This document shows, one piece after another, positions 1 to 64,000 of a DNA stretch of 64,000 nt. Below the pieces are notes generated by a model, which saw nothing but the letters and a program-made list of their open reading frames with translations, ran no database searches and was not told the DNA's origin. Position numbers and translations under genes: made by a program. Origin of the DNA: Prauserella flavalba (GTDB taxonomy: Bacteria; Actinomycetota; Actinomycetes; Mycobacteriales; Pseudonocardiaceae); the NCBI RefSeq assembly GCF_003202235.1, contig NZ_MASU01000001.1, forward strand, positions 62,001 through 126,000, written 5' to 3'. Each line of letters opens with the position of its first letter. The stretch's first letter is position 1.

Positions 1-327
1 CCCGCCCAGGCGCGGGCGCTGCTGCGGTCGGCGCTGACGATCTTCGAACGGCTCGGCGCGCGGCCGTGGGCCGAACGCGCCCGCACCGAGCTGCGCGCGA
101 CCGGCGAGAGCCTCGGCGCCAAGGCCCACGCACCCGAGCTGGCCCAACGCCTGACGCCGCAGGAGCTGCGCATCGTCCGGCTGGCGGCCGCGGGACTCAG
201 CAACCGCGACATCGGCGCCCGCCTATACCTCAGCCCGAGGACCGTCGGCTACCACCTTTACAAGGCGTACCCGAAGCTCGGCGTCGCCTCGCGGGTCGAG
301 CTGGCCAAACTCGGCCTGGCGAGCTGA
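1..327 (+). CDS. LuxR-type transcriptional regulator, C-terminal part (cut by window edge)
   Basis: The frame is open from base 1 and ends at TGA, giving about 108 visible residues. The last 65 or so form a GerE/LuxR DNA-binding domain: LTPQELRIVRLAAAGLSNRD, followed by the recognition helix region SPRTVGYHLYKAYPKLGV. The preceding residues (ALLRSALTIFERLGARPWAE) are helical and resemble the end of the TPR-like region of large LuxR-family ATPase regulators (LAL type); that subtype is inferred, because the N-terminus lies outside the window. It is followed after 29 bp by an acidic hypothetical gene on the same strand, with no sign of what it regulates. Confidence 0.85.
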   Translation, partial: PAQARALLRSALTIFERLGARPWAERARTELRATGESLGAKAHAPELAQRLTPQELRIVRLAAAGLSNRDIGARLYLSPRTVGYHLYKAYPKLGVASRVELAKLGLAS

Positions 328-356
328 CGCCGCGCCCGGCGTGCCAAACTGCGCAC

Positions 357-1376
357 GTGGAGTACCAACTCACGGCCGAGCTCACCTCACCGGCAGGCGC
401 CCCTGACCTGGACCCGCTCCAGCAGGTCGGCGTCGTGGCGCTGCTGGACACCAGGCTGAGCCGCCTCGCGAGCATCGAAGGACCCGACGGGGTGGAGATC
501 ACCCCCGTCGAGCATTCCGTGCACGCCCACCTGGGCGGCGCCAACGTGAGCTGGCTGCTCGACGCGCCCGCGCTGGTGTTCGCCGAGGACGCGACCAGGG
601 CCGTGCTGGAGCAGCTGCTCGAGGAGACCGAGCTGCTCGACGGCTGGCAGGTCAAGCACTGCGCGGTGACCGCGACCGACGACCAGCTCGAGAGCGCGCT
701 GGCCGCCGAGGAGGAGCCGGAGGAAGACCCCGAGCCCGAGCCGCTCACCGAGTACGAGCTGGCCGAGCGCAGGGAGCGCCTGCTGGAGGCCGCCGCCTAC
801 GTGCGTGCCTTCGGGCCCGAGGCGTTCGGGCACACCGACGGCGGCGACGTCACCGAGGAGGAGGCGCGTTACGTCGCCGGTGCGATCGCGCACGGCGTCG
901 AGATGCTGATCGACGAGCTGTTCGGTGACATCCAGCTGCTCGAGGACGAGGACACGACGGCGGACGAGGTCGACGCGCTGTGGGCGCTCGACGAGCTGCC
1001 GCAGCAGTACGCCGACCGCTACACCGCGCTGTTCGCCAAGCAGTTCCTCGTCGCCACCGCGATCCTGGGGCACCGGCTGACGCAGGCCGAGTGGACGGCG
1101 CCGCTGTCGATGGCCGAGGCGCTCGCGCTGCACATCGCCAAGTCACGGGCCGAGCTGGAGCTCGACCTTGCCGAGGTGATGGACGAGGACCGGGTCGCCG
1201 AGATCCTCGCGATCTTCGACGACAAGGCCTTCGAGGACGGCGACCACGAGGCCCTTTACGACGGTGGGGGCGCGCCCGACGCCGACGTGATGGCATGGTT
1301 CCGGCCCTACGCCCACCTCACCGACGCACAGGCGCTGCACCCGTACCTCGCGGACGAGGGCCCGTCAGCGAACTGA
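357..1376 (+). CDS. Acidic hypothetical protein, 339 aa
   Basis: I do not recognise this protein. It has no signal peptide or membrane segment and is strongly acidic, with a Glu/Asp-rich linker around residues 112-130 (AAEEEPEEDPEPEP) between an N-terminal part of about 110 residues and a longer helical C-terminal part. The GTG start was chosen because it lies just after the LuxR stop and its downstream composition is uniform; the frame stays open back to base 66, but that part overlaps the regulator. There is no Shine-Dalgarno sequence, so the start may be leaderless. The 3' end overlaps the convergent SPW-repeat gene by 59 bp. Function unknown. Confidence 0.7.
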   Translation: MEYQLTAELTSPAGAPDLDPLQQVGVVALLDTRLSRLASIEGPDGVEITPVEHSVHAHLGGANVSWLLDAPALVFAEDATRAVLEQLLEETELLDGWQVKHCAVTATDDQLESALAAEEEPEEDPEPEPLTEYELAERRERLLEAAAYVRAFGPEAFGHTDGGDVTEEEARYVAGAIAHGVEMLIDELFGDIQLLEDEDTTADEVDALWALDELPQQYADRYTALFAKQFLVATAILGHRLTQAEWTAPLSMAEALALHIAKSRAELELDLAEVMDEDRVAEILAIFDDKAFEDGDHEALYDGGGAPDADVMAWFRPYAHLTDAQALHPYLADEGPSAN

Positions 1377-1788
1377 CGCCCTCCGCGGCGCGTTGCCGGT
1401 AGGTCATGGTCGCGCTGGTGAGGCCGAGTGCGACCAGCGCGACGCCCATGACCAGGTCGTTCACCCTGCCGGGATCCTGGGCCGGGTGGTCGAGCACGAA
1501 GGCGGCGACGATGAGCCACGCGCCGAGCGCGGCGCCGGCGAGGCTGAGCCCCGGCAGGTCTCTCGGCGCGATGACGCGGATGAGCGCGAGGGTGCCCGCG
1601 ATGAGCGCCACCACGACGTCGTTCGTGTCGACCACGGAGGCGCCAGAAGAGCCGTAGTGCAGCGCGAACGGCGCGAAGCCCAGCCACACCGTGCAGAGGA
1701 ACATGATCGAACTCGGCAGGCTCGGGGTCAGCCTGCCCTCGGTCTCAGGTCCGGTCCAGAAGTGGTTCGCTCGCGCTGTCGTCGGCAC
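1318..1788 (-). CDS. SPW-repeat family membrane protein
   Basis: A 156 aa integral membrane protein with about four hydrophobic segments in two similar halves. Each half ends in the pattern typical of SPW repeats: NDVVVALIAGTLAL in the first and NDLVMGVALVALGL in the second. The GTG start at 1788 has an AGGAG sequence 7 nt upstream. The family is common in actinomycetes and its biochemical role is unknown. It is convergent with, and overlaps, the acidic hypothetical gene. The 280 bp between it and the divergent protease gene hold the promoters of both; I see no clear operator there. Confidence 0.75.
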   Translation of the reverse strand: MPTTARANHFWTGPETEGRLTPSLPSSIMFLCTVWLGFAPFALHYGSSGASVVDTNDVVVALIAGTLALIRVIAPRDLPGLSLAGAALGAWLIVAAFVLDHPAQDPGRVNDLVMGVALVALGLTSATMTYRQRAAEGVSSLTGPRPRGTGAAPVRR

Positions 1789-2068
1789 TGGTCCGCTCCT
1801 CTCCCTGGTCGGCGTGGATCACGCTCCCGGGTGCGCCCGGCCCCCTGATCGCGGGGCCGATCCATACGTTCTTTTGACGCGAGAAGCCGCTCACTCCCGC
1901 CTTTTGTCGTACGCCCGCAGGGTGATTTGCCGCTATTGATCGTGAATCCATAACCGAACGCGCGCGCGTTTTCAAGACTGTCCAGCACGTTCGCAGCGGC
2001 TTAGCGTTCGTGCCTATCACCGTCAACCCTGCTCGGTGATTTTCACACTATCGAGAGAGATCGAAAAC

Positions 2069-2962
2069 ATGAGAAGACCTCTCGTTCGTTCCCTGATCGC
2101 GAGCCTTGCCCTGGCGGGCGGATCCGTGGCACTCGCCGGTCCCGCCGTGGCGAGCCCCGCCGTGACCGTGGTCGAGCAAGCCGCGGCGACCACGGAAGCC
2201 GCCGAGAATCGGATCGAGGCCTACTGGACGACGGAGCGGATGGAGTCGGCGATTCCCGCCGACGTCAGCCTCGCCGCCGACAAGGCCAGGGTGCCGGCGA
2301 AAAAGGTGAGGGCCGCCGCCGTACCCGAAAATCCGCAGCCAAGGCTGGGCAAGGTGTTCTTCACGCTCGGCGGCTCCAACTACGTCTGCTCGGGCACCGC
2401 GACGAGCAGCTCCAACGGTGACGTCGTCACCACCGCGGGCCACTGCCTCAACGAAGGCCCCGGCGCGTTCGCCACCAACTTCGCGTTCGTGCCGGCCTAC
2501 GACCACGGCTCGCGGCCGTACGGCACCTGGACCGCGGAGCGGCTCTACACCACGTCGGCGTGGGCCAACTCGGGCGACTTCGACTACGACGTCGGGTTCG
2601 CCGTGATGAACGAGAACGCGAGCGGGCAGAGCCTCACGCAGGTCGTCGGCTCCTACCCGATCGCGTTCAACCTCGCGCGCGGGCTGACCTACACCTCCTA
2701 CGGCTACCCGGCCGGTCCGCCGTTCGACGGCGAGTCGCTGTACTCGTGCTCGGGCACCGCACGGCAGGACACCGTCGGCGGGTCGCAGGACCAGGGCCTG
2801 ACGTGTGACATGACCGGCGGCTCGTCGGGCGGCGGCTGGCTCACCAGCGGCAGGATCAACTCGGTGAACAGCTTCAAGTACACCTTCGACCCGTCGACCA
2901 TGTACGGCCCCTACTTCGACTCCACCATCCAATCCGTCTACAACTCCGCCTCAGCCGCCTAG
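2069..2962 (+). CDS. Secreted trypsin-like serine protease
   Basis: A 297 aa exported protein. Residues 1-28 form a signal peptide (MRRPLVRSLIASLALAGGS) ending near AVASPA, followed by a propeptide of about 60 residues. The S1-fold catalytic triad is visible: His125 in TTAGHC, Asp174 in YDVGFAVM and Ser253 in TGGSSGGGWL. Four cysteines can form two disulfides as in chymotrypsin-fold enzymes. ATG 2069 is chosen over an in-frame upstream ATT because GAGAGAGA lies 8 nt before it and the signal peptide starts exactly there. A perfect 49 bp palindrome 7 bp after the stop probably ends transcription. The substrate is unknown. Confidence 0.9.
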   Translation: MRRPLVRSLIASLALAGGSVALAGPAVASPAVTVVEQAAATTEAAENRIEAYWTTERMESAIPADVSLAADKARVPAKKVRAAAVPENPQPRLGKVFFTLGGSNYVCSGTATSSSNGDVVTTAGHCLNEGPGAFATNFAFVPAYDHGSRPYGTWTAERLYTTSAWANSGDFDYDVGFAVMNENASGQSLTQVVGSYPIAFNLARGLTYTSYGYPAGPPFDGESLYSCSGTARQDTVGGSQDQGLTCDMTGGSSGGGWLTSGRINSVNSFKYTFDPSTMYGPYFDSTIQSVYNSASAA

Positions 2963-2969
2963 TGACGCT

Positions 2970-3018
2970 CCCCAAGGCCACCTTTGTTGCGTTGAACGCA
3001 ACAAAGGTGGCCTTGGGG
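2970..3018. repeat. 49 bp palindrome, type A copy 1
   Basis: Perfect inverted repeat: 24 nt arms (CCCCAAGGCCACCTTTGTTG plus CGTT, and its complement) around a single G. It lies 7 bp after the protease stop and is followed by a T5 run at 3023-3027, so it could terminate transcription. The same sequence recurs at 32972-33020 and 41084-41136. Confidence 0.95.
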
Positions 3019-3094
3019 GCCGTTTTTCAGCCGCGCAATACGGGCGTAACCGGCAAAACGTAGCCTGCGCTTGCCGTTACGGAAGGGGTCACCG

Positions 3095-3358
3095 ATGCCG
3101 GTACGTCGCAGGCTGTTCGCGTTGTTGCTCGCGGCGGCGCTGTCCGCCACACTGCTCACCTCGCCCGCGCAGGCGACAGGCAGGCCGAGGGTCGACGTCG
3201 TCGGGCTCGGCGTCGCCGAGGCGCGGGCACTCCTGGAGTCGCGCAGGGTCACCTCCGTCGAGCTCGTGCGCGAGTACCTGAGGCGGATCGACGCTTACGA
3301 GAACGCCTACGCCGGCCAGCCCGAGCACCCCGCCCTTGGGTTAGCCCCTCTGCAGTGA
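3095..3358 (+). pseudogene. Amidase-family gene remnant (N-terminus only)
   Basis: ATG 3095 with GGAAGGGG 6 nt upstream starts an 87-codon frame. A signal peptide (MPVRRRLFALLLAAALSATL) is followed by EARALLESRRVTSVELVREY and LRRIDAYENAYAGQP, the usual N-terminal helices of amidase-signature enzymes (normally about 500 aa). The Ser-cisSer-Lys catalytic core is missing. The stop TGA at 3356-3358 lies inside the palindromic repeat that begins at 3352. The gene therefore appears to have lost over 80 percent of its length, with the break at or just before the repeat. Identification as an amidase rests on the short N-terminal pattern only. Confidence 0.6.
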
Positions 3359-3404
3359 AGGCCACCATCACTGCGTTCAACGCAGTGATGGTGGCCTTCA
3401 CTGC
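3352..3404. repeat. 53 bp palindrome, type B copy 1
   Basis: Perfect inverted repeat with 26 nt arms beginning GCAGTGAAGGCCACCATCAC, around a single C. It sits exactly between two gene remnants, an amidase N-terminus and a kinase-like C-terminus, and supplies the TGA that ends the first. It shares the AAGGCCACC / GGTGGCCTT core with the type A palindromes. Confidence 0.95.
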
Positions 3405-3600
3405 GGTTGGGGTTGCGTACCGGACCTGGGTGCGGCTGTTCGAGCGGCACCGCTACTACTCGTGGATCGTCGACCGCTTCCACCTGTCGGCGCGGGTCTT
3501 GCAGGCCCGCGCCGTTCGCGAGGTCGACTTCGGCTGGCTGGAGGAGCGCCTCGGGCCGCTCGGTTTCGCCGTGGTGCTGTGCACGCGCACGACCTCTTGA
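3405..3600 (+). pseudogene. P-loop kinase-like gene remnant (C-terminus only)
   Basis: An open frame runs out of the palindrome and encodes about 60 recognisable residues (TWVRLFERHRYYSWIVDRFH, then DFGWLEERLGPLGF and VVLCTRTTS) before TGA. The DRFHLS and WLEERL...GF..VLCTR pattern resembles the second half of thymidylate-kinase-like nucleotide kinases, whose DR motif follows the P-loop. There is no start codon, no P-loop and no RBS. It is unrelated to the amidase remnant on the other side of the repeat, so two different genes have been fused by deletion or rearrangement at the palindrome. The family assignment is tentative. Confidence 0.45.
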
Positions 3601-3620
3601 AAGCGACCGACTGAAAGTTT

Positions 3621-3646
3621 CTGCAAGTTCTTGCAAGAACCTGCAA
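3621..3646 (+). promoter_or_regulatory. Probable LacI-family operator of the maltose operon
   Basis: A perfect 14 bp palindrome GTTCTTGCAAGAAC (3627-3640) is flanked on both sides by CTGCAA, giving three TGCAA repeats 10-11 bp apart. It lies 54-73 bp upstream of the lipoprotein gene. The CTTGCAAG core matches what I recall of MalR sites in Streptomyces. The LacI gene at the end of the operon is the obvious candidate regulator. Confidence 0.7.
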
Positions 3647-3693
3647 CTCCTCGCTAACGTTCCGGGCATCCCCCGGTCTCAACGAGGAGAGCC

Positions 3694-5043
3694 ATGAACA
3701 GAGCACTCCGTCGCACCTGGTCGACGCGGCAGAACAGACGAGCCCATCGCCGCTTCACGGCACTGACCGCGGTCGCCGCCGTCTCGCTCACGCTCGCCGC
3801 GTGCGGCGGCGACGGCGGCTCCGACCAGGCTGACGCGGCCAGGCAGGCCGCCGAGGACCCACAGTCCGTGACCGGCACCGTCACGTGGTGGGACACCTCC
3901 GACGCCACCAACGAGGCGCCCGCGTTCAGGGAACTGGTCGAACGCTTCGAGCAGAAGTACCCGAACATCGACGTCGACTACGTCAACGTGCCCTTCGACG
4001 GCGCCGACGACAAGTTCAAGACCGCCGCGCAGGCGGGCGACGGCGCACCCGACGTGATGCGCGCCGACGTCGGCTGGACCCCCACCTTCGCCGCCCTCGG
4101 CTACCTCCAGCCCCTCGACGGCACGCCCGCGCTCAAGGGCTCCGACGACTACCTGTCCACGCCGATGCGGAGCAACACCTACGAGGGCAAGACCTACGGC
4201 GTCCCCGAGGTCACCGACACCCTCGGCCTGCTCTACAACAAGGAGCACTTCGCGAGGGCCGGGATCACCGAACCGCCGAAGACGTGGGACGACCTGCGCA
4301 CCGCGGCGCGCAAGCTGGAGCAGGCCATTCCCGGCACGACGGGCGTGTTCCTCAACGCCGACGCCTACTTCCTGCTGCCGTTCATCTACGGGCAGGGCGG
4401 CGACGTCGTCGACATGCAGAGCCAGCAGATCAGCATCGACAGCCCCGAGGTGACGGCCGCCGTCGAGACCGTGCGGGACCTCACGGCGGAGGGCACCGGG
4501 GCCACCGACACGAGCGCCAACAAGTACACGAACATGCTGAACGGCTTCAAGGGGGGCACCACCAGCATGATGATCAACGGCCCGTGGGCGGTGTCGGACG
4601 TCCTCACCGGCAAGGCATTCGCCGACCCGGAGAACCTCGGCGTGGCAACGGTTCCCGCCGGGCCGAAGGGGCAGGCGGGCCCGGTCGGCGGGCACAACCT
4701 CGTGGTGTACGCGGGCTCGCCGGACCTCGCGGCGTCCTACCTCTTCGTCGAGTTCCTCAACTCCGCCGAAAGCCAGGCGTACGCAGCGGCGCGGAACAAC
4801 ACGATGCCGACGCGCAGGTCCGTGTACGAGCGGCCGGAGATCGCGGACAACCCCGTGATCTCGGCGTTCCAGGAGCCGCTCGAAGGCGCGGCTCCCCGCC
4901 CGCCCGCGCCGGGCGCCGGTGACCTCTACGACATCGTCACCCCGTACTACGAACAGATCCTCGGCGGCCAGGTGTCCATTGCGGACGGATTGCGGCAGGC
5001 GCAGCAGAAGGCGAAGGGCGCCGTGCCGGGCTTCGAGTCATGA
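3694..5043 (+). CDS. malE: Sugar ABC transporter substrate-binding lipoprotein (MalE-like)
   Basis: 449 aa. The N-terminal twin-basic signal region (RRAHRRFTALTAVAAVSLTL) ends in a lipobox, LAAC, with the lipidated Cys near residue 37. The mature part has the family 1 solute-binding fold: TVTWWDTSDATNEAPAFREL, DVMRADVGWTPTFAALGYL and MINGPWAVSDV are typical of maltose/trehalose binders. AACGAGGAG lies 5 nt before ATG. It heads an operon with two permeases and a GH13 alpha-glucosidase, which points to import of maltose or malto-oligosaccharides. No ATPase is encoded here; such systems in actinomycetes usually borrow a shared MsiK-type ATPase. The substrate is inferred from neighbours. Confidence 0.85.
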   Translation: MNRALRRTWSTRQNRRAHRRFTALTAVAAVSLTLAACGGDGGSDQADAARQAAEDPQSVTGTVTWWDTSDATNEAPAFRELVERFEQKYPNIDVDYVNVPFDGADDKFKTAAQAGDGAPDVMRADVGWTPTFAALGYLQPLDGTPALKGSDDYLSTPMRSNTYEGKTYGVPEVTDTLGLLYNKEHFARAGITEPPKTWDDLRTAARKLEQAIPGTTGVFLNADAYFLLPFIYGQGGDVVDMQSQQISIDSPEVTAAVETVRDLTAEGTGATDTSANKYTNMLNGFKGGTTSMMINGPWAVSDVLTGKAFADPENLGVATVPAGPKGQAGPVGGHNLVVYAGSPDLAASYLFVEFLNSAESQAYAAARNNTMPTRRSVYERPEIADNPVISAFQEPLEGAAPRPPAPGAGDLYDIVTPYYEQILGGQVSIADGLRQAQQKAKGAVPGFES

Positions 5044-6029
5044 CCACCACGACCCTGCCCGCCCCCGCCGAGGCTCCCGCGCCGGTGCCGCCCCGGCGGC
5101 GGGTCCGCGGTCTCCTCACCAGGCACTGGTACGCGTGGGCCATGATCGCGCCGGTGGTGCTGGTGCTGGCGGTGCTCGTGCTCTACCCGCTGGCCCACGG
5201 CGTGTACCTCTCGCTCACCGACGCGACGGAGATGAACAGCGGCCGCACGATCGGCGTCAACGAGATTCCGGCGACCTACGAGTTCATCGGTCTGGAGAAC
5301 TACTTCTCCGTGCTTTCGGGCGCCGACGGCGCGTTCTACCCGAGGCTACTGTGGACAGTCCAGTGGACGGTCATCTGCGTCGCGCTGCACTTCACGATCG
5401 GCCTCGCGCTCGCGCTGCTGCTCAACCGGGCGCTGCGGATGCGCACGCTGTACCGGATGCTGCTGATCCTGCCGTGGGCGGTGCCGCCGTTCGTCGCCGC
5501 GTTCGGCTGGCGGCTCATCCTCAACGACGAGGGCGGTCTGCTCAACGCCGTGCTGAACGTGGTCGGCATCCCCGGCGTCGACTGGCTCGGGCAGCCGCTC
5601 GCCGCCAAGGTGTCGGTGATCATGGTCAACGTCTGGCTCGGCGTGCCGTTCATGATGGTGGCCCTGCTCGGCGGGCTGCAGACGGTGCCGAAGGAGCTGT
5701 ACGAGGCGGCCGAGGTGGACGGCGCGTCGCCGTGGCAGCGGTTCCGCGCCGTGACGCTGCCCGGGCTGCGCCCGGTGTCGGGCACGGTGATCCTGCTCGG
5801 CACGATCTGGACGTTCAACCAGTTCCCCGTCATCGCCCTGCTCACCGGCGGCGGGCCGGGCGGCGCGACGAACATCCTCGTCACCGAGGCCTACGAACGG
5901 GCGTTCCAGGGTATTCGCGACTACGCGGGCGCCGCGACGTACGGCGCGATCATCGCGTCGATGCTCGTGGTGTTCGCGTTCTCCTACCGCCGCTGGCTGC
6001 AGCGGCAGGCGAGCGAGGTGCTGGGATGA
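5040..6029 (+). CDS. malF: Sugar ABC transporter permease (MalF-like)
   Basis: 329 aa with six predicted membrane spans, the first near residues 33-56 (MIAPVVLVLAVLVLYPL). The EAA loop that docks the ATPase reads ELYEAAEVDGASPWQRFRAV, with the Gly spacing usual for carbohydrate permeases. ATG overlaps the stop of the binding-protein gene by 4 bp (ATGA), so translation is probably coupled. It pairs with the next permease to form the membrane channel of the importer. Confidence 0.88.
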   Translation: MTTTTLPAPAEAPAPVPPRRRVRGLLTRHWYAWAMIAPVVLVLAVLVLYPLAHGVYLSLTDATEMNSGRTIGVNEIPATYEFIGLENYFSVLSGADGAFYPRLLWTVQWTVICVALHFTIGLALALLLNRALRMRTLYRMLLILPWAVPPFVAAFGWRLILNDEGGLLNAVLNVVGIPGVDWLGQPLAAKVSVIMVNVWLGVPFMMVALLGGLQTVPKELYEAAEVDGASPWQRFRAVTLPGLRPVSGTVILLGTIWTFNQFPVIALLTGGGPGGATNILVTEAYERAFQGIRDYAGAATYGAIIASMLVVFAFSYRRWLQRQASEVLG

Positions 6030-6862
6030 GGGCGCGCGACGAACGGAGCAGGCTGGCCTCGACGGGCCTGCACACCGCGCTCGTCGGCGCGAGCGTGATC
6101 GCCGTCTTCCCCGTCGCGTGGGTGCTGCTGACCTCGCTCAAGACCGACCGCGACACGTGGGCGCGGCCGGGAGAGCTCGGCACGCTCGGCCTCGGCAACT
6201 ACGGACAGGTGCTCGGCGACACGCAGTTCCTCACGTGGTTCGGCAACTCGCTGCTCATCGCGACGGGCACCACCCTCATCGGCGTGCTCATCTCGGCGAC
6301 CGCGGGCTATGCGGCGTCACGCATGCGGTTCCCCGGCCAGCGCCCGCTGATGTGGCTGTTCCTCGTCACGCAGATGTTCCCGGCCGCCGTGCTGATCGTG
6401 CCGCTCTACAACGTGCTGTCGGACCTCGGCCTGCTCAACTCCTACGCGGGGCTGATCCTCGCGCAGTGCACGATCGCGGTGCCGTACTGCGCGTGGATGC
6501 TCAAGGGCTACTTCGACACGATCCCGGTGTCGATCGACGAGGCGGGCCGCATCGACGGCCTCACCCCGTTCGGCACGTTCTGGCGGCTGATCGTGCCGCT
6601 CGCGCGGCCAGGCATCTCGGTGACGGTGTTCTACGCGTTCATCACGGCGTGGGGCGAGGTCGCGTTCGCGAGTGTGTTCATGCAGAGCGAGGACCGCTAC
6701 CCGTTGCCGGTCGGCATGGCCACGTTCGTCAGTGACTTCAAGGCGGAGTGGGGACTGCTCACCGCGGGCTCGGTGCTGGTGATGGTGCCCGCCGCGGTGG
6801 TGTTCTTCCTCGTCCAGCGCCATCTCGTCGCCGGTCTGACGGCCGGCGGAGTCAAGAGCTAA
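6026..6862 (+). CDS. malG: Sugar ABC transporter permease (MalG-like)
   Basis: 278 aa with six spans; the first (LHTALVGASVIAVFPVAWVL) starts near residue 12. The EAA loop SIDEAGRIDGLTPFGTFWRL is intact, and the ending LVAGLTAGGVKS is a classic MalG C-terminus (the AGGVKG type). ATG overlaps the previous stop by 4 bp. The frame stays open far upstream but that part is antisense-like shadow; the ATGA junction fixes the start. Partner of the preceding permease. Confidence 0.88.
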   Translation: MRARDERSRLASTGLHTALVGASVIAVFPVAWVLLTSLKTDRDTWARPGELGTLGLGNYGQVLGDTQFLTWFGNSLLIATGTTLIGVLISATAGYAASRMRFPGQRPLMWLFLVTQMFPAAVLIVPLYNVLSDLGLLNSYAGLILAQCTIAVPYCAWMLKGYFDTIPVSIDEAGRIDGLTPFGTFWRLIVPLARPGISVTVFYAFITAWGEVAFASVFMQSEDRYPLPVGMATFVSDFKAEWGLLTAGSVLVMVPAAVVFFLVQRHLVAGLTAGGVKS

Positions 6863-6879
6863 CCGGAGAAAGGATCCTC

Positions 6880-8446
<1,567 letters not shown>

Positions 8447-8457
<11 letters not shown>

Positions 8458-9511
8458 AGGTCTCGACGCCGTGCGGCACGCGGACATCGCCGAGCTGGCC
8501 AAGGTGAGCGAGGCGACGGTGAGCCGCGTGCTCAACGGCAAGCCGGGTGTCGCCGCGGCGACCCGGCAGGCCGTGCTGACCGCGATGGACCAGCTCGGCT
8601 ACGAGCGGCCGTCGCGCTCGCGGCAGCGCAGCGCCGGGCTCATCGGCCTGATCATCCCCGAGCTGGACAACCCGATCTTCCCGGCGTTCGCGCAGGTCAT
8701 CGACCGGACGCTGGCGATGCGCGGGTACACGTCGGTGCTGTGCACGCAGACCCCCGGCGGGGCCACCGAGGACGAGTTCATCGAGACGCTCACCGAGCGG
8801 GGCGTCGCCGGGATCGTGTTCGTCTCGGGCCTGCACGCCGACACCACCGCGCGGCACGACCGCTACACCCGGCTGATCGAAAGCGGGCTGCCCGTGGTGT
8901 TCCTCAACGGGCACGCGCCGGGCGTGCGGGCGCCCTTCTTCTCCGACGACGACGGCACGGCGGTTCACCTGGCGATCACGCACCTGCGGGAGCTGGGGCA
9001 CGAGCGGATCGGGCTCGCGGTGGGGCCGCAGCGGTTCGTGCCGGCGCAGCGCAAGGCCGCGGAGTTCCGGCGGCTCATGGCACCGGTGCTCGGCAGCCCC
9101 GACGACGCCGACAAGCTCATCGTGCACTCGCTGTTCTCCGTGGAGGGCGGGCATTCGGCGGCGTGGTTCCTGCTCGAACAGGGCTGCACCGCGGTGGTGT
9201 GCGGGAGCGACCTGATGGCGCTCGGCGCGATCAGGGTCGCGAGGAAGCGCGGGCTGGTGGTGCCGAGGGACTTCTCGGTGGTCGGCTACGACGACTCGCC
9301 GCTGATCGCGTTCACCGACCCGCCGCTCACCACGATCCAGCAGCAGGTGCCCGCGATGGCGACGGCGGCCGTGCGCACGCTGCTCGACGAGATCGCGGGC
9401 GCCGAGGTGCCCACCGGTGAGTACCTGTTCCAGCCGGAGCTGATCGTGCGCGGGTCGACGGCGGCGTGTGCGAGCACGGCGCCACCGAGTGTCACAGGCG
9501 ACGCGGGATGA
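8447..9511 (+). CDS. LacI-family transcriptional repressor of the maltose operon
   Basis: 354 aa. The N-terminal LacI helix-turn-helix reads DIAELAKVSEATVSRVLNGK with the hinge helix after it. The periplasmic-binding-like effector domain (GLIIPELDNPIFPAFAQVI to SVVGYDDSPLIAFTDPPLTT) follows. ATG has GGAGAAGAAG just upstream and overlaps the alpha-glucosidase stop. The regulator is the last gene of the operon it presumably controls, so derepression would raise its own level. In the Streptomyces mal systems I recall, malR is instead divergent and upstream. Effector probably maltose or a derivative (inferred). Confidence 0.88.
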
Positions 9512-9941
9512 CGAACCACACCACGGTGAACAGCACGCCGACGAGCACCCCGAACACCGCCATGAGCACCGGACCGTAGATCACCTTCGCGATCAGCGCG
9601 ACCGTGAGGGTCACCGCGATCGACAGGCAGATCAGGCCCGCGATCACCATCCGGTTGCCGACGCGCAGGATCTCGCTGCGCCTGCCCTCGCGGAACAGCA
9701 TCCGGTGCCAGGCCGCGGGGGCCGTGAGCAGCGCCGTGGCGGCCACGGTGAACAGCACGGTGACGAGGTGGACGGCCTTCTCGAACCCGCTCGCGTCGCG
9801 GAACGGCCCGGTGAACGCCACCGCGAGCAGGAAGCCGAAGAGGATCTGCACGCCCGCCTGCGCCACGCGCAGCTCGCCAAGCAGCTCGTTGACGTTGCGC
9901 GCGAGCTGCTGGTGCCGGGGCTCGTTCTCGGTGGCACTCAT
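9492..9941 (-). CDS. DUF6328 family membrane protein
   Basis: 149 aa with four hydrophobic helices and the pattern NVNELLGELRVAQAGVQILF at the N-terminus, which I recognise as the DUF6328 family. Function unknown. The start (ATG 9941) overlaps the EamA gene stop by 4 bp, so the two are translationally coupled. The 3' end overlaps the convergent LacI gene by 20 bp. Confidence 0.75.
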   Translation of the reverse strand: MSATENEPRHQQLARNVNELLGELRVAQAGVQILFGFLLAVAFTGPFRDASGFEKAVHLVTVLFTVAATALLTAPAAWHRMLFREGRRSEILRVGNRMVIAGLICLSIAVTLTVALIAKVIYGPVLMAVFGVLVGVLFTVVWFVIPRRL

Positions 9942-10873
9942 GGCGCGGCACCGGCCGGTTGCGGTTGTACCACCACGGGCTTGCGGCGCACGCGTTCGTG
10001 CCAGCCGAGGCCGGTGACGGCGACGATCACCACGCCGAGGCCGAGCCACTGCGTCGGAGAGAGCGTGGCGTCCAAGAAGGACACCCCGAGTACGGCTGCG
10101 GTGACGGGGAACGCGAGCTCGGCGAGCGTCGCGCGGGCGGCCGGAGTGGAGCGAAGGCCCACGTAGTACAGGCTCAACGCGAGCAGCCCTGGCACGAACG
10201 CCAGCAGCGCGAGTCCCCATGCGTTGTCCCAACTCACCGCGTAAGTATCCCCCTGAACGGCGACGATCAATCCAGCGAACGGAAGTCCAACCGAGAAGCG
10301 CAGCGTGGTCACGTCGCGTGAGCTGAGCCTGGCCGAGACGAGCCTGCCGAGCACGGTCCCGGCCGCCCACAGCGCCGCGGCCCCGACGGAGAACAGCGCG
10401 GCCTTCGCCGCGGCGATCTCGACGTCCAGCGGGTCGCGGAACGCCAGCAGCCACGCACCGGCCAGCGCGGGAACGGCGAAGAGCAGGTACCCGGCGCGAG
10501 TCCGTTCGCCGAGTACGACCCATGCGGCGAGCACCGCGAACACCGGCTGCAGCTTCTGCAGCACCAGGGGCGTCACCGGGTCGCCGACCTGGAAGGCGGC
10601 GGTGAACAGCGCGGTGGCGAGGGCGGACGCCCCGCCGCCGATCACGAGCACGGCGACCCACTCGCGCGGGCCGCACCTGGCCAGTGCACGCAGAGCCGAG
10701 GGCAGGAGCGGCACGAGCACCACCACGACGAGCAGGTGCTCCCAGAAGACCACGGTGCTCGCGGGCAGTTGCTCGGCGAGCCCCAGCCGCAGCAACCCGT
10801 CCGTTCCCCACAGCGCGGCCGCGAGCGCGACCAGCCACGTCCGGTCGGTCCCGGCCCCCTCTGTCGTTGTCAC
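9938..10873 (-). CDS. EamA / drug-metabolite exporter family transporter
   Basis: 311 aa with about ten membrane spans in two EamA repeats (first WLVALAAALWGTDGLLRLGL, second beginning KAALFSVGAAALWAAGTVLG). These are inner-membrane permeases for small metabolites or amino acids; the substrate cannot be read from sequence. GTG start at 10873. It forms a two-gene operon with the DUF6328 gene and is divergent from the SOD gene across a 104 bp spacer. Confidence 0.82.
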   Translation of the reverse strand: MTTTEGAGTDRTWLVALAAALWGTDGLLRLGLAEQLPASTVVFWEHLLVVVVLVPLLPSALRALARCGPREWVAVLVIGGGASALATALFTAAFQVGDPVTPLVLQKLQPVFAVLAAWVVLGERTRAGYLLFAVPALAGAWLLAFRDPLDVEIAAAKAALFSVGAAALWAAGTVLGRLVSARLSSRDVTTLRFSVGLPFAGLIVAVQGDTYAVSWDNAWGLALLAFVPGLLALSLYYVGLRSTPAARATLAELAFPVTAAVLGVSFLDATLSPTQWLGLGVVIVAVTGLGWHERVRRKPVVVQPQPAGAAP

Positions 10874-10918
10874 CGGTCCAGGCTACGAGCGCCGCCGATC
10901 AGGTGGTCCACACCGTGG

Positions 10919-10938
10919 GATCACTCGACAGTGTGATC
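10919..10938. promoter_or_regulatory. Inverted repeat in the divergent EamA / SOD spacer
   Basis: GATCAC and GTGATC are separated by 8 nt in the 104 bp spacer between the two divergent genes. It has the size of a dimeric repressor operator. No regulator gene is adjacent, so the protein that would bind it is unknown. Confidence 0.35.
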
Positions 10939-10977
10939 GGGTTGCGACCCGACCCGCGCGCTGGATAAGGACGAGAC

Positions 10978-11556
10978 ATGAAACCCCGAATCCCATTCGC
11001 CCTGTTCGCCACCACCGGCGCACTCGCGGCCGCCCTGCTCGCCGGGGGCGGCCAGGCCGCGGCGGCGCAGGCCCACCCCGTGGCCACCGCGCACGGCACG
11101 TTCGGCCAGTACACCGAGGGCCGCACCGCGTCGACCTACGACCCCGCGCTCGTTCCGGTGGGCGCGAGGGCGGGTGTGTTCTCGCTGTCCGCCCCCGCCG
11201 TGGGCACCACCACGAAGCTCGCCGTCAGCGGGCTCGTGCCCGGCAGGCACTACGGCGCGCACGTCCACACCAAGCCGTGCGGCGTCACGGGCACCGACGC
11301 GGGCCCGCACTTCCAGCACGTGCAGGACCCGGTGAGCCCGTCGACCGACCCCGCGTACGCCAACCCGGACAACGAGGTCTGGCTCGACTTCACCACCGAC
11401 GCCCGCGGCACCGGGTTCGCGCTGTCGCACGTGGACTGGTCCTACGGCGAGCGGCGCCCCGCGTCGGTCGTGATCCACGAGCACCACACGTCGAGCGAGC
11501 CGGGCGAGGCCGGCGGCGCCGGCGCACGGCTGGCGTGCGTGAACGTGAACTTCTAG
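10978..11556 (+). CDS. Secreted Cu/Zn superoxide dismutase-like protein
   Basis: 192 aa. A signal peptide (residues 1-30, ending AAAAQA) is followed by a SOD_Cu-like domain. Candidate metal ligands are in HYGAHVHTKPCG, GPHFQHVQDP and VIHEHHTSSEPGEAGGAGAR. The Cys of HTKPCG and the one in LACVNV fit the conserved disulfide. ATG follows AAGGACGAG. The protein is short and the loop pattern differs from canonical SodC, so catalytic activity is likely but not certain. It probably protects the cell surface against superoxide. Confidence 0.75.
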   Translation: MKPRIPFALFATTGALAAALLAGGGQAAAAQAHPVATAHGTFGQYTEGRTASTYDPALVPVGARAGVFSLSAPAVGTTTKLAVSGLVPGRHYGAHVHTKPCGVTGTDAGPHFQHVQDPVSPSTDPAYANPDNEVWLDFTTDARGTGFALSHVDWSYGERRPASVVIHEHHTSSEPGEAGGAGARLACVNVNF

Positions 11557-11648
11557 ACGGCGTCGTAGGCCGCGGGCAGCCGTGTGCCCACGCGGTGCCG
11601 CTCCGCCCATCCGGTGAGCGCACGGGTCCGCCGGCCGCCGCGACGACT
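11553..11648 (-). pseudogene. Possible C-terminal gene remnant next to a palindrome
   Basis: On the minus strand, from the palindrome edge at 11648 to TAG at 11553-11555, the frame reads TRALTGWAERHRVGTRLPAA then YDAV and stop. This looks like a natural protein C-terminus, but there is no start codon and the parent family is not recognised. As at 3.4 kb, a gene fragment ends exactly at a type B repeat. Low confidence because about 30 codons in high-GC DNA can be open by chance. Confidence 0.3.
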
Positions 11649-11755
11649 GCAGTGAAGGCCACCATGCCCGCGCCCACCCGTCTCCCCCCACCACCCAAAC
11701 GGAGACGCTGCGCGCCGCTGTGTTGATTCAACGCGGTGAAGGTGGCCTTCACTGC
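11649..11755. repeat. 107 bp composite palindrome, type B with inner cargo (copy 2)
   Basis: The ends are GCAGTGAAGGCCACC and GGTGGCCTTCACTGC, as in the 53 bp elements. The middle is a roughly 60 bp segment beginning CCCACCCGTCTCC and continuing through CACCCAAACGGAGACG and CTGCGCGCCGCTG. That segment recurs almost unchanged, in reverse orientation, inside the element at 24772-24879. Confidence 0.93.
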
Positions 11756-11830
11756 GGGTGGACTACCCGAGGCTTCGCTGGTCACGTCGTGCCTGAGCCC
11801 GGACCCGAGTGCCGTGGGTCACCAGCGACA

Positions 11831-12979
11831 ATGGAGGGCGTGACCGCCACCCTGAGCAAGCCCGCACTGAAGATCGGCCCCTACGAGGTCGATCCGCCGG
11901 TCGTGCTCGCCCCCATGGCGGGCATCACCAACGTCGCCTTTCGCAGGCTCTGCCGCGAGTACGGCGCAGGCCTGTACGTCTGCGAGATGATCACCGCCCG
12001 CGCGGTCGTCGAGCGCCACCCCGGCACGATGCACATGATGGCCTTCGACAAGGGCGAGTACCCGAGGTCCATGCAGCTCTACGGCGTCGACCCGAAGACC
12101 ATGCGCGAGGCCGTCAAGATCATCGTCGGCGAGGGGCTCGCTGACCACATCGACCAGAACTACGGCTGCCCGGTCGCCAAGGTGACCCGCAAGGGCGGCG
12201 GCGCGGCACTGCCCTACAAGCGCACGCTGTTCGGCAACATCGTCCGCGCCTCCGTCGAGGCCGCCGAGTCGGCAGGCGTGCCGGTGACCGTCAAGTTCCG
12301 TGTCGGTATCGACGACGAGCACCACACCTACCTCGACGCCGGGCGCATCGCCGAGGCCGAGGGCGCCTCGGCCGTCGCGTTGCACGCCCGCACCGCCTCC
12401 CAGCGCTACTCGGGGCAGGCCGACTGGTCCCACATCGCGCGCCTCAAGGAGGCCGTCACCACCATCCCCGTGCTGGGCAACGGCGACATCTTCACCGCCG
12501 ACGACGCACTGCGCATGGTCGCCGAGACCGGCTGCGACGGCGTGGTGGTGGGCCGGGGCTGCCTCGGCAGGCCGTGGTTGTTCGGCGAGCTGGAGGCCGC
12601 CTTCGCGGGCAGGCCGGTGCCGCAGGGGCCGAACCTGGGCGAGGTCGCCCGCGTGCTGCGCAGGCATGCGGAACTGCTCGTGGAGCACGACGGCGCGAGC
12701 AAGGCCATGCGCGACCTGCGCAAGCACATGGCCTGGTACTTCATGGGCTTCCCGGTCGGCTCGGAGCTGCGGCGCTCTTTCGCGATGGTCAGCAGCCTCG
12801 ACGAGCTCGACGACCTCATCACGCGCCTCGACCACGACGCGCCGTTCCCCGCCGACGCGCTCGGGCCGAGGGGCCGCCAGGGCTCGCCGGGCAAGGTCAC
12901 CCTGCCCCACGGCTGGCTCGACGACCCCGACGACCCGTGCGTGCCCGAGGGCGCCGACGTGATGCACTCAGGCGGCTGA
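11831..12979 (+). CDS. dusB: tRNA-dihydrouridine synthase (DusB type)
   Basis: 382 aa. FMN-dependent reduction of uridine to dihydrouridine in tRNA. The TIM barrel opens with APMAGITNVAFRRLCREYG; the catalytic Cys113 is in DQNYGCPVAKV and the FMN-phosphate site is VVVGRGCLGRPWLF. The C-terminal helical domain (residues about 280-360) is present. ATG 11831 has no RBS and may be leaderless; GTG 11840 is the alternative but GGAGGG would be too close to it. The 3' end overlaps the convergent hydrolase gene by 12 bp. Confidence 0.92.
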   Translation: MEGVTATLSKPALKIGPYEVDPPVVLAPMAGITNVAFRRLCREYGAGLYVCEMITARAVVERHPGTMHMMAFDKGEYPRSMQLYGVDPKTMREAVKIIVGEGLADHIDQNYGCPVAKVTRKGGGAALPYKRTLFGNIVRASVEAAESAGVPVTVKFRVGIDDEHHTYLDAGRIAEAEGASAVALHARTASQRYSGQADWSHIARLKEAVTTIPVLGNGDIFTADDALRMVAETGCDGVVVGRGCLGRPWLFGELEAAFAGRPVPQGPNLGEVARVLRRHAELLVEHDGASKAMRDLRKHMAWYFMGFPVGSELRRSFAMVSSLDELDDLITRLDHDAPFPADALGPRGRQGSPGKVTLPHGWLDDPDDPCVPEGADVMHSGG

Positions 12980-13738
12980 GCCGCCCCGCCGGATCGGCAT
13001 CATCGTCGGCACCGGGTCGCCGGTGAGGAACTCGGCGACGATCGCCGTGCACTGCACGGGCTTCTCCAGCAGCAGCACGTGCGAAGTGCCCGGCACCACC
13101 GCCAGCTCCGAGTTCGTGATGCCCCGGTAGAGAGCGATCGTGTGCTCGAGCGTCACGAGGTCGTCGTCACCGGCGAGCACGAGCGTCCGGCAGGCGATCG
13201 TGGCCAGGTCGGCCTCGGTGAAGCCGGGTTCCTCCCTCGCGGCCGCGGCGATCTTCTCCACCACCACGGGCAGGTGGTCGACGCCGTCGGGCGACACCTC
13301 CGCGTACATCCGCACCAGTTCGGGAGGCAGCTCACCGGCGCCGTCACGCGGGCTGTAGATCATGCCGTCGAGGTCGAACGCTCCGCTGATCAGCACGAGC
13401 CGTTCCACCAGGTCCGGCCGCCGCAGCGCGACGGCGAGCGCCACCGACGCCCCCGCGCTGTACCCGGCGAGCCGCGCCTGCCCGCCCACCACCTTCTCCA
13501 GGAACGCGATGGTGTCCTCGGCCATCACCGACACCGTGAGCGGGCCTTCGACGTCCGGGGTGTGCCCGTGCCCCCTGCGCTCGGGCAGGTAGACGTGGAA
13601 GCGGTCGGCCAGCGTGTCGAGGTTGCCGCCGAACGTCCGCGCGTCACCGAATCCGCCGTGCAGCAGCACCAGCGGCTCCCCGCCGCCGCGCTCGTCGTAC
13701 CAGGTGCGCACCCCGTCGAGGTCCACGTACTCGGCCAT
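12968..13738 (-). CDS. Alpha/beta hydrolase
   Basis: 256 aa, complete alpha/beta-hydrolase fold. Oxyanion motif LLHGGFGDARTF, nucleophile elbow GYSAG (Ser94), acid in LVLAGDDDLV and the catalytic His in GTSHVLLLEKP. ATG 13738 has AGGAG 9 nt upstream, better than the GTG six bases earlier. The substrate cannot be inferred; the closest pattern is esterase/haloperoxidase-like enzymes. It is co-directional with the upstream sigma factor gene, which ends 37 bp before it, so the two may be one operon. Confidence 0.85.
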   Translation of the reverse strand: MAEYVDLDGVRTWYDERGGGEPLVLLHGGFGDARTFGGNLDTLADRFHVYLPERRGHGHTPDVEGPLTVSVMAEDTIAFLEKVVGGQARLAGYSAGASVALAVALRRPDLVERLVLISGAFDLDGMIYSPRDGAGELPPELVRMYAEVSPDGVDHLPVVVEKIAAAAREEPGFTEADLATIACRTLVLAGDDDLVTLEHTIALYRGITNSELAVVPGTSHVLLLEKPVQCTAIVAEFLTGDPVPTMMPIRRGGSAA

Positions 13739-13775
13739 CGTCACCAGCTCCTGTTCCTGCCTGTGCCCTCGTTGC

Positions 13776-14726
13776 TCAGGTAGTACGAGCCGGCTCCGGG
13801 AAACTCATCGGCAGCCCGAAGAGCGGGAACAGCCTCGGTGCGTCGAGAAACGTCGTGGTGTTCGCGATGCGCTCGCCTCGCAGCTCCAGCACCACGAGGG
13901 CGAAGCCGTGGCCGTCGCGGTACTGGCCGAACGCGGGACAACCGTTGGCCGCGGCCGGGAGCAGCCGGTCGTTCTCGCACGGCTGTCCGGGCGCACGGAG
14001 CACGGCGGCGAGGTCCTCCCTGCCGCGGAGCCACCACGTGAACGGCGGCATCGACATCGTCGCGTCCTCGTGCAGCACGGCGACCAGCGTCTCGACGTCG
14101 TGTCGCTCGAACGCGGCGACATAACGGTCGAGCAGGCTCCGCTGGCGTTCGTCGAGCGGATCGAATCCTCCCGGCGGACCGAGATCGGCGCCGGCGAGCG
14201 TCGCGCGGGCCCGGTGGAGTGCGCTGTTGACCGACGCCGTGGTGCTGTCGAGCAGCGCGGCGACCTCGTCGGCCCGCCAGCGCAGCACGTCGCGCAGGAT
14301 CAGCACGGCCCGTTGCCTCGGCGGCAGGTTTTGCAGTGCGGCGACGAACGCGAGCCGCACACTCTCCCGCAGCACCGCCAGCTCCGCGGGGTCGCCGTTC
14401 GCCGGCAGGATCCTGCTGTCAGGCACCGGCTGCACCCACGTGTGCTCAGGCAGCGGCCGCCCCAGCGAGGTGCCGGGCCGGGCGGCGGGCGCGAGGTCCA
14501 TCGCCCGCGCCCTGCGCTGCGGGCTGCGGAGCATGTCGAGACAGACGTTGGTGGCGATCGAGTACAGCCACGACCGCAGTGCGGAGCGGCCCTCGTCGAA
14601 CCGTTCGCGGTGGCGCCAGGCGCGCACCAGCGTCTCCTGCACGGCGTCCTCGGCCTCGAAGCCCGAGCCGAGCATGCGGTAGCAGTACGCCGTCAGTTCG
14701 ACCCGGTGTTCATCGAGTTCGATCAT
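13776..14726 (-). CDS. ECF sigma factor with C-terminal SnoaL-like domain (SigG / SigX5 type)
   Basis: 316 aa. Sigma region 2 spans roughly residues 5-75 (AYCYRMLGSGFEAEDAVQET, LRSWLYSIATNVCLDMLRS). Region 4 is at about 135-190 (LQNLPPRQRAVLILRDVLRW, ASVNSALHRARATL). After that comes a SnoaL-like domain (LLDRYVAAFERHDVETLVAV, then FTWWLRGREDLAAVL), known in this family to modulate activity in place of a separate anti-sigma factor. ATG 14726 was taken because a longer start at 14786 would run into the promoter of the divergent HxlR gene. Target genes are unknown; the downstream hydrolase is a candidate. Confidence 0.85.
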   Translation of the reverse strand: MIELDEHRVELTAYCYRMLGSGFEAEDAVQETLVRAWRHRERFDEGRSALRSWLYSIATNVCLDMLRSPQRRARAMDLAPAARPGTSLGRPLPEHTWVQPVPDSRILPANGDPAELAVLRESVRLAFVAALQNLPPRQRAVLILRDVLRWRADEVAALLDSTTASVNSALHRARATLAGADLGPPGGFDPLDERQRSLLDRYVAAFERHDVETLVAVLHEDATMSMPPFTWWLRGREDLAAVLRAPGQPCENDRLLPAAANGCPAFGQYRDGHGFALVVLELRGERIANTTTFLDAPRLFPLFGLPMSFPEPARTT

Positions 14727-14799
14727 CCAGCGCCACCCCACCTCAGTTGCCGAAAACAAGCATGATCCAGCAAGAGCATGTTGCATTAGAATTCATATC

Positions 14800-15444
14800 A
14801 TGGGTAAGCGACACTACGGGCAGTTCTGCGGACTGGCACATGCCGCCGACCTCGTCGGTGAGCGGTGGGCACTACTGATCATCCGGGACCTGATGGTGGC
14901 CCCCAAGCGCTTCACCGACCTCCGGCGCGGGCTGCCCAAGATCCCCACCAACGTCCTGTCGGCCCGGCTCAAGCAGCTCGAGGGCGAAGGTGTGGTCGAG
15001 CGCAGGGTGCTGCCACGGCCCGACGGCTCCGTGGTGTACGAGCTGACCGCTTACGGCAGGGACCTCGAGGACATCGTGCTCGCGCTCGGCCGCTGGGGCG
15101 CGCGGACGCTCGGCGAGCCGGGTCCCGACGACATCGTCACGCCCGATTCGATGGTGATGGCGATGCGCTCGACCTTCCACGCCGAGGACGCACGCGACGT
15201 CGTGGCCGGCTTCGAACTGCGCCTCGGCGACGTCGTGGTCGGCGTGCGCGTCGACAAAGGCAAGCTCGACGTGGCCGAGGGCGAACCCGCGGGCGGCGCG
15301 GACGTCACGATCAGCACCGGCCCCGCGATCAAAGCGGTGATGGCGGGCGAGCTGACGCCCGAGGAGGCCGTCGCCAACGGGAGCGTCCAGCTGGAGGGAG
15401 ACGAGGCCCTGTTCCCGACGTTCGCGAAGATCTTCCGGATTTAG
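14800..15444 (+). CDS. HxlR-family regulator with C-terminal SCP2-like domain
   Basis: 214 aa. Residues 1-100 are a winged-helix HxlR domain with the usual N-terminal Cys (HYGQFCGLAHAADLVGERWA, LPKIPTNVLSARLKQLEGEG). Residues about 110-214 resemble a sterol-carrier/SCP2 fold (GADVTISTGPAIKAVMAGEL, PEEAVANGSVQLEGDEALFP). The lipid-pocket domain suggests that a hydrophobic ligand or thiol oxidation controls DNA binding. The gene is divergent from the sigma factor gene (73 bp spacer with a TAGAAT-like -10) and lies 82 bp upstream of a VOC gene that it may regulate. Confidence 0.85.
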   Translation: MGKRHYGQFCGLAHAADLVGERWALLIIRDLMVAPKRFTDLRRGLPKIPTNVLSARLKQLEGEGVVERRVLPRPDGSVVYELTAYGRDLEDIVLALGRWGARTLGEPGPDDIVTPDSMVMAMRSTFHAEDARDVVAGFELRLGDVVVGVRVDKGKLDVAEGEPAGGADVTISTGPAIKAVMAGELTPEEAVANGSVQLEGDEALFPTFAKIFRI

Positions 15445-15455
15445 ACTTAAGTCTA

Positions 15456-15481
15456 TTGACAACCTTGGTTGTTTTTAGAAA
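15456..15481 (+). promoter_or_regulatory. Promoter with embedded palindrome upstream of the VOC gene
   Basis: A consensus -35 TTGACA (15456-15461) is followed by TAGAAA (15476-15481) at a short 14 nt spacing. A palindromic CAACC-TT-GGTTG (15460-15471) overlaps the -35 and spacer. Its half-site recurs as CCAACC nearer the start codon. The arrangement suits repression by the adjacent HxlR-SCP2 protein. Confidence 0.45.
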
Positions 15482-15526
15482 GCTTGCTTCACCGGCAAGG
15501 GGACACCAACCAAGGAAGGACCGAAC

Positions 15527-15931
15527 ATGGTCAAGCAGATCTTCGTGAACCTCCCCGTCAAGGACCTCGCCAAGTCGACGGAGTTCTACGCGGGGCTCGG
15601 GTTCACGCAGAACAAGGACTTCAGCGACGAGAACGCGTCGTCGATGGTGATCACCGACGACATCGTCGTGATGTTGCTGGCCGAGCCGTTCTTCAAGACG
15701 TTCACGACGAAGGAGATCGCCGACGCCTCGACGACCACCGAGGCGATCATCGCCCTGGGAGCGGAGAGCAGACAGGAAGTCGACGAGCTGTGCGACAAGG
15801 CGCTCTCGTCCGGTGGCTCGGCCGCGAACGAGCCGCAGGACCACGGCTTCATGTACGGCCGCAGCTTCACCGACCCCGACGGTCACCTGTGGGAGGTCAC
15901 GTACATGGACCTCTCCGCGATGCCTCAGTAA
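15527..15931 (+). CDS. VOC (glyoxalase/bleomycin-resistance fold) family protein
   Basis: 134 aa, a single vicinal-oxygen-chelate domain of two beta-alpha-beta-beta-beta units: FVNLPVKDLAKSTEFYAGLG at the start and SFTDPDGHLWEVTYMDLS at the end. The latter carries the usual C-terminal metal-ligand Glu in WEVTYMD. AAGGAAGG lies 7 nt before ATG. Members of this subgroup (YaeR/PhnB-like extradiol dioxygenase relatives) usually lack a known substrate. The upstream regulator and palindromic promoter suggest inducible expression. Confidence 0.82.
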   Translation: MVKQIFVNLPVKDLAKSTEFYAGLGFTQNKDFSDENASSMVITDDIVVMLLAEPFFKTFTTKEIADASTTTEAIIALGAESRQEVDELCDKALSSGGSAANEPQDHGFMYGRSFTDPDGHLWEVTYMDLSAMPQ

Positions 15932-16058
15932 CCGTCCGATCACTCTCGTAGTCCGGTTGAGCGATATTCGCTTTCCAGCCGTATCCCACCGCTCAAGCAA
16001 ACCCTCCCTCGAGACGACAACCCCTCACACGGGGGCTGAGACGAGGAGACAGGACGCG

Positions 16059-16838
16059 GTGGGTTCGAACCGGACAGCCCCAGCCATGGGGGCAGTGGAC
16101 CCCCAGGGACTGCTGGCAGCCCACGAGTCGATCGCGCGCGAACTCGCGGCGCAGGGGGACTGGCAACGCGCCTACGAACACCTCCGGTCCGCACTGGAGC
16201 TGGCCCGCTCGGGTCAGCTCCAGTGCGCGCACCCACACATTCCCGAGCAGTACCGGCTGGAGGTCGAGCGGCTGCGCCGGGAACGGGCACAGGCCCGGCG
16301 CGAGAGCCTGACAGACTCGCTCACCGCCACCTACAACCGCCGCTACCTCGACCGCAGGCTCGCCGAGCTGACGGCCCCTTCAGTGGCGCTGGTCGATCTC
16401 GATCTCTTCAAGCACATCAACGACCGTTTCGGTCACCGGATAGGCGACCAGGTGCTTCAACGGGTCGTCGGCCTTTTGCAGCAAACCCTTCCACCGGAAG
16501 GCTTCTGCGCACGCTACGGCGGCGAGGAATTCGTTCTCGTCACGCCCGCCGCACGGCCGGAGGACGCCGTCGCGATCGCGGCACGGGCACGGGCACGCGT
16601 GGCGGATTTCCCGTGGTCGCACATCCGGCCGGGACTCTCGGTAACCGTGAGCATCGGGGTCGCGCCGTTCTCCGGCCGCCCTGGCCGGCGTCATGATCCA
16701 CAAGAACTGCTGGTGGAGGCGGACGCGATGCTGTATGCGGCCAAGCGTGCTGGACGCAATCTGGTCGCCCATCGTGAACACGGTCGGGTCCGCTTCGTTC
16801 CCACTCTCCGTGCTCGCGTCACTCGGCCATGCCCGTGA
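16059..16838 (+). CDS. GGDEF-domain diguanylate cyclase
   Basis: 259 aa soluble protein. Residues 1-95 are a helical, tetratricopeptide-like region (HESIARELAAQGDWQRAYEH, LRSALELARSGQLQC). Residues about 98-250 are a GGDEF domain: DSLTATYNRRYLDRRL, VALVDLDLFKHINDRFGH, and GGEEF at 154-158, an active-site variant compatible with c-di-GMP synthesis. The inhibitory RxxD site is absent before GGEEF. The GTG start has ACGAGGAG 10 nt upstream; ATG 16086 is an alternative. A c-di-GMP-responsive RsiG homologue is encoded 20 kb away at 35964. Confidence 0.88.
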   Translation: MGSNRTAPAMGAVDPQGLLAAHESIARELAAQGDWQRAYEHLRSALELARSGQLQCAHPHIPEQYRLEVERLRRERAQARRESLTDSLTATYNRRYLDRRLAELTAPSVALVDLDLFKHINDRFGHRIGDQVLQRVVGLLQQTLPPEGFCARYGGEEFVLVTPAARPEDAVAIAARARARVADFPWSHIRPGLSVTVSIGVAPFSGRPGRRHDPQELLVEADAMLYAAKRAGRNLVAHREHGRVRFVPTLRARVTRPCP

Positions 16839-17021
16839 AGGGTGCGGAGGCTTGATCCCTCACCCGTGGTTGTGAATTCAGCCAGGGCAACTCTGTGTAA
16901 AAAAGTCACGGCATGGTGTCGTCACGAACGGCGGATATCCGTACGATAACGAACGCTGTCCGCCGGACGATCAAGCAAGAGATCCGCGGGTGACCAAGGC
17001 CAGAGCGTGAAGGGAGAGTGC

Positions 17022-19730
17022 GTGTCCGAAGACCGCAACGCTCCCGACGGCACCTCCCAGGCCGACGAATGGCGAGCGCGCGCCCAGCTGAACCGCAAGG
17101 CCGCGGAGCGCAAGCGCCGTCGCTCACTGGACACGCACGGCGGCATCAGCGTCTCCGACGTCGTCGCCCGCCACACCGGCAGACGGCCCCAGTTCGAAAC
17201 CGGCGAACGGCCGATTCCCCCGAGACAGACGAGGTCGCCGGAACCGCCGTCCGCCGCCGAAGCTCCGGCCACCGCGGCACGGCCCCGGCGACACGTCTCG
17301 CCGCGCCGAGAGGAACCCCCTACCCCGGCGCCGCCCCCGGCCCCGAAGCACATGCCGCCACCGGCAGCGCCACGACGGGAACCGATGGGCTCGGGCCCGT
17401 ACCCCCGACCGGCCCAGCAACGTCCACCGGCGGCGACTCCCCGCAGGCAACCACCACCTCCGCCCCGCCAGGAGCCCCGGCCCGAACCCACTCGCCCCGA
17501 CGAAGCCCGGCAGGAACTCCGCGCCGAGGCCCCGAGGCGGGCAGAACCCGTACGTCCCGAGCCGAGGCGTGGCCAGCGCCCCGAGCCGAACCGCTCCGAC
17601 GCGCTGCCGGTGGAGCTTGCGCGCCAGGAAGCGCCGCGAGTGGAGCCTTCGCGACCCGACTCGCTGCGAGCGGAGCCGACACGAACGGATCTCCCACGCC
17701 CCGAAACGTTGCGAACGGAGCCCCCGCGACGCGAGGCGCTGCGAACGGAGCCCACCCGAACGGAGCCCCCGCAAGCGCATCCCGGCGCGCCGCGAACGGG
17801 GGTGTCCCGCCCGGAGACGCCGCGAACGGACCCTTCGCGCCCCGAGGGGCTGCGAACGGAGCCCCCGCGACCCGAGGCGCTGCGAACGGAGCCCACCCGA
17901 ACGGAACTCCCGCGCCCCGACGTACCGCGAACGGAGCTGTCACGCCCGGAACCGGTGCGAGCGGAACCCCCGCGCCCGGGACCGATGCGCCCGAAGCCTC
18001 CGCGGCCGGACGCGACAGCGGCGGAGCTGTCGCACCCGGAACCGGTGCGAGCGGAACCGCCGCGGCCCGAAGCGCCACGAACGGAGCCGCCGCACACCGA
18101 GGCGTCGCGAGCGGAACCCACCCGAACGGAACTCCCGCGCCCCCAAGCGCCGGGAGCGGAGCCGCCGGCGGACCTCCCGACGAAGAACGTGGCCGCCGTG
18201 CTCGAGGGCGGCCTGCCGTCGGGCAACACCCCGCCGCCCCCGCCGAAGCGTCCCGTCGCGCCTCCGCGTCCCCGCCGCCCCTTGCGGCCGCCGCCCGAGC
18301 GCTCGCTCGAGGACCGGCTGACGATGACGGACCAGCTCGAGCCCGTCGACGAGACCACCAAGTACAAGCGCAAGATCGACGACTCGCTCGCCAGGTTCTC
18401 CGCCGCGCACGACGAGCTGGAGGCCGAGGAGCGCGAACGGCGAGAACGCCGCGACAAGCTCGTCGCCCGCTTCGAGCAGACCCGCACGAAGCTGCACCGC
18501 GTGGTCACGGTGGCCACCTCCGTCGTGGGACAGCGCGGATCGGCGCCCGTGCAGGAACCCGAGGCGGAAGCCGACGAGGACGCGAGCAAGGCCGCCCCGC
18601 AGACCCGCCTGCAGGAGAAGAAGGAGCGGCGCAACCACCGCACGCTGCTCGCCGCCCGGATCACCGCGATCACGCTCGCCGTCCTCGTGTTCATCGCGAC
18701 CGGCATCGCATGGGGCGCGAAGACGTGGTTCAACTCCCAGTTCAACGAGATCGCCGCGCTCGACGAGAACTCGGCCGACATTCAGAACGCACAGGGCCAG
18801 CTCGGTGACGAGAACTTCCTGATCGTCGGTTCCGACACCCGCGAGGGCGCCGAGGCCGAGGAGAACGTGGGCGACGCGAGCGGCATCCCGGGCGCCCGCT
18901 CCGACACGGTGATGCTCGCCCACATCCCGAAGGACCGGAAGCGCGCCGTCGTCATCTCGTTCCCGCGCGACCTGGAGATCTCCCGGCCCGACTGCGAGCG
19001 CTGGGACTCCGCGTCGGGCGAGTACGGCGAGGTCGTCGAGGCCGCCGACGGCGTGAAGCTGAACTCGGCGTTCACGGTCGGCGGGCCCCGCTGCGTCACC
19101 AAGGTGATCCAGCAGATCAGCGGGATGGCGATCAACCACTTCGTCGGCATCGACTTCCACGGCTTCAAGGGCATGGTCGACGCGGTGGGTGGCGTGACCG
19201 TGCACGTGGACGAGCCGATGGAGGACCAGGAGCTCGGCTTGATCATCGCCGAGACCGGCGACGTGGTGCTCAAGGGCGACCAGGCGCTCAACTTCGTCCG
19301 CGCCCGCAAGGTCTACGGCGACCCGACGTTCTCCGACTACGGCCGCATGCAGCGCCAGCAGGAGTTCATGGCGTCGCTGCTGCGGGCCACCCTCTCCCGC
19401 GACGTGCTGCTCGACGTCGGCAAGCTCACCGGGTTCGTCAACGCCTTCGCGGCCTCGACCTTCGGCGAGAACATCGGCGTCGACCAGCTGCTCACACTGG
19501 CCCAGTCGATGCAGGGCCTCAGCGCGGGCGCGGTGGAGTTCATGACCGTGCCGACCGTCGGCGAGGCCAACGACGCGGGCAATGAGGTGCTGCGCGAAGC
19601 CGACACCGAGGCGTTGTTCCGCGCGCTGATCGACAACACCCCGCTGCCGGGCGAAGAGCCCGAGAAGCCTGGCCCTGGCGCGGGCGACCAGCAAGCCGCC
19701 GACGGCACGGAACCACCCGAACCGGCGTAG
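17022..19730 (+). CDS. LytR-CpsA-Psr (LCP) family protein with long proline-rich N-terminus
   Basis: 902 aa. The N-terminal motif DEWRARAQLNRKAAERKRRR is typical of actinobacterial LCP ligases. Residues about 100-425 are a Pro/Arg/Glu-rich cytoplasmic region with degenerate repeats of the form RTEPPRPEALRTEPTRTELP. One membrane span lies at about 544-566, followed by the extracytoplasmic LCP domain (about 597-790: NFLIVGSDTREG, SDTVMLAHIP, SFPRDLEI, VNFVRAR-like LNFVRARKV). LCP enzymes transfer polyprenyl-linked polymers such as arabinogalactan onto peptidoglycan. GTG 17022 is preferred because AAGGGAGAG lies 3-4 nt upstream, better than GTG 17007. Confidence 0.87.
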   Translation: MSEDRNAPDGTSQADEWRARAQLNRKAAERKRRRSLDTHGGISVSDVVARHTGRRPQFETGERPIPPRQTRSPEPPSAAEAPATAARPRRHVSPRREEPPTPAPPPAPKHMPPPAAPRREPMGSGPYPRPAQQRPPAATPRRQPPPPPRQEPRPEPTRPDEARQELRAEAPRRAEPVRPEPRRGQRPEPNRSDALPVELARQEAPRVEPSRPDSLRAEPTRTDLPRPETLRTEPPRREALRTEPTRTEPPQAHPGAPRTGVSRPETPRTDPSRPEGLRTEPPRPEALRTEPTRTELPRPDVPRTELSRPEPVRAEPPRPGPMRPKPPRPDATAAELSHPEPVRAEPPRPEAPRTEPPHTEASRAEPTRTELPRPQAPGAEPPADLPTKNVAAVLEGGLPSGNTPPPPPKRPVAPPRPRRPLRPPPERSLEDRLTMTDQLEPVDETTKYKRKIDDSLARFSAAHDELEAEERERRERRDKLVARFEQTRTKLHRVVTVATSVVGQRGSAPVQEPEAEADEDASKAAPQTRLQEKKERRNHRTLLAARITAITLAVLVFIATGIAWGAKTWFNSQFNEIAALDENSADIQNAQGQLGDENFLIVGSDTREGAEAEENVGDASGIPGARSDTVMLAHIPKDRKRAVVISFPRDLEISRPDCERWDSASGEYGEVVEAADGVKLNSAFTVGGPRCVTKVIQQISGMAINHFVGIDFHGFKGMVDAVGGVTVHVDEPMEDQELGLIIAETGDVVLKGDQALNFVRARKVYGDPTFSDYGRMQRQQEFMASLLRATLSRDVLLDVGKLTGFVNAFAASTFGENIGVDQLLTLAQSMQGLSAGAVEFMTVPTVGEANDAGNEVLREADTEALFRALIDNTPLPGEEPEKPGPGAGDQQAADGTEPPEPA

Positions 19731-19757
19731 AAGATCGCCCCGAAAGTGTTAGGCGGG

Positions 19758-19779
19758 GTTCACCTTCGGTTCATTTCCG
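19758..19779 (+). promoter_or_regulatory. PHO box upstream of phoU
   Basis: Two direct repeats 11 bp apart, GTTCACCTTCG and GTTCATTTCCG, match the actinobacterial PhoP-binding unit. They lie 41-62 bp before the phoU start. A -10-like TAGAGT at 19807-19812 is only 7 nt before the ATG, so the transcript is probably leaderless. Confidence 0.75.
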
Positions 19780-19819
19780 AATTCGGCGAGCGTGCCGCCC
19801 GGGTCGTAGAGTCGGCGGC

Positions 19820-20482
19820 ATGCGCGAGGCTTACCACGTAGAGCTCGACAACCTGGCCGACCGGCTGGCCGGCATGTCGAGCCAGGTCGCTGACGCCATG
19901 GAGCGGGCGACCCGAGCACTTCTCGATTCCGACCTCGAACTGGCGGAACAGGTGATCAGCGACGACGTCAAGGTCGACGACGCGCGCGCCGACTGCGAGG
20001 AGAAGGCCTACGCCCTCCTGGCACTGCAGGCGCCCGTGGCGACCGACCTGCGGATCGTTGTCGCCGCACTCCACGCCGCCGAGAGCCTGGAGCGGATGGG
20101 TGACCTGGCGTTGCACGTCGCGAAGGCCGCGCGGCGGCGGCACCCGGATCCCGTGCTCCCCGAGCAGGTCCGGTCCGCCTTCGCCAGGATGGGCGAGGTC
20201 GACGTCCGGCTGGCCCGCAAGGCCGAGGAGGTCATCCGCACCAAGGACATCGACGCGGCCCTCAGCATCGAGGCCGACGACGACGAGGTGGACGACATTC
20301 ACCGCAACCTGTTCACCGTGATCATGGACAAGGACTGGCCGCACGGCGTCGCCGCGGCGGTCGACGTGACCCTGCTCGGCCGGTTCTACGAGCGCTACGC
20401 CGACCACGCGGTGTCGGTGGCCCGGCGGATCGTGTTCGTCGTCACCGGCCGGATGCCCGGCTACACCGGCAGCGAACTCTGA
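19820..20482 (+). CDS. phoU: Phosphate transport/regulation protein PhoU
   Basis: 220 aa, two three-helix PhoU repeats. Each carries the metal-binding pattern: AAESLERMGDLALHVAKAAR in the first and LLGRFYERYADHAVSVARRI in the second. PhoU restrains phosphate uptake through Pst and dampens phosphate-starvation signalling. It is transcribed separately from pstSCAB, which follows 249 bp downstream on the same strand, and each unit has its own PHO box. ATG 19820 appears leaderless. Confidence 0.93.
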   Translation: MREAYHVELDNLADRLAGMSSQVADAMERATRALLDSDLELAEQVISDDVKVDDARADCEEKAYALLALQAPVATDLRIVVAALHAAESLERMGDLALHVAKAARRRHPDPVLPEQVRSAFARMGEVDVRLARKAEEVIRTKDIDAALSIEADDDEVDDIHRNLFTVIMDKDWPHGVAAAVDVTLLGRFYERYADHAVSVARRIVFVVTGRMPGYTGSEL

Positions 20483-20611
20483 GCGGAACCGGCGGAAAGG
20501 TGGCGGCGATCACCAGTAGGACATGTTCTGTATGGCGGCGCTCACTCAACCGGACAACACACAGTCACGTCTCCGTTATGTCGCTGTGATGTCGTTCCCT
20601 CGTCGGGTTTC

Positions 20612-20633
20612 ATTCATGTTTCGTTCACCCGCG
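20612..20633 (+). promoter_or_regulatory. PHO box upstream of pstS
   Basis: Direct repeats ATTCATGTTTC and GTTCACCCGCG, 11 bp apart, lie 99-120 bp upstream of pstS. The second matches the PhoP consensus well and the first partly. The rest of the 249 bp phoU-pstS spacer holds the promoter and nothing else that I recognise. Confidence 0.65.
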
Positions 20634-20731
20634 CTGCCCTGCGGTGTCATGTGCCGCCCATAGCGTCCGGACACGTGAGCATCCCCCAGCGGCGGCTTCT
20701 GCCTGCCGCGGAGAATCGGAAGAGGTTAACT

Positions 20732-21835
20732 GTGAAGCGTACCACCCTGGGCCGCGTTCTCGCCCTCCCAGCGGCAGCCGCGCTCACCTTCGGCTTGGTG
20801 GCCTGTGGTTCCGCGAACGAGCAGGGCGACAACACCGGCGGCTCCGGCGAGGGCTCGGGCCTTTCGGGCACGATCTCGGGTGCGGGCGCCAGCTCGCAGG
20901 AGGCCGCGCAGCAGGCGTGGCAGGCCGGCTTCATCGGCCAGAACCCCGACGTGACGGTCAACTACGACCCGATCGGCTCCGGCGGCGGGCGTGAGCAGTT
21001 CGTGAGCGGCGGTTCCGACTTCGGCGGCACCGACGCCTACCTGGACGACGAGGAGCTGGCCAAGGCCAAGGAGCGCTGCGGCGAGCTCGTCGAGATCCCG
21101 ACCTACGTCTCGCCGATCGCCGTGATCTTCAAGCTCGACGGCGTCGACCAGCTGAACCTGAAGCCGGCCACGATCGCCAAGATCTTCAACCAGCAGATCA
21201 CGAAGTGGAACGACCCGGCGATCGCCGCCGACAACCCGGGCGTCCAGCTGCCCGACACCGCGATCACCCCGGTGAACCGTTCCGACGAGTCCGGCACCAC
21301 CGAGAACTTCGTCGAGTACCTCAAGGCCACGGCCGCCGCCGACTGGCCGCACGAGGTCAGCGGTGACTGGCCGGTCCAGGGTGGCGAGGCCGCGCAGGGC
21401 ACCTCGGGTGTCGTGCAGGCGGTGTCCAACGGCAACGGCACCATCGGCTACGCCGACGCCAGCCAGGCCGGCGAGCTGAGCACCGCCAAGGTGGGTGTCG
21501 GCGACCAGTTCGTCGAGTACTCGCCCGAGGCGGCCGCCGCGGTGCTGGACGTCTCGAAGCGGCACGAGGGGCGCGGCCAGTACAGCTACGCCTACGATCT
21601 GGCCCGCGACACCACCGAGGCGGGCACCTACCCGATCGTCCTCGTGTCGTACGGCATCGCCTGCGCCAACTACGACAACGCCGAGAAGGCCGAACTGGTG
21701 AAGTCGTACTTCAACTACATCATCAGTGCCGAGGGCCAGAAGGCTTCGGCCGACGCGGCCGGCTCGGCCCCGATCTCTGACCAGCTGCGTCAGCAGATCA
21801 AGCCCGCGGTCGACGCGATCTCCGCGGCCGGCTGA
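20732..21835 (+). CDS. pstS: Phosphate ABC transporter substrate-binding lipoprotein PstS
   Basis: 367 aa. Signal sequence VKRTTLGRVLALPAAAALTF ends in the lipobox LVAC. The phosphate-binding loops are present: GAGASSQEAAQQAW, GGSDFGGTDAYL and NRSDESGTTENFVEYL. GTG 20732 is chosen because GAAGAGG lies 6 nt upstream and the signal peptide starts there; the frame extends upstream to 20651 without good sense. First gene of pstSCAB. A strong hairpin follows it, which should leave more pstS than pstCAB mRNA. Confidence 0.95.
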   Translation: MKRTTLGRVLALPAAAALTFGLVACGSANEQGDNTGGSGEGSGLSGTISGAGASSQEAAQQAWQAGFIGQNPDVTVNYDPIGSGGGREQFVSGGSDFGGTDAYLDDEELAKAKERCGELVEIPTYVSPIAVIFKLDGVDQLNLKPATIAKIFNQQITKWNDPAIAADNPGVQLPDTAITPVNRSDESGTTENFVEYLKATAAADWPHEVSGDWPVQGGEAAQGTSGVVQAVSNGNGTIGYADASQAGELSTAKVGVGDQFVEYSPEAAAAVLDVSKRHEGRGQYSYAYDLARDTTEAGTYPIVLVSYGIACANYDNAEKAELVKSYFNYIISAEGQKASADAAGSAPISDQLRQQIKPAVDAISAAG

Positions 21836-21855
21836 GCAGGCTAGACGGCTCCAGC

Positions 21856-21891
21856 GTCCGGGTGGTCACCTGATCGGGTGACCACCCGGAC
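21856..21891 (+). terminator. Intra-operonic hairpin between pstS and pstC
   Basis: Perfect 15 bp arms (GTCCGGGTGGTCACC and its complement) around a 6 nt loop, with no T-tract. Its place just after the binding-protein gene suggests partial termination or 3'-end stabilisation, giving excess PstS over the membrane components. Confidence 0.7.
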
Positions 21892-21923
21892 ACACGCGTA
21901 AGAAGGGTAAGAAGGGAATTCAA

Positions 21924-22868
21924 GTGCCCCCCAGCACAGACAGGCCGCGAGCACAGAAGGTGCCGCTTCGGCCTGGGGACCGCATCTTCTCCGGCGCCTC
22001 CACGGGGGCGGGCGTACTGATCCTCGTGGTCCTCGCCGGGGTCGCCGCGTTCCTGATCGTCGAGGCCTGGCCCTCGCTCACGGCACCGGCCGAGGACATC
22101 CCAGGCGGCGAAGGCGTCGCGGTCTACGTCTGGCCCCTGCTGTTCGGCACGCTCATCTCGGCCATCTTCGCGCTGCTCATCGCCAGCCCGCTCGCGGTGG
22201 CCATCGCGCTGTTCGTCACCTACTACTCGCCGCGCCGGATCGCACAGGTGCTCGGCTACCTCATCGACCTGCTCGCCGCGGTGCCCAGCATCATCTACGG
22301 CCTCTGGGGTTTCACCGTGCTGGCGCCGCTGACGGTCGAGCCCGCCAACTGGCTCTCCGAGAACCTCGGGTTCATCCCGCTGTTCGCGGGTCCGCCGTCG
22401 GCGACCGGGCGCACCATGCTCGTGGCGATCATCGTGCTCGCGGTGATGATCCTGCCCATCATCACGGCGGTCGTCCGTGAGGCGTTCCGGCAGACGCCGC
22501 GCCTGCACGAGGAGGCGTCACTCGCACTCGGCGCCACCCGCTGGGAGATGATCCGGATGGCGGCGCTGCCGTTCGGCCGCTCGAGCATCGTCGGTGCCTC
22601 GATGCTGGGCCTCGGCCGCGCGCTCGGCGAGACGATGGCCGTCGCCATCGTGCTGTCGGTGTCGGGCGGGGTCACGTTCAACCTGATCAGCAGCGCCAAC
22701 CCGTCCACGATCGCCGCGAACATCGCGCTCCAGTTCCCCGAGTCGTCGGGGATCGCGGTGAACACGCTGATCGCGTCCGGGCTGGTGCTCTTCGCGATCA
22801 CGCTGGCGGTCAACATGGCGGCTCGCGCGGTGATCAACCGCCGCAAGGAATTCTCGGGAGCCAACTGA
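21924..22868 (+). CDS. pstC: Phosphate ABC transporter permease PstC
   Basis: 314 aa with six membrane spans. PstC hallmarks include AAVPSIIYGLWGFTVLAPL and the cytoplasmic coupling loop EASLALGATRWEMIRMAALP followed by GLGRALGETMAVAIVL. GTG start with GAAGGGAA about 4 nt upstream. Its stop shares one base with the pstA ATG (TGATG), so the two permeases are coupled in translation and form the channel heterodimer. Confidence 0.94.
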   Translation: MPPSTDRPRAQKVPLRPGDRIFSGASTGAGVLILVVLAGVAAFLIVEAWPSLTAPAEDIPGGEGVAVYVWPLLFGTLISAIFALLIASPLAVAIALFVTYYSPRRIAQVLGYLIDLLAAVPSIIYGLWGFTVLAPLTVEPANWLSENLGFIPLFAGPPSATGRTMLVAIIVLAVMILPIITAVVREAFRQTPRLHEEASLALGATRWEMIRMAALPFGRSSIVGASMLGLGRALGETMAVAIVLSVSGGVTFNLISSANPSTIAANIALQFPESSGIAVNTLIASGLVLFAITLAVNMAARAVINRRKEFSGAN

Positions 22869-23956
22869 TGCCGACTCCGACGACCTCGAAGAGCCCCGAA
22901 TCCGACCTCTACACCCCGCTGTCCGGGGTTCCCCTCACCGCGGGCCAGCTGCCCAGGGGAGCCGCCCCGCTGACGCTCCTCGTGGTGGCACTCGCCGCCG
23001 TGGGCTTCTGGCAGTTCGCCGACTGGAGCGTCGCCGCGTGCGCGGTGCTGGGCGCGCTGGTCTACACCCTGCTGATCTACACGTGGTCCCGCATCGTCGA
23101 GGGCTCGCGCAAGGCGACCGACCGGTTCGTCACCGCCGTGGTGACCTGCGCGTTCCTGCTCGCGCTGCTGCCGCTCGTCTCGGTCGTGGTCACGGTGCTC
23201 TCCAACGGCCTCGCCCGCTTCGACACCGAGTTCTTCTCGTACTCGATGCGCGGGATCGTCGGCGAGGGCGGTGGTGCCTACCACGCCATCATGGGCACGC
23301 TGATCATCACGGCGCTCGCGACCCTGATCTCGGTGCCCGTCGGCCTGCTCACGGCGATCTACCTGGTCGAGTACGGCCGGGGCAAGCTGGCGAAGGCGAT
23401 CACGTTCTTCGTGGACGTCATGACGGGCATCCCCTCGATCGTCGCCGGTCTCTTCGCCTACGCGCTGTTCGCGCTCATCTTCGGGCCGGGCGTCCGCATG
23501 GGCATCATGGGTGCGGTCGCACTGAGCGTGCTGATGATTCCCGTGGTGGTCCGTTCCACCGAGGAAATGCTCAAGCTCGTGCCCAACGAGCTGCGGGAGG
23601 CGTCCTACGCGCTGGCCGTGCCGAAGTGGCGCACGATCACGAAGGTCGTGCTACCCACGGCACTCGCCGGTATCGCCACGGGTGTGACGCTGGCGATCGC
23701 CCGCGTCATCGGGGAGACGGCACCGTTGCTGATCACGGTCGGCATCACGTCGAGCGACAACTTCAATCCGTTCGACGGCCGGATGGCGACGCTCTCGGTA
23801 TTCTCGTACTACGAGTACGTGAACCCGGGTGTTCCGCCTCAGTTCTCCCTGGACCGTGCGTGGGCGGCGGCGTTGACGCTGATCATCATCGTGATGGTGC
23901 TCAACCTCATCGCCCGGCTCATCTCCCGACTGTTCGCTCCGAAGACCCGCGGGTGA
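22868..23956 (+). CDS. pstA: Phosphate ABC transporter permease PstA
   Basis: 362 aa. It is longer than typical PstA by an N-terminal extension with two extra hydrophobic stretches (PLTLLVVALAAVGFWQFADW and AVLGALVYTLLIYTWSRIVE), common in actinobacterial members. The conserved core follows: MTGIPSIVAGLFAYALF, the coupling loop LREASYALAVPKWRTITKVV and ARVIGETAPLLITVG. Starts at the overlapping TGATG. Confidence 0.94.
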   Translation: MPTPTTSKSPESDLYTPLSGVPLTAGQLPRGAAPLTLLVVALAAVGFWQFADWSVAACAVLGALVYTLLIYTWSRIVEGSRKATDRFVTAVVTCAFLLALLPLVSVVVTVLSNGLARFDTEFFSYSMRGIVGEGGGAYHAIMGTLIITALATLISVPVGLLTAIYLVEYGRGKLAKAITFFVDVMTGIPSIVAGLFAYALFALIFGPGVRMGIMGAVALSVLMIPVVVRSTEEMLKLVPNELREASYALAVPKWRTITKVVLPTALAGIATGVTLAIARVIGETAPLLITVGITSSDNFNPFDGRMATLSVFSYYEYVNPGVPPQFSLDRAWAAALTLIIIVMVLNLIARLISRLFAPKTRG

Positions 23957-23982
23957 GCGGGACACCTGGATAGGAAAGCACT

Positions 23983-24762
23983 GTGGCAAAGCGCATCGAG
24001 GTCAAGGATCTCGACATCTACTACGACAAGTTCCTCGCCGTGCAGGGCGTGTCGATGACGATCCAGCCACGGTCGGTCACCGCGTTGATCGGGCCTTCCG
24101 GCTGCGGCAAGTCGACGTTCCTGCGCACCCTGAACCGGATGCACGAGCTCGTGCCGAACGCCAGGGTGGACGGCAAGATCTTCATGGACGACGACGACCT
24201 CTACGGTCCCGGCGTGGACCCGGTCAACGTCCGCAGGCAGATCGGGATGGTGTTCCAGCGACCCAACCCGTTCCCCACGATGTCGATCTACGACAACGTC
24301 GCGGCCGGCCTGAAGCTCAACAACAAGCGCATGCGCAGGTCCGAGATGGACGACGTGGTGGAGCGTGCGCTGCGGTCGGCCAACCTGTGGGAAGAGGTCA
24401 AGGACCGCCTCGGCAAGCCTGGTTCGGGCCTTTCCGGTGGGCAGCAGCAGCGGCTCTGCATCGCCAGGGCCATCGCCGTGCAGCCGGACGTGCTGCTGAT
24501 GGACGAGCCGTGCTCCGCGCTCGACCCGATCTCCACGCAGGCCATCGAGGACCTGATGCTGGAGCTCAAGGAGAAGTACACGATCGTCATCGTCACCCAC
24601 AACATGCAGCAGGCCGCCCGCGTCAGCGACATGACCGGGTTCTTCAACCTGCAGGGCGTGGGCAAGCCCGGTGAGCTGGTGGAGATCGACGAGACGACGA
24701 AGATCTTCTCCACGCCGAGCAAGAAGGCCACCGAGGACTACATCTCCGGCCGCTTCGGTTAG
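23983..24762 (+). CDS. pstB: Phosphate ABC transporter ATP-binding protein PstB
   Basis: 259 aa ATPase. Walker [10 protein letters not shown] (residues 37-45), Q-loop [16 protein letters not shown], signature [16 protein letters not shown], Walker [14 protein letters not shown] and switch His in VTHNMQQ. The Asn-Pro-Phe-Pro Q-loop is PstB-specific. GTG start follows AGGAAAGCACT. The gene ends 9 bp before the composite palindrome at 24772 and is convergent with btuD. Confidence 0.96.
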
Positions 24763-24771
24763 CAGCCGACT

Positions 24772-24879
24772 GCAGTGAAGGCCACCTTCCCTGCGTGGAA
24801 TCAAACGCAGCGGCGCGCAGCGTCTCCGTTTGGGTGGTGGCGGGAGACGGGTGGGCGCAGGGAAGGTGGCCTTCACTGC
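24772..24879. repeat. 108 bp composite palindrome, type B with inner cargo (copy 3)
   Basis: Perfect 24 nt terminal arms (GCAGTGAAGGCCACCTTCCC plus TGCG and complement) enclose about 60 bp that is nearly the reverse complement of the middle of the 11649-11755 element. It lies between convergent pstB and btuD, and its right arm contributes the TGA stop of btuD. Confidence 0.95.
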
Positions 24880-25679
24880 ACGGTGGCGCCAGGGCGAGAA
24901 GGCGCCGCGGCGCGCACGAACCTCACGTGCGGATGCCCCTCGGGTTCCCTGGTGACCACGGCCCGCACGCCGTAGACCCGTTCGATGAGCTCCTCGGTGA
25001 GCACGTCCTCCGGGCTTCCCCCCGCCACCACCCTGCCCTGGTCGAGCACCACGAGCTGGTCGCAGTACATCGCGGCCAGGTTCAGGTCGTGCAGGGCCAC
25101 CACGGTGGTGACGGGCAGGCCGACCAGCAGGTTCAGCAGGTCGAACTGGTGCTGGATGTCCAGGTGGTTGGTCGGCTCGTCGAGCAGCAGCTCCCTGGGC
25201 CGCTGGGCGAGCGCGCGGGCGATCTGCACGCGCTGACGCTCCCCGCCCGACAGCGTCTGCCACCGCCGGTCCACCTTGTCGGTCAGCCCCGCGTGCTCGA
25301 GCGCGTCACGCACGGCCTCGTCATCCTCGGCCGAGGCAGGCAGCCACGTCTTCCGGTGCGGGATCCGGCCGAGGCGCACCACGTCCAGCACGGTCAGCGG
25401 CACCTGCGTGTCGGTGTGCTGCTCGACCACGGCGATGCGGCGGGCCACCGCACGGCGGCCGACGTCGTCGAGCAGGTCACCGTCGAGCGTCACCACGCCC
25501 GCCGTCGGCGCGAGCACGCCCGCGAGCAGGCGCAGCAGCGTCGACTTCCCGGAGCCGTTGGGGCCGAGCAGGCCCACCGTGGCCCCGGCGGAGGGCGCCA
25601 GGCTCACGCCGTCGAGCACGAGTCTGCCGCCGAGCGTGCGGGAAACCCGGTCGGCGCACAGGCCGTCGCGAACCGTCAT
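24873..25679 (-). CDS. btuD: Cobalamin ABC transporter ATP-binding protein
   Basis: 268 aa FecE/BtuD-type ATPase. Walker A GLLGPNGSGKSTLLRLL, signature TLSGGERQRVQIARALA, Walker B LLLDEPTNHLDIQHQ, switch His in VVALHDLNLAAMYCD. ATG overlaps the permease stop by 4 bp. The final codons (TVQ-stop) read into the palindromic repeat, whose TGA is used. Assignment to cobalamin rather than iron-siderophore rests on the riboswitch upstream of the operon. Confidence 0.85.
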   Translation of the reverse strand: MTVRDGLCADRVSRTLGGRLVLDGVSLAPSAGATVGLLGPNGSGKSTLLRLLAGVLAPTAGVVTLDGDLLDDVGRRAVARRIAVVEQHTDTQVPLTVLDVVRLGRIPHRKTWLPASAEDDEAVRDALEHAGLTDKVDRRWQTLSGGERQRVQIARALAQRPRELLLDEPTNHLDIQHQFDLLNLLVGLPVTTVVALHDLNLAAMYCDQLVVLDQGRVVAGGSPEDVLTEELIERVYGVRAVVTREPEGHPHVRFVRAAAPSRPGATVQ

Positions 25680-26710
25680 CGGGCACCTCGCGCGCGGTAG
25701 AGGATCAGCACGAACGCGGGCACGCCGATCAGCGCGGTCACCACACCGACGGGGACCTCCTGCGGGTCGAGCACGGTGCGGGCAAGCGTGTCGACCCACA
25801 CCAGGAACACGGCTCCGGCCAGCGCGGTCACCGGCAGCAGCCGCGCGTGATTCGGCCCCGCCAGCGCGCGGGCCGCGTGCGGCAGCACGAGCCCGACGAA
25901 GCCGATCGCACCGGCCGAGCTGACCAGCACCGCCGTGAGCAGGGCCGTCGCGCACAGCAGGATCAGCCGCGTGCGCGCCACCGCGACGCCGAGCGTGGCC
26001 GCCGCGTCCTCCCCGAACGCGAAGGCGTCCAGTGAGCGGGCGTAGCCGCCGCACACCAGCAGCGTCGCGACGAGCACCGCGAGGCAGGTCCCCACCTCGG
26101 CCCAGCCCGCGTTGCTCAGCGACCCGAGCAGCCAGAACAGCACCCCGCGCGTGGTCTCCGCGTCGGCCGAGGTCAGCACGATGAACGACGTCAGCGCCGA
26201 GAACAGCTGCATCACCGCGACGCCCGAGAGCACGACGCGGTCGGTGGTGCCGCCGAGCGTGTGGCTCAGCAGCAGCACGAACGCGAACGAGACCAGCGCG
26301 CCGAGGAATGCCCCCGCCGACAGCGACAACACCCCGCCGCCCACGCCGAGCACCACCACCAGCACCGCGCCCGTGGACGCCCCGGAGGAAACCCCGAGCA
26401 CGAACGGGTCGGCCAGCGGGTTGCGCAGCAGCGACTGCATGATCGCGCCGCACACGGCGAGGCCCGCCCCGCACACGGCGGCCAGCAGCGTGCGGGGCAG
26501 CCGCAGGTTCCACACGATGCCGTCACGGATCGTCGACAGCCCCGACTCGCCGAAGCCGAGCCGCGCGGCGACCGACGCCCAGACGTCGCCGACCCGGATG
26601 TTGGCGGGCCCGATGGTGATCGCGACTGCGATCGACACCGCCAGCGCGGCGAACCCGCCGAGCAGCACCAACGGCAGCCGCGAACGCCGTGTGAGCGCCT
26701 CGACGCTCAC
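25676..26710 (-). CDS. btuC: Cobalamin ABC transporter permease (FecCD/BtuC family)
   Basis: 344 aa with about ten spans. FecCD hallmarks: LRLPRTLLAAVCGAGLAVCG, MQSLLRNPLADPFVLGVSSG and GAIGFVGLVLPHAARALAGP. GTG start overlaps the end of the binding-protein gene by 4 bp (26707-26710). Forms the importer channel with the ATPase encoded next. Confidence 0.87.
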   Translation of the reverse strand: MSVEALTRRSRLPLVLLGGFAALAVSIAVAITIGPANIRVGDVWASVAARLGFGESGLSTIRDGIVWNLRLPRTLLAAVCGAGLAVCGAIMQSLLRNPLADPFVLGVSSGASTGAVLVVVLGVGGGVLSLSAGAFLGALVSFAFVLLLSHTLGGTTDRVVLSGVAVMQLFSALTSFIVLTSADAETTRGVLFWLLGSLSNAGWAEVGTCLAVLVATLLVCGGYARSLDAFAFGEDAAATLGVAVARTRLILLCATALLTAVLVSSAGAIGFVGLVLPHAARALAGPNHARLLPVTALAGAVFLVWVDTLARTVLDPQEVPVGVVTALIGVPAFVLILYRARGAR

Positions 26711-27723
26711 CCGGCGAGCCCGAACTCACGCAGCTTGGCCGCGAGCTCCTCGATCCCGGCCACCGTGCGGATCGTCGGGTTCATCGCCTGCCCGCTGAGC
26801 AGCACGTAGCGCTTCTCGCGCACCGCGGTGAGGTTGCGGGTCACCGGGTGCGACTCCAGGAACTCGATCTTCTTCGCGGCGGTCTCCGCGGTCTGCGACC
26901 TGCGCGTCAGGTCGCCGATCACCAGCACGTCGGGGTCGCGCTCGGCCACCGTCTCCCAGTTGATCTGGGGCCACTCGTCGTGGGTGTCGGCGAAGACGTT
27001 CTGCGCGCCCACGGCCTCGGTCATGACGCCGGGCGCCCCGCAGCAGCCCGCCAGGTACGGCGCCTCGGAGTTGGCGAACCAGTAGAGCAGCGTCACGCCG
27101 GAGGCGTCGACCCCGTTCGTCGCGCGCTCGATGCGGTCCCGCAGGTCCGCGACCAGGCGCTCGCCACGTTCCTCGACGGCGAAGAGCTTCGCCAGGTCAC
27201 GGACCTCCGTGTAGATCGTCTCCATCGTCAGCGGCCGGTCACGACGGCCGTCGCCCGCGCCGCTGTTGTCCTTGACGCAGTCGGAGGGCGACAGGTAGCT
27301 CGGCACACCCAGCTCTGCGAACTGCTCCCGCGTGGCGACGCCGCCAGTGCCGAGCGTGGAGACGAAGGACGCGGCGACGAAGTCCGGTTCGGCCGCCAGC
27401 ACGGCCTCGAAGGACGGCATGTTGTCGGCCAGCCTCGGCACGCCCTCGTTGGCCTCGACGAGGTCGGCGGGCAGCGGATCGGTCCACGTCGCCGTGCCGA
27501 CGAGGCGGTCCGCGAGCCCCAGCGACAGCAGGATCTCGGTGGTGCCCTGGTTCAGCGAGACCACCCGCTCCGGCGGCGCGTCCACGACCGTGCGCACGCC
27601 GCAGTTGTCGACCGTGCGCGGGTAGCCGGGCGCCGGGTCCCGGTCCTGCGTGGCGGCGGTGCCGCCACATCCGGCCAGCACCAGGCAGAGGGACAGGGCG
27701 AGGAAGCGGGAGGTACGCGGCAC
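26707..27723 (-). CDS. btuF: Cobalamin ABC transporter substrate-binding lipoprotein
   Basis: 338 aa. Signal peptide VPRTSRFLALSLCLVLAGCG with lipobox LAGC. The periplasmic-binding type III fold shows ERVVSLNQGTTEILLSLGLA and DVLVIGDL, with conserved Glu residues for docking. Extra cysteines occur in LAGCCGAPGV and PSDCVKDN. GTG start 27723 lies immediately downstream of a cobalamin riboswitch, which is the reason for calling a B12 or cobinamide substrate. Confidence 0.82.
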   Translation of the reverse strand: MPRTSRFLALSLCLVLAGCGGTAATQDRDPAPGYPRTVDNCGVRTVVDAPPERVVSLNQGTTEILLSLGLADRLVGTATWTDPLPADLVEANEGVPRLADNMPSFEAVLAAEPDFVAASFVSTLGTGGVATREQFAELGVPSYLSPSDCVKDNSGAGDGRRDRPLTMETIYTEVRDLAKLFAVEERGERLVADLRDRIERATNGVDASGVTLLYWFANSEAPYLAGCCGAPGVMTEAVGAQNVFADTHDEWPQINWETVAERDPDVLVIGDLTRRSQTAETAAKKIEFLESHPVTRNLTAVREKRYVLLSGQAMNPTIRTVAGIEELAAKLREFGLAG

Positions 27724-27777
27724 CGACGTTCCCTTTGCGTCGAGGGCCCATGCGCGGAGCCCGAGCGGACAGCGACT

Positions 27778-27935
27778 CCCGGCCGGAAGCCGGGTGCCAG
27801 CAGGTCTTCGGACTCGGGGTCATCCGGACGGGACGCCTTCCCAGAACCTGGTCCAGTGGCAACGTGTCCCGCCCGTCGCCCTCACCGCTGCGCGTCAGTT
27901 CCGGATTCGCACCGGATTTCCTGACTCACGTCGTG
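27778..27935 (-). ncRNA. Cobalamin (adenosylcobalamin) riboswitch
   Basis: On the minus strand the region reads GGAAATCCGGTGCGAATCCG, then AACTGACGCGCAGCGGTGAG, and further on the B12 box GAGTCCGAAGACCTGCTGGC. Spacing and order match the Rfam cobalamin class. It lies directly upstream of btuF, so high B12 should shut off btuFCD. The outer boundaries are approximate. The expression platform is probably the segment 27724-27780, where sequestration of the btuF RBS or a terminator would act. Confidence 0.92.
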
Positions 27936-27963
27936 CGTGAGTACGACTGGCCGCGAAAACGTA

Positions 27964-28872
27964 TCACGTACGCGCGTACTGGACGTCCACCTCGTGACGC
28001 ACGAAACCGAGCCGCTCGTACACCGCGATGGCGGGCGCGTTGTCGCCCTCGACGTAGAGGATCACCTGGCCGAGGCCCCGGCCCCGCAGATGACGCAGCC
28101 CGGCGAGGGTGAGTGCCTTGCCGAGCCCACCGCCCTGCGCGCCGGGGTCGACACCGACGACGTAGACCTCCCCGACCGGTTCGCCCCGGAACCGTTCCGG
28201 GTTGGCGGGGTGCACCTTGGTCCAGTGGAAGCCGACGACCTCGCCGTCGGCGTTCTCCGCGAGGAAGAAGCCCTCGGGGTCGAACCAGCTCTCGTTCTCG
28301 GCGGCCCGCAGGTCCTCGACGCTGAACGTGCCCTGTTCGGGATGCCAGTCGAAGGCACGCGCGTTGACCGCGACCATCGCCTCCTCGTCCCGCCCCGGCA
28401 CGAACGTGCGCAGCGAGACGCCCTCGGCGGGCTTGGGCTCCGGCCAGTCGGCTCCCTCGACGTCCACGTGCATCACCAGCAGCTCACGGGCGCGTTCGAA
28501 GCCGAAGCGTTCGGCGAGCCTGGCGGCGGCGGGATGGTCGCCGTGCGCCCACACCCGCAGCTTCTCCGGCACCTCGGCGGCGAGCTCCCGCACGAGCGCG
28601 GCGCCGTGCCCCCTGCCGCGGTGTGCGGGGTGGACCACCAGCTCGGCGACGAGCCTGCCGAACGCGTCACCCGCGGTGTTCAGGTGCACCACGCCCGCGA
28701 GCGTGTCGCCGTCGTGGGCCAGCAGGTACCGGCCTCCGGTGAAGTCGCCGGGCAGCGGCCCGTCCGGCTCGATCTCCGGGCGTCCGTCCGACTCCCGCGC
28801 CGCAAGCAGCAGCGCGCGCACCGCGGCGGTACGCGCGCTGTCCAGTTCGTTCACCCAGGCCACGTTCAGCAT
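27964..28872 (-). CDS. mshD: Mycothiol synthase
   Basis: 302 aa, two tandem GNAT domains as in MshD, which acetylates Cys-GlcN-Ins to mycothiol. The N-terminal domain has VAELVVHPAHRGRGHGAALV. The C-terminal domain is the catalytic one, with EVYVVGVDPGAQGGGLGKAL and VEGDNAPAIAVYERLGF. It is downstream of glnR with a 14 bp gap, the same pairing as Rv0818-Rv0819 in M. tuberculosis. Confidence 0.92.
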   Translation of the reverse strand: MLNVAWVNELDSARTAAVRALLLAARESDGRPEIEPDGPLPGDFTGGRYLLAHDGDTLAGVVHLNTAGDAFGRLVAELVVHPAHRGRGHGAALVRELAAEVPEKLRVWAHGDHPAAARLAERFGFERARELLVMHVDVEGADWPEPKPAEGVSLRTFVPGRDEEAMVAVNARAFDWHPEQGTFSVEDLRAAENESWFDPEGFFLAENADGEVVGFHWTKVHPANPERFRGEPVGEVYVVGVDPGAQGGGLGKALTLAGLRHLRGRGLGQVILYVEGDNAPAIAVYERLGFVRHEVDVQYART

Positions 28873-28886
28873 GGGTCCACGCTACT

Positions 28887-29639
28887 TCAGCGGTTGGAGA
28901 ACTCCGTGACCTCGAAGGACTCCGGCACCACCGGGGTGCCGCCCTTCACCGGGCCGGTGCCCTTGGCGGGCCGCTCGAACTTGTAGCCGACGTTGCGGAC
29001 GGTGCCGATCATCTGCTCGTGCTCGGGGCCGAGCTTGGCGCGCAGCCGCCGGACGTGCACGTCGACCGTGCGGGTGCCGCCGAAGAAGTCGTAACCCCAC
29101 ACCTCCTGCAGCAGCTGGGCGCGGGTGAAGACCCGGCCCGCGTGCTGGGCGAGGTACTTGAGCAGCTCGAACTCCTTGTAGGTGAGCTCCAGCGTGCGCT
29201 TGCGCAGGCGCGCGGTGTAAGTCGCCTCGTCGATCACGAGGTCGCCGACCCGCAGCTCGGCGTCGACCTGCGTGGTGGCGCCGTCCTTGGTGGTGGCCAG
29301 CCGCAGCCGGGCGTCGACCTCGGCCGGTCCCGCTGTCGGCAGGAGGATGTCGTCGGTGCGCCACTCGGCGCTCACCGCCACGAGGCCACCCTCGCCGACC
29401 ACCGCGATCACCGGGGTCACGGCGTCCTCGTCACCGGCGCCCTTGAGCAGGCGGCACAGGCTCTTGGCCGACGCGAGGTCGCTGCGCGCGTCGAGCAGGA
29501 TGACGTCGCGATGCCCGGCGTCGAGGAGCGCGGTGACCTCCGGAGCACGGACGCGTACGGTGTGCGGGAGAAGATCGAGAGCGGGCAGCACCGAGGTGGC
29601 ATCGGATTCCGCAGTGAGTACAAGAAGATCCAGGCTCAT
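28887..29639 (-). CDS. glnR: Nitrogen-response regulator GlnR (OmpR family)
   Basis: 250 aa. N-terminal atypical receiver ([40 protein letters not shown]). C-terminal winged helix ([38 protein letters not shown]). GlnR is an orphan regulator that works without a cognate kinase and controls glutamine synthetase, ammonium transport and many other genes. ATG 29639 is preferred over the longer frame from 29678 because GAGGCGG precedes it and the receiver starts there. Divergent from lmeA across a 180 bp spacer. Confidence 0.92.
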
Positions 29640-29773
29640 CGCCACCGCCTCACAATGTTTGATCGCCTCGAGAATCACTCGGGCAGGTCTTCGATGAGAA
29701 TAGCGGGTGAAAACTCAGGTGTCGCTACTCGTGAAATCGGCATCACACGAGGTCGCAGGCCCGAAACGCCCGT

Positions 29774-29814
29774 GTAACACGGTGCGAAACATAGGTGTAA
29801 CAACAGATCGGAAC
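29774..29814. promoter_or_regulatory. Degenerate GlnR-box-like array between glnR and lmeA
   Basis: GTAAC (29774), GAAAC (29786), GTAAC (29797) and GGAAC (29810) recur at 12, 11 and 13 bp spacing. GlnR sites have alternating GTnAC and GAAAC every 11 bp, so only the middle pair is ideal. It could mediate control of lmeA or glnR autoregulation. Confidence 0.35.
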
Positions 29815-29819
29815 AGATT

Positions 29820-30719
29820 GTGAGCAGTGCTGTGACCGAGCGAGCCCAGCCGTCCGGGAAACGCGGAGGACGCAGGGCCCGCAGGCTCGTCGTGGTACTC
29901 GTCGTACTGGCGGGACTGCTCGTGGCCGCCGATTTCGGCGTCGCCGCGTTCGCCGAGCACACCGTGTCGCAGAAGGCCCGCGAGCAGCTGGGCCTCACCG
30001 AGGACCCCTCCGTGACGATCCACGGGTTCCCGTTCACGACGCAGGCGATCTCCGGCGAGTACGACCACATCACGGTCTCCGCGCAGGGCGTGCCCGCGGG
30101 CGACGTGCTCCGCGATCTGGCGATCCGGGCCGAGTTGCGCAACGTGACGGCACCGCTGTCCGATCTCACCTCCGGCAACACCGACAACATCAACATCGGC
30201 GACCTCGAGGGGCAGATCACGCTCAAGGCCAGCGACATCGCGCAGGTCACGCCGCTGAACAACATTCAGGACCTGCGGATCGACCCCTCCACCGAGTCCT
30301 ATGTCCGCAACGGCGAGGGCAACGACGACTCGCAGAGCGGCTCGGGCGACTCCGGCGACGACGGCGCCGCCGAGTCGCAGCAGGAGGACGAGGACGACTC
30401 CACCGCGGGCGTGCGGCTCTCCGGCAAGGTCCAGATCGCCGGCGAGGAGGTGGAGATCTTCGCGTTCGCCATGATCGAGCTCGACGGCACCACGATCCGG
30501 ATCACGCCGCACCGGCTCCAGTTCGGGAATGACCAGGAGACCACCGTCGTTCCGCAGGAGGTGCAGCAGGCTCTGCTGCCGAACTTCGAGGCGGACATCA
30601 ACGCGGGTGACCTGCCGTTCACGGTGACGCCGACCGCGATCAGGGTCGATCCGGGCTCGCTCACCATCAGCGGCGAGGCGAAGAACGTGACCTTCGCGGG
30701 GGTGTCCTCGGGACAGTGA
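29820..30719 (+). CDS. lmeA: LmeA-family phospholipid-binding protein (DUF2993)
   Basis: 299 aa. One N-terminal membrane anchor/signal segment (RRLVVVLVVLAGLLVAADFG) and then an extracytoplasmic DUF2993 domain (TIHGFPFTTQAISGEYDHIT, PFTVTPTAIRVDPGSLTISG). A Ser/Asp/Glu/Gln-rich insert (residues about 163-193) splits the domain. The mycobacterial homologue (Rv0817c, next to glnR as here) binds phospholipid and affects mannan elongation. GTG 29820 start lacks a strong RBS; GTG 29832 is possible. Confidence 0.82.
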   Translation: MSSAVTERAQPSGKRGGRRARRLVVVLVVLAGLLVAADFGVAAFAEHTVSQKAREQLGLTEDPSVTIHGFPFTTQAISGEYDHITVSAQGVPAGDVLRDLAIRAELRNVTAPLSDLTSGNTDNINIGDLEGQITLKASDIAQVTPLNNIQDLRIDPSTESYVRNGEGNDDSQSGSGDSGDDGAAESQQEDEDDSTAGVRLSGKVQIAGEEVEIFAFAMIELDGTTIRITPHRLQFGNDQETTVVPQEVQQALLPNFEADINAGDLPFTVTPTAIRVDPGSLTISGEAKNVTFAGVSSGQ

Positions 30720-30729
30720 GGACTGCGAC

Positions 30730-31194
30730 GTGACGGGCTCGACGGGGCTGTGGGTACTGGCAGGCACACTCGTGGCCGGCCTGGTCGTCGGTGTGCTGCT
30801 CCACCTGCGCAACGGCCGCATCCGCACCACCGACGACAGCGCGCCCGCAGGCCTTCCGGAGCCGGTCGCCGCGGCGCTCGCCCCAGCACCCGCCGTGACG
30901 CTGGTCCAGATCTCCACCACGTTCTGCGCCCCGTGCAGGCACACCAGGGCCATCCTGTCCCACCTCGCGGAACGCACCGAGGGGCTCGCGCACGTCGACC
31001 TGGACGTCACCGACCGGCCGCACGTCGCGCAGGACCTCGGCGTGCTGCGGACCCCCACCACGCTGGCGCTGACGTCGTCGGGCCGGGAGTTGCTGCGGGT
31101 CAGCGGCGTGCCGAAGGCACAGGAGCTGCTGTCAGCGCTCGAACCGCACCTCGTCCCACGGGTTGAACGCGGTTCCCACTCACAGGGAGGGTAG
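30730..31194 (+). CDS. Thioredoxin-like membrane-anchored protein (Rv0816c/ThiX type)
   Basis: 154 aa. A single N-terminal span (LWVLAGTLVAGLVVGVLLHL), then a thioredoxin fold with the redox motif TTFCAPCRHTR (Cys66, Cys69) and the cis-Pro region LRTPTTLAL. GTG starts 10 bp after lmeA, with GAGGA overlapping the lmeA stop. The place in the lmeA-thiX-DUF4395-sulfurtransferase run matches mycobacteria. It probably reduces disulfides or persulfides in sulfur transfer (inferred). Confidence 0.8.
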   Translation: MTGSTGLWVLAGTLVAGLVVGVLLHLRNGRIRTTDDSAPAGLPEPVAAALAPAPAVTLVQISTTFCAPCRHTRAILSHLAERTEGLAHVDLDVTDRPHVAQDLGVLRTPTTLALTSSGRELLRVSGVPKAQELLSALEPHLVPRVERGSHSQGG

Positions 31195-31199
31195 GTACT

Positions 31200-31334
31200 G
31201 TGAGCGCCGTGGACAGGCTGCCTACTCACCTCCTGACGCAACGCCGCACGGTCGATCTGTGCCGCGTGCGCAGCAGCCTGTGTTCGTCGAGCGGTTCGGT
31301 CCGGTTCGACGATCCAGCTGTGCACAGGAGGTGA
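31200..31334 (+). CDS. Cysteine-containing leader peptide ORF (putative sulfur attenuator), 44 aa
   Basis: GTG 31200 is preceded by GGGAGG at 8 nt. The 44 codons contain LLTQRRTVDLCRVRSSLCSS, matching the RRAVDLCRV-x-LC pattern that I recall from actinomycete peptides annotated as putative leader peptides upstream of sulfur and cysteine genes. The TGA at 31332-31334 ends one base before the DUF4395 ATG, and the ORF runs through that gene's AGGAGG. Translation of the leader would therefore control access to the downstream RBS. Stalling at Cys codons (positions 21 and 28) when cysteinyl-tRNA is scarce would be the obvious mechanism, by analogy with mycobacterial polycysteine leaders. Confidence 0.72.
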   Translation: MSAVDRLPTHLLTQRRTVDLCRVRSSLCSSSGSVRFDDPAVHRR

Positions 31335-31335
31335 C

Positions 31336-31773
31336 ATGTCCGCAGGCCCCGCAGTAGACCCCCGAGGCCCCCGGTTCGCCGCCGTCGTCACGACGGTCGT
31401 ACTTGCCGTCGTCCTGGTCACGGGCTGGTGGCCGCTGCTCGCGGCCCAGACCGTGGTGTTCGCGATCGGCGCGTTCGCCGGGCTGCGGCTCGCGCCGTAC
31501 TCGGTGCTCTACCGCGTGCTGGTGGCGCCGCGACTGAAGCCGACGAGCGAGCGGGAGGACGCGGCCCCGCTGCGGTTCGCTCAGGCCGTCGGTTTCGTGT
31601 TCGCGCTGGTGGGCACCATCGGGTATGTCAGTGGGGTGACCGCGCTCGGCATCGTCGCGACGGCTTTCGCACTGTTCGCCGCATTCCTCAACGCGGCGTT
31701 CGACTTCTGCCTCGGCTGCGAGATGTACCTGCTCGTCCGGCGGTTCACCCCCCGTACCGAACAAGCGTCCTGA
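31336..31773 (+). CDS. DUF4395 integral membrane protein
   Basis: 145 aa with about four spans and a conserved C-terminal cysteine pair, FDFCLGCEMYLL (Cys125, Cys128), typical of DUF4395. AGGAGG lies 4 nt before ATG. It sits between the thioredoxin-like gene and the sulfurtransferase gene, and the Cys pair suggests a membrane redox or sulfur-relay partner, which is inference. Its start is immediately preceded by the leader ORF. Confidence 0.8.
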   Translation: MSAGPAVDPRGPRFAAVVTTVVLAVVLVTGWWPLLAAQTVVFAIGAFAGLRLAPYSVLYRVLVAPRLKPTSEREDAAPLRFAQAVGFVFALVGTIGYVSGVTALGIVATAFALFAAFLNAAFDFCLGCEMYLLVRRFTPRTEQAS

Positions 31774-31819
31774 GTGATCCTTCGCCAACCACGAGTACAA
31801 GAAAGTGAGTGCCGCTCCC

Positions 31820-32656
31820 ATGAGCCGTGAAGACGTCCTGGTCACTACCCAGTGGGCAGAGGAGAATCTGGACACGCCCGGCGTGGTCTTCGCCGAGGTC
31901 GACGAGGACACCACCGCCTACGACGGCGGGCACATCCGCGGCGCCGTGAAGATCGACTGGAAGAACGAGCTGCAGGACCAGGTCCGCCGCGACTTCGTCG
32001 ACAAGGCCGGCTTCGAGGCCCTGCTCTCGCAGAAGGGCATCGGCAACGACGACCTGGTGGTCCTCTACGGCGGCAACAACAACTGGTTCGCCGCGTACGC
32101 GTACTGGTACTTCAAGCTGTACGGCCACGACAAGGTCAAGCTCCTCGACGGCGGCCGCAAGAAGTGGGAACTCGACGGCCGCGAGCTGACCACCGACGAG
32201 CCCCAGCGCGAGCGCACCAGCTACACCGCCAAGGAGCAGGACCTCAAGCTGCGGGCCTTCCGCGACGAGGTCGTCGAGGCCATCAACACCAAGAACCTGG
32301 TCGACGTGCGCTCGCCCGACGAGTTCTCCGGCAAGCTGCTCGCGCCCGCCCACCTGCCGCAGGAGTCCGCGCAGCGTGCGGGGCACATCCCGAGCGCGGT
32401 GAACGTCCCGTGGTCCAAGGCGGCCAACGAGGACGGCACCTTCAAGTCGGCTGAGGAGCTCGCCGAGCTGTACAAGGAGGCCGGCCTCGACACCTCGAAG
32501 TCGACCATCGCGTACTGCCGCATCGGTGAGCGGTCGAGCCACACGTGGTTCGCGCTGCACGAGCTCATCGGGCTCGAGGACGTGAAGAACTACGACGGTT
32601 CGTGGACGGAGTACGGCTCGCTGGTCGGCGTGCCGATCGAGACGGGAGCGAAGTGA
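31820..32656 (+). CDS. cysA: Thiosulfate sulfurtransferase (rhodanese, CysA2 type)
   Basis: 278 aa, two rhodanese domains. The catalytic Cys233 is in YCRIGERSSHTW in the C-terminal domain; the N-terminal domain is inactive as usual (GGNNNWFAAYAYWYFKLYGH). Transfers sulfane sulfur from thiosulfate to thiol acceptors. It is very similar to what I recall of mycobacterial CysA2. The gene name is that of the mycobacterial rhodanese, not the sulfate-transport ATPase. ATG 31820 aligns with the family start; GTG 31805 is an alternative closer to GAAAG. Confidence 0.9.
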   Translation: MSREDVLVTTQWAEENLDTPGVVFAEVDEDTTAYDGGHIRGAVKIDWKNELQDQVRRDFVDKAGFEALLSQKGIGNDDLVVLYGGNNNWFAAYAYWYFKLYGHDKVKLLDGGRKKWELDGRELTTDEPQRERTSYTAKEQDLKLRAFRDEVVEAINTKNLVDVRSPDEFSGKLLAPAHLPQESAQRAGHIPSAVNVPWSKAANEDGTFKSAEELAELYKEAGLDTSKSTIAYCRIGERSSHTWFALHELIGLEDVKNYDGSWTEYGSLVGVPIETGAK

Positions 32657-32961
32657 TGACGGACGGATGCGGCGCGCCTCAGCAGACCGCTGTCGCGGCT
32701 GACGAGGACACGAACGGCCAGGTGGTCGTGGCGGGCAAGGTGACGGGCGGCGACGGCCCGCTGGGCGGCGCCTACGTGCGGCTGCTCAACGCCGACGGCG
32801 AGTTCGCCGGCGAGGTGCAGGCGTCGCCGGAGGGTGACTTCCGGTTCTACGCCGCGCCGGGCAGCTGGACCGTGCGTGCCCTGCACCGCACCGGCAACGG
32901 CGAGGCCTCCGTGAGCGCGGAGGGCCCCGGCGTCCACCAGGTCGCCATCGCCGTCGCCTGA
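32656..32961 (+). CDS. sseC: SseC / DUF1416 family protein
   Basis: 101 aa. N-terminal MTDGCGAPQ with one Cys, then a transthyretin-like beta-sandwich (VVVAGKVTGGDGPLGGAYVR, FRFYAAPGSWTVRALH). It overlaps the rhodanese stop by one base (TGATG), as the cysA2-sseC2 pair does in mycobacteria. Probably a sulfur-carrier or accessory protein of the sulfurtransferase; the exact role is not established. A type A palindrome follows 10 bp after the stop. Confidence 0.85.
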   Translation: MTDGCGAPQQTAVAADEDTNGQVVVAGKVTGGDGPLGGAYVRLLNADGEFAGEVQASPEGDFRFYAAPGSWTVRALHRTGNGEASVSAEGPGVHQVAIAVA

Positions 32962-32971
32962 TCCCACTGTT

Positions 32972-33020
32972 CCCCAAGGCCACCTTTGTTGCGTTGAACG
33001 CAACAAAGGTGGCCTTGGGT
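32972..33020. repeat. 49 bp palindrome, type A copy 2
   Basis: Identical to the copy at 2970-3018 except that the last base is T instead of G. It follows the sseC stop by 10 bp and precedes the small membrane ORF at 33105. There is no T-run behind it. Confidence 0.95.
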
Positions 33021-33104
33021 GCTTCCAGGGGTAGCCGGTGACAGTGCTCACCGAGGGTGCCCTGCGCTGCTCCACCGGGACCCGCGCGGGTTATCCTTCG
33101 GCCC

Positions 33105-33209
33105 GTGGAGATTCTGTTTACGACGCTGCTCGTGCTGGCCATCGTCGCGACGACCTGGTTCGGCGGTTACGTCGTCTACCGGCTGTACTCGGACCACCGC
33201 GAAGCCTGA
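33105..33209 (+). CDS. Small single-span membrane protein, 34 aa
   Basis: GTG 33105 opens a 34-codon frame: VEILFTTLLVLAIVATTWFG then GYVVYRLYSDHREA. One hydrophobic helix (residues 3-25) is followed by a short polar tail. TGA shares one base with the ATG of the next gene (TGATG), the coupling seen in real operons, and -10-like TTATCC lies 14 nt upstream of the GTG. No family is recognised. Confidence 0.6.
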   Translation: MEILFTTLLVLAIVATTWFGGYVVYRLYSDHREA

Positions 33210-33835
33210 TGTCCAGCGGCGGCAGCAGCGGCGACGAAGCCATCCGGATCGCGGCCGAGCGCGCTGAGTCGACGGCCAAGCGCAACATCCCCCAGCTCGA
33301 CGACCTGCCGATCCCTGGCGACACGGCCAACCTGCGCGAGGGGCCGAACCTCAACGACGCCTGCCTCGCGTTGTTGCCGCTCGTCGGTGTGTGGCGGGGC
33401 GAGGGCGAGGTCAACTACCCGACGATCGACGGCCCGTTCCGCTTCGCGCAGCAGCTCACCATCGCCCACGACGGGCGCCCGTTCCTGTACCACGAGGCCC
33501 GCTCGTGGCTGCTGGACGAGGACGGCAACGTGATCCGCCCGGCGGCCCGCGAGACCGGCTGGTGGCGTCCCCAGGAGGACGACACGATCGAGCTGCTGCT
33601 CGCCCACTCCAGCGGCATCACGGAGCTCTACTACGGCAAGCCCAAGAGCCAGTCGGCCTGGCAGCTGGCCACCGACGCGGTCGTGCGCACGTCGACGGCC
33701 AAGGAGGTCACCGCCGCGCAGCGCCTCTACGGCATCGTGGCGGGCGGCGACCTCGGCTACGTCGAGGAGCGCGCGATGGTCGGCCAGCCGATGACGCCCC
33801 ACGTCTCGGCGCTGCTGCACCGCGTCGTCGGCTGA
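33209..33835 (+). CDS. FABP-like / nitrobindin-family protein (DUF1794)
   Basis: 208 aa. After a 50-residue variable N-terminus comes a ten-strand beta-barrel domain: LNDACLALLPLVGVWRGEGE, GWWRPQEDDTIELLLAHSSG and the closing AMVGQPMTPHVSALLHRVV. The GxWxGxG motif (GVWRGEGE) and a C-terminal His are typical of heme-binding nitrobindins; the mycobacterial homologue Rv0813c occupies the same place next to sseC. ATG 33209 is fixed by overlap with the small membrane ORF. Confidence 0.85.
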   Translation: MSSGGSSGDEAIRIAAERAESTAKRNIPQLDDLPIPGDTANLREGPNLNDACLALLPLVGVWRGEGEVNYPTIDGPFRFAQQLTIAHDGRPFLYHEARSWLLDEDGNVIRPAARETGWWRPQEDDTIELLLAHSSGITELYYGKPKSQSAWQLATDAVVRTSTAKEVTAAQRLYGIVAGGDLGYVEERAMVGQPMTPHVSALLHRVVG

Positions 33836-33857
33836 CCCCTCTGCCCCCCGCCCGCCC

Positions 33858-33910
33858 GCAGTGAAGGCCACCATGCCTGCGTTCAACGCAGTGATGGTGG
33901 CCTTCACTGC
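33858..33910. repeat. 53 bp palindrome, type B copy 4
   Basis: Same layout as 3352-3404, but the arms differ at two positions (CCATGCCTGC against GCAGTGATGG). It lies between the convergent FABP-like and pabC genes, 6 bp from the pabC stop. Confidence 0.93.
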
Positions 33911-33916
33911 GGTCGG

Positions 33917-34765
33917 TCACGCGTACTGGGCCTCGTAGACGTTCGCCAGCTCGGCGTGCACCTCGGCGGAGTCGGGCAGCGCCTCGCCGTCCAGGGTGTG
34001 CACGCGCGTCAGCTTCCGGACCGACGAGGCGAGGAAGACCCCGTCCGCCGCCGCCAGCTCGTCGGCCCGCAGCGGCTCCACCTTCGTGGTCCAGCCCGCC
34101 CGCTCCGCCGCGCGGAAGACGTCGCCCTGCGTGGTGCCCGGCAGGATGCCGATCGTCGGCGGCGGCGTGTAGAGGGTGCGGCCGCGCGCGACGATCACCG
34201 TGGATGTCGGACCCTCCAGCACCGAGCCGTCGGTCGCCGTGAAGATCACGTCGGCGGCGCCGCGGCGCGCGGCCTCGCGCACGGCGGCCATGTTGATCGC
34301 GTACGACAGGGACTTCGCGCCGAGCAGCAGCCACGGGGCGCGCTCGGCGACGTCGGTGCCGATGCCGCGGTCGAGCGTGATCGCGGCGATGCCCTCGGCC
34401 CGCGCCCGCTTGACCTTCTCGTCGATCTCCATGCCCAGCGCGAACGCCGTCGGCGTCGACGAAGGGTCGCCCTCGATGCCGCGCGTGAGCACCAGCTTGA
34501 GCGCGATCTCCGTGGAACCCGACCAGTTGTCGATCACGAGCTGGACGACGCGCTCCCACGCGGCCCGGTCCGGTTCGGGCAGGTCCATCATCGCCGCCGA
34601 CCGCGCGAGCCGGTCGAGGTGCGGGCCCAGTTCGCGGGGCCTGCCGCCGGTGACGAGGATCGTCTCGAAGATGCCGTCGCCCCTCAACACGCCGAGGTCA
34701 TCGACGCGGAGGTGGGCCTGGTCGGGGTCGGCGAGAGTGCCGTCGAGGAAAGCGAGCACGCGCAT
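33917..34765 (-). CDS. pabC: Aminodeoxychorismate lyase / class IV aminotransferase
   Basis: 282 aa PLP enzyme of fold type IV. The PLP lysine is Lys151 in LLLGAKSLSYAINM. Other conserved pieces are LRGDGIFETILVTGGR at the N-terminus, VLEGPTSTVIV and GILPGTTQGDVFRAA. The probable reaction makes p-aminobenzoate for folate; branched-chain or D-amino-acid aminotransferase activity cannot be excluded. Its mycobacterial counterpart Rv0812 also adjoins ygfZ. Divergent from ygfZ with only 31 bp between the starts. Confidence 0.82.
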   Translation of the reverse strand: MRVLAFLDGTLADPDQAHLRVDDLGVLRGDGIFETILVTGGRPRELGPHLDRLARSAAMMDLPEPDRAAWERVVQLVIDNWSGSTEIALKLVLTRGIEGDPSSTPTAFALGMEIDEKVKRARAEGIAAITLDRGIGTDVAERAPWLLLGAKSLSYAINMAAVREAARRGAADVIFTATDGSVLEGPTSTVIVARGRTLYTPPPTIGILPGTTQGDVFRAAERAGWTTKVEPLRADELAAADGVFLASSVRKLTRVHTLDGEALPDSAEVHAELANVYEAQYA

Positions 34766-34796
34766 GTCCTCACCGTACTCACCTACGATCGTTCGT

Positions 34797-35918
34797 ATGG
34801 CCTACCAGTCACCGCTGCTCTCCCGGCCCGGCGCGGTCGGGGCACCCGAAGGTCACCCCGAGTCCGGGGTGCCCTGGCACTGGGGGGATCCGTTCGCCGA
34901 GCAACGCACCGCCGTGCGTGGCGTGGCCGTGGTCGACCGGTCACATCGGGACGTCATCACGGTGACGGGCGAGGAGCGACTGTCGTGGCTGCACCTCGTG
35001 ATCTCGCAGCACGTCTCGGCGTTGCCCGACGACACCGGCACCGAGGCGCTCGTGCTGGACAGCCAGGGCCGCATCGACGCGCACATGGTGCTCGCCCACA
35101 CCGGCGACACGGTGTACCTCGACACCGATCCCGGCGCGCAAGCCACGAGCGCGCTGCCCAAGGGCGGCAAGCAGACCCTGCTGGGCTACCTCGAAGCGAT
35201 GAAGTTCTGGTCCAAGGTGGACATCCACGACGCGACCGAGGACTTCGCCGTGCTCACCCTGCTGGGGCCCGACGTCGCCGGAGTCCTCGACGTTGAGCTC
35301 GCCCCGCAGCCCTACGCCGTGGCGCCGCTGCCTGGCGGCGGGCTCGCGCGCCGCATGCCGTGGCCTGGCAGGCACGCCGTCGACCTGCTGGTGCCCCGTG
35401 CCGAGCTGACGACGTGGTGGGAGCGGCTGACCGATGCCGGCGCGAGGCCCGTCGGCAGCTGGGCGTTCGACGCGCTGCGCGTGGAGTCGCTGCGTCCGCG
35501 CCTCGGCGTCGACACCGACGAGCGCACCATCCCCCACGAGGTGAACTGGATCGGCTCGGCCGCCCACGTCGCGAAGGGCTGCTACCGGGGCCAGGAGACG
35601 GTGGCGAAGGTGCACAACGTCGGCAGGCCGCCGCGCAACATGGTGCTGCTGCACCTGGACGGCTCCCCGGAGATCTATCCCGAGACGGGTGACCCGGTGC
35701 TGCTCGGCGAGCGCCAGATCGGCAGGCTCGGCACCGTGGCGCAACATCACGAACTGGGCCCGATCGCGCTCGCTCTCGTCAAACGGTCGACCCCGGCCGA
35801 CGCGGAGCTGATCGCGGGCGCGGAGGACCGCGCGGTCCAGGCCGCCATCGACCCCGACTCGATCCCCTCGGAGGGTGCGGCGCCGGGGCGGGAGGCGGTA
35901 CAACAGTTCCGGGGATGA
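34797..35918 (+). CDS. ygfZ: Folate-binding YgfZ-family protein
   Basis: 373 aa, GcvT-like fold. The YgfZ signature KGCYRGQETVAK is present with Cys262. YgfZ uses tetrahydrofolate to support assembly or repair of certain Fe-S enzymes. ATG 34797 has no RBS but TACGAT lies 7 nt upstream, so the mRNA is probably leaderless. The frame is open further upstream, but that region is the pabC gene on the other strand. Confidence 0.88.
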   Translation: MAYQSPLLSRPGAVGAPEGHPESGVPWHWGDPFAEQRTAVRGVAVVDRSHRDVITVTGEERLSWLHLVISQHVSALPDDTGTEALVLDSQGRIDAHMVLAHTGDTVYLDTDPGAQATSALPKGGKQTLLGYLEAMKFWSKVDIHDATEDFAVLTLLGPDVAGVLDVELAPQPYAVAPLPGGGLARRMPWPGRHAVDLLVPRAELTTWWERLTDAGARPVGSWAFDALRVESLRPRLGVDTDERTIPHEVNWIGSAAHVAKGCYRGQETVAKVHNVGRPPRNMVLLHLDGSPEIYPETGDPVLLGERQIGRLGTVAQHHELGPIALALVKRSTPADAELIAGAEDRAVQAAIDPDSIPSEGAAPGREAVQQFRG

Positions 35919-35963
35919 GATGATCATGTCTTTCCCTGGTGTGCCCGACCGATCTAGAGCAGG

Positions 35964-36548
35964 ATGGCCCCCGTGATCGAAGTCCGGCCCGGCGGGCGAC
36001 GTCGCATCGACCGTGTCCTCGCCACCGACTACGTCCGTGACCTGGACGCGCTTGCGATGTCCACGCTGCGCGAACGGCGGGACGAGGCCGCCCAGGAGGA
36101 GACGGACCTCTCCTACCTGCGCAGGCTGCTGCACGCCAGGATCGACATCGTCAAGGCCGAGCAGCAGCGCCGCTCGTCCGGCGGGGACACCAGCATCGTC
36201 GAGCAGCTGGCGACGATCCTCGCCGACAACGCGCTCGGCCCCGCCACCGGCTCCGGCAGGCACCAGTCGCTCGAACCGTCGCGGGCGGGCGAGTACCGGC
36301 GCCGGGCCGAGGCGCTCGTCGGCAACGCGGACCTCTCGGACGTCTCTTCGCTCTCGGAGGACCAGCTCACCCAGACCCTGCACAGCTTCCGCGAGCAGGA
36401 GCAGTCGGTGTCGCAGCGGCGGCGCGAGGTGCAGGCCGTGGTCGACGCCTTCAACGCCGAGATCGCCCGCCGCTACGCCTCGGGCACGGCCTCGGTCGAC
36501 GAGCTGCTCGCGAGCGAGCGGCGGAGGGACGATTCCGAGGGTGACTGA
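35964..36548 (+). CDS. rsiG: RsiG-like anti-sigma factor with c-di-GMP-binding motifs
   Basis: 194 aa, almost wholly helical, with a long coiled-coil. The RsiG c-di-GMP signature E-x3-S-x2-R-x3-Q-x3-D is exact at Glu146, Ser150, Arg153, Gln157, Asp161 (EQSVSQRRREVQAVVD). A second copy at Glu46, Ser50, Arg53, His57, Asp61 (ETDLSYLRRLLHARID) has His in place of Gln. In Streptomyces, RsiG loaded with c-di-GMP holds the sigma factor WhiG. The gene overlaps the asparaginase gene by 8 bp. Similar proteins are often labelled aerial mycelium formation protein. The partner sigma factor is not in this window. Confidence 0.82.
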   Translation: MAPVIEVRPGGRRRIDRVLATDYVRDLDALAMSTLRERRDEAAQEETDLSYLRRLLHARIDIVKAEQQRRSSGGDTSIVEQLATILADNALGPATGSGRHQSLEPSRAGEYRRRAEALVGNADLSDVSSLSEDQLTQTLHSFREQEQSVSQRRREVQAVVDAFNAEIARRYASGTASVDELLASERRRDDSEGD

Positions 36549-37536
36549 CGCCCTGGACCCGGTCCTCGTCGAGCTGGTCCGCTCGGGGTTCGTCGAGAGC
36601 GTGCACCACGGCGCGCTGGTGATCGTCCGGCCCGACGGCTCGGTGCGCACCGCGCTCGGCGACGTGGAACGGCCGTGCTACCCCCGCTCGGCCAACAAGC
36701 CACTGCAGGCCGTTGCCATGCTGGAGTGCGGGCTCGACCTCGACACCGAGCAACTCGCCCTGACCTGCGCCTCGCACAACGGCGAACCTGGACACGTCGA
36801 GCTGGCGCTGACGATGCTCGCCGCCGCCGGACTCACCGAGGACGACCTGCGCTGCCCCGCCGACTACCCGCTGTACGAGCCTGCCCGCATCGAGGCGGTC
36901 CGGGCGTGGCCCGGCAGGCGGCGCGCGGCGATGAACTGCTCCGGCAAGCACGCCGGCATGCTGGCCACGTGCGTGCGCAGGTGCTGGCCGACCGGCGGCT
37001 ACCACGAGCCGGGGCACGAGCTGCAGCAGGCGATCGCCGGCACGGTGGTGAAGCTGACGGGCGAGCCGATCGCGGCGACCGGTGTCGACGGCTGTGGCGC
37101 GCCGCTCTTCGCGTTCTCGCTGACCGGGCTCGCGCGGGCTTTCTCCGGGCTCGTGACCGCGCAGGAAGGACCACGTCGGCGGGTGGCCGACGCGATGCGG
37201 GCGAAGCCGTGGCTCGTGGCGGGCACCGGCCGGGACGACACGCTGCTGATGCACGCCGTGCCGGGGCTGCTGGCGAAGGTCGGCGCCGAGGGCGTGCACG
37301 CGATCGCGCTGCCCGACGGCACCGGGGTGGCGCTCAAGCTCGCCGACGGTGCCACCCGGGGCCGCGCTCCGCTGCTGGTGGCGGCGCTGCGGGCGCTCGG
37401 GGCGGTGCCGGAGAACCCGGCCGCCGCCTCGGTGCTCGACGGCCTCGGCAGGGGCGCGGGCGTGGTGCTCGGCGGCGGCCGCGAGGTCGGCGAGCTGCGC
37501 GTGACCGACGAGGTGCTGAAGGCCCTCGCTAGTTGA
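36541..37536 (+). CDS. L-asparaginase (Rhizobium/thermolabile type, PF06089)
   Basis: 331 aa. The family's conserved blocks are present: CYPRSANKPLQAVAMLECG, LTCASHNGEPGHVELAL, AMNCSGKHAGML and GVDGCGAPLFAFSLTG. Ser/Lys/Cys residues in these blocks form the active site of the Rhizobium etli-type enzyme. Hydrolyses asparagine to aspartate and ammonia in the cytoplasm. GTG start overlaps rsiG by 8 bp; the 3' end overlaps the convergent hypothetical by 8 bp. Confidence 0.85.
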   Translation: MTDALDPVLVELVRSGFVESVHHGALVIVRPDGSVRTALGDVERPCYPRSANKPLQAVAMLECGLDLDTEQLALTCASHNGEPGHVELALTMLAAAGLTEDDLRCPADYPLYEPARIEAVRAWPGRRRAAMNCSGKHAGMLATCVRRCWPTGGYHEPGHELQQAIAGTVVKLTGEPIAATGVDGCGAPLFAFSLTGLARAFSGLVTAQEGPRRRVADAMRAKPWLVAGTGRDDTLLMHAVPGLLAKVGAEGVHAIALPDGTGVALKLADGATRGRAPLLVAALRALGAVPENPAAASVLDGLGRGAGVVLGGGREVGELRVTDEVLKALAS

Positions 37537-38434
37537 ACCGCTCCCGTGCGGCCAGGTCGCCCCAGTAGTCCCGCAGCGTCTGGAACAGGTCGGCGATCTC
37601 CTCGACGGCGCCGCCCCGCAGCGCCTCCAGTATCGAGTGCACCTCCTCGGCGGAGGTGTCCGACTCGAGGATCGGGTCCTCGATCAGCTGCACGAGGCCG
37701 CCGTAGTCGAGCTCGACCGCGGAGGCTGGGTGGAAGTTCGACAGCCAGCGCCCGGTCTCGGCGAGAATCCGCGTGGGGCCCGAGTCGCCGAGCGTTTCCT
37801 GCACCAGCTCTTCCGCCTCGGCCACCCGGCGCAGAGCGTCGGTCATGGCCGTGCGCCAGGACAGCTCCCGCCGCGGGTCGTGCTGACCGTCGCCGAGCAC
37901 GAGCCTGCGCTCGTCCGGCTCGATGAGCGAGAACCACGGCAGCGGCACCGTCCATGTCGTCGACAGCACGTGCATGGTGCCGGTGCGCACGTCGCGCAAT
38001 GCGGCGTTGGCCCTGGACCGGACGGACTCGGCCGACGAGCCGACCGCGTCGAGCACGGCGGCCCGCAGCGCCGGGTGGGCCTCGCCAAGGAAGCCGACCA
38101 ACGCGGCCGCCGAACGCACCCTCACCTCCAGCGGGCACACGAGCGGTCCGGGGCCCACCACGGCGCTGCCTGAGGTGGGCACGTCGGCGGGGTCGAGCAC
38201 GAGCACGTCGGTCTTCCCGCTCGGCGCGGGGGCGCCCCCGGGAAGCTCCGCGGGGAGCAGCCGAGGCGGTATTGAAATCTGTGACTTCAACCACAGCAGG
38301 TGCTCCCGCTCGCCGGCGGTGGCACGGGACAGCTTGGCCGCCTCGGCAGCACGCACCAGCTGGTCGTCAGGGGGTTCACCGAAGGCCGACAGCGGTTCGT
38401 ACACCCGGAGATAGGCCACGAACGGACGGAGCAC
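37529..38434 (-). CDS. Conserved hypothetical protein, 301 aa
   Basis: No domain is recognised. The start VLRPFVAYLRVYEPLSAFGE and the body (HVLSTTWTVPLPWFSLIEPD, AETGRWLSNFHPASAVELDY) look like a folded cytosolic protein without signal or membrane parts. Codon use is normal for this genome, and the gene is convergent with the asparaginase gene and divergent from DUF3073. The 208 bp between it and DUF3073 holds both promoters and a TACGGT-like -10, and nothing more that I can identify. Confidence 0.7.
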   Translation of the reverse strand: MLRPFVAYLRVYEPLSAFGEPPDDQLVRAAEAAKLSRATAGEREHLLWLKSQISIPPRLLPAELPGGAPAPSGKTDVLVLDPADVPTSGSAVVGPGPLVCPLEVRVRSAAALVGFLGEAHPALRAAVLDAVGSSAESVRSRANAALRDVRTGTMHVLSTTWTVPLPWFSLIEPDERRLVLGDGQHDPRRELSWRTAMTDALRRVAEAEELVQETLGDSGPTRILAETGRWLSNFHPASAVELDYGGLVQLIEDPILESDTSAEEVHSILEALRGGAVEEIADLFQTLRDYWGDLAARERFN

Positions 38435-38642
38435 CCCGAAATCCTGGCACGGCCCCGCACGCGCGTGAGCACCGGCTGGCCCGTTCCGGCGGCGGGGAGC
38501 AATACTGTCACCGTTCGCACACCGTGCCACGTCGCATGAGACCCCTTCGACACGGTACGGTGTCTTCAGGAAATAGTTGTCGAGACGACGCGGGGCCGCC
38601 GATTCCCCCGGCCGCCCCGCCCCTGTGCAAGGGGGTCGAGCC

Positions 38643-38834
38643 ATGGGGCGCGGCCGAGCTAAGGCCAAGCAGACGAAGGTGGCCCGGGAGCTCAAGTACA
38701 GCGTTCCCACCACGGATTTCGATGCCTTGCAGCGCGAGCTGTCGGGCAGTTCCTCTGACGAGGACAACCACCGCGGTGAGGACGAGGAGCGGTACGAGGA
38801 CCCGTACGACGGGTACGACGACTACCGTCGTTGA
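38643..38834 (+). CDS. DUF3073 family small protein
   Basis: 63 aa. MGRGRAKAKQTKVARELKYS is the invariant DUF3073 start; the tail is very acidic and Tyr-rich (EERYEDPYDGYDDYRR). Widespread in Actinobacteria with unknown function; the mycobacterial homologue Rv0810c lies next to purM. CAAGGGGG is 7 nt before ATG. A strong hairpin follows. Confidence 0.88.
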   Translation: MGRGRAKAKQTKVARELKYSVPTTDFDALQRELSGSSSDEDNHRGEDEERYEDPYDGYDDYRR

Positions 38835-38845
38835 AGCACTGCGTG

Positions 38846-38888
38846 ACGCGAGGGTGGGAGCCGGTTACGCCGGCGCCCACCCTCGCGT
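38846..38888 (+). terminator. Hairpin terminator after DUF3073
   Basis: Perfect 13 bp arms (ACGCGAGGGTGGG and CCCACCCTCGCGT) with a 17 nt loop that can pair further, placed 12 bp after the DUF3073 stop. There is no T-tract, which is normal for high-GC actinomycetes. Confidence 0.75.
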
Positions 38889-38933
38889 TCCGCGTGCTCA
38901 CCTTTCGCGGGCGAGCAGACGTGAGGAGCAACG

Positions 38934-39794
38934 GTGCCTGACATTCAGCGCGTCGGAGTGGTCGGAGCGGGCCTGATGGGCTCGGGCATCGCGGAGGTGC
39001 ACGCGCGAGCAGGCATCGACGTGGCGGTGACCGAGGTGAGCAAGCCCGCGCTCGACGCGGGCAGGGCCCGCATCGAGAAGTCGCTGCAGCGTGGTGTCCG
39101 CAGCGGCAAGCTCGCGGCGGAGGACGCGGACGCCGCCCTCGCGCGGATCACGTTCACCACCGACCTCGACGCGTTCGCCGACCGCGACCTCGTCGTGGAG
39201 GCCGTGCTCGAACAGGAGCAGGCCAAGGTCGAGGTGTTCCGCTCGCTGGACAAGGTCGTCGAGCGCGAGGACGCGATCCTCGCCTCCAATACCTCCTCCA
39301 TCCCGATCATGAAGCTGGGCATGGCCACGGACCGGCCGCAGCAGGTGATCGGCATCCATTTCTTCAACCCGGTTCCGGTGTTGCCGCTCGTGGAGCTGGT
39401 GCCGTCGCTGCTCACGGGTGACAAGACCGCGGAGCGGGCCGACGCGCACGTCGCGGGCGCACTCGGAAAGACGGTGATCCGCTCGCAGGACCGCGCGGGC
39501 TTCATCGTCAACGCGCTGCTCGTGCCGTACCTGCTCTCGGCGATCAGGATGTTCGAGTCGGGCTTCGCCTCCGCCGAGGACATCGACCACGGCATGGAGA
39601 AGGGCACCGCCCACCCGATGGGCCCGCTGCGGCTGGCCGACCTCATCGGGCTGGACACCATCAAGGCCATCGCGGACTCGATGTACGCGGAGTTCAAGGA
39701 GCCGCTGTACTCGTCGCCGCCGTTGCTGCTGCGCATGGTGGACGCGGGCCTGCTGGGCAAGAAGACCGGCCGGGGCTTCTACAGCTACGAGTGA
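38934..39794 (+). CDS. 3-hydroxybutyryl-CoA / 3-hydroxyacyl-CoA dehydrogenase (FadB2 type)
   Basis: 286 aa. N-terminal Rossmann domain with VGVVGAGLMGSGIAEVHARA, an active-site pair in ILASNTSSIPI and IGIHFFNPVPVLPLVELVP (His-Asn), and the C-terminal dimerisation domain ending KKTGRGFYSYE. Oxidises 3-hydroxyacyl-CoA with NAD(P) in beta-oxidation or butyrate-type metabolism. GTG start with GAGGAG 5 nt upstream. It appears to be transcribed alone. Confidence 0.92.
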   Translation: MPDIQRVGVVGAGLMGSGIAEVHARAGIDVAVTEVSKPALDAGRARIEKSLQRGVRSGKLAAEDADAALARITFTTDLDAFADRDLVVEAVLEQEQAKVEVFRSLDKVVEREDAILASNTSSIPIMKLGMATDRPQQVIGIHFFNPVPVLPLVELVPSLLTGDKTAERADAHVAGALGKTVIRSQDRAGFIVNALLVPYLLSAIRMFESGFASAEDIDHGMEKGTAHPMGPLRLADLIGLDTIKAIADSMYAEFKEPLYSSPPLLLRMVDAGLLGKKTGRGFYSYE

Positions 39795-39809
39795 GGCGAC
39801 CGCCGGCGA

Positions 39810-40121
39810 TCAGATCGTCGGCAGTTGCCACTTGGACAGCATCAGCGCGACCTTCGTGCCCGGAACGGCCGACTCCACCTGCTCCTTGTCGATCAGCATT
39901 CCGGTGACGCGCAGGGGCCGCTCCTTGCCGTCGTGAAGGACGTCGAGCCTTTCGTCGACGCGCACCGGAAGCAGCAGTTCACCGGTCACGGTCAGGCCCC
40001 TCCCGGAGATCACGAAGGTGTCTCCGACCCGCATGACCTCCGCACCGGCTCGCCTGACCACCGCGAGAGCCGGCGGTTGAGTCTTGCCCTTGCCACCGAA
40101 CAACCTGCCCAAGACCCCCAT
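39810..40121 (-). CDS. Small protein resembling an isolated EF-Tu domain II beta-barrel
   Basis: 103 aa. Residues about 30-100 (VGDTFVISGRGLTVTGELLL ... DERLDVLHDGKERPLRVTGM, IDKEQVESAVPGTKVALMLS) follow the pattern of translation-factor domain II (F-x-I-x-GRG-x-VVTG ... v-gi-x-x-k-x-x-x-x-x-A-x-x-G-x-x-v-x-l-x-L). The G domain is absent. The N-terminus is short and basic (MGVLGRLFGGKGK). Function unknown; a role in binding RNA, ribosome or another nucleotide-binding protein is speculative. Convergent with the dehydrogenase gene. Confidence 0.6.
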   Translation of the reverse strand: MGVLGRLFGGKGKTQPPALAVVRRAGAEVMRVGDTFVISGRGLTVTGELLLPVRVDERLDVLHDGKERPLRVTGMLIDKEQVESAVPGTKVALMLSKWQLPTI

Positions 40122-40187
40122 GACGGTGATCCTAGCGAGGCGGACGGGCGGTCAACGCGTTCCCTGCCCTGCGCCTAGAGTGCGGGC

Positions 40188-41075
40188 GTGGAAACTCAGC
40201 TTCGGGTCGGCCTCGTCGGCGCAGGACCGTGGGCGCGCACCGTGCACGCGCCCGGCATCTCCGATCACCCCGGGACGTCGCTGAGCGCGGTGTGGACCCG
40301 GCGGCCCGAGGTGGCCGAGGCCCTCGCCGAGGAGCACGGCACCTACGCGTGCGCGAGCTTCGAGGAGCTGCTCGGCGAGGTGGACGCCGTCGCGTTCGCC
40401 GTGCCGCCCGCCGTGCAGGCCGAGTACGCCCTGCCCGCCGCCAAGGCCGGCAAGCACCTGATCCTGGAGAAGCCGCTCGCCCACGACGTCGCCGCGGCGC
40501 AGCGGATCGCGGACGCCGTGTCGCAGGCCGACGTGGTGGCGCTGCTGATGCTGACCCTGCGCTACACGCTGCAGACCCGCGAATGGCTGGCCGGGCTCGC
40601 CGAGGCGGGCGGCTGGAAGGGCGGCCACGCCCGGTGGCTCTCGGGCGCGCTGCTCGGCGAGAAGTACGGCGGGTCGCCGTGGCGGCAGGCCGAGGGCGCG
40701 CTCGGCGACATCGGACCGCACGCGTTCGACCTCATGGACGCCGCACTGGGCGAGATCACCGGGGTCCTCGCGGCGCACCGAAGCGACGCGGACCTCTGGC
40801 ACGTGCTGCTGGAACACGAGGGGCGAGCCACGAGCACGGTCGCCCTGTCGACGCGGCTGCCGATGCGGCCGACCGTCACCGAGTTCGCGGTGTACGGCGA
40901 CGCGGGGTTCCGCTCGATGGGCCGCAAGCCGGGTCAGGAGGGCGAGTCGTTCACGGCCCTGCTCGACGACTTCGCGGCCCTGATCGCCAGCGGGGTGCGG
41001 GAGCACGACTGCGACGTCCACCGCGGCCTGCACCTGCAGCGCGTGCTGGCCGAATGCCTCCGAGTCGCCTCCTGA
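40188..41075 (+). CDS. Gfo/Idh/MocA family oxidoreductase
   Basis: 295 aa. N-terminal NAD(P) fold with VGLVGAGPWARTVHAPGI, and the family EKP motif in GKHLILEKPLAHDV. The C-terminal substrate domain has GGSPWRQAEGALGDIGPHAF, where the Asp-x-x-x-His pair is catalytic in relatives. Acts on a sugar or inositol-like substrate that cannot be specified. GTG 40188 has TAGAGT 6 nt upstream and no RBS, so it is leaderless. A type A palindrome follows. Confidence 0.87.
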   Translation: METQLRVGLVGAGPWARTVHAPGISDHPGTSLSAVWTRRPEVAEALAEEHGTYACASFEELLGEVDAVAFAVPPAVQAEYALPAAKAGKHLILEKPLAHDVAAAQRIADAVSQADVVALLMLTLRYTLQTREWLAGLAEAGGWKGGHARWLSGALLGEKYGGSPWRQAEGALGDIGPHAFDLMDAALGEITGVLAAHRSDADLWHVLLEHEGRATSTVALSTRLPMRPTVTEFAVYGDAGFRSMGRKPGQEGESFTALLDDFAALIASGVREHDCDVHRGLHLQRVLAECLRVAS

Positions 41076-41083
41076 GCATGACT

Positions 41084-41136
41084 GCCCCCAAGGCCACCTT
41101 TGTTGCGTTGAACGCAACAAAGGTGGCCTTGGGGGC
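41084..41136. repeat. 53 bp palindrome, type A copy 3
   Basis: The 49 bp type A core (CCCCAAGGCCACC ... GGTGGCCTTGGGG, identical to 2970-3018) extended by two paired bases on each side. It lies between the convergent Gfo/Idh and tctA genes. Confidence 0.95.
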
Positions 41137-41144
41137 GGTTGGGG

Positions 41145-42656
41145 CTAAGCGTCGACCTTCTCCTGAGGGGTTTGCTCCCGGCGCTTGGTCAGCTTCCGGA
41201 TGAGGGGCCACGCGAGGATCAGGGCGATCACCACGTAGACCGTCACCGCCATCGGGGAGTTGACCAGCCCGGACAGGTTGCCGTCGCTGATCTGGAGGGC
41301 TCGCCGCATCTGCAGCTCCGCCGCCGGGCCGAGGATCACGCCGATGATCGCAGGGAGCACCGGCAGCCCGAACCGCCGCATCGCGAAGCCCAGCACACCG
41401 ATCGCGAAGAGCAGCAGCAGGTCCAGCACCTCGCCGCCCACCGCGTACGCACCCACGCTCGCGAAGAACAGGATGCCCGCGTACAGGTACGGACGGGGGA
41501 TCCGCAGCAGCTTCGCCCACACCGGCGCCATCGGCAGGTTGATCACCAGCAGCAGCACCAGGCCCACGAACAGGCTCGCGATGAGCCCCCACACCAGCGC
41601 CGACTCCCGTTCGAACAGCAGCGGGCCCGGCTGGATGCCGTACTGCTGGAACGCAGCGAGCATCACCGCCGCCACCGCCGTGGTGGGCAGGCCAAGGGTC
41701 AGCATCGTCACGAGCGTGCCCGCCGCGGACGCGCTGGCCGTGGACTCCGGCCCGGCGACGCCCTCGATGGCGCCCTTGCCCCACTCGTCCTTGTGCCGCG
41801 AGAACCGCTTCTCGGTCACGTAGGAGAGGAACGTCGGGATCTCGGCGCCGCCCGCCGGGATCGCCCCGAACGGGAAGCCGATGAACGGACCGCGCAGCCA
41901 CGGCTTCCACGTGCGGCGCACGTCTCCTCGGCCGAGCCACGGCCTGCCCACCGGAATGGGCTCCGCCAGCTTGTGCCGCAGGTGCGCCGCGACCCAGAGC
42001 GACTCGCCGACCGCGAACAGGCCGACCGCCACGATCACCACGTCCACGCCGTCGGCGAGGTGCAGCGAGCCGAACGTCAGCCGCGCCTGGCCGGTGAGCT
42101 GGTCGAGGCCGACGAGCCCGATGGTGAGCCCGATCAGCAGCGACGCGAACCCGCGCAGCCGCGACTTGCCCAGCACCGACGTCACCGCCACGAACGCGAG
42201 CACCATGATCGCGAAGTAGTCGGGGGCACCGATGTCGACGGCCAGCGACGCGACCGCCGGGGCGAGCAGCACCAGCAGCACCGTGCCGACGATGCCGCCG
42301 ATGAAGTGCCCGATCGCCGCGGCGGCCAGCGCCTGCGGGCCCCGGCCGCGTTTGGCCATCGGGTGACCTTCCATCGCGGTGACCACCGCCGCCGTCTCAC
42401 CGGGCGTGTTCAGCAGGATCGACGTCGTCGAGCCGCCGAACATGCCGCCGTAGTAGATGCCGGCGAACATGATCAGCGCGGCCGTCGGGTCGAGCCCGTA
42501 GGTCACCGGCAGCAGCAGGGCCACCGCCATCGCGGGCCCGATGCCGGGCAGTACGCCGATCGCGGTGCCGAGCACCACGCCGATCGCGGCGACCAGCAGG
42601 TTGGACGGCGTCAGCGCGGTGCCGAAGCCGTCGAGTAGGGACGAAACGGCGTCCAT
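41145..42656 (-). CDS. tctA: Tripartite tricarboxylate transporter, large membrane subunit TctA
   Basis: 503 aa with about twelve spans. The TctA signature is clear: [40 protein letters not shown] and [20 protein letters not shown]. Sodium- or proton-coupled uptake of citrate-like carboxylates with TctB and the binding protein TctC. ATG shares one base with the tctB stop. Last gene of tctCBA. Confidence 0.92.
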
Positions 42657-43198
42657 CAGAACACCCCCATCAGCGGGCCGCCGGGAAGCGGAACCCCGAG
42701 CAGCTCGTTGAAGGCCACCCACGTCACCACCGACAGCACCGCGGCGATGAGCGGGTCACGGACGAAGTTGCGGCTGCCCAGCGCGTAGGCCGCGCCCCAG
42801 AACATGACCGCCGACGACACCGGGAACCCGGCCACGTCGATCAGTGCCGCGTTGGCGAGAAACGCGCCGGCCAGCAGCAGCACCGTCCGCCAGTCGGCGG
42901 CGGTGGACAGGTCGATGTCCTCGCCGCCCTCGGCCTCGCCCCTGCCACCGCGCAGCACGTCGCGCGCCAGCAGCAGCGAGATCAGCACCAGCAGTGAGCC
43001 GACGGCCACCGGCACCGCCTGCGGGCCCAGCGGGCCGCGTGTGGTGAAGTCGGTGGGCAGGGTCAGCCCTTCGGTGAGCACCAGCACGCCGAGCAGCAGC
43101 AGGAATGCGCACATGCCCAGCTCGGAGTGCTCTCGCCACCAGCTCTTGCGCTCCGCGGTACCGGTGGACTCCTCCACCGTGGACGTCTCGACGCTCAT
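42656..43198 (-). CDS. tctB: Tripartite tricarboxylate transporter, small membrane subunit TctB
   Basis: 180 aa with four spans ([40 protein letters not shown] and two more). Usual length and place for TctB, between the binding protein and TctA. ATG overlaps the tctC stop by 4 bp. Confidence 0.87.
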
Positions 43199-44181
43199 GC
43201 CAGCCCCAGCTCCTTCAGCACCGATTCGACACGTTCGGTCTCCGCGGCCAGGAAGTCGCCGAACTTCTCGCCCGTCTGGAAGGCGTCGTCCCACGCGTTG
43301 AGCCGCAGTGCCTGCTTCCACTGCTGCGTGCCGTGCAGCTTCGTGAACATCGTGATCAGCTTGTCGCGATCGGACTGCGACAGCCCCGGCGGCGCGACGA
43401 TGCCGCGCCAGTTGGTGAAGTTCACGTCCACACCGGACTCCATGAGCGTCGGCGCGTCGATGCCGGCCACCCGCTCGGGGCCGGTGACCGCGAGCGCGCG
43501 CAGCTCTCCCGCCTCGATCTGGTCCCTCGCCTCGCCGATGCCGGTGACGCCGAACGCGACCTTGCCGCCGAGCACCGATGCCATCAGCTCGCCACCGCCG
43601 TCGAACGACACGTACCGGACGTCCTTCGGCGGCAGCCCGATGGCCTTCGCGGTGAGCATCGGCGCCAGGTGGTCGGGCCCGCCCGGCGACGAGCCGCCGC
43701 CGACCGGCAGCGAGGCCGGATCGGCCTTCCACGCGTCGAGCAGCTGCCGGATGTTCCGGTACGGCGAGTCCTTGCCGACCACGATGATGTCGGCTTCCTC
43801 GGTGAGTTTCGCGATCGGCGTCGTGTCCTTGAGCGACGACGGCGACGAGTTGGTGTAGACCGAGCCGACCACGCCGAGCCCCATCGACATCGCGAGCTTG
43901 CCGTTGCCGCGTTCGCCGACGAGCCTGCCGAGCCCCACCGTGCCACCGGCGCCGGGGAGGTTGAACACCTCGGTGGTGCCGTTGAGGCCGTTGTCCTCGA
44001 TCGCCTTGACCGCGGTTCGCGCGGTGATGTCGTAGCCGCCGCCCGGCGTGTTGGGCACCATGACGCGCAGGCCGCGGATCTGCGACCCCGCCTCGTCGCC
44101 GCCTGAGCTCACGAGCGGAGGCACGAGCAGGACCAGCAGTGCCGCACCGAGCACCGCCAGCCATGTCTTCGGATTCCTCAT
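43195..44181 (-). CDS. tctC: Tripartite tricarboxylate transporter substrate-binding protein TctC
   Basis: 328 aa. An N-terminal signal/anchor (MRNPKTWLAVLGAALLVLLV) precedes the Bug/TctC fold: LRVMVPNTPGGGYDITART, FNLPGAGGTVGLGRLVGE and FTNWRGIVAPPGLSQSDRD. There is no lipobox Cys. ATG 44181 is preferred over 44214 because GAGG lies upstream and the signal starts there. Divergent from the two-component genes, which presumably sense its ligand. Confidence 0.88.
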   Translation of the reverse strand: MRNPKTWLAVLGAALLVLLVPPLVSSGGDEAGSQIRGLRVMVPNTPGGGYDITARTAVKAIEDNGLNGTTEVFNLPGAGGTVGLGRLVGERGNGKLAMSMGLGVVGSVYTNSSPSSLKDTTPIAKLTEEADIIVVGKDSPYRNIRQLLDAWKADPASLPVGGGSSPGGPDHLAPMLTAKAIGLPPKDVRYVSFDGGGELMASVLGGKVAFGVTGIGEARDQIEAGELRALAVTGPERVAGIDAPTLMESGVDVNFTNWRGIVAPPGLSQSDRDKLITMFTKLHGTQQWKQALRLNAWDDAFQTGEKFGDFLAAETERVESVLKELGLA

Positions 44182-44300
44182 TCCCACCTCACTGTGATCG
44201 GGGACATGGTGCAACGGCGGCGAGGTGAAGTCTCGGTTACGGGCTTATCGGTACTTGTGTTCGTTCTGCTCACGAAGCGCACGTCCCGCGAGGTGTCATA

Positions 44301-45896
44301 GTGAGACCGATGGGCGCGAAGGGATCACTGGCGCGGCAGCTGCTCGGCTGGCTGCTGGCGATCGTGTTCGCCCTGCTCGGCTGCGTGTTCGTGTTCTCGG
44401 TGATTCAGTCCAACGGCAACTTCGCCGACATCGAGGGCCGCAGGTTGCTCTCCGTCGCCGAGAATGTGGCCGCGACACCCGGTGTGCGGGTGAGCCTTGC
44501 CGATCCGGTGAACCGCGACCCGCTGCCGATCTTCGCCGAGAGCGCCCGCAGCCTCTCCGGCGCCGACTACGTGAGCATCGCCGACCCGGGGCGCCGCGTG
44601 CTGGCGTCGCAGGATCCCGATCAGCTGCGCGCCACGCTCCCACTGGGTGACAGCACGGTGACGCGGGGGCGCGCGTGGGTCGGCGTGGTCGGCGACTCGC
44701 TCGTCGCGCACGTGCCCGTGATCGGCGACGACGGCTCGATGGTGGGCATCGTCGCCGCGGGCAAGGCCACGCCTGGCTTCTTCGAGGGCATCGCCCACCG
44801 GCCGAGCGACGCGCTCGTACTGCTCGGCATCGCGACCGTGCTCGGGATCGCGGGCTCACTGTTCCTCGCCTGGCGGGTCAAACGGCAGACACTGGGGCTG
44901 GAGCCGCGCGAGATCACCGGGCTCGTCGAGCACCGGGAGGCCCTGCTGCACGGCATCAAGGAGGGCGTCATCGGCCTCGACCAGCAGAACCGGATCACTC
45001 TGGTCAACGACCACGCGCGGGAACTGCTGGCCCTGCCCACCGACTGCGTGGGGATGCGGATCGACGACCTCGACGCGGGCGACCGGCTGCGGGACGTGCT
45101 CACCGGCAGGGCCAGCGGCGCGGAGGCCATCGTGCTGCGGGCGGGCAGGGCCCTGGTGATGAACCGGATGCCGGTGTCGCGCGACGGCCGTGAGCTGGGC
45201 GCCGTGGCGACCCTGCGCGACCGGACCGAGCTGATCGAGCTGCGGGAGGAGCTGGCCGCGAGCTCGCGGACCACCGACACGCTGCGTGCGCAGGCGCACG
45301 AGTTCACCAACCGGCTGCACACCATCGCCGGGCTGATCGAGTTGGGCGAGTACGACGAAGCGCGCAACTACGTGAACCTGGTCAGCCGCGCCCACGACGA
45401 GTGGCACGACCAGGTCAGCGCACGGATCGGCGACGCCGCGGTGGCCGCGCTGCTGATCGCGAAGGCGAGCCTCGCCGCGGAGCAGGGCGTGGGCATGCGG
45501 GTCACCGACGACAGCAGGCTCGGCGAGGTCGACGAGCAGCTGTCGGCCGACCTGGTGACCGTGGTCGGCAACCTCGTGGACAACGCGCTCGACGCGCTGC
45601 ACGGCGCGGACGGAGGCGACTGGGTCGAGGTGGGCATCACATCCGACGCCACCGCGGTGTCGGTGGTGGTCCGCGACTCAGGACCCGGTGTCGCGCCCGA
45701 GATCGCCACCGAGGTGTTCACGCACGGCTTCACCACCAAGGCGGCCGAGCACGGCGGCCCTCGCGGGCTCGGGCTCGCGCTCACCCGGCAGACGTGCAGG
45801 CGGCGCGGCGGTTCGGTGGAGGTGCACAACGCGGGCGGCGCCGTGTTCACCGCGGTCTTGCCGTTCGAGGGCTCGCGCGCGAAGGTGTCCCGATGA
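44301..45896 (+). CDS. CitA/DcuS-family sensor histidine kinase
   Basis: 531 aa. Span 1 at about residues 12-36, extracytoplasmic PAS-like (sCACHE) sensor to about 165, span 2 at about 172-195 (LVLLGIATVLGIAGSLFLAW), cytoplasmic PAS, then a Spo0B-type phosphoacceptor with His333 in AQAHEFTNRLHTIAGLIELG and a HATPase domain (GNLVDNALDAL, DSGPGVAPE, GLGLALTRQ). This family senses di- and tricarboxylates. GTG 44301 follows CGAGGTG; ATG 44310 is possible. Likely controls the divergent tctCBA operon. Confidence 0.9.
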   Translation: MRPMGAKGSLARQLLGWLLAIVFALLGCVFVFSVIQSNGNFADIEGRRLLSVAENVAATPGVRVSLADPVNRDPLPIFAESARSLSGADYVSIADPGRRVLASQDPDQLRATLPLGDSTVTRGRAWVGVVGDSLVAHVPVIGDDGSMVGIVAAGKATPGFFEGIAHRPSDALVLLGIATVLGIAGSLFLAWRVKRQTLGLEPREITGLVEHREALLHGIKEGVIGLDQQNRITLVNDHARELLALPTDCVGMRIDDLDAGDRLRDVLTGRASGAEAIVLRAGRALVMNRMPVSRDGRELGAVATLRDRTELIELREELAASSRTTDTLRAQAHEFTNRLHTIAGLIELGEYDEARNYVNLVSRAHDEWHDQVSARIGDAAVAALLIAKASLAAEQGVGMRVTDDSRLGEVDEQLSADLVTVVGNLVDNALDALHGADGGDWVEVGITSDATAVSVVVRDSGPGVAPEIATEVFTHGFTTKAAEHGGPRGLGLALTRQTCRRRGGSVEVHNAGGAVFTAVLPFEGSRAKVSR

Positions 45897-46576
45897 TCCG
45901 AGTGCTCGTGGTCGACGACGACTTCATGGTCGCGAAGGTCCACAGTGGCTACGTCGAGCGCACGCCGGGATTCTCCGTCGTCGGTGCCGTCCACACGGGG
46001 GCCGACGCGCTACGCGCGGTGCGCGACCTCGCCCCCGACCTCGTGCTGCTCGACATCTACCTGCCCGACCTCGACGGGCTCACGGTGCTGCGCGAGCTGC
46101 GCGCCGATCCATCCACTGTGGACACCGACGTCATCGTGATCACCGCGGCCCGCGACGTGGACACGATCAGGGGCGCGATGCGTGGCGGCGCACTGCATTA
46201 CCTCATCAAACCGTTCTCCTACGCGGCGTTGCGCGACCAGCTCGAACACGTGGGCTCGCTGCACGCCAAGCTCGCGCGGCTCTCCTCGCGGCCGACCGCG
46301 GGGCAGCAGGACGTGGACGACGTGTTCGGCACTCGGGCGCGTACCACGAGCGCGCTGCCGAAGGGCCTCACCACGCAGACCGCGGAGCTGGTGCGGCAGG
46401 CGCTCGTCGACCATCCCGACGGGCTTTCGGCCAGCGAATGCGCGAAGGCGACGGAACTGTCGCGGCCCAGCGCCCGCCGTTATCTCGAACATTTCGTGGA
46501 GACCGGCCGCGCGGAGGTGCGGCTCCGCTACGGCGGAACAGGCAGGCCGGAGCGCCAGTACCACTGGCGTAGTTGA
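45893..46576 (+). CDS. CitB/DcuR-family response regulator
   Basis: 227 aa. Receiver domain with phosphoacceptor Asp54 (LVLLDIYLPDLDGL) and Lys in HYLIKPFSY. The C-terminal helix-turn-helix (SASECAKATELSRPSARRYL) is of the CitB type. ATG overlaps the kinase stop by 4 bp. With the kinase it forms the carboxylate-responsive pair for tctCBA, by position and family. Confidence 0.9.
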   Translation: MIRVLVVDDDFMVAKVHSGYVERTPGFSVVGAVHTGADALRAVRDLAPDLVLLDIYLPDLDGLTVLRELRADPSTVDTDVIVITAARDVDTIRGAMRGGALHYLIKPFSYAALRDQLEHVGSLHAKLARLSSRPTAGQQDVDDVFGTRARTTSALPKGLTTQTAELVRQALVDHPDGLSASECAKATELSRPSARRYLEHFVETGRAEVRLRYGGTGRPERQYHWRS

Positions 46577-46679
46577 ACAGGCAATCACCAAATTGTGGGT
46601 CCGCTTTCCCCGTGCGATTTCGCGCCCGTGATGTAAAGGTGATCTTGGGAGTCGCGAGAAGTCGGGGGAGGCAGATCGC

Positions 46680-47384
46680 GTGGAGTTTTTGCTGCGCAGT
46701 TTCGGAGTACTGGTCCCCATAACGGTGCTGACCTTGCCGTGCACGCTACTCGCGTGGCGGCAACTGGCGATGTGGCGCAGCCGCAGGAAACCCGTGCGAC
46801 ACGCGGTGTTCACCGCGGGGCTCGACGTGGCGATCACCCTGTTCGGTGCGCTCGTGCTCGCGCTTGTTTTCCTGCCCTTTCCCGGGCCGGGCGGGGTGAA
46901 CCTCGTGCCGGGGACCGACCTGGAGATCGCGCTCACGGACAACGACTCCTTCTGGCAGGTCACCGCCAACGTCGCGATGCTGTTGCCGCTCGGAATCCTG
47001 CTGCCGCTGCGCTGGCGGTGGTGGCGCTCCGTGCGCAGGGTGACGCTGGCGGCACTGCTCGCCTCGATCGGCATCGAGGCGCTCCAGTACGTGATCGACG
47101 CGGGCCGGGTCACGTCCACCGACGACGTGCTGCTCAACACCGTCGGCGCCACGGTGGGCGCGACCTTCGTCAGCCGCGCACCAGCGCCCGTGTTCACCGT
47201 TCCACGTGGATACCCATCCCCGGCCCCAGCGGCAGATCGGCGAAGTAGAACACCGACAGAATGGCCGCCCACGCCGTCCAAAATGGAACCACGAAGGGCA
47301 GCATCTTCGCGATCACCGTTCCCAGTCCAGCGTTCGGGTCATATCTCCGAACGAACGTCAGCAGCACGATCATGTACGGGTTGA
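46680..47384 (+). CDS. VanZ-like membrane protein with unusual C-terminal tail
   Basis: 234 aa as read. Residues 1-165 are VanZ-like with four spans and the motifs LPFPGPGGVNLVPGTDLEIA, NVAMLLPLGILLPL and EALQYVIDAGRVTSTDDVLL. The family normally ends soon after the NTVGATVGA helix. Here the frame runs about 65 residues further through Pro/Arg/Ser-rich sequence that lies antisense to the last 191 bp of abgT. The tail may be real read-out or may reflect loss of the original stop. GTG 46680 follows GGGGGAGG. Confidence 0.7.
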   Translation: MEFLLRSFGVLVPITVLTLPCTLLAWRQLAMWRSRRKPVRHAVFTAGLDVAITLFGALVLALVFLPFPGPGGVNLVPGTDLEIALTDNDSFWQVTANVAMLLPLGILLPLRWRWWRSVRRVTLAALLASIGIEALQYVIDAGRVTSTDDVLLNTVGATVGATFVSRAPAPVFTVPRGYPSPAPAADRRSRTPTEWPPTPSKMEPRRAASSRSPFPVQRSGHISERTSAARSCTG

Positions 47385-48753
47385 GCGGCGTGATCACCTG
47401 CGTCGCCGAGTCGCCGACCCGGAACGCGGCCTGGCTGAATCCCGGTTCGAAGCCCAGCAACAGGAACATCGGCACGAACACCGCGGCCATCAGTGTCCAC
47501 AGGCTCGATCCCGAGATGATGAACAGGTTCAGCAGCGAGGCGAGCACGATGAAGCCGAGGAACGCCGCGTATCCGGTGAGCCCGATGCTCTCCAGGAAGT
47601 TGGCGCCGGTGACCGCGAGCCACGCGCCGATGTTGGTCCACGAGAACAGCGCGATGAACTGGCCGAGCACGAACGCGAGCACGATGAACCCGGAGAGATC
47701 CTTGAGTGCCTTGCCCATGAGCAGCGGCACGTCGGCGGAGCGGCTGATGGCTCCCGCCGAGATGCCGTAGGCGAGGCCTGGCACGAAGAACGCGACGAAC
47801 ACGAGCGTGGTCACCGAGTCGAGCAGCGGCGACTCCGGCAGGAACCCGCCGTTCTCGTTGCGCAGGGGCGAGGACGGCAGCAGCACGAGCACCAGCACGG
47901 CCACGGTGGTGACGAGCAGCGCGAGCCCCGCCATCACCAGCGCCCTGCGCTCGCGCGGTTCGAGGTCGGCGGTGAGCGTGGTGCCGGCGGCGGGCTCCAC
48001 CTCGTCGCGCGGGAACCTGCCGCGCTCCAGCGCGGGCTCCACCACCTTGGCGATGATCAGCCCGGCGAGCAGGCTCAGCGCGACGGCGGCGACGACGTTG
48101 AAGAAGTAGTTCGAGATCGGGGTGACCGTCGTGCCGGGGTTCGGGAGGGTGGCGGCCACCGAGTTGCTGATGCCGGCGAACAGCGCGTCGAGGCTGGTCA
48201 CGAACACCGACGTCGAGTAGCCGGCACCCGCGGCCGCGAACCCGCCGATGAGCCCGGCCACCGGATGCCTGCCCGCCGCCTTGAACACCATCGCCGCCAG
48301 CGGCGGGATGATGATGAACGCCGAGTCGGCCATGATGCTGCCCGAGACGCCGACGAACCCGAGCGCGTAGGGCAACAGCCAGCGTGGCGCGCGCCGGAAG
48401 GCCAGCCGGATCAGCGCCGACAGCAGCCCGGTCCGCTCGGCGAGACCGACGCCGAGCATGATCGTGACCACCGTCTGCAGCGGCGGGAACTCGATGAAGT
48501 TGGTCGCCAGCCCCGTGAAGAGGAACTGCAGGCCCGCGCCGGTGAACGCGCCCTGGATGGGCGTGGTCTCGTCCTCGCCGGGGATGCTGACGGTGACCCC
48601 GGCCGCGGCCATGATCGTGGAGACCACGCCGACGAGCAGGGTCAGCAGTACGAACAGGATGAACGGCTCCGGCAGCCGGTTGCCGACGCGTTCGATCCAG
48701 TTCAGGACACGGTCGAGCCGGTGCTGCCGCGCGGGTGCCTCGGTTTCGGACAT
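47194..48753 (-). CDS. abgT: AbgT-family transporter (p-aminobenzoyl-glutamate / antimetabolite)
   Basis: 519 aa with about twelve spans plus re-entrant loops. AbgT hallmarks: ERVGNRLPEPFILFVLLTLL, GVSGSIMADSAFIIIPPLAA, GFAAAGAGYSTSVFVTSLDA and the Asn-Pro site in ITPLNPYMIVLLTFVRRY. Family members take up p-aminobenzoyl-glutamate or expel sulfonamides. It is downstream of an M20 amidohydrolase gene on the same strand, which suggests uptake and cleavage of folate breakdown products or other N-acyl amino acids. Confidence 0.88.
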   Translation of the reverse strand: MSETEAPARQHRLDRVLNWIERVGNRLPEPFILFVLLTLLVGVVSTIMAAAGVTVSIPGEDETTPIQGAFTGAGLQFLFTGLATNFIEFPPLQTVVTIMLGVGLAERTGLLSALIRLAFRRAPRWLLPYALGFVGVSGSIMADSAFIIIPPLAAMVFKAAGRHPVAGLIGGFAAAGAGYSTSVFVTSLDALFAGISNSVAATLPNPGTTVTPISNYFFNVVAAVALSLLAGLIIAKVVEPALERGRFPRDEVEPAAGTTLTADLEPRERRALVMAGLALLVTTVAVLVLVLLPSSPLRNENGGFLPESPLLDSVTTLVFVAFFVPGLAYGISAGAISRSADVPLLMGKALKDLSGFIVLAFVLGQFIALFSWTNIGAWLAVTGANFLESIGLTGYAAFLGFIVLASLLNLFIISGSSLWTLMAAVFVPMFLLLGFEPGFSQAAFRVGDSATQVITPLNPYMIVLLTFVRRYDPNAGLGTVIAKMLPFVVPFWTAWAAILSVFYFADLPLGPGMGIHVER

Positions 48754-48848
48754 CGCCCACCTTCCGTCGCTCCTCGAGTGAAAGGCAGGCTAGTTCGTCA
48801 ATGTTTCACCGAGATCGCGTCTGCTGATCTGCCGGCACCGCGGTGACC

Positions 48849-48871
48849 GCAGTGAAGGTGGCCTTCACTGC
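48849..48871. repeat. 23 bp minimal type B palindrome (copy 5)
   Basis: Only the outer arms remain: GCAGTGAAGG, three bases, CCTTCACTGC. It overlaps the last codons of the M20 amidohydrolase gene and supplies its TGA (minus strand). It looks like a type B element whose inner hairpin was deleted. Confidence 0.85.
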
Positions 48872-50199
48872 GGTTGGGGATTGGCATCGGCGAAGAAGTT
48901 CGGTACGTCCCAGGGGCCGCCCGCTTCGGTGAACTCCTCGTGCACGGCGGTGCGCAGGCGTTCGTCGCCGAGGTAGTCGACGGCCGTGAGGGCGAGCCCC
49001 AGCGCGCCGTCGGCCACCGCGCGCTCGCCCGCCTCGGAGCCGGCCGCCTCGGCGAACTCCACCGTGTGCAGCGCGGCGGTCGGCTCCGAGATCGCGATCA
49101 TCGGGTGGATCGCGGGCATCCGGTACGACAGGTTGCCAAGGTCGGTCGAGCCGGTGAGGAAGTCGGGAACCACGCCCGGCGGCAACGGCCTGCGCCCGCA
49201 CTGCTGCTGGTTCACCGCCCAGCGCCGCGACAGCGCCTGGTTGAACCGGATCGGCAGATACGGCGGCTGGGGGTCCCAGCGCAGCTCGACCCCGCAGCCC
49301 GTCAGTTCCGCGGCGCCGTGTGCGATGGCGGCGAGCCGGTCGGCCAGGTCACGTAGCGTCTCCGGGCGCATCGAACGCAGGTAGAACAGCACCGCGGCCC
49401 GGTCGGGAACGACGTTGGGCCTGCTGCCGCCGTCGGTGAACACCCCGTGCACGCGGTCGCCGGGCGGCAGGTGCTGGCGCAGCGCGGCGACACCCTGGTA
49501 GGCGCTCACCGCGGCGTCGAGCGCGTTGCGGCCCATGAAGGGCTGCGCCGACGCGTGTGCGCTCACGCCGTGGAAGACCATCTCCAGCTGGCGGCGGCCG
49601 AGGAACGGGTGCATCGCGATGTCGTGGCTGAACGGATGCAGCATCACGACGGCGTCCACGTCGTCGAAGACGCCCGCCCTCGCGAGCGTCTCCTTGCCTC
49701 CGCCGCCCTCCTCCGCGGGAGTGCCGACGAGCGAGACCCGGCCACCGGTGTCGGACAGCACGGCCGCGGCGCCGAGGAACCCGCCGACGCCCGTGGCGCA
49801 GATGATGTTGTGCCCGCACGCGTGACCGATACCGGGCAGCGCGTCGTACTCGGCGAGCACCGCGACGTGCGGGCCGGACTCCCCGGCGGTGGCGACGAGT
49901 GCCGTGTCGAGCCCGCCGACGCCCACCCGCACGTCGTGACCGTGCCGCCCCAGCAGCGTGGCGACCGCGCGGGCGGAACGGTGCTCGGTGAACGCGGTCT
50001 CCGGGTTGGCGTGCAGGTCCCGGCTGAGCGCGACGAGCTCGGGCGTCCGCGCCGAGACCGCCGCGGTCACGACCTCGCGGACGGTCGCCGGCGCGCCGTC
50101 GTGGGCTGAGGTGAGCGGTTCGGCCCTGCGCACGGCGTCGGCGGTCTGCTCGATCAGGGCACGCAGGTAACTGTCGTCGGGGTGGCGGGGTTCGGTCAC
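48865..50199 (-). CDS. M20 family amidohydrolase (AbgB-like)
   Basis: 444 aa. M20D signature: LHANPETAFTEHRSARAV, LAEYDALPGIGHACGHNIIC (metal His), GTPAEEGGGGKETLARAG (catalytic Glu pair) and the dimerisation lid HGVSAHASAQPFMGRNALDA. It resembles p-aminobenzoyl-glutamate hydrolase and aminoacylases. GTG start 50199. The last codons (ANPQPQ-stop) read into the minimal palindrome. It pairs with the downstream abgT gene. Confidence 0.86.
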   Translation of the reverse strand: MTEPRHPDDSYLRALIEQTADAVRRAEPLTSAHDGAPATVREVVTAAVSARTPELVALSRDLHANPETAFTEHRSARAVATLLGRHGHDVRVGVGGLDTALVATAGESGPHVAVLAEYDALPGIGHACGHNIICATGVGGFLGAAAVLSDTGGRVSLVGTPAEEGGGGKETLARAGVFDDVDAVVMLHPFSHDIAMHPFLGRRQLEMVFHGVSAHASAQPFMGRNALDAAVSAYQGVAALRQHLPPGDRVHGVFTDGGSRPNVVPDRAAVLFYLRSMRPETLRDLADRLAAIAHGAAELTGCGVELRWDPQPPYLPIRFNQALSRRWAVNQQQCGRRPLPPGVVPDFLTGSTDLGNLSYRMPAIHPMIAISEPTAALHTVEFAEAAGSEAGERAVADGALGLALTAVDYLGDERLRTAVHEEFTEAGGPWDVPNFFADANPQPQ

Positions 50200-50208
50200 G
50201 CGCGCACC

Positions 50209-50646
50209 CTACTCGTCGTACCGGCCGCCCCGGCCGCGCTTGACGTCACCACGACGTTTCTTCGCGGCGAGCCTGCGTTCCTGCGAGCCCCGCGTCGGCT
50301 TGGTCGGGCGGCGCTTGCGGGGAGGTGGGGCCGACGCCTCCCGCAACACGGCCACGAGCCGCGCTCGCGCGGCCTCGCGGTTGCGCAGCTGCTCGCGGTG
50401 CTCGCTCGCCACGATCGTCAGCACGCCGTCGACGAGCCTGCGGTCGAGCCGCGCCAGCAGCCGGGAGCGCAGGTCCTCCGGCACGGCGGGGGAACGGGCG
50501 ACGTCGAAGGACAGCTCGACCCGCGACGACGTGGTGTTCACGCCCTGCCCGCCAGGGCCGGAGGAGCGCGAGAACCGTTCTGTCAGCTCGGCGTCCGGAA
50601 CCACCAGGCGCCGGGTGACGGGAAGGTCAGAACCGGGGGTGGTCAC
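50209..50646 (-). CDS. arfB: Alternative ribosome-rescue factor / peptidyl-tRNA hydrolase ArfB
   Basis: 145 aa. Class I release-factor catalytic domain with the GGQ motif at residues 32-34 (FSRSSGPGGQGVN) and a basic tail (KPTRGSQERRLAAKKRRGD) that enters the empty mRNA channel of stalled ribosomes. GTG start lies 20 bp inside the purM gene end. No codon-recognition domain, as expected for ArfB. Confidence 0.9.
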   Translation of the reverse strand: MTTPGSDLPVTRRLVVPDAELTERFSRSSGPGGQGVNTTSSRVELSFDVARSPAVPEDLRSRLLARLDRRLVDGVLTIVASEHREQLRNREAARARLVAVLREASAPPPRKRRPTKPTRGSQERRLAAKKRRGDVKRGRGGRYDE

Positions 50647-51712
50647 CGGTCAGCACGGCGCGAGGCCCGTCGGCGTCGTCGGAGGGCTGCACGTCGCCGA
50701 GCACCCACGCGGGCACGTGCCGCGCGGTGAGCACCGCCAGCGCGCGGTCGACGTCCTCGGGTGACACGACGGCGACCATGCCGACGCCCATGTTGAAGGT
50801 GCGCTCCAGCTCGGCGCGCTCGATGCGGCCGCGCTGACCGATCAGCGCGAACACCGGGGCCGGCGTCCATGTGCCGCGGTCCAGCTGCGCGGTGAGCCCA
50901 CGCGGCATCACGCGCTCGAGGTTGGCCGCGAGCCCACCGCCGGTGACGTGCGCGAACGTCCGCACGTCAGCCTCGGCGGCCAGCGCGAGGCAGTCCTTCG
51001 CGTAGATCCGCGTGGGCTCCAGCAGCTCCTCGCCGAGCGTGCGGCCGAACTCCTCGACGTGTCCGTCGAGCGGCATCCGGGCGATGTCGAGCAGCACGTG
51101 CCGCGCGAGCGAGTAGCCGTTGGAGTGCAGGCCGGTCGAGCCCATCGCGATCACGACGTCGCCGGGCCGGACCAGCTCGGGGCCCAGCACGTCGGCGGCC
51201 TCGACCACGCCGATGCCGGTGGCGGAGATGTCGTAGTCGTGCTCGCCCATCATGCCCGGGTGCTCGGCGGTCTCCCCGCCGAGCAGCGCGCAGCCCGCCT
51301 GCACGCAACCCTCGGCGATGCCGGAGACGATCGAGGCCACCTTCTCGGGCACGACCTTGCCGACCGCGATGTAGTCCTGGAGGAACAACGGCTCCGCACC
51401 GGTCACCACGAGGTCGTCGACGACCATCGCCACGAGGTCGATGCCGACGGTGTCGTGCTTGTCCAGTGCCTGCGCGACCGCGATCTTGGTGCCAACGCCG
51501 TCCGTGGACGACGCGATCAGCGGCTCCTTCCAGCGGCCCGGCTTCAACGAGAACAGGCCGGCGAACCCGCCGACACCGCCCACCACCTCGGGCCTGGTGG
51601 CGCGGGCAGCGTGCGGCTTGAGCAGCTCGACGGCGTGGTCACCGGCGTCGATGTCGACCCCGGCAGCAGCGTACGTAGCGCTCGTGGACTCGCTCACGGA
51701 AGCGGACTCCAT
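50627..51712 (-). CDS. purM: Phosphoribosylformylglycinamidine cyclo-ligase (AIR synthetase)
   Basis: 361 aa. Step 5 of purine synthesis: FGAM plus ATP to AIR. Conserved pieces: SSTDGVGTKIAVAQALDKHD, LLGGETAEHPGMMGEHDYDI and AHVTGGGLAANLERVMP. Downstream of purF with a 38 bp gap that contains a small hairpin (51738-51754, CTAGGGC/GCCCTAG) overlapping the purF stop. The purF-purM pairing matches Rv0808-Rv0809. Confidence 0.96.
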   Translation of the reverse strand: MESASVSESTSATYAAAGVDIDAGDHAVELLKPHAARATRPEVVGGVGGFAGLFSLKPGRWKEPLIASSTDGVGTKIAVAQALDKHDTVGIDLVAMVVDDLVVTGAEPLFLQDYIAVGKVVPEKVASIVSGIAEGCVQAGCALLGGETAEHPGMMGEHDYDISATGIGVVEAADVLGPELVRPGDVVIAMGSTGLHSNGYSLARHVLLDIARMPLDGHVEEFGRTLGEELLEPTRIYAKDCLALAAEADVRTFAHVTGGGLAANLERVMPRGLTAQLDRGTWTPAPVFALIGQRGRIERAELERTFNMGVGMVAVVSPEDVDRALAVLTARHVPAWVLGDVQPSDDADGPRAVLTGDHPRF

Positions 51713-51750
51713 CCCTGATCCTGAAAGCTCGAAACGGCTAGGGCAGCGCC

Positions 51751-53289
51751 CTAGGGACGCCGAACGGCATCCTCGGCACCGTACCCCGCCGGGCTGACGG
51801 TCAGGGAGGACGCGGTCGTTCCGTTACTGCCGGAGAGGCTCTCCAGGAGGTGCTTGCCGATGAGCGCGTCGTCGGGCAGCTCGATGGGGTACTCGCCGTC
51901 GAAGCACGCGGCGCACAGCCGTGACCTGGGCTGTTCCGACGCGGCGACGAGCCCGTCGAGCGAGACGTAGCCGAGCGAGTCGGCGCCGATGGAGCGCCGG
52001 ATGCCGTCGAGGTCGGCCCCGTTGGCGACGAGCTCGGCCCTTGATGCGAAGTCGATGCCGTAGAAGCACGGCCAGCGCACCGGCGGCGAGGCGATGCGCA
52101 CGTGCACCTCCAGCGCGCCCGACTCCCGCAGCATCCGCACGAGCGCGCGCTGGGTGTTGCCGCGGACGATGGAGTCGTCCACGACCACGAGCCGCTTGCC
52201 GCGGATCACCTCGCGCAGCGGGTTCAGCTTGAGCCGGATGCCGAGCTGGCGGATCGTCTGCGACGGCTGGATGAACGTGCGGCCCACGTAGCCGTTCTTC
52301 ACCAGGCCCGAGCCGTAGGGGATGCCGGAGGCCTGCGCGTAGCCGATCGCCGCGGGGGTTCCGGACTCGGGAACCGGGATCACCAGGTCGGCGTCGGCGG
52401 GATGCTCCTCGGCGAGCCGCCTGCCGATCTCCACGCGCGTGGCGTGCACGCTGCGGCCCGCGATCGTGGTGTCGGGCCTGGCCAGGTAGACGTACTCGAA
52501 GACGCAGCCCTTGGGTTCCGGGTTGGCGAAGCGCGACGACCGCAGCCCGCCCGCGTCGATCGCGATGAGCTCGCCGGGCTCGACCTCGCGGACGAACGAG
52601 GCGCCGACGATGTCGAGCGCCGCGGTCTCACTCGCGACGACCCAGCCGCGCTCGAGCCTGCCGAGCACGAGCGGGCGCACCCCGTGCGGGTCGCGCGCCG
52701 CGTAGAGCGTGTTCTCGTCGGCGAAGGTGAGGCAGAAGGCGCCGCGCAGCGTGGGCAGCAGCTCCATCGCGGCGGCCTCGATGCCCTTGTCGGCGGCCGC
52801 CTCCGCGAGCAGCCCGCTGATCAGGTCCGAGTCGGTGGTGGCGCCGTTCTTGCCGACGACGCCGAGCTCCCGGGCGCGTTCGTGCAGCTCGTGGGTGTTG
52901 ACGAGGTTGCCGTTGTGGCCGAGTGCGAGCCCGGAGCCCGTCGGCGTGGTGCGGAAGGTCGGCTGGGCGTTCTCCCAGCTGCCGCCGCCGGTGGTGGAGT
53001 AACGGCAGTGCCCGACGGCGATGTGCCCCTGCAGAGAGGAGAGCACCTGCTCGTCGAAGACCTGGCTCACCAGGCCGAGGTCCTTGAACACGACTATCTG
53101 GTTGCCGTCCGAGACCGAGATCCCGGCGGCCTCCTGCCCGCGGTGCTGCAGCGCGTACAGGCCGTAGTAGGTCAGCTTCGCGACGTCCTCACCTGGCGCC
53201 CAGACACCGAACACGCCGCATTCCTCGCGAGGTTCGGATTCGAGCTGATCGCCGGTGGCTTCCCCAGTGGACGACTGGTCGGTGTGCAC
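51751..53289 (-). CDS. purF: Amidophosphoribosyltransferase
   Basis: 512 aa. Commits PRPP to purine synthesis. A 23-residue propeptide precedes the Ntn nucleophile Cys24 (EECGVFGVWA), followed by the glutaminase domain (GHCRYSTTGGGSWENAQPT, LGHNGNLVN). The PRPP loop is VVVDDSIVRGNTQ, and cysteines near the C-terminus (LCAACFDGEYP) fit the Fe-S form of the enzyme. GTG start 53289; a TACACT -10 element lies on the minus strand inside the hairpin loop at 53326-53338. Confidence 0.96.
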   Translation of the reverse strand: MHTDQSSTGEATGDQLESEPREECGVFGVWAPGEDVAKLTYYGLYALQHRGQEAAGISVSDGNQIVVFKDLGLVSQVFDEQVLSSLQGHIAVGHCRYSTTGGGSWENAQPTFRTTPTGSGLALGHNGNLVNTHELHERARELGVVGKNGATTDSDLISGLLAEAAADKGIEAAAMELLPTLRGAFCLTFADENTLYAARDPHGVRPLVLGRLERGWVVASETAALDIVGASFVREVEPGELIAIDAGGLRSSRFANPEPKGCVFEYVYLARPDTTIAGRSVHATRVEIGRRLAEEHPADADLVIPVPESGTPAAIGYAQASGIPYGSGLVKNGYVGRTFIQPSQTIRQLGIRLKLNPLREVIRGKRLVVVDDSIVRGNTQRALVRMLRESGALEVHVRIASPPVRWPCFYGIDFASRAELVANGADLDGIRRSIGADSLGYVSLDGLVAASEQPRSRLCAACFDGEYPIELPDDALIGKHLLESLSGSNGTTASSLTVSPAGYGAEDAVRRP

Positions 53290-53314
53290 CGAAAGGCTCC
53301 CTGCGTACGAGAAC

Positions 53315-53349
53315 GGGCCGCCTCCAGTGTAGGTGGCCGGAGGCGGCCC
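53315..53349 (-). terminator. Hairpin between the DUF397 operon and purF
   Basis: Perfect 11 bp arms (GGGCCGCCTCC and its complement) with a 13 nt loop. It could end transcripts arriving from the XRE-DUF397 genes. The loop also contains a -10-like TACACT for purF, so promoter and terminator overlap. Confidence 0.55.
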
Positions 53350-53381
53350 GACTCGGTGATGTAGCGCTCAACAACCGAGCG

Positions 53382-53762
53382 TCACGCGGTGGCTACGAGC
53401 CACTTCGCGCGGCCCGCGCGACCGCTGGGTACCCAGCAGCCACGGGTCTCGCTCTCGGCCCGCGGCGCGAAGTCGTCGTCCGCGAGGCGAAGCAGGTCGG
53501 CGACCACGGTGTGCATGGCGCCCGACCGCTTCCAGAGGATGGTCTCGGGGGCGAGGATGTTCTGCTCGTCACCGGGCATGCGCATGGCGAGGACGTCGTC
53601 CTCGGCGTCGAGCCTGACGATGTCGATCACGGTGCCGTGCGCGCGGACGCCGACGACGGTGATGATCTCGCCCTGCTCGTTCCGCGGGTGCACGAACCGG
53701 TAGCCCCGTTCGATCAGCTCGCCGAGGACGTCCTCGACCGTCGTCTCACGCGACCATGTCAT
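53382..53762 (-). CDS. Conserved hypothetical protein, 126 aa, coupled to DUF397
   Basis: The start ATG 53762 lies 17 bp inside the DUF397 gene, so the two are coupled. The protein is compact and mixed alpha/beta: DVLGELIERGYRFVHPRNEQ, GEIITVVGVRAHGTVIDIVR, and a C-terminal SETRGCWVPSGRAGRAKWLV. No signal peptide or membrane segment and no domain that I recognise. The longer upstream frame to 53909 is out-of-phase DUF397 sequence and is rejected. Function unknown; context suggests an XRE-DUF397 accessory. Confidence 0.65.
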   Translation of the reverse strand: MTWSRETTVEDVLGELIERGYRFVHPRNEQGEIITVVGVRAHGTVIDIVRLDAEDDVLAMRMPGDEQNILAPETILWKRSGAMHTVVADLLRLADDDFAPRAESETRGCWVPSGRAGRAKWLVATA

Positions 53763-53985
53763 CGAACTCGCCGTCCTTGGCTCCCGCGAGGAATGCCTCG
53801 ATCTCGGCGCGCGTGTAGACCAGCGCAGGGCCGTGGGGGTCCCGGGAGTTACGCATCGCGATCTGCCCGTTGGCCAGCGGCGCCACCTCGACACAGTTGC
53901 CCATCGCACCGCTGTACTTGCTCTTTCGCCAAGCCGCCTCGGTCAGCAGCTCCGAAGAGATCCCGTTCCGGATCGCCTCCGCCAT
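53746..53985 (-). CDS. DUF397 domain protein
   Basis: 79 aa. Contains the DUF397 core WRKSKYSGAMGNCVEVAPLA and IAMRNSRDPHGPALVYTRAE, and the usual FLAGAKDGEFDD ending. DUF397 proteins are encoded beside XRE-DUF5753 regulators in streptomycetes and relatives and are thought to act with them, in some cases as antitoxin-like or developmental partners. ATG 53985 is preferred because GGAAGG lies 8 nt upstream. Its promoter region is dense in palindromes. Confidence 0.85.
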   Translation of the reverse strand: MAEAIRNGISSELLTEAAWRKSKYSGAMGNCVEVAPLANGQIAMRNSRDPHGPALVYTRAEIEAFLAGAKDGEFDDMVA

Positions 53986-54017
53986 GATCCTCACCTTCCC
54001 GACTTACACCTGGAGGA

Positions 54018-54090
54018 TGCATCTGCACGTGCATTCACTTGTGCACTCACGGTAGCACGGGCGGATGCAGGTGTGAATGCACGTGCATCT
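54018..54090 (-). promoter_or_regulatory. Palindrome-rich control region of the DUF397 operon
   Basis: Two copies of TGCACGTGCATTCAC form a perfect 15 bp inverted repeat (54024-54038 and 54073-54087). Each contains the 10 bp palindrome TGCACGTGCA. Further GTGCAC, GATGCATC and GGATGCAGGTG half-sites lie between and beside them. The region is 33-105 bp upstream of the DUF397 start and 56 bp after the XRE stop, a clear operator array. Confidence 0.7.
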
Positions 54091-54145
54091 TCAAGTTCGC
54101 CGAAGGAAGGACGAGCCGCTTTCGGGTGAACGCGAAGGTCGGGAA

Positions 54146-55024
54146 CTACGCGGCTGCGTGCGCCTTGAGCAGCATCTGCCGTGACCGATCGGGTGTTTCG
54201 GCGTCGACGGCGAGCCGGTCCAGTGATCGGCCGATGAGCTCGATCTCGTCAGGGCGGTCCAAATAGAGGCCGCCCGCGATGTGCTCGATGTAGGCGATGT
54301 TCGGCAGCTCCGGCTCGGAGAACCGCAGGAGTGTGAACGCGCCCTCGGCCGCGTAGCCGCTGCGCTCGTACGGCACCACCTGGAGCGTGATGTGCGGCAT
54401 CTTGGTGAGCTCGAGGAGCTGGTCGAGCTGCTTGCGCAGCACGTCACGGCCGCCGATGGGCCGGTGCAGCACCGACTCGTCGATGACGGCCCACAGGCGC
54501 GGCGCGTTCGGCCGGAACAACAGCCGCTGGCGGCGCATGCGCAGCGCGAGCCTGCCCTCGGCGGCCTCGTTCGCCGTCTCCGGCAGGCCGTGGGTGACGA
54601 TCGCCCTCGCGTAGTCCTCGGTCTGGAGCAGACCGGGCACGAACTGCAGCTCGTAGGTCTGGATCCGGGCGGCGGCCTCCTCGAGTCCCACGTAGTCGTC
54701 GAACCACTTGGGCATGTACTCGTTGAACTTCTGCCACCAGCCCGGGTTGTTGGACTGCTTGACCATCGTGAGGAAGCTGGCGCGCTCTTCCGCGTCGCCG
54801 ATGCCGTACATGGTCAGCAGGTCGGTGACGTCGCGTTCCTTGAAGCCGACCCGGCCGAGCTCGAGCCTGGAGATCTTCGATTCGGAGGCGCGGATGTGGT
54901 AGCCGGCGTCGGCCCTGCTGATGCCGGCCTGCTCTCGCAGCCTGCGCAGCTGAGCGCCCAGGATCATGCGACGAGCGGTAGGACCGGCGGACTGCTCGCC
55001 GGCGGCACCCTCAATCGCAGCCAT
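54146..55024 (-). CDS. XRE-family regulator with DUF5753
   Basis: 292 aa. N-terminal helix-turn-helix (LGAQLRRLREQAGISRADAG, RASESKISRLELGRVGFKER), then DUF5753 from about residue 100 (YELQFVPGLLQTEDYARAIV, MPHITLQVVPYERSGYAAEG, YIEHIAGGLYLDRPDEIELI). Such regulators control morphology, antibiotic production or their DUF397 partner. It is upstream of DUF397 on the same strand with a 160 bp spacer that carries the operator array, so it probably binds there. Confidence 0.88.
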   Translation of the reverse strand: MAAIEGAAGEQSAGPTARRMILGAQLRRLREQAGISRADAGYHIRASESKISRLELGRVGFKERDVTDLLTMYGIGDAEERASFLTMVKQSNNPGWWQKFNEYMPKWFDDYVGLEEAAARIQTYELQFVPGLLQTEDYARAIVTHGLPETANEAAEGRLALRMRRQRLLFRPNAPRLWAVIDESVLHRPIGGRDVLRKQLDQLLELTKMPHITLQVVPYERSGYAAEGAFTLLRFSEPELPNIAYIEHIAGGLYLDRPDEIELIGRSLDRLAVDAETPDRSRQMLLKAHAAA

Positions 55025-55213
55025 CGCCCGGACCCAACCCTCTCATCGCCGCCCCTGCTCAAGACCCGCCATCGTACCCGAGGAATTCGCCCGACCACTC
55101 AAAGTACCGACCACGGCCGGGCAGTCAAGACACCGCCGTTTACCGGGAGGGCACGAGCCCCTACTCTACGTTCAGCTCCCGCGACCAACCAACCCTGCGC
55201 TGTGAGGTTCCCC

Positions 55214-56047
55214 ATGCCAGGCCCAGTGCCACAGTCCGAGCGTGTCCCCGTCGGCGTCGACCCCACGAGGGCGAGCATCGCGCGCGTCTACGACGCGTTT
55301 CTCGGCGGCAAGGACAACTACGAGATCGACCGGGAGGTCTTCCGCGGGGTGCAGAAGGCCGCACCCGAAGCGCAGGACCTCGCCGTCGAGAACCGCAACT
55401 TCTTGATCCGCAGCTGCCGGTTCCTGGCACTGCAGACCGACATCCAGCAGTTCCTCGACTGCGGGTCGGGGCTGCCCACCGCGGAGAACATCCACCAGGT
55501 CGTCCAGCGCATCAAGCCCGACGCCAGGGTCGTCTACATCGACAACGACCCCGTGGTGCTCGCGCACGGCAGGGCGCTGCTCGAGGAGAACGAGAACACC
55601 CACTTCGCCGCGGCCGACATCTTCCAGCCGAAGGAGATCCTCTCCAACGAGACGGTGCGCAGGCACATCGACTTCTCGGAGCCGGTGGCGTTCCTGCAGC
55701 TCGGCACCCTGCACCACTACGAGGGGCCCGCCGAGAAGCCAGCCGAGATCATGAAGGAGTACATCGACGCGCTGCCGTCCGGCTCCTACGTGGTGATCAG
55801 CCACTTCCTCGATCCGGAGGACGAGCACAGCCCCGTCGCCAGGAAGATGGAGGACGTCTTCCGGCACAGCCCGATGGGCTCCGGCACCTTCCGCACCCTC
55901 GCCGAGATCGAGCAGCTGTTCGACGGGCTGGAGCTGATCACGCCTGGCGTGATCCGCTGCGCCGACTGGTACCCCGACGGTCCGCGGCTCAAGCCGCTGA
56001 ACCAGGTGCAGTACTGCATCGCGGGCGGCGTCGGCCGCAAGCCCTAG
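55214..56047 (+). CDS. DUF574-family SAM-dependent methyltransferase
   Basis: 277 aa. Typical actinomycete DUF574 protein: PTRASIARVYDAFLGGKDNY at the N-terminus, the SAM site FLDCGSGLPTAENIHQVVQR, and VVYIDNDPVVLAHGRALLEE. The C-terminal strand ends NQVQYCIAGG. These enzymes are abundant in Streptomyces and Amycolatopsis with unknown substrates. ATG 55214 follows TGAGG at 7 nt. Divergent from the XRE gene. Confidence 0.87.
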   Translation: MPGPVPQSERVPVGVDPTRASIARVYDAFLGGKDNYEIDREVFRGVQKAAPEAQDLAVENRNFLIRSCRFLALQTDIQQFLDCGSGLPTAENIHQVVQRIKPDARVVYIDNDPVVLAHGRALLEENENTHFAAADIFQPKEILSNETVRRHIDFSEPVAFLQLGTLHHYEGPAEKPAEIMKEYIDALPSGSYVVISHFLDPEDEHSPVARKMEDVFRHSPMGSGTFRTLAEIEQLFDGLELITPGVIRCADWYPDGPRLKPLNQVQYCIAGGVGRKP

Positions 56048-56060
56048 CGCCCGCGCCTGC

Positions 56061-56124
56061 CTGCGTTCAACGCAGTGAAGGCCACCTTCACTGCGTTGAA
56101 CGCAGGCATGGTGGCCTTCACTGC
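56061..56124. repeat. Type B palindrome copy 6 with an extra half-element
   Basis: The 53 bp element at 56072-56124 (arms mismatch at about three positions) is preceded by CTGCGTTCAACGC, a second loop segment. The stretch 56061-56105 can therefore also fold as its own palindrome. It lies between the convergent methyltransferase and SCP2-like genes. Confidence 0.9.
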
Positions 56125-56137
56125 AGAGGGGGTCGGG

Positions 56138-56518
56138 CTAGAGCCGCGCGATCGGGAGCCAGTGGGAGATATCGGCGCGCGTGCCGGAGGCGGTGACCCT
56201 GCCGCCGGCGAGCGCGTCGCTCCACTGTAGACGCCCGGTGGCGAGCTCCAGCCAGGTTCGCGGGTCCATCTCGACCACGTTCGGCGGTGTGCCGCGCGTG
56301 TGCCGGGGACCTTCGACGCACTGCACCGCCGCGAACGGCGGCACCCGCACCTCGACACTGCGGCCGGGGGCCACGGCGGCGAGCGTGCGCAGGCTCAGCC
56401 GCACCGCGGCGGCCAGCTTCGGCCTCGCCGGTTCCGCGCCGGAGCGGGTCAGCCAATCCGCGATCTCCGCGAGCGCGGCTCGTAACTCAGCGGGGTCGAC
56501 CGTACGCGAACTGGACAT
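56138..56518 (-). CDS. Sterol-carrier (SCP2-like) family protein
   Basis: 126 aa. A short helical N-terminus (LRAALAEIADWLTRSG) and a small alpha/beta domain: SVEVRVPPFAAVQCVEGPRH, NVVEMDPRTWLELATGRLQW, GGRVTASGTRADISHWLPI. The WLELATG..W..A...G.v..SG pattern is typical of SCP2-like actinobacterial proteins; the homologue Rv0807 sits just before purF in mycobacteria. Role unknown, possibly lipid binding. Confidence 0.78.
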   Translation of the reverse strand: MSSSRTVDPAELRAALAEIADWLTRSGAEPARPKLAAAVRLSLRTLAAVAPGRSVEVRVPPFAAVQCVEGPRHTRGTPPNVVEMDPRTWLELATGRLQWSDALAGGRVTASGTRADISHWLPIARL

Positions 56519-56581
56519 GCTTCAACAGTAGAGTGAACGCCAAGAACGAAAAACGGCACGGCAGGAACGTGGGGATCGCAC

Positions 56582-57193
56582 ATGACGCAGCGGGATGAGG
56601 CAGACCGGCTGGTACCCAACGAATCCGCGCTGAAGAAGAAGCCCAAGATCACCAGGGAGATGCGCGCCAACGCCAGGGCCAACCCGAACAGCTGGCTCTA
56701 CGTGATCGACGAAGCCTTCGACCCCAACGGAAGCGTGCCGTCCTGGGCGGTCGTGGGGGCCTACCCGGTGAACGCGGGCGGCGAGATCGTCGAGGACTTC
56801 CACCCCAACGACCGGTACCGGCCCTCGCCGAAGGCGCTCGGCTACCCGGAGCCGGCGAACGAGCTCGAACGGCTGCTGCAGCTCGTGCGGACCAAGCACC
56901 GCCCAGCCGAGGACCTGCCGCCGGTGGTGCTCGACTCGACGTTGTTCGTCTACGCCATCTCTCCGGTGCAGCGCACCGTGATCGGCTTCCACAACACCGA
57001 CGGCCGCGTGATGGTGCCCGCCTACACCACGAAGTCGCTCGTGCCCGCCGAATGGCCGCACGCCCGCGCCGTGCTCGGCAGGGACATCGTCGAGTTGCTC
57101 GGCGGCCACGCACTGGTGATCAATCCGCACGACGTCGTCACCGCCGTCGTGCCTGCTGAGCACCTCGAGCACGCACTCTCGCAGGAGCGCTGA
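56582..57193 (+). CDS. Type VII secretion system-associated protein (orphan)
   Basis: 203 aa. The pattern NPNSWLYVIDEAFDPNGSVP, WAVVGAYPVNAGGEI, NDRYRPSPKALGYPEPANEL, SPVQRTVIGFHNTDGRVMVP matches proteins labelled type VII secretion system-associated in actinomycetes, with an SseB-like C-terminal half (AHALVINPHDV-like GGHALVINPHDVVTAVVPAE). No EsxA, EccC or PPE genes are in the window, so the link to ESX secretion cannot be tested here. Confidence 0.72.
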   Translation: MTQRDEADRLVPNESALKKKPKITREMRANARANPNSWLYVIDEAFDPNGSVPSWAVVGAYPVNAGGEIVEDFHPNDRYRPSPKALGYPEPANELERLLQLVRTKHRPAEDLPPVVLDSTLFVYAISPVQRTVIGFHNTDGRVMVPAYTTKSLVPAEWPHARAVLGRDIVELLGGHALVINPHDVVTAVVPAEHLEHALSQER

Positions 57194-57289
57194 GTCCACT
57201 CTGGCGGGTGACACCCGGTTCGCGCGGAGCGCCTAGTCCAGGCAAGGTGACGCCTGAACGGGGAGTCGCACGAAGGGGCGGGTGTCGGC

Positions 57290-58129
57290 GTGAAGCGTCG
57301 CAGTTCTCACAGGTGCCGCAATACGCTGGCGGGTTCGGTTGTCGCGATGATCGTGGCGAGCACGTTGACCTACGGGAGCGTGGCCGCCCCCGCTCAGGAA
57401 AAGCCCGACTACCGCGGCGCCGAGCAGCGCCACGCCGGCTCGCAGATCGCGAAGCACGAGGGCGTGCACGGAGCCCCGTCGCCCGACTCCTACACGGCGG
57501 GGGCCAACGTGCTCGGTCACGACGTGAGCGGCTGGCAGGGCGACGTCGACTGGCCCGCGGCGACCAAGGCCGGGGCCAAGTTCGTCTACGTCAAGGCCAC
57601 CGAGGGCACCGGGTTCACGAGCGACCACTTCAACCAGCAGTACAACGGCTCCTACGCGGCGGGCATGATCCGTGGTGCATACCATTTCGCCAGGCCGGAC
57701 ATCTCCACCGGAGCGAAGCAGGCGCACTACTTCGTCGACCACGGCGGCGGCTGGACCAGGGACGGCCGAACGCTGCCCGGCGCGCTCGACATGGAGTACA
57801 ACCCGTACGGCGAGGCGTGCTACAACCGCTCGCCCAAGGTGATCGTCGCGTGGATCAGGGACTTCTCCAACGCCTACAAGGCACGCACCGGCCGCACGCC
57901 CATGATCTACACGTCGACGAGCTGGTGGAAGAAGTGCACCGGCAACAGCCCCGTGTTCGGCAGGACCAACCCGCTCTGGCTCGCCCGCTACGCGCCCCAG
58001 ATCGGCGAGCTGCCCGCGGGCTGGGACTTCCAGAGCATCTGGCAGTTCTCCGACTCGGGCAAGTTGCCTGGCGACCAGAACTTCTTCAACGGCGGGCCGG
58101 GACAGCTCACCGCATTGGCCACCGGATGA
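57290..58129 (+). CDS. Secreted GH25 lysozyme (N-acetylmuramidase), copy 1
   Basis: 279 aa. Signal peptide in residues 1-35 (CRNTLAGSVVAMIVASTLTY). GH25 domain from about 77: VLGHDVSGWQGDVDWPAATK with catalytic Asp, VYVKATEGTGF, AGMIRGAYHFARPD, LPGALDMEYNPYG with the Asp-x-Glu pair, and WQFSDSGKLPGDQNFFNG. Cleaves the MurNAc-GlcNAc bond of peptidoglycan. GTG start; AAGGGGCGGG upstream. A second paralogue follows directly. Confidence 0.92.
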   Translation: MKRRSSHRCRNTLAGSVVAMIVASTLTYGSVAAPAQEKPDYRGAEQRHAGSQIAKHEGVHGAPSPDSYTAGANVLGHDVSGWQGDVDWPAATKAGAKFVYVKATEGTGFTSDHFNQQYNGSYAAGMIRGAYHFARPDISTGAKQAHYFVDHGGGWTRDGRTLPGALDMEYNPYGEACYNRSPKVIVAWIRDFSNAYKARTGRTPMIYTSTSWWKKCTGNSPVFGRTNPLWLARYAPQIGELPAGWDFQSIWQFSDSGKLPGDQNFFNGGPGQLTALATG

Positions 58130-58262
58130 CCCACCGCAAGGCGGCGAACGGGGCTTTCGCCATCACCCAGGGCCCGCGATTTCACCCGCAAATCACCCAC
58201 TTGTAGCGGTTATTTCATGCCAACTAGTGACAAAGCAGGCATCCTGCGATAACAATCAACGC

Positions 58263-58292
58263 CCGGGCGGCTACCTGCAGTGAGCCGCCCGG
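58263..58292 (+). promoter_or_regulatory. Hairpin in the leader of the second GH25 gene
   Basis: Perfect 10 bp arms (CCGGGCGGCT and AGCCGCCCGG) around ACCTGCAGTG, 38 bp before ATG. AACAAT-rich sequence before it (58248-58260) and CAATTGTTAATC after it could pair in an alternative fold. It is either a terminator for the first lysozyme gene or an RNA leader of the second. Confidence 0.5.
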
Positions 58293-58330
58293 CAGCGAGG
58301 GCAATTGTTAATCGTGAAGGGATGCTTCTC

Positions 58331-59233
58331 ATGTCCACTGCACGAAGAATCTGGCGGCGGGCCGTCACCGCCGCCGCCGTCGGTTCGGCCGGCGCGCTCC
58401 TGCTCGGCGCGCTGACCCCTGCCGGTGCCGCTCCGTCCAAGAGCGACGCCGCGCCGAGCCGGATCGACGGAATGCCGGTCGCGGAGTACGTCGAGAAGTA
58501 CGACCACCCGATGGGCTCCCAGATCGCGAAGGCGGAAGGAGATCACTCGACGGAGGCGAGCAAGCGGGCGGCCCTGCGACCGCAGGGCGTCAACTCCGAC
58601 GGCGTGCGGGCGCAGGCGACGGTGCCCGGCATCGACGTCAGCGGGCACCAGCAGAACGTCGACTGGAACTACTGGTGGGGGCAGGGCAAGCGGTTCGCCT
58701 TCGTCAAGGCGACCGAGGGAACGGGGTACGAGAACCCGTACTTCGCCCAGCAGTACAACGGCTCCTACAACGTCGGCATGATCCGCGGCGCGTACCACTT
58801 CGCACTGCCGGACCGCTCCTCCGGCGCGGCACAGGCCAACTACTTCGTGGACAACGGCGGCGGCTGGTCGGCCGACGGCAAGACGCTGCCCGGCGCACTG
58901 GACATGGAGTACAACCCGTACGGCTCCACCTGCTACGGCAAGAGCCAGTCGGCGATGGCGGCGTGGATCCGTGACTTCCACGACACCTACCACGCGCGTA
59001 CCGGCCGCTGGCCCGTGATCTACACGTCCACGAGCTGGTGGAACCAGTGCGTCGGGACCGCGCAGAGCTTCGGCGACACGGTTCCGCTCTGGGTGGCGCG
59101 TTACGCGTCGTCGGTCGGCACACTGCCCAATGGCTGGGGATTCCACACGTTCTGGCAGTACACGTCGAGCCCGATCGACCAGAACTCGTTCAACGGCGCG
59201 TACGACCGCCTGCGGGTACTCGCGACCGGCTGA
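58331..59233 (+). CDS. Secreted GH25 lysozyme (N-acetylmuramidase), copy 2
   Basis: 300 aa. Signal peptide (RRAVTAAAVGSAGALLLGAL ... AGAAPS), a 60-residue linker (AEYVEKYDHPMGSQIAKAEG) and a GH25 domain: VPGIDVSGHQQNVDWNYWW, FVKATEGTGYENPYFAQQYN, VGMIRGAYHFALPD, LPGALDMEYNPYGSTCYGKS, WQYTSSPIDQNSFNG. ATG 58331 has GAAGGGA 8 nt upstream. The catalytic domain is close to that of the first copy, so the pair arose by tandem duplication; both share the MGSQIAK/AGSQIAK linker motif. Confidence 0.92.
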   Translation: MSTARRIWRRAVTAAAVGSAGALLLGALTPAGAAPSKSDAAPSRIDGMPVAEYVEKYDHPMGSQIAKAEGDHSTEASKRAALRPQGVNSDGVRAQATVPGIDVSGHQQNVDWNYWWGQGKRFAFVKATEGTGYENPYFAQQYNGSYNVGMIRGAYHFALPDRSSGAAQANYFVDNGGGWSADGKTLPGALDMEYNPYGSTCYGKSQSAMAAWIRDFHDTYHARTGRWPVIYTSTSWWNQCVGTAQSFGDTVPLWVARYASSVGTLPNGWGFHTFWQYTSSPIDQNSFNGAYDRLRVLATG

Positions 59234-59254
59234 GCGGCACCCGGCGACACCGGT

Positions 59255-59288
59255 GAGGCTCCCGATCCCGCAACGGATCGGGAGCCTC
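59255..59288 (+). terminator. Hairpin terminator after the lysozyme genes
   Basis: Perfect 14 bp arms (GAGGCTCCCGATCC and complement) around CGCAAC, 21 bp after the second GH25 stop. A strong intrinsic-type stem without a T-run. Confidence 0.8.
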
Positions 59289-59425
59289 CTGGTGCGCGAA
59301 GAACGATCACCAGGCACAATGCGCTCTGATCGAACGCATGACCTGGGGGAACCACACCTTCCGGCAGCGCGTCCGAGGACCGGAGCGCACCACTGGGGGC
59401 GCCGCAGCGACGGAAGGTTTGGCCC

Positions 59426-60475
59426 ATGACGTATCCACCTCAGCCCGGGCAGCCCTATGGCCAGCAGCCCGATCCGTACGGGCAGGGCGGCTACCAGCAG
59501 CAGGGCGGCTACCCACAGACCGGCGGCTACCCCCAGCAAGGCGGCTATCCGCAGTCGGGCTCGTTCCCGCAGCAGGGCTACCCGCAGCAGGGCGGTTACC
59601 AGCAGCAGGGTGCCTACCAGCAGGGATACGGCTACCCCGGTGGCGGCGGCTACGGCCCGCAGCCGCCGAAGAAGAAGACGGGCCTGATCGTCGGGCTCTC
59701 GGCCGCGGCCGTCGTGGTGATCGCGTTCGTGATCACGGCGTTCGTCGCGCCGGGCTTCCTGCTCAGCGACGACGAGGACAAGGGCGGCAACACCAACGCC
59801 GCCGGCAACAGCCAGCAGCAGGATAGCGGCGCCAAGGCGTTCGCACAGCAGATCATCGACGGTCTGAACAACCAGGACAGCGCCGCGCTCTCCGGCATGA
59901 AGTGCGCGGACGCCGAGGCCGACATCGACGAGATCATCGGCTACGTCAGTTCTGTCGAGAGCGCCGAGCTGGGTGAGGTGACCGAGAACGGCAACTCGGC
60001 CACGGCGACGGCGACGATCACCGCCGCGGGCTCGACCTACCCGGCGAGCGCCGAGCTCACGAAGGACGGTGACAAGTGGTGCTGGGCGAGCGTCTCGATG
60101 GAGGAAGGCGGCTCGTCCGACTCCACGGACTCCACCGACTCGACCGACTCCACGGACTCGACCGGCATCGCGAGCGGGGACAGCGCGGTCGCCGACGCCG
60201 ACCCGGTGATCGGCGAGTTCGTCGACGCGCTCAACAACGGTGACAAGGCCGGCGCCGAGGCCGTGATGTGCGCCGACTCGATGAGCCTCAACGAGTCCGA
60301 CATCGACAGGGCCACCCAGGGCGACACCAACCTGAGCGCGGGCCCGGCCGAGGGCTCGCAGTACTACGTCGAGTCCAAGCTCACCGGAACGATCGACGGC
60401 GAGACGATCGACGGCTCGATCAACGCCGACAACTTCGACGGCACCGGCTGGTGCGTCAGCCTGATCTTCCTCTGA
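59426..60475 (+). CDS. Membrane protein with Q/G/Y/P-rich N-terminus and two DUF4878-like domains
   Basis: 349 aa. Residues 1-83 are low-complexity Gln/Gly/Tyr/Pro repeats ([20 protein letters not shown]). One span follows at about 87-110 ([20 protein letters not shown]). Outside the membrane are two similar 90-residue domains ([20 protein letters not shown] ... [10 protein letters not shown] and [20 protein letters not shown] ... [10 protein letters not shown]), separated by a DSTDST microsatellite-like linker (60118-60162). Each domain has a Cys pair. Resembles Mce-associated/DUF4878 proteins; function unknown. GGAAGG lies 9 nt before ATG. Confidence 0.75.
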
Positions 60476-60490
60476 CGAACGGCTCAGGAA

Positions 60491-60524
60491 GAGGCCGGTC
60501 CCCTGTGCGGGGCCGGCCTCTTTC
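60491..60524. terminator. Bidirectional hairpin terminator
   Basis: Stem GAGGCCGGTCCCC with GGGGCCGGCCTC across a TGTGC loop, followed by TTTC. It lies between the convergent Q-rich membrane protein gene and the XRE-cupin gene and could serve both. Confidence 0.75.
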
Positions 60525-61107
60525 ACGTCGTGAAGCGGGTACCCGCGTCGCGCGGGCGCATGATCAGCGCGGCGACGTAGTAGGTGCACGGCTCGGCGGA
60601 GCGGTTGGCGTACTCCAGCGTGACGTCCGCGGCGAGGTAGATCGAGTCGCCTTCGCCCAGGGCGACCGTGCGCTCGCCGTCGATCGTCAGCTCGACGGAG
60701 CCGGACTCCACGAAGATGAACTCGTGCGAGCCCGGCGCGTAGGCCGGGTAGCTCCCCGGCGTGCAGCCCGGCGGGAGCGTGGAGCGGATCCACTCGAAGT
60801 TCACGCCGGGCACCACCGGGGTGAGGATGGTGCGCTGCCAGCCGCCCGGTTCGTCGACCACGTCCTGCTCAGCGGCTCTGCGCACGATCACGCGTTCGGC
60901 CTCGGGCTCGGAGACGAGCACCGCGAGCCGGACGCCGAGCCCGCCCGCGATGCGGTCGAGCACCACCACGGTCGGCGCCTTGCCGCCCCGCTCGACCGCC
61001 GACAGCATGCTGACGCTGACGCCTGACTGCTCGGCGAGCTCCTGCAGCGTCAGGCTCCGCTCGCGGCGAAGCCGTTGAATGCGCTGGCCAAGCGCGCCCA
61101 GATCCAT
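60523..61107 (-). CDS. XRE-cupin transcriptional regulator
   Basis: 194 aa. Helix-turn-helix at residues 5-60 (IQRLRRERSLTLQELAEQSG, VSMLSAVERGGKAPTVVVLD) and a C-terminal cupin (GSHEFIFVESGSVELTIDGE, VALGEGDSIYLAADVTLEYA). XRE-cupin (PuuR/SutR-like) regulators bind small ligands in the cupin and often control a neighbouring catabolic or detoxifying gene. Divergent from the GNAT gene, with only 13 bp between the proposed starts and an inverted repeat across them. Confidence 0.87.
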   Translation of the reverse strand: MDLGALGQRIQRLRRERSLTLQELAEQSGVSVSMLSAVERGGKAPTVVVLDRIAGGLGVRLAVLVSEPEAERVIVRRAAEQDVVDEPGGWQRTILTPVVPGVNFEWIRSTLPPGCTPGSYPAYAPGSHEFIFVESGSVELTIDGERTVALGEGDSIYLAADVTLEYANRSAEPCTYYVAALIMRPRDAGTRFTT

Positions 61108-61110
61108 CTA

Positions 61111-61141
61111 CACTATAGTAGTGGCCAATTCTCCTATAGTG
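61111..61141. promoter_or_regulatory. Operator-like inverted repeat at the XRE-cupin / GNAT junction
   Basis: CACTATAG and CTATAGTG are perfect 8 bp inverted copies 15 bp apart. Each contains a -10-like TATAG. The repeat spans the GNAT start and abuts the regulator start (61107), so binding there would shut both genes. The XRE-cupin protein is the likely ligand. Confidence 0.65.
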
Positions 61142-61648
61142 CAATCCAGGGTCATCCGGGACGCGGTCACGACCGACCTGGCCGCGATCGCCGAGATCTA
61201 CGCCCACTACGTGACCGGTAGCGTCGCGACCTTCGAGCTGGAGGCGCCGGACGCCGAGGAGTGGCAGCGCCGCTTCGCCTCGGTCACCGCCGCGGGCCTG
61301 CCGTTCCTCGTCGCCGAACACGAGAGCAGGCTCGCCGGGTACGCGTACTGCACGCCGTGGAAGACCCGGCCCGCCTACCGGCGGACCGTGGAGGACTCGA
61401 TCTACCTCGCGCCGTGGGCGCACGGCCGCGGCCTCGGCGGCGCGCTGCTGGACGAGCTGCTGGCCCGCTGCGCGGCGGCGGACATCCGCGAGGTCATCGC
61501 CGTGGTCTCCGACTCGGGCGAGCAGGCATCGCTCGCACTGCACGGCAGGCGCGGCTTCACCGAGGCGGGCAGGCTGCGGCGGGTCGGCCACAAGCACGGG
61601 AAGTGGCTGGACACCGTGCTGCTCCAGCGGAGCCTTGGCCCCCTCTGA
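61121..61648 (+). CDS. GNAT acetyltransferase (phosphinothricin acetyltransferase / Pat family)
   Basis: 175 aa. Pat-type pattern: VIRDAVTTDLAAIAEIYAHY, TFELEAPDAEEWQRRF, LPFLVAEHESRLAGYAY, AYRRTVEDSIYLAPWAHGRG (acetyl-CoA loop) and the GRRGFTEAGRLRRVGHKHGKW ending with its conserved His-Lys. Acetylates a toxic amino-acid analogue or a related amine. The start is uncertain: GTG 61121 or GTG 61139, both within the operator. The preceding frame to 61079 belongs to the other strand. Confidence 0.82.
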   Translation: MANSPIVQSRVIRDAVTTDLAAIAEIYAHYVTGSVATFELEAPDAEEWQRRFASVTAAGLPFLVAEHESRLAGYAYCTPWKTRPAYRRTVEDSIYLAPWAHGRGLGGALLDELLARCAAADIREVIAVVSDSGEQASLALHGRRGFTEAGRLRRVGHKHGKWLDTVLLQRSLGPL

Positions 61649-61678
61649 TGGATCCTTGCGTCGCGAGCGGGGATCGCG

Positions 61679-62962
61679 GTGGCTGACAAGGCGGAGCGCG
61701 GGCGTCGTAGCGGGCGCACTCCGTTCTACGGGTGGGTCCAGGTCGGTGGGCTGAGTGCCACCGAACTGGTGTCGTGGGGCGTGCTCGTGTACGCGTTCTC
61801 GGTGTTCGTCGTGCCGATGCGCGAGGAGCTCGGCTGGTCAGTGGGCTGGCTCAACGCGGTCTACGCGACGGGCGTCGTGGTGTCGGGCCTGCTCGCCGTT
61901 CCCGTGGGGCGGGTGCTGCAGACGCGGGGGCCGAGGGGCGTGATGACCGTGGGCAGCGCGGGTGCGGTGCTCATGCTCCTCGGCTGGTCGCAAGTGGACT
62001 CGCTGCCGATGTTCTTCGTCGTCTTCGTGCTCGGCGGGTTCGCGATGGCCACGACCCTGTACGAACCGGCGTTCGCGGTGACGGCGGTGTGGTTCGCCCG
62101 CGACCGGGCCCGCGCGGTGCTGGTGCTCACGATCTTCGGCGGGCTCGCCAGTGCGGTGTTCGTTCCGCTGACGGGCGTGCTCGTGTCGTGGCTCGGCTGG
62201 CGCGACGCGCTGCTGGCGCTCGCGGTGATCACCGCCGTGGTGACGCTGCCGGTCCACGGCCTGCTGCTGCGCAGGCACCCCGCCGACCTCGGCCTGCACC
62301 CCGACGGTGCCGACGGACCGCCGCCGCCGAACGAGACCGCGCCGGAGCCGCCCCGGCGGGCGGTGCTGCGCAGCGCGTCATTCCGCAGGCTCACCCTGTG
62401 CTTCGTATGCGGCACCGCGGCGAAGCTGGCCGTGACGGTGGTGCTGGTCGCCTACCTCACCGAACGCGGCTACCCGCTGGGGCTCGCGACGCTCGCGGCG
62501 GGCGGCGTCGGGTTGTTCCAGGTGACCGGCCGGGTGCTGGTGACCGCGCTGCGCCGCTGGGTTCCCGAGCACAGGGCGGGCGCGGCGCTCTTCGCCGCGC
62601 AGGGCGTGGCGATCGCGCTGCCGCTGACGACCTCGGGACACGGCCCGGCGGCGACCTTGTCGATCGTCGCGTTCGTGGTGCTCTTCGGGCTCGGCTACGG
62701 GCTGGCCGAGCTGCTGCGTGGCACGCTCGTGGCCGATTACTACGGGCCGGGACAGTACGCCCGGATCAACGGTGCGCTGGCCGCGTTCGTCGTGGGGGCG
62801 CGGGCGGCGGGACCCGCGCTGGCCGGGGTCGCCGTCGCCGGTTTCGGCTACACCCCGGTGTTCGTGGGCTCGGCGCTGCTGGCGTTGGTGAGCGCCGGCG
62901 CGTTGCTGTTGGCCCAACGTGCCCACGGCGAGGAGCTTGATCGCCTAGATTCGCTGCCATGA
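61679..62962 (+). CDS. MFS transporter
   Basis: 427 aa with twelve spans in two halves. The loop 2-3 motif appears as AVPVGRVLQTRGPRGVMTVG and the mid-loop carries a Pro-rich linker (DGADGPPPPNETAPEPPRRA). Resembles the monocarboxylate/oxalate-formate MFS group (FYGWVQVGGLSATELVSWGV). GTG start 30 bp after the GNAT gene, so it may share the XRE-cupin-controlled promoter: an acetyltransferase plus an exporter would make a detoxification unit (inferred). Confidence 0.85.
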   Translation: MADKAERGRRSGRTPFYGWVQVGGLSATELVSWGVLVYAFSVFVVPMREELGWSVGWLNAVYATGVVVSGLLAVPVGRVLQTRGPRGVMTVGSAGAVLMLLGWSQVDSLPMFFVVFVLGGFAMATTLYEPAFAVTAVWFARDRARAVLVLTIFGGLASAVFVPLTGVLVSWLGWRDALLALAVITAVVTLPVHGLLLRRHPADLGLHPDGADGPPPPNETAPEPPRRAVLRSASFRRLTLCFVCGTAAKLAVTVVLVAYLTERGYPLGLATLAAGGVGLFQVTGRVLVTALRRWVPEHRAGAALFAAQGVAIALPLTTSGHGPAATLSIVAFVVLFGLGYGLAELLRGTLVADYYGPGQYARINGALAAFVVGARAAGPALAGVAVAGFGYTPVFVGSALLALVSAGALLLAQRAHGEELDRLDSLP

Positions 62963-63954
62963 AGCGGCTGCGGTCGGGATTCCGGTCTCCCTTGTTCGGC
63001 ACGATCGCGATCGCGGTCGTGCTGTTGCTCGGCATCAGCATCTGGCTGCTCACCGACAGCCGGACCTCCCGCAGCGACGCGCTCCGCACCGGTGGCCTGG
63101 CCGGCGCCTCGGTGGTGGCGCTCTACGCGCTGTGGCTCAACGACCGACGTCGCCGGGTCGAGGAGGCCCGCCAGGAGATCGAGCGGCGCCGCCACGACCT
63201 GGAGACCAACCGGATCTCCGACGAGCGCTTCGCCCGCTCCGTCGAGCTGCTCGGCAACGACGCCGACCAGGTCAGGGTGGGTGCGATGCACGCGCTCGCG
63301 GGGCTCGCGCGCAGCAGGGCCGGCTACACGCAGACGGTGCTCGACGTGCTGTGCGCCTACCTGCGCAGGCCGTTCACGCACCCGCGCTTCGGCAAGACTC
63401 CCAACCCCGAGGACCCCGAGGCCGAGCGCGAACTCCAGGTGCGGCTCACCGCGCAGCGGCTCATCCACGACCTCCTGCCGCCGCACGACGACACCGGGCG
63501 GCCCTCCTACGACCTCGACCTCACCGGCGCCGCGCTGGAGTACCTCGACCTGTCCGGCCGCCGGATGGGCAGCGTGATCCTGCGCTACACCTACCTGCAC
63601 AGCAGCACGAACCTCAGCGGCTGCGTGTTCACCGGGCCCGTGTGGTTCACCGCCGCGACGACGGGCACCGGCAGGTTGTCGGGCCGCTTCCGCTGCTCCG
63701 GCACGACCTTCCGCGAGCGGGCGTGGTTCAGCGGCACCACGTTCAACTCGCTGGCCGACTTCACCGGCACCGCGTTCGAGGCCGAGGCGAACTTCAAGGA
63801 CGCCACGTTCCACGGCGAGGCGAGGTTCGCGGAAGCCACGTTCGGCGACGCGTTCACGTTGCGCGGCACCACGTTCCACGACGACGTCGAACCGCCGGAG
63901 GGCTGGCTCGCCGAGGAGCAGCGCGACGAGACCACGAAGCTTCGCCGCGCCTGA
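62959..63954 (+). CDS. Membrane-anchored pentapeptide-repeat protein
   Basis: 331 aa. Two N-terminal spans (FGTIAIAVVLLLGISIWLL and LRTGGLAGASVVALYALWLN), a coiled-coil (RRRVEEARQEIERRRHDLET), a helical block with ERFARSVELLGNDADQVRVG, and a C-terminal pentapeptide-like beta-helix in which F recurs every five residues (CSGTTFRERAWFSGTTFNSL, ADFTGTAFEAEANFKDATFH). The layout is common in actinomycetes; role unknown. ATG overlaps the MFS stop by 4 bp. Confidence 0.85.
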   Translation: MKRLRSGFRSPLFGTIAIAVVLLLGISIWLLTDSRTSRSDALRTGGLAGASVVALYALWLNDRRRRVEEARQEIERRRHDLETNRISDERFARSVELLGNDADQVRVGAMHALAGLARSRAGYTQTVLDVLCAYLRRPFTHPRFGKTPNPEDPEAERELQVRLTAQRLIHDLLPPHDDTGRPSYDLDLTGAALEYLDLSGRRMGSVILRYTYLHSSTNLSGCVFTGPVWFTAATTGTGRLSGRFRCSGTTFRERAWFSGTTFNSLADFTGTAFEAEANFKDATFHGEARFAEATFGDAFTLRGTTFHDDVEPPEGWLAEEQRDETTKLRRA

Positions 63955-63957
63955 TCC

Positions 63958-64000
63958 TCAGTCGAAGAGCGCGGGGAGCGTGCCCTCCCACGCAGTGCTG
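63958..64000 (-). CDS. purL: C-terminal end of a minus-strand gene, probably purL (cut by window edge)
   Basis: Reading into the window on the minus strand, the last codons are STAWEGTLPALFD then TGA. The TLPALF ending is what I recall for actinobacterial phosphoribosylformylglycinamidine synthase II, and in mycobacteria purL (Rv0803) lies just beyond purF. Only 13 codons are visible, so the identification is an inference from the tail and synteny. Confidence 0.5.
   Translation of the reverse strand, partial: STAWEGTLPALFD

Follow-up and report, generated by a model that had tools for sequence, protein, structure and literature searches.

Polycysteine attenuators, as ascribed to Canestrari (2020), reportedly lie on a leaderless mRNA that begins at the start codon of the leader itself, and reportedly contain a run of consecutive Cys codons. 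The ribosome-binding site (RBS) of the downstream gene is said to be shut by structure and opened by stalled ribosomes, with downstream expression said to rise on cysteine limitation. Canestrari et al. 2020 is cited for cysteine-dependent regulation by such leaders in the available text of three later articles (PMC9094748, PMC9031893, PMC13236596). In Mycobacterium smegmatis a small ORF with a Cys cluster precedes cysA2/Msmeg_5788 and is occupied by ribosomes, according to the available portion of PMC4633059. Cysteine leader peptides without terminators are also predicted in Mycobacterium, Propionibacterium acnes and Bifidobacterium longum in the excerpted text of PMC1262725, and of the eight leaders listed for Streptomyces lividans in the available part of PMC8079986 none is assigned to cysteine; PMC9386245 and PMC7790235 contribute nothing further. 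No account of such leaders in the Pseudonocardiaceae, or of the UGU codon discussed below, was found in the literature searched, a scope that left most subscription journals outside.

The window analysed here is a stretch of 64,000 nucleotides of Prauserella flavalba (contig NZ_MASU01000001.1), to which all coordinates refer. Between a thioredoxin-like gene (trx) and a DUF4395 gene lies a short ORF with two Cys codons, seven codons apart. The reading that we favour, and judge to be fairly likely, is that this ORF is a leaderless, Ms5788A-related leader which, from its own promoter, sets translation of DUF4395–sulfurtransferase–sseC by the supply of charged tRNA-Cys. The features of the locus are collected in Table 1.

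Table 1. Features of the leader locus, with the basis for each
Feature	Position	Strand	Basis or remark
LmeA-type gene	29820..30719	+	upstream of trx
Thioredoxin-like gene (trx)	30730..31194	+	Pfam Thioredoxin E=6.9e-8
Conserved element GTCCCA-N5-TGAAC-N3-GTTCCCA	31153..31178	+	32 own-family loci aligned; lies in the 3′-terminal part of trx
-10 box TACTGT, proposed leader promoter	31196..31201	+	TANNNT spacing in relatives
Leader ORF	31209..31334	+	putative leaderless start GTG 31209; 41 aa (V/M)DRLPTHLLTQRRTVDLCRVRSSLCSSSGSVRFDDPAVHRR; stop TGA 31332-31334
Anti-Shine-Dalgarno UCACCUCCUG	31226..31235	+	perfect 10-nt complement of 31325-31334; MFE fold
Conserved core RRTVDLCRVRSSLC	31242..31283	+	alignments of order, own-family and named loci
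First Cys codon UGC (codon 18)	31260..31262	+	TGC in 75/79 named loci
Second Cys codon UGU (codon 25), probable sensor	31281..31283	+	TGT in 79/79 named loci
DUF4395 Shine-Dalgarno region CAGGAGGUGA, with last leader codons and stop	31325..31334	+	AGGAGG unpaired probability 0.00, predicted
DUF4395 gene	31336..31773	+	PF14340 E=4.3e-47
Rhodanese-type sulfurtransferase (CysA2/SseA-like)	31820..32656	+	PF00581 E=4.4e-33, frame from GTG 31805
sseC (DUF1416)	32656..32961	+	PF07210 E=5.7e-38

Comparison with described leaders

The profile NF042933 (Ms5788A family Cys-rich leader peptide) matches the frame from 31200 with E=5e-7 and 29.3 bits, below its curated cut-off of 45. It has one match in the genome of P. 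flavalba (E 1.8e-5), and in a sample of 200 genomes from the order it matches 185 at E<=0.1 and exceeds the cut-off in 52. The window leader shares with this family the core RRxVDLCRV, the leaderless start spacing and a sulfurtransferase gene on its 3′ side, whether or not DUF4395 intervenes. It differs in its score, in having two single Cys codons where the family f8 relatives, which we infer to be of mycobacterial type, have a cysteine run, in a predicted anti-Shine-Dalgarno (anti-SD) sequence upstream of the Cys codons rather than in the Cys tract, and in a C-terminal extension to the DUF4395 start. The family match, together with the same kind of sulfurtransferase operon downstream (cysA2/Msmeg_5788), bears out the preliminary description of this ORF as a cysteine leader of the mycobacterial kind; judged by its sequence, the leader is related to, but has diverged from, its mycobacterial counterpart Ms5788A.

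A second profile, NF042934 (cis_reg_atten, putative leader peptide), matches with E=1.6e-4 and 21.3 bits (20.4 bits in the genome search) against a curated cut-off of 27. The match spans profile positions 2-19 of 19, and three further likely members are present in the genome; unlike the window leader, these lack the first Cys and have TGC as the second Cys codon.

The cys-operon leaders in the available text of PMC1262725 likewise are short ORFs with Cys codons before sulfur genes and without a terminator, but in those the Cys codons form runs close to the stop. As in attenuators of the trp type, the leader holds codons for the amino acid that would be sensed; here, however, a terminator was not found between 30600 and 32000, and control is proposed at translation start. 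Compared with the polycysteine leaderless attenuators, the promoter spacing fits a putative leaderless start in 68 of 69 loci, whereas consecutive Cys codons are absent, and the Shine-Dalgarno (SD) sequence is predicted to be shut and to open in the model only with queued ribosomes.

Gene neighbourhood and extent of the leader

Two partly overlapping samples of loci were used. The order sample comprises 70 DUF4395 loci, the best 30 plus 40 selected with preference for places near leader matches; these include all 29 genomes of the same family as P. flavalba, and three further members of the genus bring the number to 73. The named set comprises the 80 named loci most similar in DUF4395, picked irrespective of leaders, partly from the same genomes as the order sample and, going by their genera, presumably nearly all Pseudonocardiaceae. 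The closest named DUF4395 relative is that of Prauserella endophytica, with 99 % protein identity. In the named set the sulfurtransferase and sseC are each present at 79/80 loci, and an upstream same-strand trx and an upstream LmeA gene each at 78/80; the order LmeA–trx–leader–DUF4395–sulfurtransferase–sseC (29820-32961) is kept in nearly all of them. All of the 30 best leader matches of the order sit 5′ of a sulfurtransferase, with an sseC match in 26 of the 30 fetched stretches. At the 23 leader loci from family f15, a DUF4395 homologue was not found within the fetched stretch. The start of the window sulfurtransferase at ATG 31820 is our own choice, the PF00581 score having been taken on the frame from GTG 31805.

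The open frame runs from GTG 31200 to TGA 31332-31334 (+ strand), encodes 44 aa and contains RRTVDLCRVRSSLC; a single base (31335) separates its stop from the DUF4395 ATG at 31336, and the frame covers the DUF4395 SD, AGGAGG 31326-31331. The frame, its length and the cysteine-containing core thus stand as first reported, as does the contact with the neighbouring gene within the window. As a wider trait the contact does not stand. The leader reaches to 1 base before DUF4395 in the window and in the genus members G200 and G201, and the leader of the fourth genus genome, G202, stops 32 nt before it; among the named loci the gap is 1 in only 5/79, with a median of 76 over all 79, so that a stop adjoining the DUF4395 start was rejected as a conserved trait, and a mechanism relying on contact between leader and DUF4395 RBS is not general. 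The gap is negative in one named locus, L197, where the DUF4395 start is doubtful; these starts were assigned by script, and those of L072, L109, L110 and L192 are doubtful as well.

The C-terminal extension is unconserved in sequence among relatives. Compared with G200, codons 1-25, which end with the second Cys, carry 6 synonymous and 1 nonsynonymous differences, and the 16 extension codons 2 synonymous and 4 nonsynonymous. The extension looks like drift into a TGA belonging to GGAGGTGACATG of DUF4395, and the end of the leader one base 5′ of that gene is apparently a local quirk.

Promoter layout and start codon

A TANNNT motif lies 6-8 nt, mostly 7, 5′ of an in-frame start in 68/69 order-wide loci (the exception being L075), when in-frame start codons up to 75 nt from the core are considered. 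Out of frame, 0/265 start codons have it, and the background is 0.19 % of surrounding positions. In the named set the motif occurs at 6-7 nt in all 79 leaders (79/80 loci). The putative -10 box and start are spaced as in a leaderless gene. Since this register holds across relatives, and since GTG 31200 overlaps the -10 box TACTGT, GTG 31209 is the likely start and the leader is likely to be leaderless. The position of GTG 31200 holds no start codon in G202. The start first assigned, GTG 31200, is therefore given up in favour of GTG 31209, a correction with some practical bearing, as gene finding based on SD sequences would misplace such a start. The 'good RBS' once assigned to the ORF, GGGAGGG 31185-31191, is present with GTG 31200 here and in two close relatives; it falls between the candidate -35 and -10, leaving SD-led initiation at GTG 31200 unsupported.

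Given that a leaderless-type promoter layout precedes the leader in nearly all relatives examined, the leader is most likely transcribed from its own promoter, heading leader–DUF4395–sulfurtransferase–sseC. This weakens the proposal that the leader lies inside a longer operon after trx; in this genome the layout adjoins the trx stop. Read-through from trx, whose stop is 14 nt 5′ of GTG 31209, may also enter the leader. Of 77 named loci, 60 have more than 30 nt between the end of trx and the leader start, and in 12 the two overlap.

Upstream of the -10 box the element GTCCCA-N5-TGAAC-N3-GTTCCCA has its sole perfect match in the 8.1 Mb genome at this locus and is found, with variation, in much of the family. 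Part of it, TTCCCA 31173-31178, can serve as a candidate -35 with a spacer of 17 to the -10 box. A consensus promoter scan returned 0 sites, as TACTGT (identical to TATAAT at 3/6 positions) and TTCCCA resemble hexamers of the E. coli type poorly. Two copies of TCCCA within the element are about two helical turns apart and give it an operator-like look. Additionally, the C-terminal tail of trx (31153-31194) is encoded by the promoter DNA.

Conservation of the peptide

Leaders were found at 69/73 of the order and genus loci, at the same place in 29/29 genomes of the same family (200-genome sample) and in 4/4 of the genus. Of the four loci at which a leader was not found, L092 has both trx and sulfurtransferase, and L113-L115 are DUF4395 copies whose fetched stretches showed no homologue of trx or of the sulfurtransferase. 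Likewise, a peptide of the type RRxVDxCRVxSxLC precedes DUF4395 in 79/80 named loci; a leader was not found in the remaining one, L196 of Thermocrispum municipale.

For 25 distinct 14-codon cores of the family, identity to the consensus at codon positions 1/2/3 is 0.93/0.97/0.77, and pN/pS over the core is about 0.16. The peptide is therefore conserved more than the DNA, which likewise supports the preliminary description. The core appears to be under purifying selection and the C-terminal extension to be drifting.

Cysteine codons

The second Cys codon is TGT not only throughout the named loci (Table 1); it is also TGT in 67/69 order loci and 23/23 f15 loci. Among the Cys codons of the neighbouring genes at the named loci (LmeA, trx, DUF4395, sulfurtransferase and sseC), TGT accounts for 49/550. 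The two codons preceding the Leu are AGC in 70/79 and 72/79 named loci, respectively, AGC making up 900/3827 Ser codons in the neighbour genes. Retention of AGC-AGC-CTG-TGT for pairing with the DUF4395 SD was considered and rejected, complementary runs averaging 6.0 compared with 6.5 in shuffles and 1/79 loci reaching p<=0.05. The f15 leaders share the AGC-AGC/UGU bias although no DUF4395 homologue was found in their fetched stretches. Pairing with the DUF4395 SD thus fails to explain the frozen codons. The fixed UGU may instead have been selected because a cysteine codon that is decoded slowly would serve as a sensor.

RNA structure and accessibility of the Shine-Dalgarno sequence

The predicted fold of 31200-31360 has an energy of -79.7 kcal/mol (z -3.5) and pairs UCACCUCCUG with CAGGAGGUGA. 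Predicted accessibility of the DUF4395 SD is 0.00 in the window, with 0/16 shuffles as shut, and likewise in G200 and G201; the SD of G202 is predicted not to be shut (0.24; 9/16 shuffles as shut). Over 50 loci with a recognizable SD from 22 genera, each compared with 16 dinucleotide shuffles, accessibility of the DUF4395 SD falls below the shuffle mean in 43/50 loci and 20/22 genera (Wilcoxon p 5e-6). Median SD accessibility in the named set is 0.20 for DUF4395 versus 0.51 for the sulfurtransferase of the same loci, with a p of 2.5e-14 that is overstated because the loci are related.

A ribosome placed as a block at the second Cys raises accessibility by more than in shuffles in 17/22 genera (p 0.006). 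No general extra opening was seen when the first Cys was blocked (9/22 genera positive, p 0.29) or when two ribosomes queued there (8/22 genera, p 0.48). In the window itself a lone ribosome on the first or the second Cys codon does not open the SD (0.00). A queue of two at the first Cys brings it to 0.36-0.76 over three footprint sizes; at the second Cys two queued ribosomes give 0.00-0.19 and three give 0.58-0.82, again over three footprint sizes. A longer queue must therefore be assumed, a single stall leaving the SD shut and two ribosomes at the second Cys opening it little. For so GC-rich an RNA the modelled figures support a site shut by default over any one route of opening.

The predicted position of the anti-SD varies: it lies in the Cys tract in f8, just 3′ of the last Cys in others, and 5′ of the Cys codons in Prauserella and its kin. 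An anti-SD at the LLT codons was rejected as a general feature, the pairing positions differing among loci. No Rfam match was found within 30700-32000, and intrinsic terminator-like sites in 30600-32000 number 0 (mean 0.4 in shuffles). By eye, ACAGGCTGC (31213-31221) perfectly complements GCAGCCTGT (31273-31281) around the second Cys codon; this pairing crosses that of anti-SD and SD, and an alternative fold or a pseudoknot is possible.

Proposed mechanism and alternatives

If the leader sets translation by the supply of charged tRNA-Cys, cysteine would be the signal, and the putative leaderless transcript would respond in the following direction. With cysteine plentiful, ribosomes would clear UGC 31260 and UGU 31281, after which the anti-SD 31226-31235 would pair with the SD 31325-31334 and shut it. 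With Cys-tRNA short, the Cys codons would hold ribosomes up, the rare UGU being the most likely site; those queued behind the stall would cover the anti-SD, the SD would be freed and the sulfur genes translated. Family match, the setting 5′ of sulfurtransferase and sseC, promoter spacing, purifying selection on the core, the UGU bias, the predicted SD closure and the kinds of genes behind the other leaders of the genome speak in favour of this model. Both NCBIfam cut-offs missed, the lack of a cysteine run, an anti-SD whose position is not fixed within the family, the long queue needed in the window, the SD of G202, the missing extra opening at the first Cys across genera and the 0 sites of the promoter scan count against it.

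Within the window the leader stop adjoining the DUF4395 ATG could bring about coupling of opposite sign. Ribosomes ending at TGA 31332 would be sitting over the DUF4395 SD and would initiate again at ATG 31336, and since DUF4395 would then need leader translation, a shortage of cysteine would lower its expression. The single base between stop and start, the SD beneath the terminating ribosome and the gap of 1 in 3/4 genus genomes are what such translational coupling would build on; other named relatives keep the leader at quite different gaps, however, and the extension that places the stop there is unconserved, so that we consider it unlikely. Transcriptional attenuation, for instance by Rho acting in an untranslated stretch when ribosomes stall or clear, is less probable still. 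Rho-dependent termination is a weak prediction for mycobacterial cys leaders in the available text of PMC1262725, but here no intrinsic terminator-like site was found in 30600-32000, the leader frame extends to the SD and leaves little untranslated RNA, and the predicted closure is of an SD and hence acts at the level of translation.

A similarly small chance is given to arrest of the ribosome by the nascent peptide, on another sulfur or redox signal rather than Cys-tRNA supply. Conservation of residues such as R-R, V-D and R-V roughly equals that of the cysteines, and the other leaders of the genome, which have no first Cys, also contain R-R, D and R-V; the fixed UGU, however, is a constraint on the codon and not on the peptide. 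As for an SD-led ORF of 44 codons, initiated at GTG 31200 on the message of the trx operon, the GGGAGGG and GTG shared with two close relatives fit it, whereas the overlap of that GTG with the conserved -10 box and its absence as a start codon from G202 make it highly improbable.

Control by Cys-tRNA supply can also be given a more specific form, a cysteine switch read by collision, in which the rare UGU senses and the queued ribosomes, not the stalled one, mask the upstream anti-SD and open the gene, the anti-SD having moved between lineages with peptide, promoter spacing and UGU fixed; we offer this tentatively and regard it as doubtful. If control by Cys-tRNA supply is right, the mycobacterial cysteine-responsive leaderless attenuator would extend to Amycolatopsis, Prauserella, Saccharomonospora and their kin, where two codons rather than a cysteine run would act as the sensor. 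A fixed UGU combined with a wandering anti-SD yields testable predictions on what such leaders read.

Other leaders in the genome

A search of the P. flavalba genome with NF042934 at E<=10 returned 15 places: the window leader, three that score better, two of which exceed the cut-off, and 11 weak ones at E 0.09 or worse that are taken as chance. Further leaders with the same core are L002 (C5:237927), L003 (C1:144954) and L004 (C14:140342). Between them, these three precede two genes of the TauE/SafE exporter type and a gene of the ferredoxin sulfite/nitrite reductase type, frames that were recognized by eye.
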